Positions 1-10,832 of a stretch of DNA of 10,832 bases are shown one piece after another. Source of the stretch: Candidatus Bathyarchaeota archaeon (GTDB lineage: Archaea > Thermoproteota > Bathyarchaeia > Bathyarchaeales > UBA233); assembly GCA_029907045.1 (NCBI GenBank), contig JARYMR010000043.1, positions 1-10,832 of the forward strand, in the 5' to 3' direction. Position numbers and translations under genes: made by a program. Every line of letters starts with the position of its first letter. Positions within the stretch are counted from its first letter, which is position 1. The notes beneath the pieces are model-generated. The model saw nothing but the letters and a program-made list of their open reading frames with translations. It was not told the origin of the DNA and ran no database searches.

Positions 1-2
1 GA

Positions 3-107
3 TGTCAAACATGTGCAAAAATGTGTCCAAACAACGCCATAACCTTTCCATCCGCAGAAGAACTAAGGAAAACTTTGAAAGAATTAAGACTCAAATACTC
101 CCAATGA
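3..107 (+). CDS. Ferredoxin-like 4Fe-4S protein, C-terminal fragment (5' end outside window)
   Basis: The frame entering at base 3 reads 34 residues to a TGA at 105-107. It opens with CQTCAKMCPNNAITFP, a C-x2-C-x3-C-P cluster motif followed by the A-I-x-F-P ending usual in bacterial-type ferredoxin domains. The same motif occurs in the complete protein at 321-680 (CIACERICPKKAIAFP), so the two are probably paralogues. A short charged helix (EELRKTLKELRLKYSQ) ends it. Only the last cluster motif is visible, so total cluster number and length are unknown. The stop overlaps an ATG at 104 (ATGA), which points to translational coupling with what follows. The likely role is cytoplasmic electron transfer. 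The frame lacks a start codon inside the window, and an ATG-initiated frame overlaps it at 2-223, so it is easily overlooked. Confidence 0.75.
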   Translation, partial: CQTCAKMCPNNAITFPSAEELRKTLKELRLKYSQ

Positions 108-223
108 AATTTCTAAGTGTAGAAAATGACGAAAGACAAGAAAACTGGAACAAATTCTCCATGCTCTTGCACACAGGCGGCAGCAGACCTTCTCAAATCA
201 GTTTCGCCGATAAAAGAGGTTAA
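104..223 (+). CDS. Small ORF of unknown function (39 aa), frame uncertain
   Basis: An ATG at 104 overlaps the stop of the ferredoxin fragment (ATGA). The frame runs 39 codons to a TAA at 221-223, which in turn overlaps the ATG of the next gene (TAATG). That end-to-end overlap is the main support. The product (starts MKFLSVENDERQENW, ends SFADKRG) has no motif I recognise. A rival frame on the same strand, ATG 126 to TAA 243-245, is also exactly 39 codons and has a Cys-Ser-Cys (SPCSCTQAAADLLK). It has no good ribosome binding site and would overlap the next gene by 23 bases. One of the two may be real, or the stretch may be a decayed linker between a ferredoxin domain and its zinc ribbon. The same frame stays open upstream to an ATG at 2, but that part overlies the ferredoxin coding frame and is unlikely to be used. 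Confidence 0.35.
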   Translation: MKFLSVENDERQENWNKFSMLLHTGGSRPSQISFADKRG

Positions 224-324
224 TGCTAAAAGAAGTGAAATGTAAGGGATGCGGAAAAATTTTCCTAACAAATTTTGAAACTGAATACTGCTTTGACTGC
301 AGAAGAAAAAGCCAAGAAAAGTGA
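223..324 (+). CDS. 33-residue zinc-ribbon microprotein
   Basis: ATG 223 overlaps the preceding TAA and has an AGAGGT ribosome-binding-like sequence at 215-220, unusually close to the start. The 33-residue product has two Cys pairs, CKGC at residues 7-10 and CFDC at 23-26, a minimal zinc ribbon or rubredoxin-like knuckle. It aligns without gaps to the C-terminal domain of the next protein: LKEVKCKGCGKIFLTNFETE here against LHKVVCKKCGKTFWTNRDVE there, followed by CFDC and CMDC. Stop TGA 322-324 overlaps the GTG start of that next gene (GTGA). The clear homology, conserved cysteines and double overlap make this a real gene despite its size. Function is unknown; metal binding and partner docking or redox are the reasonable options. 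It could be the detached zinc-ribbon half of the ferredoxin that ends at 107. Confidence 0.68.
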   Translation: MLKEVKCKGCGKIFLTNFETEYCFDCRRKSQEK

Positions 325-680
325 AACTGTTTATGGCAAAATCCGCTGCAGTTTGGTATCCTACAGTTTTCCCAGACAAGTGCAACGGCTGCGAAGGCTT
401 AGAAGCACCGCAATGCATTCAATTTTGTCCCCATGGCGTTTTTGAACTAAAAGAAGGCAAAGCAGTGGTTGTAAACCCCCACAAATGTGTTTATGGATGC
501 ATAGCATGCGAAAGAATCTGCCCCAAAAAAGCCATAGCTTTTCCACAGCGAATAGCAACCATGCCAAAAATGCCCAAAGATAAAGGATTACTTCATAAAG
601 TTGTTTGCAAAAAATGCGGCAAAACCTTCTGGACTAACAGGGATGTTGAAGTTTGCATGGACTGCGAAGGCAAAACATAA
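321..680 (+). CDS. Two-cluster ferredoxin domain fused to a C-terminal zinc ribbon
   Basis: This 119-residue cytoplasmic protein is probably an electron carrier. Residues 21-36 hold C-x2-C-x7-C-x3-C-P (C21, C24, C32, C36). Residues 56-67 hold C-x3-C-x2-C-x3-C-P (C56, C60, C63, C67). Both spacings depart from the compact C-x2-C-x2-C-x3-C-P of clostridial ferredoxins. After a Lys/Met/Pro-rich linker, residues 96-115 form a zinc ribbon (C96, C99, C112, C115) homologous to the microprotein just upstream. The GTG at 321 overlaps the upstream stop (GTGA) and is taken as start for that reason; an in-frame ATG at 333 (MAKSAAVWYP) is equally possible and no ribosome binding site decides. The LMW phosphatase/arsenate reductase gene begins 34 bases downstream, so the pair is probably cotranscribed. 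Family membership (4Fe-4S dicluster) is secure; the redox partner is not known. Confidence 0.88.
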   Translation: MKLFMAKSAAVWYPTVFPDKCNGCEGLEAPQCIQFCPHGVFELKEGKAVVVNPHKCVYGCIACERICPKKAIAFPQRIATMPKMPKDKGLLHKVVCKKCGKTFWTNRDVEVCMDCEGKT

Positions 681-714
681 AACCAAAATAAACCCAATAT
701 TATGCGAATTGAAA

Positions 715-1110
715 ATGAAGAAAGTTCTCTTTGTCTGTGTTGAAAATGCTGGAAGAAGCCAAATGGCTGAAGCCTTCGCAAACCATTATGGAAAAGGAAA
801 AATCGAAGCCCAAAGCGCAGGCACAATGCCATCAAAAGAAGTAAACCCCACAGTTGTGCAAGTTATGCGAGAAAAGGGAATAGACATTTCAAAAAACAAA
901 CCAAAACTCATCAACAACCAAATGGTGCAAGAAGCAGACAAAATAATAGTCATGGGCTGCGAAGCTGGAGGATTCTGTCCAGCACCATTACTAAACAAGG
1001 TTGTAGACTGGGGAATTGAAGACCCGAAAGGAAAGCCGATAGAAAAAGTTCGCCAAATCAGAGACGAAATTGAAAGGAAAGTTAAGAAATTAATTGAGGA
1101 AATGGCTTAA
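715..1110 (+). CDS. arsC: Arsenate reductase, LMW protein-tyrosine-phosphatase fold (ArsC, thioredoxin-coupled type)
   Basis: A 131-residue cytosolic enzyme of the low-molecular-weight phosphatase superfamily (COG0394). The P-loop CVENAGRS near the N terminus gives the CX5R signature (C8, R14). The C-terminal acid motif is DWGIEDPKG (general acid D103). Two more cysteines, C82 and C88 in VMGCEAGGFCP, sit where S. aureus-type ArsC has C82 and C89. In that family the three cysteines form a disulfide relay that reduces arsenate to arsenite and is then reset by thioredoxin. This supports arsenate reductase over a plain tyrosine phosphatase. The ATG at 715 is chosen because it places KVLFVCVENAG at the N terminus as in the family; in-frame TTG codons at 601 and 709 are upstream, and the first overlaps the ferredoxin gene. 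It follows the ferredoxin-zinc-ribbon gene by 34 bases. No arsenite pump or ArsR is visible, so the physiological substrate remains an inference. Confidence 0.88.
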   Translation: MKKVLFVCVENAGRSQMAEAFANHYGKGKIEAQSAGTMPSKEVNPTVVQVMREKGIDISKNKPKLINNQMVQEADKIIVMGCEAGGFCPAPLLNKVVDWGIEDPKGKPIEKVRQIRDEIERKVKKLIEEMA

Positions 1111-1120
1111 ATCATTAATA

Positions 1121-1143
1121 GATTTCACTTTCTGTTTCTTTTG
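1121..1143 (+). terminator. Pyrimidine-rich tract, probable archaeal-type terminator
   Basis: Eleven bases after the arsenate reductase stop lies a T/C run (TTTCACTTTCTGTTTCTTTT) without an associated stem. Archaeal RNA polymerase commonly terminates at T-rich tracts without a hairpin, so this probably ends the redox operon. It is judged on composition only. Confidence 0.4.
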
Positions 1144-1187
1144 TAAGTGTTAATGGGTTACATACAAAACCTTACAATAATTAGTGG

Positions 1188-1220
1188 TTGAGTGCATTTC
1201 GGAATGCTCAATGCACTCAA
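1188..1220 (+). repeat. 11-bp perfect inverted repeat over the start region of the beta-helix gene
   Basis: TTGAGTGCATT at 1188-1198 is matched exactly by its reverse complement AATGCACTCAA at 1210-1220, with an 11-base loop between. The 3' arm contains the ATG at 1211 and the A of the ATG at 1220, the two best start candidates. In RNA the hairpin would bury them; in DNA the site could bind a dimeric regulator. Within and just after the 3' arm, CTCAATGC occurs twice (1207-1214 and 1216-1223). No ribosome binding site is seen here, so leaderless initiation is possible. Confidence 0.5.
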
Positions 1221-2437
1221 TGCCTCTTCGACGCCTTACGATGGTTATGCTGCTCTTCTTATCAACCTCTTTAACGTTTATTAGCTGCACCTCTCCACAT
1301 TCTGACAGCAACCCTAACGGCTCAAGAACATCTAACTTTAATTTTTTCGAGAATTTCGACGAGTGGATAGAAGATGGCTATAGGCAGTATGGCGAATTAG
1401 GGCTAAATGAATCGTTAACAACAGAAATCGTTGTGGGAGAAGGAGAAAGGTTCGAAGGCATTCAAGAGGCTTTGGATGCTGGCTATTCATGCATATACCT
1501 TAAAAAACAAAGATTCAACATTACAAAACCAATAACGCCGCCGAAAGAAGACTTTTACATAATAGGAAATGGTGCGGAAATATTCGCCACAGAGCCTATA
1601 ACAGCCGTTTTTGACATACGCAATGTAAGATATGCGCACTTGGATGGTTTATTCATAAACGGTAATGGCTTAACAGAAAAGTGCATAGACGCCATGCGCA
1701 CAACAAGTCAAGTTCCAGTCCACCAAATCCGCAACTGCAAAATTTGGGGCGCAACACACGCTAATGTAGACCTAACGGGTTGCGAAGACAGCTTAATATT
1801 CAACTGTTGGATAGACGGCAGAAAAATCAACGACACTCCAAACGCAATAACAGAATACGGCGTCAAAATAGGCGAATTCAACGAAAACTACAGAACTGGC
1901 GGTCAAATAAACCTCATCCACTGCCTAATGGGCTTCCACAGAAAAGCTGACGTCTACGCCAAAAACATCGCCCAACTAAAACTTGCCAACTGCCTCCTAT
2001 CAAGCAAAAACATGTGGAGTCCAGAATTAGAAGCCCACATAATCATAGAAAGCGGAACCGGAGAAAATGCTCTCCTACCAGTTTTAGAGTTAACCAACTG
2101 TTGGGTTGAAAACGGTCCCGGCGGAAACGTTCCAAACATTCTCATAAGAAACCGTATGATGTCAAAGCTCACAATAATTGGTGGAATGTTCTACACGGAC
2201 AAAAGCCCAAACATATACAGCCAATTAAACCCCAGTGCAGAAACAATAGTCTTAATTGGCACTTTGTTCGAACACAACCCACAATACAATGGCTATAACA
2301 TAATGGCGCCCACACAAAAACTGGTTTCCATAGGAAACACTTACAACGGGCACGGCATAGACAAAACAAACGTGGCAACATACCTAATCTTCGATAGGGA
2401 TAATTCGAGAATCGAACAAAACACCGAAACACCATAA
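1220..2437 (+). CDS. Secreted right-handed beta-helix protein, probable lipoprotein (pectate-lyase-like fold)
   Basis: About 405 residues if translation begins at ATG 1220. The N terminus has a two-arginine n-region (MPLRRLT), a hydrophobic stretch (MVMLLFLSTSLTFI) and then SC, a plausible lipobox, followed by a Ser/Asn/Pro-rich spacer. This predicts export and lipid anchoring on the outer face of the membrane. The next segment, GEGERFEGIQEALDAG, is the typical opening of pectate-lyase-3 type helices, where a short helix caps the coil. The rest is short beta-strand rungs with recurring turn motifs (NCKIWG, FNCWIDG, HCLMGF, NCLLSS, TNCWVENG) and Asn/Gly turns, as in parallel beta-helices of polysaccharide-acting or adhesive proteins. 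No catalytic residues can be assigned. Alternative starts are GTG 1184 and ATG 1211, and a hairpin covers this area. It stands alone on the + strand and converges on sfsA with 39 bases between stops. Confidence 0.8.
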   Translation: MPLRRLTMVMLLFLSTSLTFISCTSPHSDSNPNGSRTSNFNFFENFDEWIEDGYRQYGELGLNESLTTEIVVGEGERFEGIQEALDAGYSCIYLKKQRFNITKPITPPKEDFYIIGNGAEIFATEPITAVFDIRNVRYAHLDGLFINGNGLTEKCIDAMRTTSQVPVHQIRNCKIWGATHANVDLTGCEDSLIFNCWIDGRKINDTPNAITEYGVKIGEFNENYRTGGQINLIHCLMGFHRKADVYAKNIAQLKLANCLLSSKNMWSPELEAHIIIESGTGENALLPVLELTNCWVENGPGGNVPNILIRNRMMSKLTIIGGMFYTDKSPNIYSQLNPSAETIVLIGTLFEHNPQYNGYNIMAPTQKLVSIGNTYNGHGIDKTNVATYLIFDRDNSRIEQNTETP

Positions 2438-2476
2438 AATCTGGAGAAGGGCTATCAATTTTGCTTTGCACCAAGC

Positions 2477-3178
2477 CTAAAGTTTCACCTTAACCCTTCC
2501 ATCAAGCACTATTCTATCTTCCACAAACTTGGAAGAGTAAGCGTAAACTTCCACGCCTCCATTAAAGGCTTGCCGCAAAGCTTCCCCAAATTCTTTATCC
2601 ACATCATCGGCGGGCGAAAAACTGTGGGCATCTGTCCGCTGAATTATAAAGAGTATACAGGCCCTATAGCCTTCCCTTTTGGCTTTAAGCAATTCCATCA
2701 CGTGCCTCTTTCCCCTTTCGGTTTTTGCATCTGGAAACATGGCTATTCCATCTCTGACAAGAGTGCAAGACTTAACCTCTAAAAGACAAACTTCTTTATG
2801 ATTGCTTAATAGAAAGTCGAAACGTGTATGTCCATATAATGGTTCAGGCTTAATCAGGGAGTATTCAGCAAATTCTTTTAAGGCTTTCTTCTTCAAAGCT
2901 TCAAAAACCAACCTGTTTGGAACCCGAGAATCCACAGAAACCTTTTCGCCATCAAGATAGACACCTATAAGGTCATAGGCTGTTTTTCGCCCTTTAGGCA
3001 CAGTCTTTTTCAAAACAACTTTAGCACCAAAATTCAGAAGCTCCTTCAACCTTCCAGGGTTTGGCAGAAAAACCTCAAAAACTTTGTTTTCCCGCTCAAC
3101 TAGAGCCAAAAAACGTGTAAGCCTCTCTTTAAAAATGCCTTCAAGAATTTCTCCCTCAATTTTGATAAGCACTGTCAT
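2477..3178 (-). CDS. sfsA: SfsA family protein (sugar fermentation stimulation protein homologue)
   Basis: A 233-residue protein of usual SfsA length. The N-terminal OB-like part has the family signature LPNPGRLKELL (residues 38-48). The C-terminal part has a PD-(D/E)XK nuclease-like core: RFDFLL with D121, then LEVKSCTL with E134 and K136, followed by FPDAKTERGKRHVMEL (148-163) and a late IIQRTDAHSFSPADD segment. E. coli SfsA was described as a DNA-binding regulator of maltose genes; the archaeal role is not established, and the nuclease-like residues suggest nucleic acid binding or cleavage. The ATG at 3178 gives the standard N terminus (MTVLIKIEGE) and is preceded by an A/T-rich stretch with no ribosome binding site, so the message may be leaderless. 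It lies 59 bases downstream of the aminotransferase on the same strand, with no evident functional link. Confidence 0.92.
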   Translation of the reverse strand: MTVLIKIEGEILEGIFKERLTRFLALVERENKVFEVFLPNPGRLKELLNFGAKVVLKKTVPKGRKTAYDLIGVYLDGEKVSVDSRVPNRLVFEALKKKALKEFAEYSLIKPEPLYGHTRFDFLLSNHKEVCLLEVKSCTLVRDGIAMFPDAKTERGKRHVMELLKAKREGYRACILFIIQRTDAHSFSPADDVDKEFGEALRQAFNGGVEVYAYSSKFVEDRIVLDGRVKVKL

Positions 3179-3205
3179 TTAAAAATAATTTTGCATAAAT
3201 CCAAT

Positions 3206-3230
3206 TATTCTTTTCCACAAAGAAAGAATA
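3206..3230 (-). terminator. Small stem-loop between aminotransferase and sfsA
   Basis: TATTCTTT at 3206-3213 and AAAGAATA at 3223-3230 are perfect reverse complements around a 9-base loop. On the minus strand this falls just after the aminotransferase stop. It is A/T-rich and lacks a clean T run immediately after it, so it is a weak terminator or mRNA 3'-end candidate. Confidence 0.25.
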
Positions 3231-3237
3231 GTGATGC

Positions 3238-4542
3238 TTACTTTAGCATTTTCAAAACTTCCTCAGCTTTTTCAATAGTATAATTTATATCTTCAGCGGT
3301 GTGGGCGGCGGAAATGTGGCATCTTTTGTTTGGTTTGGGTAGGATGAAGACTCCTCTTTTCATCATTTCTTTTTGAAACTTCATAAACAGCTCATTTTTT
3401 GAAGATAAGGTGTCTCTATAATTGACAATTTCTTTTTTTGTAAATAGTATTTGAAAAACTGAACCGAAACCAACCATTTGAGCTTCAAATTTCAATTTGG
3501 CAACTATTCTATTGAGTTGATTTCTAACCTCTTCTCCAAGCTTAAAGAGATGCTTATGCACTTCATTTTTCTCTAATTCTTCTATTGTTGCAAGGGTGGC
3601 AGCCATAGATATGGGATTTCCGTTAAAAGTGCCTCCATAATCCACATTGCCCGTTGGCCTAAAATGTTCCATCATGTCCTTTCTTCCGCAAACTGCTGCT
3701 ACCGGGAAACCGTTTGCCATGGCTTTGGCAAATGTTGTCAAGTCTGGTGTTACATTGAAAATTTTTTGGGCTCCACCTAAATGGTGACGGAAACCAGTAA
3801 CTACTTCATCAAAGATCAGTACAATATCATATTCTCGGGTGATTTCCCTCAAAAATTTTAGGAAATCCTCTTTTGGTGTGATGCATGTGGCGCTGCCGTG
3901 AAGGATTGGTTCCGTTATTAACGCTGCAATCTCATTATGATGCCTTTTTATTGCTTTCTCCACAGCCTCTTGATCATTAAAGGGAACAATAATTACTTGT
4001 TTTGCAGTATCCTCAGTGATGCCTGCGGTATCTGGGACTGGCGTTGGGCATTTTTTGGGTCCAGCTTCTTTCAATGTTGGATTCGAACTGAAAGACACTA
4101 TGTCATGCCATCCGTGGTATGCACCTTCAAACTTTACAATTTTGCTTTTTCCAGTGTAAGCTCTCGCTAAACGGATAGCATGATAAGTGGCCTCTGTGCC
4201 TGTGTTACAAAACCTAACCATTTGGGCTGAGGGAACATGAGCTACAATTTTTTTGGCAACTTTAACCTCCAACTCATTGCAGAGACCATAAATTACGCCT
4301 TCATTTAACTGTTTTTTAACGGCAGCTGAAATGCTTGAATGGGCATGTCCCAAAATTACAGGTCCAAAAGCCAAATGATAATCAATGTATTGGTTGCCAT
4401 CCACATCGTAAATCCTAGAACCTTTAGCTTTTGATATGAAAATGGGACAGGGATCAAAGAACCGTAAGGCGCTGTGAACGCCCCCTGGCGTAAGTTTTTT
4501 TGCCTCTTCAAAGAGTTTTTTTGAATTTTTCATCTCTTTCAT
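3238..4542 (-). CDS. Class III PLP aminotransferase, glutamate-1-semialdehyde aminomutase superfamily
   Basis: A 434-residue cytosolic PLP enzyme (COG0001-like). Visible family features are TPGGVHSALR (18-27), YDVDGNQYIDY (45-55), NTGTEATYHAIRLAR (113-127) for phosphate binding, EGAYHGWHD (139-147), IFDEVVTGFRH with D245 contacting the pyridine nitrogen, FAKAMANGFP with Schiff-base lysine K273, and the late SAAHTAEDI. It differs from authentic HemL where that family has its glycine-rich G-G-G-x-P after the lysine and around EPILHGSAT, and no haem genes are nearby. It more likely transaminates an amino or beta-amino acid; beta-phenylalanine aminotransferases belong to this superfamily. ATG 4542 is chosen over TTG 4560 because a GTGAT ribosome-binding-like sequence lies 4 bases upstream. 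It follows the thiolase-DUF35 pair on the same strand after 102 bases. Superfamily is sure; substrate is inferred. Confidence 0.88.
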   Translation of the reverse strand: MKEMKNSKKLFEEAKKLTPGGVHSALRFFDPCPIFISKAKGSRIYDVDGNQYIDYHLAFGPVILGHAHSSISAAVKKQLNEGVIYGLCNELEVKVAKKIVAHVPSAQMVRFCNTGTEATYHAIRLARAYTGKSKIVKFEGAYHGWHDIVSFSSNPTLKEAGPKKCPTPVPDTAGITEDTAKQVIIVPFNDQEAVEKAIKRHHNEIAALITEPILHGSATCITPKEDFLKFLREITREYDIVLIFDEVVTGFRHHLGGAQKIFNVTPDLTTFAKAMANGFPVAAVCGRKDMMEHFRPTGNVDYGGTFNGNPISMAATLATIEELEKNEVHKHLFKLGEEVRNQLNRIVAKLKFEAQMVGFGSVFQILFTKKEIVNYRDTLSSKNELFMKFQKEMMKRGVFILPKPNKRCHISAAHTAEDINYTIEKAEEVLKMLK

Positions 4543-4590
4543 GCTGATCACTTCACACAATTAAGTCTATTATAGGGGCACTGCCTAAGA

Positions 4591-4598
4591 ATTTTATC
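4591..4598 (-). promoter_or_regulatory. Possible TATA-like box upstream of the aminotransferase
   Basis: On the minus strand GATAAAAT (4598 to 4591) lies about 50 bases before the aminotransferase ATG. A start site about 26 bases downstream would leave a leader of roughly 25-30 bases with the GTGAT sequence. A second candidate, CTATAATA at 4576-4569, is nearby. The 102-base gap after DUF35 is long enough for a separate promoter, but read-through from the thiolase is equally possible. Confidence 0.22.
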
Positions 4599-4644
4599 GG
4601 GAATATGTGGTTCACGAGTATCACATTTTTAATAATGGGATAGA

Positions 4645-5082
4645 CTATGTTGGTTTAAAAATGATTACTGGGAAACCGTCAGACATCATTTGAGCTGTTA
4701 TTTTTACGCGAATCCCAATTTTAATATTTTCTAAATTTATGTTTTCGAGCAATCCCATAACTTTTACTCCTTCCAATGTTTTGGCTATGGCGATAATAAA
4801 ATCGTGCTTGTAATGTTCAAAGCCTTGAGGTTTTAGGTAAGCTTGGGTGAAGGTTTCAATTTCACCATCCAAGAGTTGAATCCATTTCATATTTGAATTT
4901 AGGCAGTTGGGGCAGTCACCTTGAGGTGGATAATAGATTTCACCACATTTTTTGCATTTCGTGGCGTATACTTTTCCATTTTTTAATCCTTCCCAATAAG
5001 TTTTCGTCTTAAAAATCGGAATGTCATGTATAAATGTTAGCGACCTACTTTTCATGGTTGGATATTCACCCATCTCAGACAT
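4645..5082 (-). CDS. DUF35 zinc-ribbon/OB-fold protein, acyl-CoA scaffold partner of the thiolase
   Basis: A 145-residue protein with a helical N terminus, a rubredoxin-like zinc ribbon (C43, C46, C57, C60; CKKCG then GDCPNC) and a C-terminal OB-fold barrel (WIQLLDGEIETFTQAYL onward), the standard two-domain DUF35 layout (COG1545). In methanogens the homologous protein bridges acetoacetyl-CoA thiolase and HMG-CoA synthase and binds the CoA arm, channelling intermediates. Here the thiolase gene is immediately upstream but no HMG-CoA synthase is present. ATG 5082 is preferred: AAGGTGA (5094-5088) sits 5 bases upstream, an excellent match to the archaeal anti-Shine-Dalgarno. A GTG at 5091 overlapping the thiolase stop (GTGA) is the alternative and would add three residues. 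Close spacing implies coupled translation and a physical complex. Confidence 0.92.
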   Translation of the reverse strand: MSEMGEYPTMKSRSLTFIHDIPIFKTKTYWEGLKNGKVYATKCKKCGEIYYPPQGDCPNCLNSNMKWIQLLDGEIETFTQAYLKPQGFEHYKHDFIIAIAKTLEGVKVMGLLENINLENIKIGIRVKITAQMMSDGFPVIIFKPT

Positions 5083-5087
5083 TATTT

Positions 5088-6245
5088 TCACCTTCTAAGT
5101 ATGGTTACATAACAATATTGCCCTGTCATGCCGACATTATGCGCTAACCCTACATATTTCTTTAGGGGAACTTGTCTCTTACCTGCTTCATTTCTTAATT
5201 GTTTTACTAATTCATAAATCATCGAACAACCTGTAGCGCCTAATGGGTGACCTTTAGCCTTTAATCCTCCATCAATGTTAACTGAAATCTTTCCGCCTAT
5301 CCATGTCTCCTCTTCATCTATTAGTTTTCCCCCTTCGCCTTTTTTGCAAAACCCTAAATCTTCATACGCCATTATTTCAGCGATGGTGAAGCAGTCATGA
5401 ACCTCCGCTACTTCAACCTCTTCTGGATGAACCTTAGCCAGTTTGTATGCCATTTCGGAAGCAGTTCTTGCAGATTTTATTGATGTGAAGTTTTCTCGGC
5501 GTGTGTGGTTACCTGTATCCGCTCCGCATCCTATGGCTTGAATCCATATGGGATCTTCAATCTTAAGATCCTTAATGCTATCTTCAGATGCTAATATGAC
5601 AGCCGCTGCTCCATCACTTATTGGACAGCAATCATAGAGCTTAAGAGGCCAACAGACAATTCTTGAATTCAAAGCTTGCTCCAGAGTTATCTCTTTTTGA
5701 AAGTGGGCTTTCGGATTTCTTGCAGCATAGTAATGATTTTTAACTGCAACTTTAGCAAGTTGTTCCTCCGTTGTTCCATACTTTGCCTTGTGCGCTGTTG
5801 CAAATAACGCGTAATAAGCTGCAAAACTTGTACCAAACATGTGAAACTCCCACATGTAGCATCCGCGACCTCCTACAGCCGTCGATGTGGATGTGTCGAC
5901 TTCGCTCATTTTCTCAACGCCAATGGCGATAGCCGTATCGACATACCCAGAGGAAATAGCGTTATAAGCAGTAAATATGGCCGCGCTTCCTGAGGCGCAA
6001 GCAGCCTCAACCCTTAATGGTCCTTTTGAGGCAAAGCCAACATATTCGTTTATTAATGGAGCAGGGTACATATCATAGAGCCTGTTTCCTACAGAGCCAA
6101 CAACACTAAATTCTACATCCTTTTGGTTGATTCCAGCATCTTCAATTGCCTCTTTAACAGCTTCAAAGGCTATTTCATAATATGTTGCATCCGTTCTCCT
6201 TCCAAACTTTGAGTTCCCAACACCAATAACCGCTACTTTCTTCAC
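5088..6245 (-). CDS. Thiolase, SCP-x/archaeal acetyl-CoA acetyltransferase type
   Basis: A 385-residue thiolase (COG0183). The nucleophile is C83 in EAACASGSAAI. Other active-site elements are H283 in EVHDCFTIAE and H333 in KGHPLGATG. In place of the classical second catalytic cysteine motif (C-x-G-x-G) near the C terminus it has AHNVGMTG (H369), as in SCP2/SCP-x thiolases and the archaeal enzymes that work with DUF35. It should interconvert a 3-oxoacyl-CoA plus CoA with acetyl-CoA plus a shorter acyl-CoA; direction cannot be read from sequence. The start is a GTG at 6245; an ATG a few bases upstream is followed at once by a stop, and GGGGAT just upstream may bind the ribosome. It is first gene of the leftward arm and its mRNA continues into DUF35. 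With no HMG-CoA synthase alongside, a catabolic role next to the CoA-transferase is favoured over mevalonate synthesis. Confidence 0.92.
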   Translation of the reverse strand: MKKVAVIGVGNSKFGRRTDATYYEIAFEAVKEAIEDAGINQKDVEFSVVGSVGNRLYDMYPAPLINEYVGFASKGPLRVEAACASGSAAIFTAYNAISSGYVDTAIAIGVEKMSEVDTSTSTAVGGRGCYMWEFHMFGTSFAAYYALFATAHKAKYGTTEEQLAKVAVKNHYYAARNPKAHFQKEITLEQALNSRIVCWPLKLYDCCPISDGAAAVILASEDSIKDLKIEDPIWIQAIGCGADTGNHTRRENFTSIKSARTASEMAYKLAKVHPEEVEVAEVHDCFTIAEIMAYEDLGFCKKGEGGKLIDEEETWIGGKISVNIDGGLKAKGHPLGATGCSMIYELVKQLRNEAGKRQVPLKKYVGLAHNVGMTGQYCYVTILRR

Positions 6246-6389
6246 CTACATCCCCGTAATTTTTAACTTTATTATCTGTTAATTTGAGACTTTATAAAAT
6301 TTGAGAGGAAATAGCTGAAATTTTAATAAGCAATAAACTATCAATCATATTACTCTATTAATCATAAAATGAGGAAAAGGTGGGTATTG
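6246..6389. promoter_or_regulatory. Divergent promoter region between thiolase and CoA-transferase arms
   Basis: This 144-base A/T-rich stretch separates two divergent transcription units. TTTATAAA at 6291-6298 is self-complementary; on the minus strand it would place the thiolase start site near 6268, leaving a leader of about 22 bases. For the plus strand TTTTAATAAG at 6321-6330, preceded by purines (GAAA) as a possible BRE, predicts a start near 6350. An AGGTGG ribosome-binding sequence at 6378-6383 lies 6 bases before ATG 6390. A heptamer AATCATA occurs twice between the plus-strand box and the gene. Shared control of both arms is likely. Confidence 0.5.
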
Positions 6390-7307
6390 ATGAGTGAGGA
6401 TAAGCTTATGGGCATGAGTGAGGCAATTAAAAAATTCGTTCATGACGGAGATACAGTTTATATGGCAGGATTTACGCATCTTATTCCCTTTTCCGCTGGG
6501 CATGAAATAATCCGACAGAAGAAAAGAAATTTAATATTAGTTAGGCCTACCCCAGATCTAATTTATGATCAAATGATAGCGGCTGGATGCGCCAAAAAAT
6601 TGGTTTTTAGCTGGGCTGGGAACCCTGGTGTAGGTTCTTTGCATGCGTTTAGACGAGCTGTTGAAAAAGGATATCCGAACAAAATTGAAATTGAAGAATA
6701 TTCACACTTTGCTTTAATTTCCCGTTTAGTTGCTGGAGCTATGAACATTCCTTTCTTTCCCCTCAAATCTCTTATAGGATCCGACTTACCAAAGTATAAT
6801 CTTCAGATAAAGACCTTAAAGTGTCCTTATACTGGGCAAGAAGTTTGTGTAGTTCCACCATTAAATCCCGATGTTGCAATTATACACGCCCAAAGAGCTG
6901 ACAAAAATGGCAATGTTCAAGTATGGGGAATTTTAGGCGACCACAAGGAAGCTGCTTTTGCCGCAAAAAAAGTTATTGTTAGTGTGGAAGAGATTGTGGA
7001 TGAATATGTGGTTCGAAGCGACCCAAATAGGACTTTAATACCAGACTTTGTGGTCCATGCATTAATTGAAGAATCCTGGGCAGCTCATCCATCATATGCA
7101 CAAGGATATTACGATAGAGATAACGAATTTTACATAGAGTGGGATACAATATCGAGGGATGAAAATTTGCTAGAGAAATATATCGATGAGTGGGTTTACA
7201 GCATTGAAAATCGCTTTGAATATATTAAAAAACTTGGCGTAGAAAAGTTGGTAAAGTTGAGACCGAAGAGCTTTTACAGTATTGCAATCAACTACGGATG
7301 GTATTAG
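6390..7307 (+). CDS. CoA-transferase family I, subunit A (GctA/IpdA-like)
   Basis: A 305-residue alpha subunit of a glutaconate CoA-transferase-type enzyme (COG1788). Visible are the N-terminal HDGDTVYMAGFTH turn, RNLILVRPTPDLIYD, the block FSWAGNPGVGSLHAFRRAVE, EEYSHFALISRLVAGAMNIPF, the LIGSDLPKY segment, and PLNPDVAIIHAQRADKNGNV, which together match the GctA/IpdA branch rather than the SCOT or AtoD branch. With subunit B it would move CoA from a donor such as acetyl-CoA to a free acid. ATG 6390 is chosen because AGGTGG lies 6 bases upstream; an ATG at 6369 would add seven basic residues (MRKRWVL) and lacks a ribosome binding site. It is first gene of the rightward arm, with subunit B starting 4 bases after its stop. 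The acid substrate cannot be deduced from the sequence. Confidence 0.9.
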   Translation: MSEDKLMGMSEAIKKFVHDGDTVYMAGFTHLIPFSAGHEIIRQKKRNLILVRPTPDLIYDQMIAAGCAKKLVFSWAGNPGVGSLHAFRRAVEKGYPNKIEIEEYSHFALISRLVAGAMNIPFFPLKSLIGSDLPKYNLQIKTLKCPYTGQEVCVVPPLNPDVAIIHAQRADKNGNVQVWGILGDHKEAAFAAKKVIVSVEEIVDEYVVRSDPNRTLIPDFVVHALIEESWAAHPSYAQGYYDRDNEFYIEWDTISRDENLLEKYIDEWVYSIENRFEYIKKLGVEKLVKLRPKSFYSIAINYGWY

Positions 7308-7311
7308 TATC

Positions 7312-8094
7312 ATGAAGCAAAATAATTTGGAATATACTAAATCTGAACTTATGACGATAGCTGCAGCGCGAGAACTACGAGACCATGAGGTGGTTTTTGT
7401 AGGAATTGGTTTACCTAACTTGGCCGCCAACTTGGCAAAACGGATACACGCCCCAAACCTTATAATGATATATGAAGCTGGGGTTATAGGAGCAAATCCT
7501 TCAAGACTGCCTCTTTCAATAGGTGACCCTTGCTTGGTTTCAGGTTCCCTAAGTGTTTGCTCAATGTTCGAAGTTTTCAGCATTTACTTACAAGCCGGAA
7601 GAATTGATGTGGGATTTCTAGGGGGTGCACAGATAGACAGGCATGGAAATATTAACTCGACTGTGATCGGAAACTACGAAAACCCCAAAGTCAGGCTGCC
7701 CGGAAGTGGAGGAGGCTGCGATATAGCCTCGTTAGCTAAAAAGTTTGTAGTTATAACGCCGCATGATATAAGAAGGTTTCCTGAAAGAGTTGACTTTATC
7801 ACCAGTCCGGGCTTTCTTGCCGGAAAAGAAGAGCGCCAAAAATTAATGCTAGGAGGATATGGACCTACCAAAGTAATAACGGATCTGGCAATCATGGGGT
7901 TTGATGAAGATACTGGCGAAATGGTGCTGGAGTGTCTCCACCCTGGAGTGAAAGTTGAGGACGTGAAGAAAAACACAGGTTGGGATATTAAAGTATCAAA
8001 GGATTTAAAGATTACGAAAGAACCTTCACAAATAGAAATTTTAACTCTTCGACAGCTTGATCCCTATGGGATTTACCTAAAGAAACGTGAATAA
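7312..8094 (+). CDS. CoA-transferase family I, subunit B (GctB/IpdB-like) with catalytic glutamate
   Basis: A 260-residue beta subunit (COG2057). YTKSELMTIAAARELRDHE opens the domain, VFVGIGLPNLAANLAK follows, and E55 in IYEAGVIG lies where glutaconate CoA-transferase of Acidaminococcus carries its covalent catalytic glutamate, beta-E54. Later motifs are GGAQIDRHGNIN and PGSGGGCDIASLAKK, both typical of the Gct branch. Presence of the glutamate favours a true CoA-transferase over the related IpdAB ring-opening hydrolases. ATG 7312 follows the subunit A stop by 4 bases; a TTG at 7282 would overlap subunit A and only adds an unconserved tail. The heterodimer acts in the cytosol, presumably making the CoA thioester that the divergent thiolase cleaves. 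Confidence 0.9.
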   Translation: MKQNNLEYTKSELMTIAAARELRDHEVVFVGIGLPNLAANLAKRIHAPNLIMIYEAGVIGANPSRLPLSIGDPCLVSGSLSVCSMFEVFSIYLQAGRIDVGFLGGAQIDRHGNINSTVIGNYENPKVRLPGSGGGCDIASLAKKFVVITPHDIRRFPERVDFITSPGFLAGKEERQKLMLGGYGPTKVITDLAIMGFDEDTGEMVLECLHPGVKVEDVKKNTGWDIKVSKDLKITKEPSQIEILTLRQLDPYGIYLKKRE

Positions 8095-8100
8095 GTGTGT

Positions 8101-8116
8101 AAGGTATTATTGCCTT
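8101..8116 (+). terminator. Small hairpin after CoA-transferase subunit B
   Basis: AAGGTA, loop TTAT, TGCCTT forms a 6-bp stem (one G-T pair) seven bases past the subunit B stop. It is followed by TTAAATC rather than a proper T run. It may protect or end the CoA-transferase mRNA ahead of the permease's own promoter. Confidence 0.25.
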
Positions 8117-8212
8117 TAAATCTATGCATACCAGTAAGATGTTCAGAGCGAACTTAGCTTACCCTTGAGGAGTTCTTTTAAGAGAATATGGTTTTGTTGG
8201 TTAAATAACAAA

Positions 8213-8222
8213 GCTTAAAAAG
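8213..8222 (+). promoter_or_regulatory. TATA-like box of the permease gene
   Basis: GCTTAAAAAG, preceded by purine-rich CAAA as a possible BRE, lies about 40 bases before the TTG start of the permease. A transcription start about 26 bases downstream falls near 8243 and leaves a short leader holding GGAAGGGAAGG (8244-8254), a strong purine-rich ribosome binding region. The remainder of the 162-base gap (8095-8256) shows no gene. Confidence 0.42.
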
Positions 8223-8256
8223 AAATCATACGTATCTAAAAACGGAAGGGAAGGCT

Positions 8257-9855
8257 TTGGCTGAAGTCAAGTTTGCTTTTCCAAGAAAGGCAACTGGATT
8301 GGTCAGAGAGTTAGGCTGGTGGTCAGCTTTCTCCGTTTCGCTTAGCTACACTATTGGCAGCGGAATAAACTATTGGTCTGTGCAGGCTTCTTATTGGCAT
8401 CCTGGATCCATAATTCCGGTGGCTTATATTATTGGTGCTTTGCCAGCGATTTTCTTGGCTTATGTAATTACTGAAATGGGAATAATGATGCCGAGGTCTG
8501 GAGGAAGCTACATATACGTATCACGGGTATTAGATCCGCATGTGGGCTTTCTTGGAGACTGGTTGTATTTTGTAGCTAACAACTTTGCCACTGGAGTTTT
8601 GGCTGTAATAGGCGCTGGATTCTGGGTTAAAGTGATTAACCTACTGGGTCATGCCACTGGCAATACAGCTTGGATCGAGTTTGCCCTTGACAATACAGGG
8701 TTGGGTATGATCGCTGTGATAATAGTTACTCTTTATACATTGTTATCATTGCTGGGAATCCGAGTGTTCAGATGGTATGTTGCAGGATTAGTTGCCATAG
8801 GCATTGTAGGAAGCTTCCTTGGGGTGGGCGCCACTTTCTACGGAATTATGAATCCAACTTATGTGAAAGAAGCTTGGAATCTAACCTACGGTGCCGGGGC
8901 TGACGCATGGGGAGAGATACGACAAGTAGCTATTGATAATGGTTGGGCTGATTATGTGGCAAGTGCCACTGAGGAGGCTGGCGGCACTGGAGGAGCAACA
9001 ATCCTTAATTTCGTAGATACTTTCTGGGCTTACTGGGGAACCACGGCAGCATGCTACTTTGGTGGAGAAATGAAATCTCCAAAATCGGGCTTTATACTGG
9101 GCGTCTTTGCTGCCACACTATTCGTAATGTTCTGGTATGTTGCAACAGTTATCGGCGTGTACACGGCCTACGGGGACTTCGTCAGCCAATACTGTTACGT
9201 TTATGGAGAAGGATACACCGACCAAGTAACTACAATGACAATGATGGATCCAAGCTTGCCACTCTTCACAGTACCCTTAGCCCATGGGCAAGTGTGGCTT
9301 CAAGCAATATTTGCTTTCATCCCAGCCCTATGGATCTCCAACTGTGCCGGGGCAACCTTACTTGTGGGTCCAAGACAACCTTTTGCATGGGCTTTCGACA
9401 GATTCTTCCCAGAAGCCTTTAACCGCGTGAATGAGCGCTTCCACTCACCCCATTGGTCAGTCATCTTATGCGCGGCGCTTTCCTACCTGTTTATACCCCT
9501 AAGTCTTGGAGGCGTTTTCGCCGCAACCGTAGATGCAACTTTCATCTTCATCATTAGCCAACTCCTCATAGCCTTTGCAGGCGTAATACTGCCTTATAGG
9601 CGTCCGGACATTTGGGAAAGAGGGTTTAAGGCTGTCTTTGCTGGCATACCCGTGATAAGCCTATGCGGTGCTTTGTCAATTTTGTTCTGGGTTTGGGGAC
9701 TAGCAGTGAGCGCATCTTGGCTAGATCCTTGGGGCATGTTGTATTTGGCCTTATGGGTTTTCATAGGCTCCCTAATATGGTTCGCCTTCGCAGAACGCAA
9801 CAGAAGAATTGGCATTGCATTACAGAACATTTACGGTGAAATACCACCAGCTTAA
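8257..9855 (+). CDS. APC-superfamily amino acid permease
   Basis: A 532-residue integral membrane transporter (COG0531/PF13520-like) with about 12 hydrophobic segments. TM1 carries the substrate-site turn as SYTIGSGINY (30-39). The conserved helix 2-3 region reads YVITEMGIMMPRSGG followed by SYIYVSR (69-90), GGEMKSPKSG (269-278) matches the family's E-x-K/R-N-P motif, and RQPFAWAFDRFFPEAFNRVN (373-392) is the usual cytoplasmic loop. Two long polar loops are present, about 200-248 (Gly/Ala/acid-rich) and 306-338 (Tyr-rich). The start is TTG 8257: it has GGAAGG-type sequence upstream, and the first in-frame ATG is past TM2 (residue 74), too late to be real. It has its own promoter but follows the CoA-transferase genes, so it may import the amino acid that the cluster degrades. 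Substrate is not readable from the sequence. Confidence 0.88.
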   Translation: MAEVKFAFPRKATGLVRELGWWSAFSVSLSYTIGSGINYWSVQASYWHPGSIIPVAYIIGALPAIFLAYVITEMGIMMPRSGGSYIYVSRVLDPHVGFLGDWLYFVANNFATGVLAVIGAGFWVKVINLLGHATGNTAWIEFALDNTGLGMIAVIIVTLYTLLSLLGIRVFRWYVAGLVAIGIVGSFLGVGATFYGIMNPTYVKEAWNLTYGAGADAWGEIRQVAIDNGWADYVASATEEAGGTGGATILNFVDTFWAYWGTTAACYFGGEMKSPKSGFILGVFAATLFVMFWYVATVIGVYTAYGDFVSQYCYVYGEGYTDQVTTMTMMDPSLPLFTVPLAHGQVWLQAIFAFIPALWISNCAGATLLVGPRQPFAWAFDRFFPEAFNRVNERFHSPHWSVILCAALSYLFIPLSLGGVFAATVDATFIFIISQLLIAFAGVILPYRRPDIWERGFKAVFAGIPVISLCGALSILFWVWGLAVSASWLDPWGMLYLALWVFIGSLIWFAFAERNRRIGIALQNIYGEIPPA

Positions 9856-9858
9856 ACC

Positions 9859-10545
9859 TTAATTACCCATTTTTCTTTTAATTTTTGCATTTACTATTGC
9901 AAGGTAATATCCACGCAAAATTCCCGGTTTCTTAATTACCTTTATTCCCTCATAATCTGTTCTTTGCAACTTAATCTTGTAATCTTCAGGTTTTAAACCA
10001 TACTTCTCAATATTTGCCTTCAGCTTGTTAATGTGATTTTGAACAGCCTCCTTCAACCTTCTTTTTGTAGCCTCTTCTTTTTTGATGCCACCTTCTTCAG
10101 CAATTTTTTTAAGCTCATACTTAGTCAAGCTCAGCATAAGCAAAGTTACGTCTGCTAGGATAAAAAGCAAAATTATGCTTGGCCACGACAAAAAAGTCCA
10201 ATACCCCCACTCAAAATTTGAAGGAAGTATTACGCCTCTCTGCCATAAAATGGCCAAGACAACCACAATCATGAAATAAATCAGAGTAACAAAATTTAGA
10301 ACCTTATTCGCCCTTATCATTTTTCTAACCTTACCAGATCGCCCTATTTTCTTTAAAACTTTCTGGGTTTCCTTGCTAAAGTATTTGAGATATGCGGAGT
10401 CTAAACCAGTAGTTTTAGTTTTCATTACCAACTCCTTTGGATCACGTATCGAAGCGCTTCTTAAACCGTCAAAGTAGCTAATTACAGAAACCAACTCGTT
10501 CGATACTTTCTCAGCCTTTTTTAAATCCTCCTTCGTCCACTTCAC
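9859..10545 (-). CDS. Unrecognised two-helix membrane protein with basic cytoplasmic tails
   Basis: A 228-residue protein I cannot assign to a family. Residues 1-80 are charged and mostly helical, with a Lys/Arg-rich stretch (64-82). TM1 spans about 83-101 and TM2 about 120-141, joined by a short aromatic loop (NFEWGYW). Residues 142-190 are strongly charged (KKIAEEGGIKKEEATKRRLK) and probably coiled coil, and the C terminus (190-228) is basic with a beta-like segment. By positive-inside reasoning both tails are cytoplasmic. The start is GTG 10545; an in-frame stop lies three codons upstream and no clear ribosome binding site is seen. Its stop is 3 bases from the permease stop, so the two genes converge and their transcripts must overlap or end very closely. 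A membrane anchor or scaffold is possible, but no function is claimed. Confidence 0.75.
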   Translation of the reverse strand: MKWTKEDLKKAEKVSNELVSVISYFDGLRSASIRDPKELVMKTKTTGLDSAYLKYFSKETQKVLKKIGRSGKVRKMIRANKVLNFVTLIYFMIVVVLAILWQRGVILPSNFEWGYWTFLSWPSIILLFILADVTLLMLSLTKYELKKIAEEGGIKKEEATKRRLKEAVQNHINKLKANIEKYGLKPEDYKIKLQRTDYEGIKVIKKPGILRGYYLAIVNAKIKRKMGN

Positions 10546-10608
10546 TTCTAATCAACTCTAAACCTTGTCGCCGAAGATTCCCAATGAAGATAATAATAAG
10601 GGCGTAAG

Positions 10609-10616
10609 ATTATAAG
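10609..10616 (-). promoter_or_regulatory. TATA-like box upstream of the two-helix membrane protein
   Basis: On the minus strand CTTATAAT (10616 to 10609) lies in the 86-base gap between the stop of the upstream partial gene and the GTG at 10545. A start site about 26 bases downstream gives a leader of roughly 40 bases. It is judged on sequence resemblance only. Confidence 0.3.
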
Positions 10617-10631
10617 ACTTAAGTTTAGAAT

Positions 10632-10832
10632 TTACAGCCTAACTTCCTTATACCACTTCTTCTTTGTTCCAACCTCTGCCCTCTTCAACCAATCCTTAGT
10701 TTTAGGCTCCTCATCAATATACCCTAAAATTTGATCAATTTTTGAAGTTACATCGGCAACATCCTCTTCAGAAAGTTGCTTATACATGGAACAAGCAGCC
10801 CTAACCTTCTTCAGGTTGGTTGTAGCCGTATA
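10632..10832 (-). CDS. C-terminal fragment (66 aa) of an unrecognised protein
   Basis: A minus-strand frame is open from the window edge to TAA at 10634-10632. Its 66 residues look protein-like: an amphipathic, charged helix region (KQLSEEDVADVTSKIDQILG) and a Trp/Lys-rich end (KDWLKRAEVG, KKKWYKEVRL). No start is visible except an internal Met at fragment residue 16, so the gene probably begins outside the window. No domain is recognised. It precedes the two-helix membrane protein on the same strand by 86 bases and could share its operon. Confidence 0.6.
   Translation of the reverse strand, partial: YTATTNLKKVRAACSMYKQLSEEDVADVTSKIDQILGYIDEEPKTKDWLKRAEVGTKKKWYKEVRL

Follow-up and report, generated by a model that had tools for sequence, protein, structure and literature searches.

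Does a divergent gene cluster in a member of Bathyarchaeia encode an undescribed route for the degradation of beta-amino acids? The sequence-only reading of the window—the whole stretch of 10,832 nucleotides analyzed here—proposed import, transamination to a 3-oxo acid, CoA transfer and thiolysis. We give a probability of roughly one half to the reading that the locus is a cassette for the breakdown of some beta-amino acid, though not of 3-aminobutyrate; the substrate class, the order of the reactions and the direction of a gene replacement described below are what we infer. All six genes named by the earlier reading open where it placed them and carry the expected domains, as judged by an open reading frame check and a domain profile search (Table 1). 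The transaminase, DUF35 and thiolase genes occupy the minus strand, and the CoA-transferase A/B and permease genes the plus strand.

Table 1. Features of the window, with coordinates in nucleotides.
Feature	Coordinates	Strand	Evidence and remarks
HemL-like class-III aminotransferase, candidate beta-amino acid transaminase	3238..4560	-	PF00202, 248.9 bits
Replacement block, DUF35-thiolase / CtA-CtB	4551..8200	.	stands where L001 has a 0.94-kb BKACE block
DUF35 / ChsH2-like zinc-ribbon OB protein, putative thiolase partner	4645..5091	-	PF12172 (zf-ChsH2) and PF01796 (OB_ChsH2_C)
SCP2-type (archaeal) thiolase	5088..6245	-	NF009228/PRK12578, 621.9 bits, cut-off 485
Divergent intergenic region	6246..6368	.	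TATA-like TTTATAAAATTT stretch, read by eye
CoA-transferase subunit A (CtA), Gct-like	6369..7307	+	PF01144; best PDB match 1POI_A, E 1.7e-42
CoA-transferase subunit B (CtB)	7312..8094	+	PF01144; 1POI_B, E 2.2e-51
APC-superfamily amino acid permease	8257..9855	+	PF13520 (AA_permease_2); 90% to L001 permease
Conserved flanking gene, unassigned function	9859..10545	-	common to L001/L003; 84% to L001; no Pfam match
Second conserved flanking gene, 3' part, cut by window end	10638..10832	-	tblastn 86% over 65 aa

The genes between the transaminase and the permease retain the motifs of their families. The thiolase has the archaeal acetoacetyl-CoA thiolase 6ESQ as its best match, and their alignment contains the ACASGS cysteine, HDCF and GHPLG motifs, whose assigned roles we take as given; with these Cys/His motifs and an adjacent DUF35 gene, overlapping the thiolase frame by 4 bases, the pair has the make-up of an SCP2-type thiolase with DUF35. 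The CoA-transferase consists of two PF01144 subunits with a glutamate in B, as in the Gct type. The claim that this glutamate is intact is borne out: CtB Glu55 (codon 7474-7476) aligns with the glutamate column of 1POI_B, presumably the catalytic residue, and is kept in 7/7 aligned CtB rows, window included. CtA probably starts at 6390, as the identical database entry (P0001) has 305 aa, and CtB probably at 7312, as read by eye; other CtA homologues are 97 to 60% identical (best 120 of 8000). The permease need not share the divergent promoter proposed for the set, since the DNA immediately ahead of it, from position 8201, is homologous to the related locus L001, where another gene lies upstream. 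A sigma-70 scan returned 17 promoter-like sites against 13.9 +/- 3.4 in shuffles, a count that is uninformative for an archaeon.

Comparison with the closest relatives of the window, which are Bathyarchaeia, reveals a block replacement. In two genomes, G001 and G003, the transaminase (85%), the permease (90%) and the flanking genes are retained, but the place between permease and transaminase, filled in the window by DUF35-thiolase/CoA-transferase, is taken by one gene for a beta-keto acid cleavage enzyme (BKACE); their BKACEs are each 100% identical to the query and thus amount to about one observation. Aligned by blastn to L001, the window matches at 3270-4550 (80%) and 8201-10832 (82.5%) with no alignment between, which gives the swap sharp DNA boundaries, one at the start of the transaminase and one in the region upstream of the permease. 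The second flanking gene, cut by the window end, aligns by tblastn over residues 198-262 with an L001 version of 263 aa. BKACE (PF05853) is absent from the window proteins, and no remnant was detected (best tblastn E 3.0). Two modules, each plausibly consuming a 3-oxo acid, thus occupy one slot beside one transaminase, and this exchange supports the chemistry originally proposed. The same survey speaks against the idea that the five genes form a conserved unit: the full set was seen together in the window only, and in the nearest relatives it is split. The four-gene block occurs alone in G310, without this transaminase; in G370, CtB, CtA and the thiolase start are followed by the contig end; and the closest thiolase/DUF35 pair of G003 (84%/73%) lies in a 15-kb stretch with neither a CoA-transferase nor a transaminase.

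Judged by its sequence, the transaminase seems not to be a glutamate-semialdehyde aminomutase (GSAM). Its top family and PDB scores are still those of GSAM: it scores 477.9 bits with the broader GSAM subfamily PRK00062 (cut-off 398), but its 480.3 bits with the hemL equivalog TIGR00713 (NCBIfam) fall under the cut-off of 527.3. The alignment contains an AGSG loop in all 4 transaminases from heme-gene loci and in 0/23 other rows, the window among those lacking it. At the column where the heme-locus GSAMs have Glu, the window transaminase has Lys-Arg, as do 16/27 rows, window included, and the Lys-Arg rows form a single clade in the tree (support 98/95). We take the loop and this glutamate to be the gating loop and Glu406 of GSAM. 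The glutamate alone is no mark of GSAM, since apart from the 4 heme-locus rows it also occurs at loci L149, L151 and L135. K273 and D245, presumably the PLP lysine and the PLP aspartate, are invariant across the 27 aligned rows, as befits a class-III aminotransferase. On the grounds of loop, residues, TIGR00713 cut-off and gene context, we reject the heme reading of this gene. Its longest frame has 440 aa and the database entry 434 aa. The best non-GSAM PDB match, 6K8H, is a beta-amino acid transaminase with beta-leucine, beta-homoalanine and others among its substrates, according to the part of its description available (PMC10589169). Many homologues among the matches listed are named glutamate-1-semialdehyde 2,1-aminomutase; if our reading is true, it corrects a likely misannotation of these.

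In the cassette reading, the APC permease would import the beta-amino acid, and the HemL-like transaminase would transfer the amino group to 2-oxoglutarate or another acceptor, releasing a free 3-oxo acid. CtA/CtB would move CoA onto this acid, and the thiolase with DUF35 would split the 3-oxoacyl-CoA into acetyl-CoA and a shorter acyl-CoA; in close relatives, the lone BKACE would cleave the 3-oxo acid directly with acetyl-CoA. The original interpretation is supported by the 3-oxo acid context and by the lack of GSAM hallmarks in the transaminase; its own check, that the five genes stay together in relatives, goes against it. Provided that the transaminases of the BKACE relatives have the same substrate, 3-aminobutyrate is an unlikely one, since BKACE would turn acetoacetate back into the very compounds it started from. 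The block replacement predicts that the product of one transaminase type is a substrate of both BKACE and the CoA-transferase. If true, the cassette provides a beta-amino acid route for a widespread uncultured archaeal class.

Other contexts offer parallels. BKACE adjoins a transaminase of 42% identity in G350, and at L149 and L151 an acetoacetate-CoA ligase that scores above its curated threshold lies a few genes from transaminases of 44-45% identity. Related transaminases stand beside thiolase/DUF35 in 3/8 Archaeoglobi loci (L005, L012, L040) and in Bathyarchaeia L149 and L151, and beside thiolase in L150; G350 and L149-L151 are parallels rather than orthologues, since their transaminases are outside the Lys-Arg clade or unplaced. 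At least one probe gene besides the transaminase occurs in 14/70 loci, and the locus table shows these, leaving out the short loci L071-L114, L127, L128 and L131-L133; L152 and L153 yielded no probe gene. Among 12 loci drawn from the wider family of the transaminase, BKACE occurs in one and glutamate dehydrogenase, 7 kb away, in another, and 10 have none of the probe genes. Clusters of transaminase and BKACE have longest contigs of equal length in 3 further pairs (79739, 26496 and 19250 bases), and those of transaminase and CtA in one further case (8655 bases), where equality means the same size only, not adjacency, among the best 120 rows of each search compared by eye. A missing contig match says nothing, as clusters appear to carry the contig of their representative. 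A 5674-base match between P0083 and P0165 was discounted as coming from two different sources. Beta-amino acids are made as compatible solutes by methanogens and others. We tentatively raise the possibility, itself somewhat doubtful, of an undescribed cassette in Bathyarchaeia and related archaea in which a kept transaminase type is combined with an exchangeable 3-oxo acid module: BKACE, CoA-transferase with thiolase/DUF35 or, beside more distant transaminases, an acetoacetate-type CoA ligase with thiolase/DUF35. The substrate would be a beta-amino acid that is longer or has two carboxyl groups, such as methanogen-released beta-glutamate, converted through 3-oxoglutarate to malonyl-CoA and acetyl-CoA.

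The reactions could also run in another order. CtA/CtB would then form a beta-aminoacyl-CoA, the transaminase would convert it to the 3-oxoacyl-CoA cleaved by the thiolase, and the BKACE of the relatives would make 3-aminoacyl-CoA, like Kce in lysine fermentation. BKACE does adjoin the transaminase in G001, G003 and G350, and the aminotransferase Kat is itself HemL-like, encoded beside a thiolase gene and active on CoA or N-acetylcysteamine thioesters, as far as the text covered describes it (PMC3149608). Against this order, which we think unlikely, the lysine 2,3-aminomutase family TIGR00238 was found in 0/6 relatives and 8/14 control genomes, and PF09043 in 0/6 relatives, with a silent control. 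The BKACEs of L001 (322.9) and G350 (350) both stay under the KCE equivalog cut-off of 382, and the Glu of Kce's TGAE, which we take to have a role in amine binding, is missing from 8/8 aligned BKACEs.

The locus might instead join two unrelated units: a permease-transaminase pair that serves a different amine or amino acid and, inserted between its genes, a separate CoA-transferase/thiolase unit that handles acetoacetate or fatty acids. This would accommodate the solitary block of G310 and the further thiolase/DUF35 pairs of G001 and G003, which sit in acyl-CoA dehydrogenase operons. At L135 (G003), a diverged permease, flank genes and transaminase have carbamoyltransferase and arginine deiminase-like genes nearby, the latter under the cut-off, so sets of this kind may act on different amino acids. 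However, the block stands where relatives have BKACE, likewise a 3-oxo acid enzyme, and DUF35 lies 84 bp from the transaminase on one strand, which makes such a composite improbable. A biosynthetic set, with GSAM for tetrapyrroles and thiolase/DUF35 for mevalonate, would fit the top-scoring GSAM models, the 6ESQ match and the CtA-CtB-thiolase-synthase-like-DUF35 gene order of L115/L116, but is very improbable for a transaminase without the heme-locus loop and Glu, in a window where domain profiles found no HMG-CoA synthase-like gene among 10 proteins scanned and no heme gene among the genes scanned.

Several known systems resemble the proposed cassette. The parts are of known kinds, Kat being an example; the combination, of which the earlier reading knew no described archaeal case, was not found in the literature searched by title and abstract, among the matches listed. 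The 6ESQ complex, presumably of acetoacetyl-CoA thiolase, HMG-CoA synthase and DUF35, shares the thiolase and DUF35 families with the window, which has no synthase. Glutaconate CoA-transferase GctAB (1POI) resembles CtA/CtB in its two subunits and B-subunit glutamate; unlike its genes, those of CtA/CtB sit with a thiolase, and the substrate may be another than glutaconate. The class-III beta-amino acid transaminases 6K8H, 2YKU and 4AO9 (the latter two, we believe, from Mesorhizobium and Variovorax) belong to the same superfamily as the window transaminase and are described as single enzymes, with no tie to CoA-transferase or thiolase in the text covered. The synthetic CORE cycle runs from a beta-alanine transaminase through BKACE and acetoacetate CoA transfer to thiolysis (PMC11961710); in the portion of that paper available, its logic is the one proposed here, but it is engineered and its 3-oxo acid is malonate semialdehyde. 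Closest is the Kat system of Candidatus Cloacamonas acidaminovorans, where Kat is encoded beside acetoacetyl-CoA thiolase and, in the published passages covered, is inactive on three free beta-amino acids (PMC3149608). Compared by that partial description, both systems have a HemL-like class-III transaminase beside a thiolase—the window has thiolase, DUF35 and transaminase on one strand—with beta-amino chemistry and a CoA-transferase in the route, which is AtoA/AtoD in the variant lysine fermentation of Kat and Gct-like in the window.

Open reading frame and domain analysis of the window bore out the ORFs, strands and domains claimed in the sequence-only reading, and the CtB glutamate called intact there is conserved in all seven aligned rows, the window included. 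Glutaconate CoA-transferase (1POI) is the nearest PDB entry for both CtA and CtB, and the thiolase can be aligned to the archaeal acetoacetyl-CoA thiolase 6ESQ across the cysteine and histidine motifs. The window also encodes a 417-aa protein that matches nothing in Pfam or NCBIfam and whose start, judged by eye, resembles that of a lipoprotein.

Coordinates of features in the window and in loci fetched from relatives (L, locus; G, genome)
Feature	Position	Strand	Basis
HemL-like transaminase	window 3238-4560	-	ORF and domain analysis
DUF35	window 4645-5091	-	ORF and domain analysis
Thiolase	window 5088-6245	-	ORF and domain analysis
CoA-transferase A (CtA)	window 6369-7307	+	ORF and domain analysis
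CoA-transferase B (CtB)	window 7312-8094	+	ORF and domain analysis
APC permease	window 8257-9855	+	ORF and domain analysis
417-aa protein	window 1184-2437		
Permease/transaminase companion set	window 9859-10832; L001 4873-7389; L135 3356-9009		
Transaminase-BKACE-DUF1850-TAXI-TRAP-diaminopentanoate dehydrogenase-like run (G350)	L137 4355-11311		
Collinear CtA-CtB-thiolase-synthase-like-DUF35 run (Bathyarchaeia-class G143, G216)	L115 1691-6101; L116 6359-10748		
Transaminase divergent from thiolase/DUF35, acetoacetate-CoA ligase nearby	L149 1494-9698; L151 3780-13722		
CRISPR-like array (G003 contig 56)	L173 41-1462		

We aligned 27 transaminase homologues, and a profile search of genome contigs returned 70 loci. 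The closest are L001 (85%) and L002 (74%), both labelled Candidatus Bathyarchaeota, and L003 (85%, truncated at a contig end), labelled uncultured archaeon; all others are at most 50% identical. L001 and L003, from genomes G001 and G003, have the layout of the window (transaminase 84-85%, permease 90%, a 228-aa flanking gene 84%), with a single gene for a beta-keto acid cleavage enzyme (BKACE; PF05853, 333.5 bits) separating permease and transaminase, and no thiolase, DUF35 or CoA-transferase between them. The five genes are therefore not conserved together in these relatives. DNA alignment to L001 covers window positions 3270-4550 (80%) and 8201-10832 (82.5%); the intervening 3.65 kb (4551-8200) occupies the place of 0.94 kb in L001. 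The window shows no trace of a BKACE gene (best E 3.0). Both BKACEs match the query at 100%, so that the two genomes come near to one observation. Alongside the permease and transaminase lie a gene for a metallophosphoesterase, one of 263-277 aa that matches no Pfam family and one for a membrane-like product of 225-228 aa. A diverged copy of this set in G003 (L135), near arginine deiminase-like and carbamoyltransferase genes, shows 43% identity for the metallophosphoesterase, 38% for the 263-aa gene, 40% for the transaminase and 24% for the permease.

In the class of G001, BKACE at E 1e-70 or better occurs in 4 of 256 genomes, adjoining the transaminase in G001 and G003, while the fetched DNA of G235 and G237 (BKACE 45-46%; 18 and 5.7 kb) holds no transaminase. 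Among 379 genomes drawn from the phylum it was found in two. One is again G001; in the other, G350, a BKACE of 63-65% comes immediately downstream of a 42% transaminase and precedes genes for DUF1850, a TAXI receptor, a TRAP permease and, below its cut-off, a 2,4-diaminopentanoate dehydrogenase-like protein. Three further transaminase/BKACE cluster pairs have equal longest contigs (79739, 26496 and 19250), which suggests a common contig, not adjacency. Transaminase and BKACE identities go up and down in step across the 10 pairings of the five couples. In the transaminase tree, the window groups with P0124 and L001 to the exclusion of the database entries P0174 and P0237, so BKACE is probably the older state at the transaminase site.

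The inserted block, CtA/CtB with thiolase-DUF35, is a unit in its own right. The 379 phylum genomes were searched for CtA, which was found at 80-81% in two: G310, with thiolase-DUF35 divergent from CtB-CtA, and G370, with CtB-CtA divergent from a thiolase truncated by the contig end. Both blocks share 70-76% DNA identity with the window. Nine of the 256 class genomes carry CtA at E 1e-60 or better; the top two (G143, 62%; G216, 57%) have CtA-CtB-thiolase, then a synthase-like gene, then a DUF35-type gene. The window's transaminase is absent from the fetched DNA of all four loci. In L116 an aconitase X gene lies close to the run. G003 has a lone thiolase/DUF35 pair (84%/73% to the window) with no CoA-transferase or transaminase across 15 kb of fetched DNA; other such pairs of G001 and G003 sit in acyl-CoA dehydrogenase operons. 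About 4 kb from the lone pair is a CRISPR-like array of 19 copies of a common 37-base repeat, spaced 73-78 bases.

With 480.3 bits the window transaminase misses the cut-off of 527.3 for the hemL equivalog, although models and structures of glutamate-1-semialdehyde aminomutase (GSAM) remain its top matches. The top non-GSAM PDB match, 6K8H, is described as a Sphaerobacter beta-amino acid transaminase (PMC10589169). A search of the 256 class genomes found transaminase matches at E 1e-90 or better in 155, of which only G001, G002 and G003 hold the window's own subfamily; the G002 gene is split between two places on a scaffold with runs of N. Among the next best five (G197, G063, G161, G064, G037), neighbourhoods were viewed for all except G064, and heme-synthesis genes adjoin the transaminase in all four, with one gene per locus (ALAD or porphobilinogen deaminase) verified by Pfam. 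We took these four as true GSAMs, serving as controls. At the alignment positions that we take to be Glu406 and the gating loop of GSAM, the AGSG loop is present in 4/4 heme-locus rows and 0/23 remaining rows, and the Glu-Thr of the heme-locus rows is Lys-Arg in 16 of the 27 rows, including the window and all 10 strict-family rows. These 16 form a single clade (support 98/95). Glu also occurs in L149, L151 and L135, and is thus by itself no mark of GSAM.

The transaminase would yield a 3-oxo acid directly only if its donor were a beta-amino acid, as the sequence-only reading argued. A free 3-oxo acid is the BKACE substrate (PMC11961710); activation by CtA/CtB followed by thiolase could cleave the same acid. 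With acetoacetate and acetyl-CoA as its substrates BKACE would only regenerate them, so acetoacetate is no useful product if the BKACE relatives share the substrate, which on that proviso argues against 3-aminobutyrate, the example previously offered. The proposed route of import, transamination, CoA transfer and thiolysis is partly supported: its transaminase stands beside a 3-oxo acid enzyme in the BKACE relatives, 3-aminobutyrate is disfavoured, and the gene set is not conserved in the nearest relatives. A less probable order is that of Kat, the 3-aminobutyryl-CoA aminotransferase of lysine fermentation, in which the transaminase would work on thioesters; Kat is reported to accept thioesters but none of three beta-amino acids offered in free form (PMC3149608). 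A lysine origin is disfavoured by TIGR00238 (0/6 relatives; controls positive in 8/14), by BKACE scores under the KCE cut-off and by the lack of the Kce-type Glu, a residue for amine binding, in all eight aligned BKACEs. PF09043 was found in 0/6 relatives, with its control also silent.

More distant transaminases also have neighbours that fit 3-oxo acid chemistry. In Archaeoglobi, thiolase/DUF35 lies by a 45-46% transaminase in 3 of 8 loci (L005, L012, L040). Acyl-CoA dehydrogenase and TAXI/TRAP transporter genes occur there as well, and L005 and L012 also have a glutamate dehydrogenase. Bathyarchaeia transaminases of 44-45% are accompanied by thiolase/DUF35 in L149 and L151 and by thiolase in L150. 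Acetoacetate-CoA ligase lies a few genes off in L149 and L151 (790 and 770 bits vs a cut-off of 521) and on a different contig in G007; a biotin carboxylase is close by in L151. These contexts are parallels, not orthologues, because the L149, L151 and G350 transaminases fall outside the window's clade. Probe genes are sparse (any in 14 of the 70 loci; none in L152, L153 or 10 of 12 broader-family loci, with BKACE in only one of the 12), which argues against a general link.

Every single part of the cluster is of a known kind; among the matches listed, no open-licence paper describes the gene set by title or abstract. What is new and testable is that cleavage modules are exchanged while the transaminase/permease site stays fixed. 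Kat was already known (PMC3149608), and a putative Kat is reported for deep-sea Thaumarchaeota (PMC8397731). The CORE cycle, which is engineered, combines a beta-alanine transaminase with BKACE (PMC11961710).
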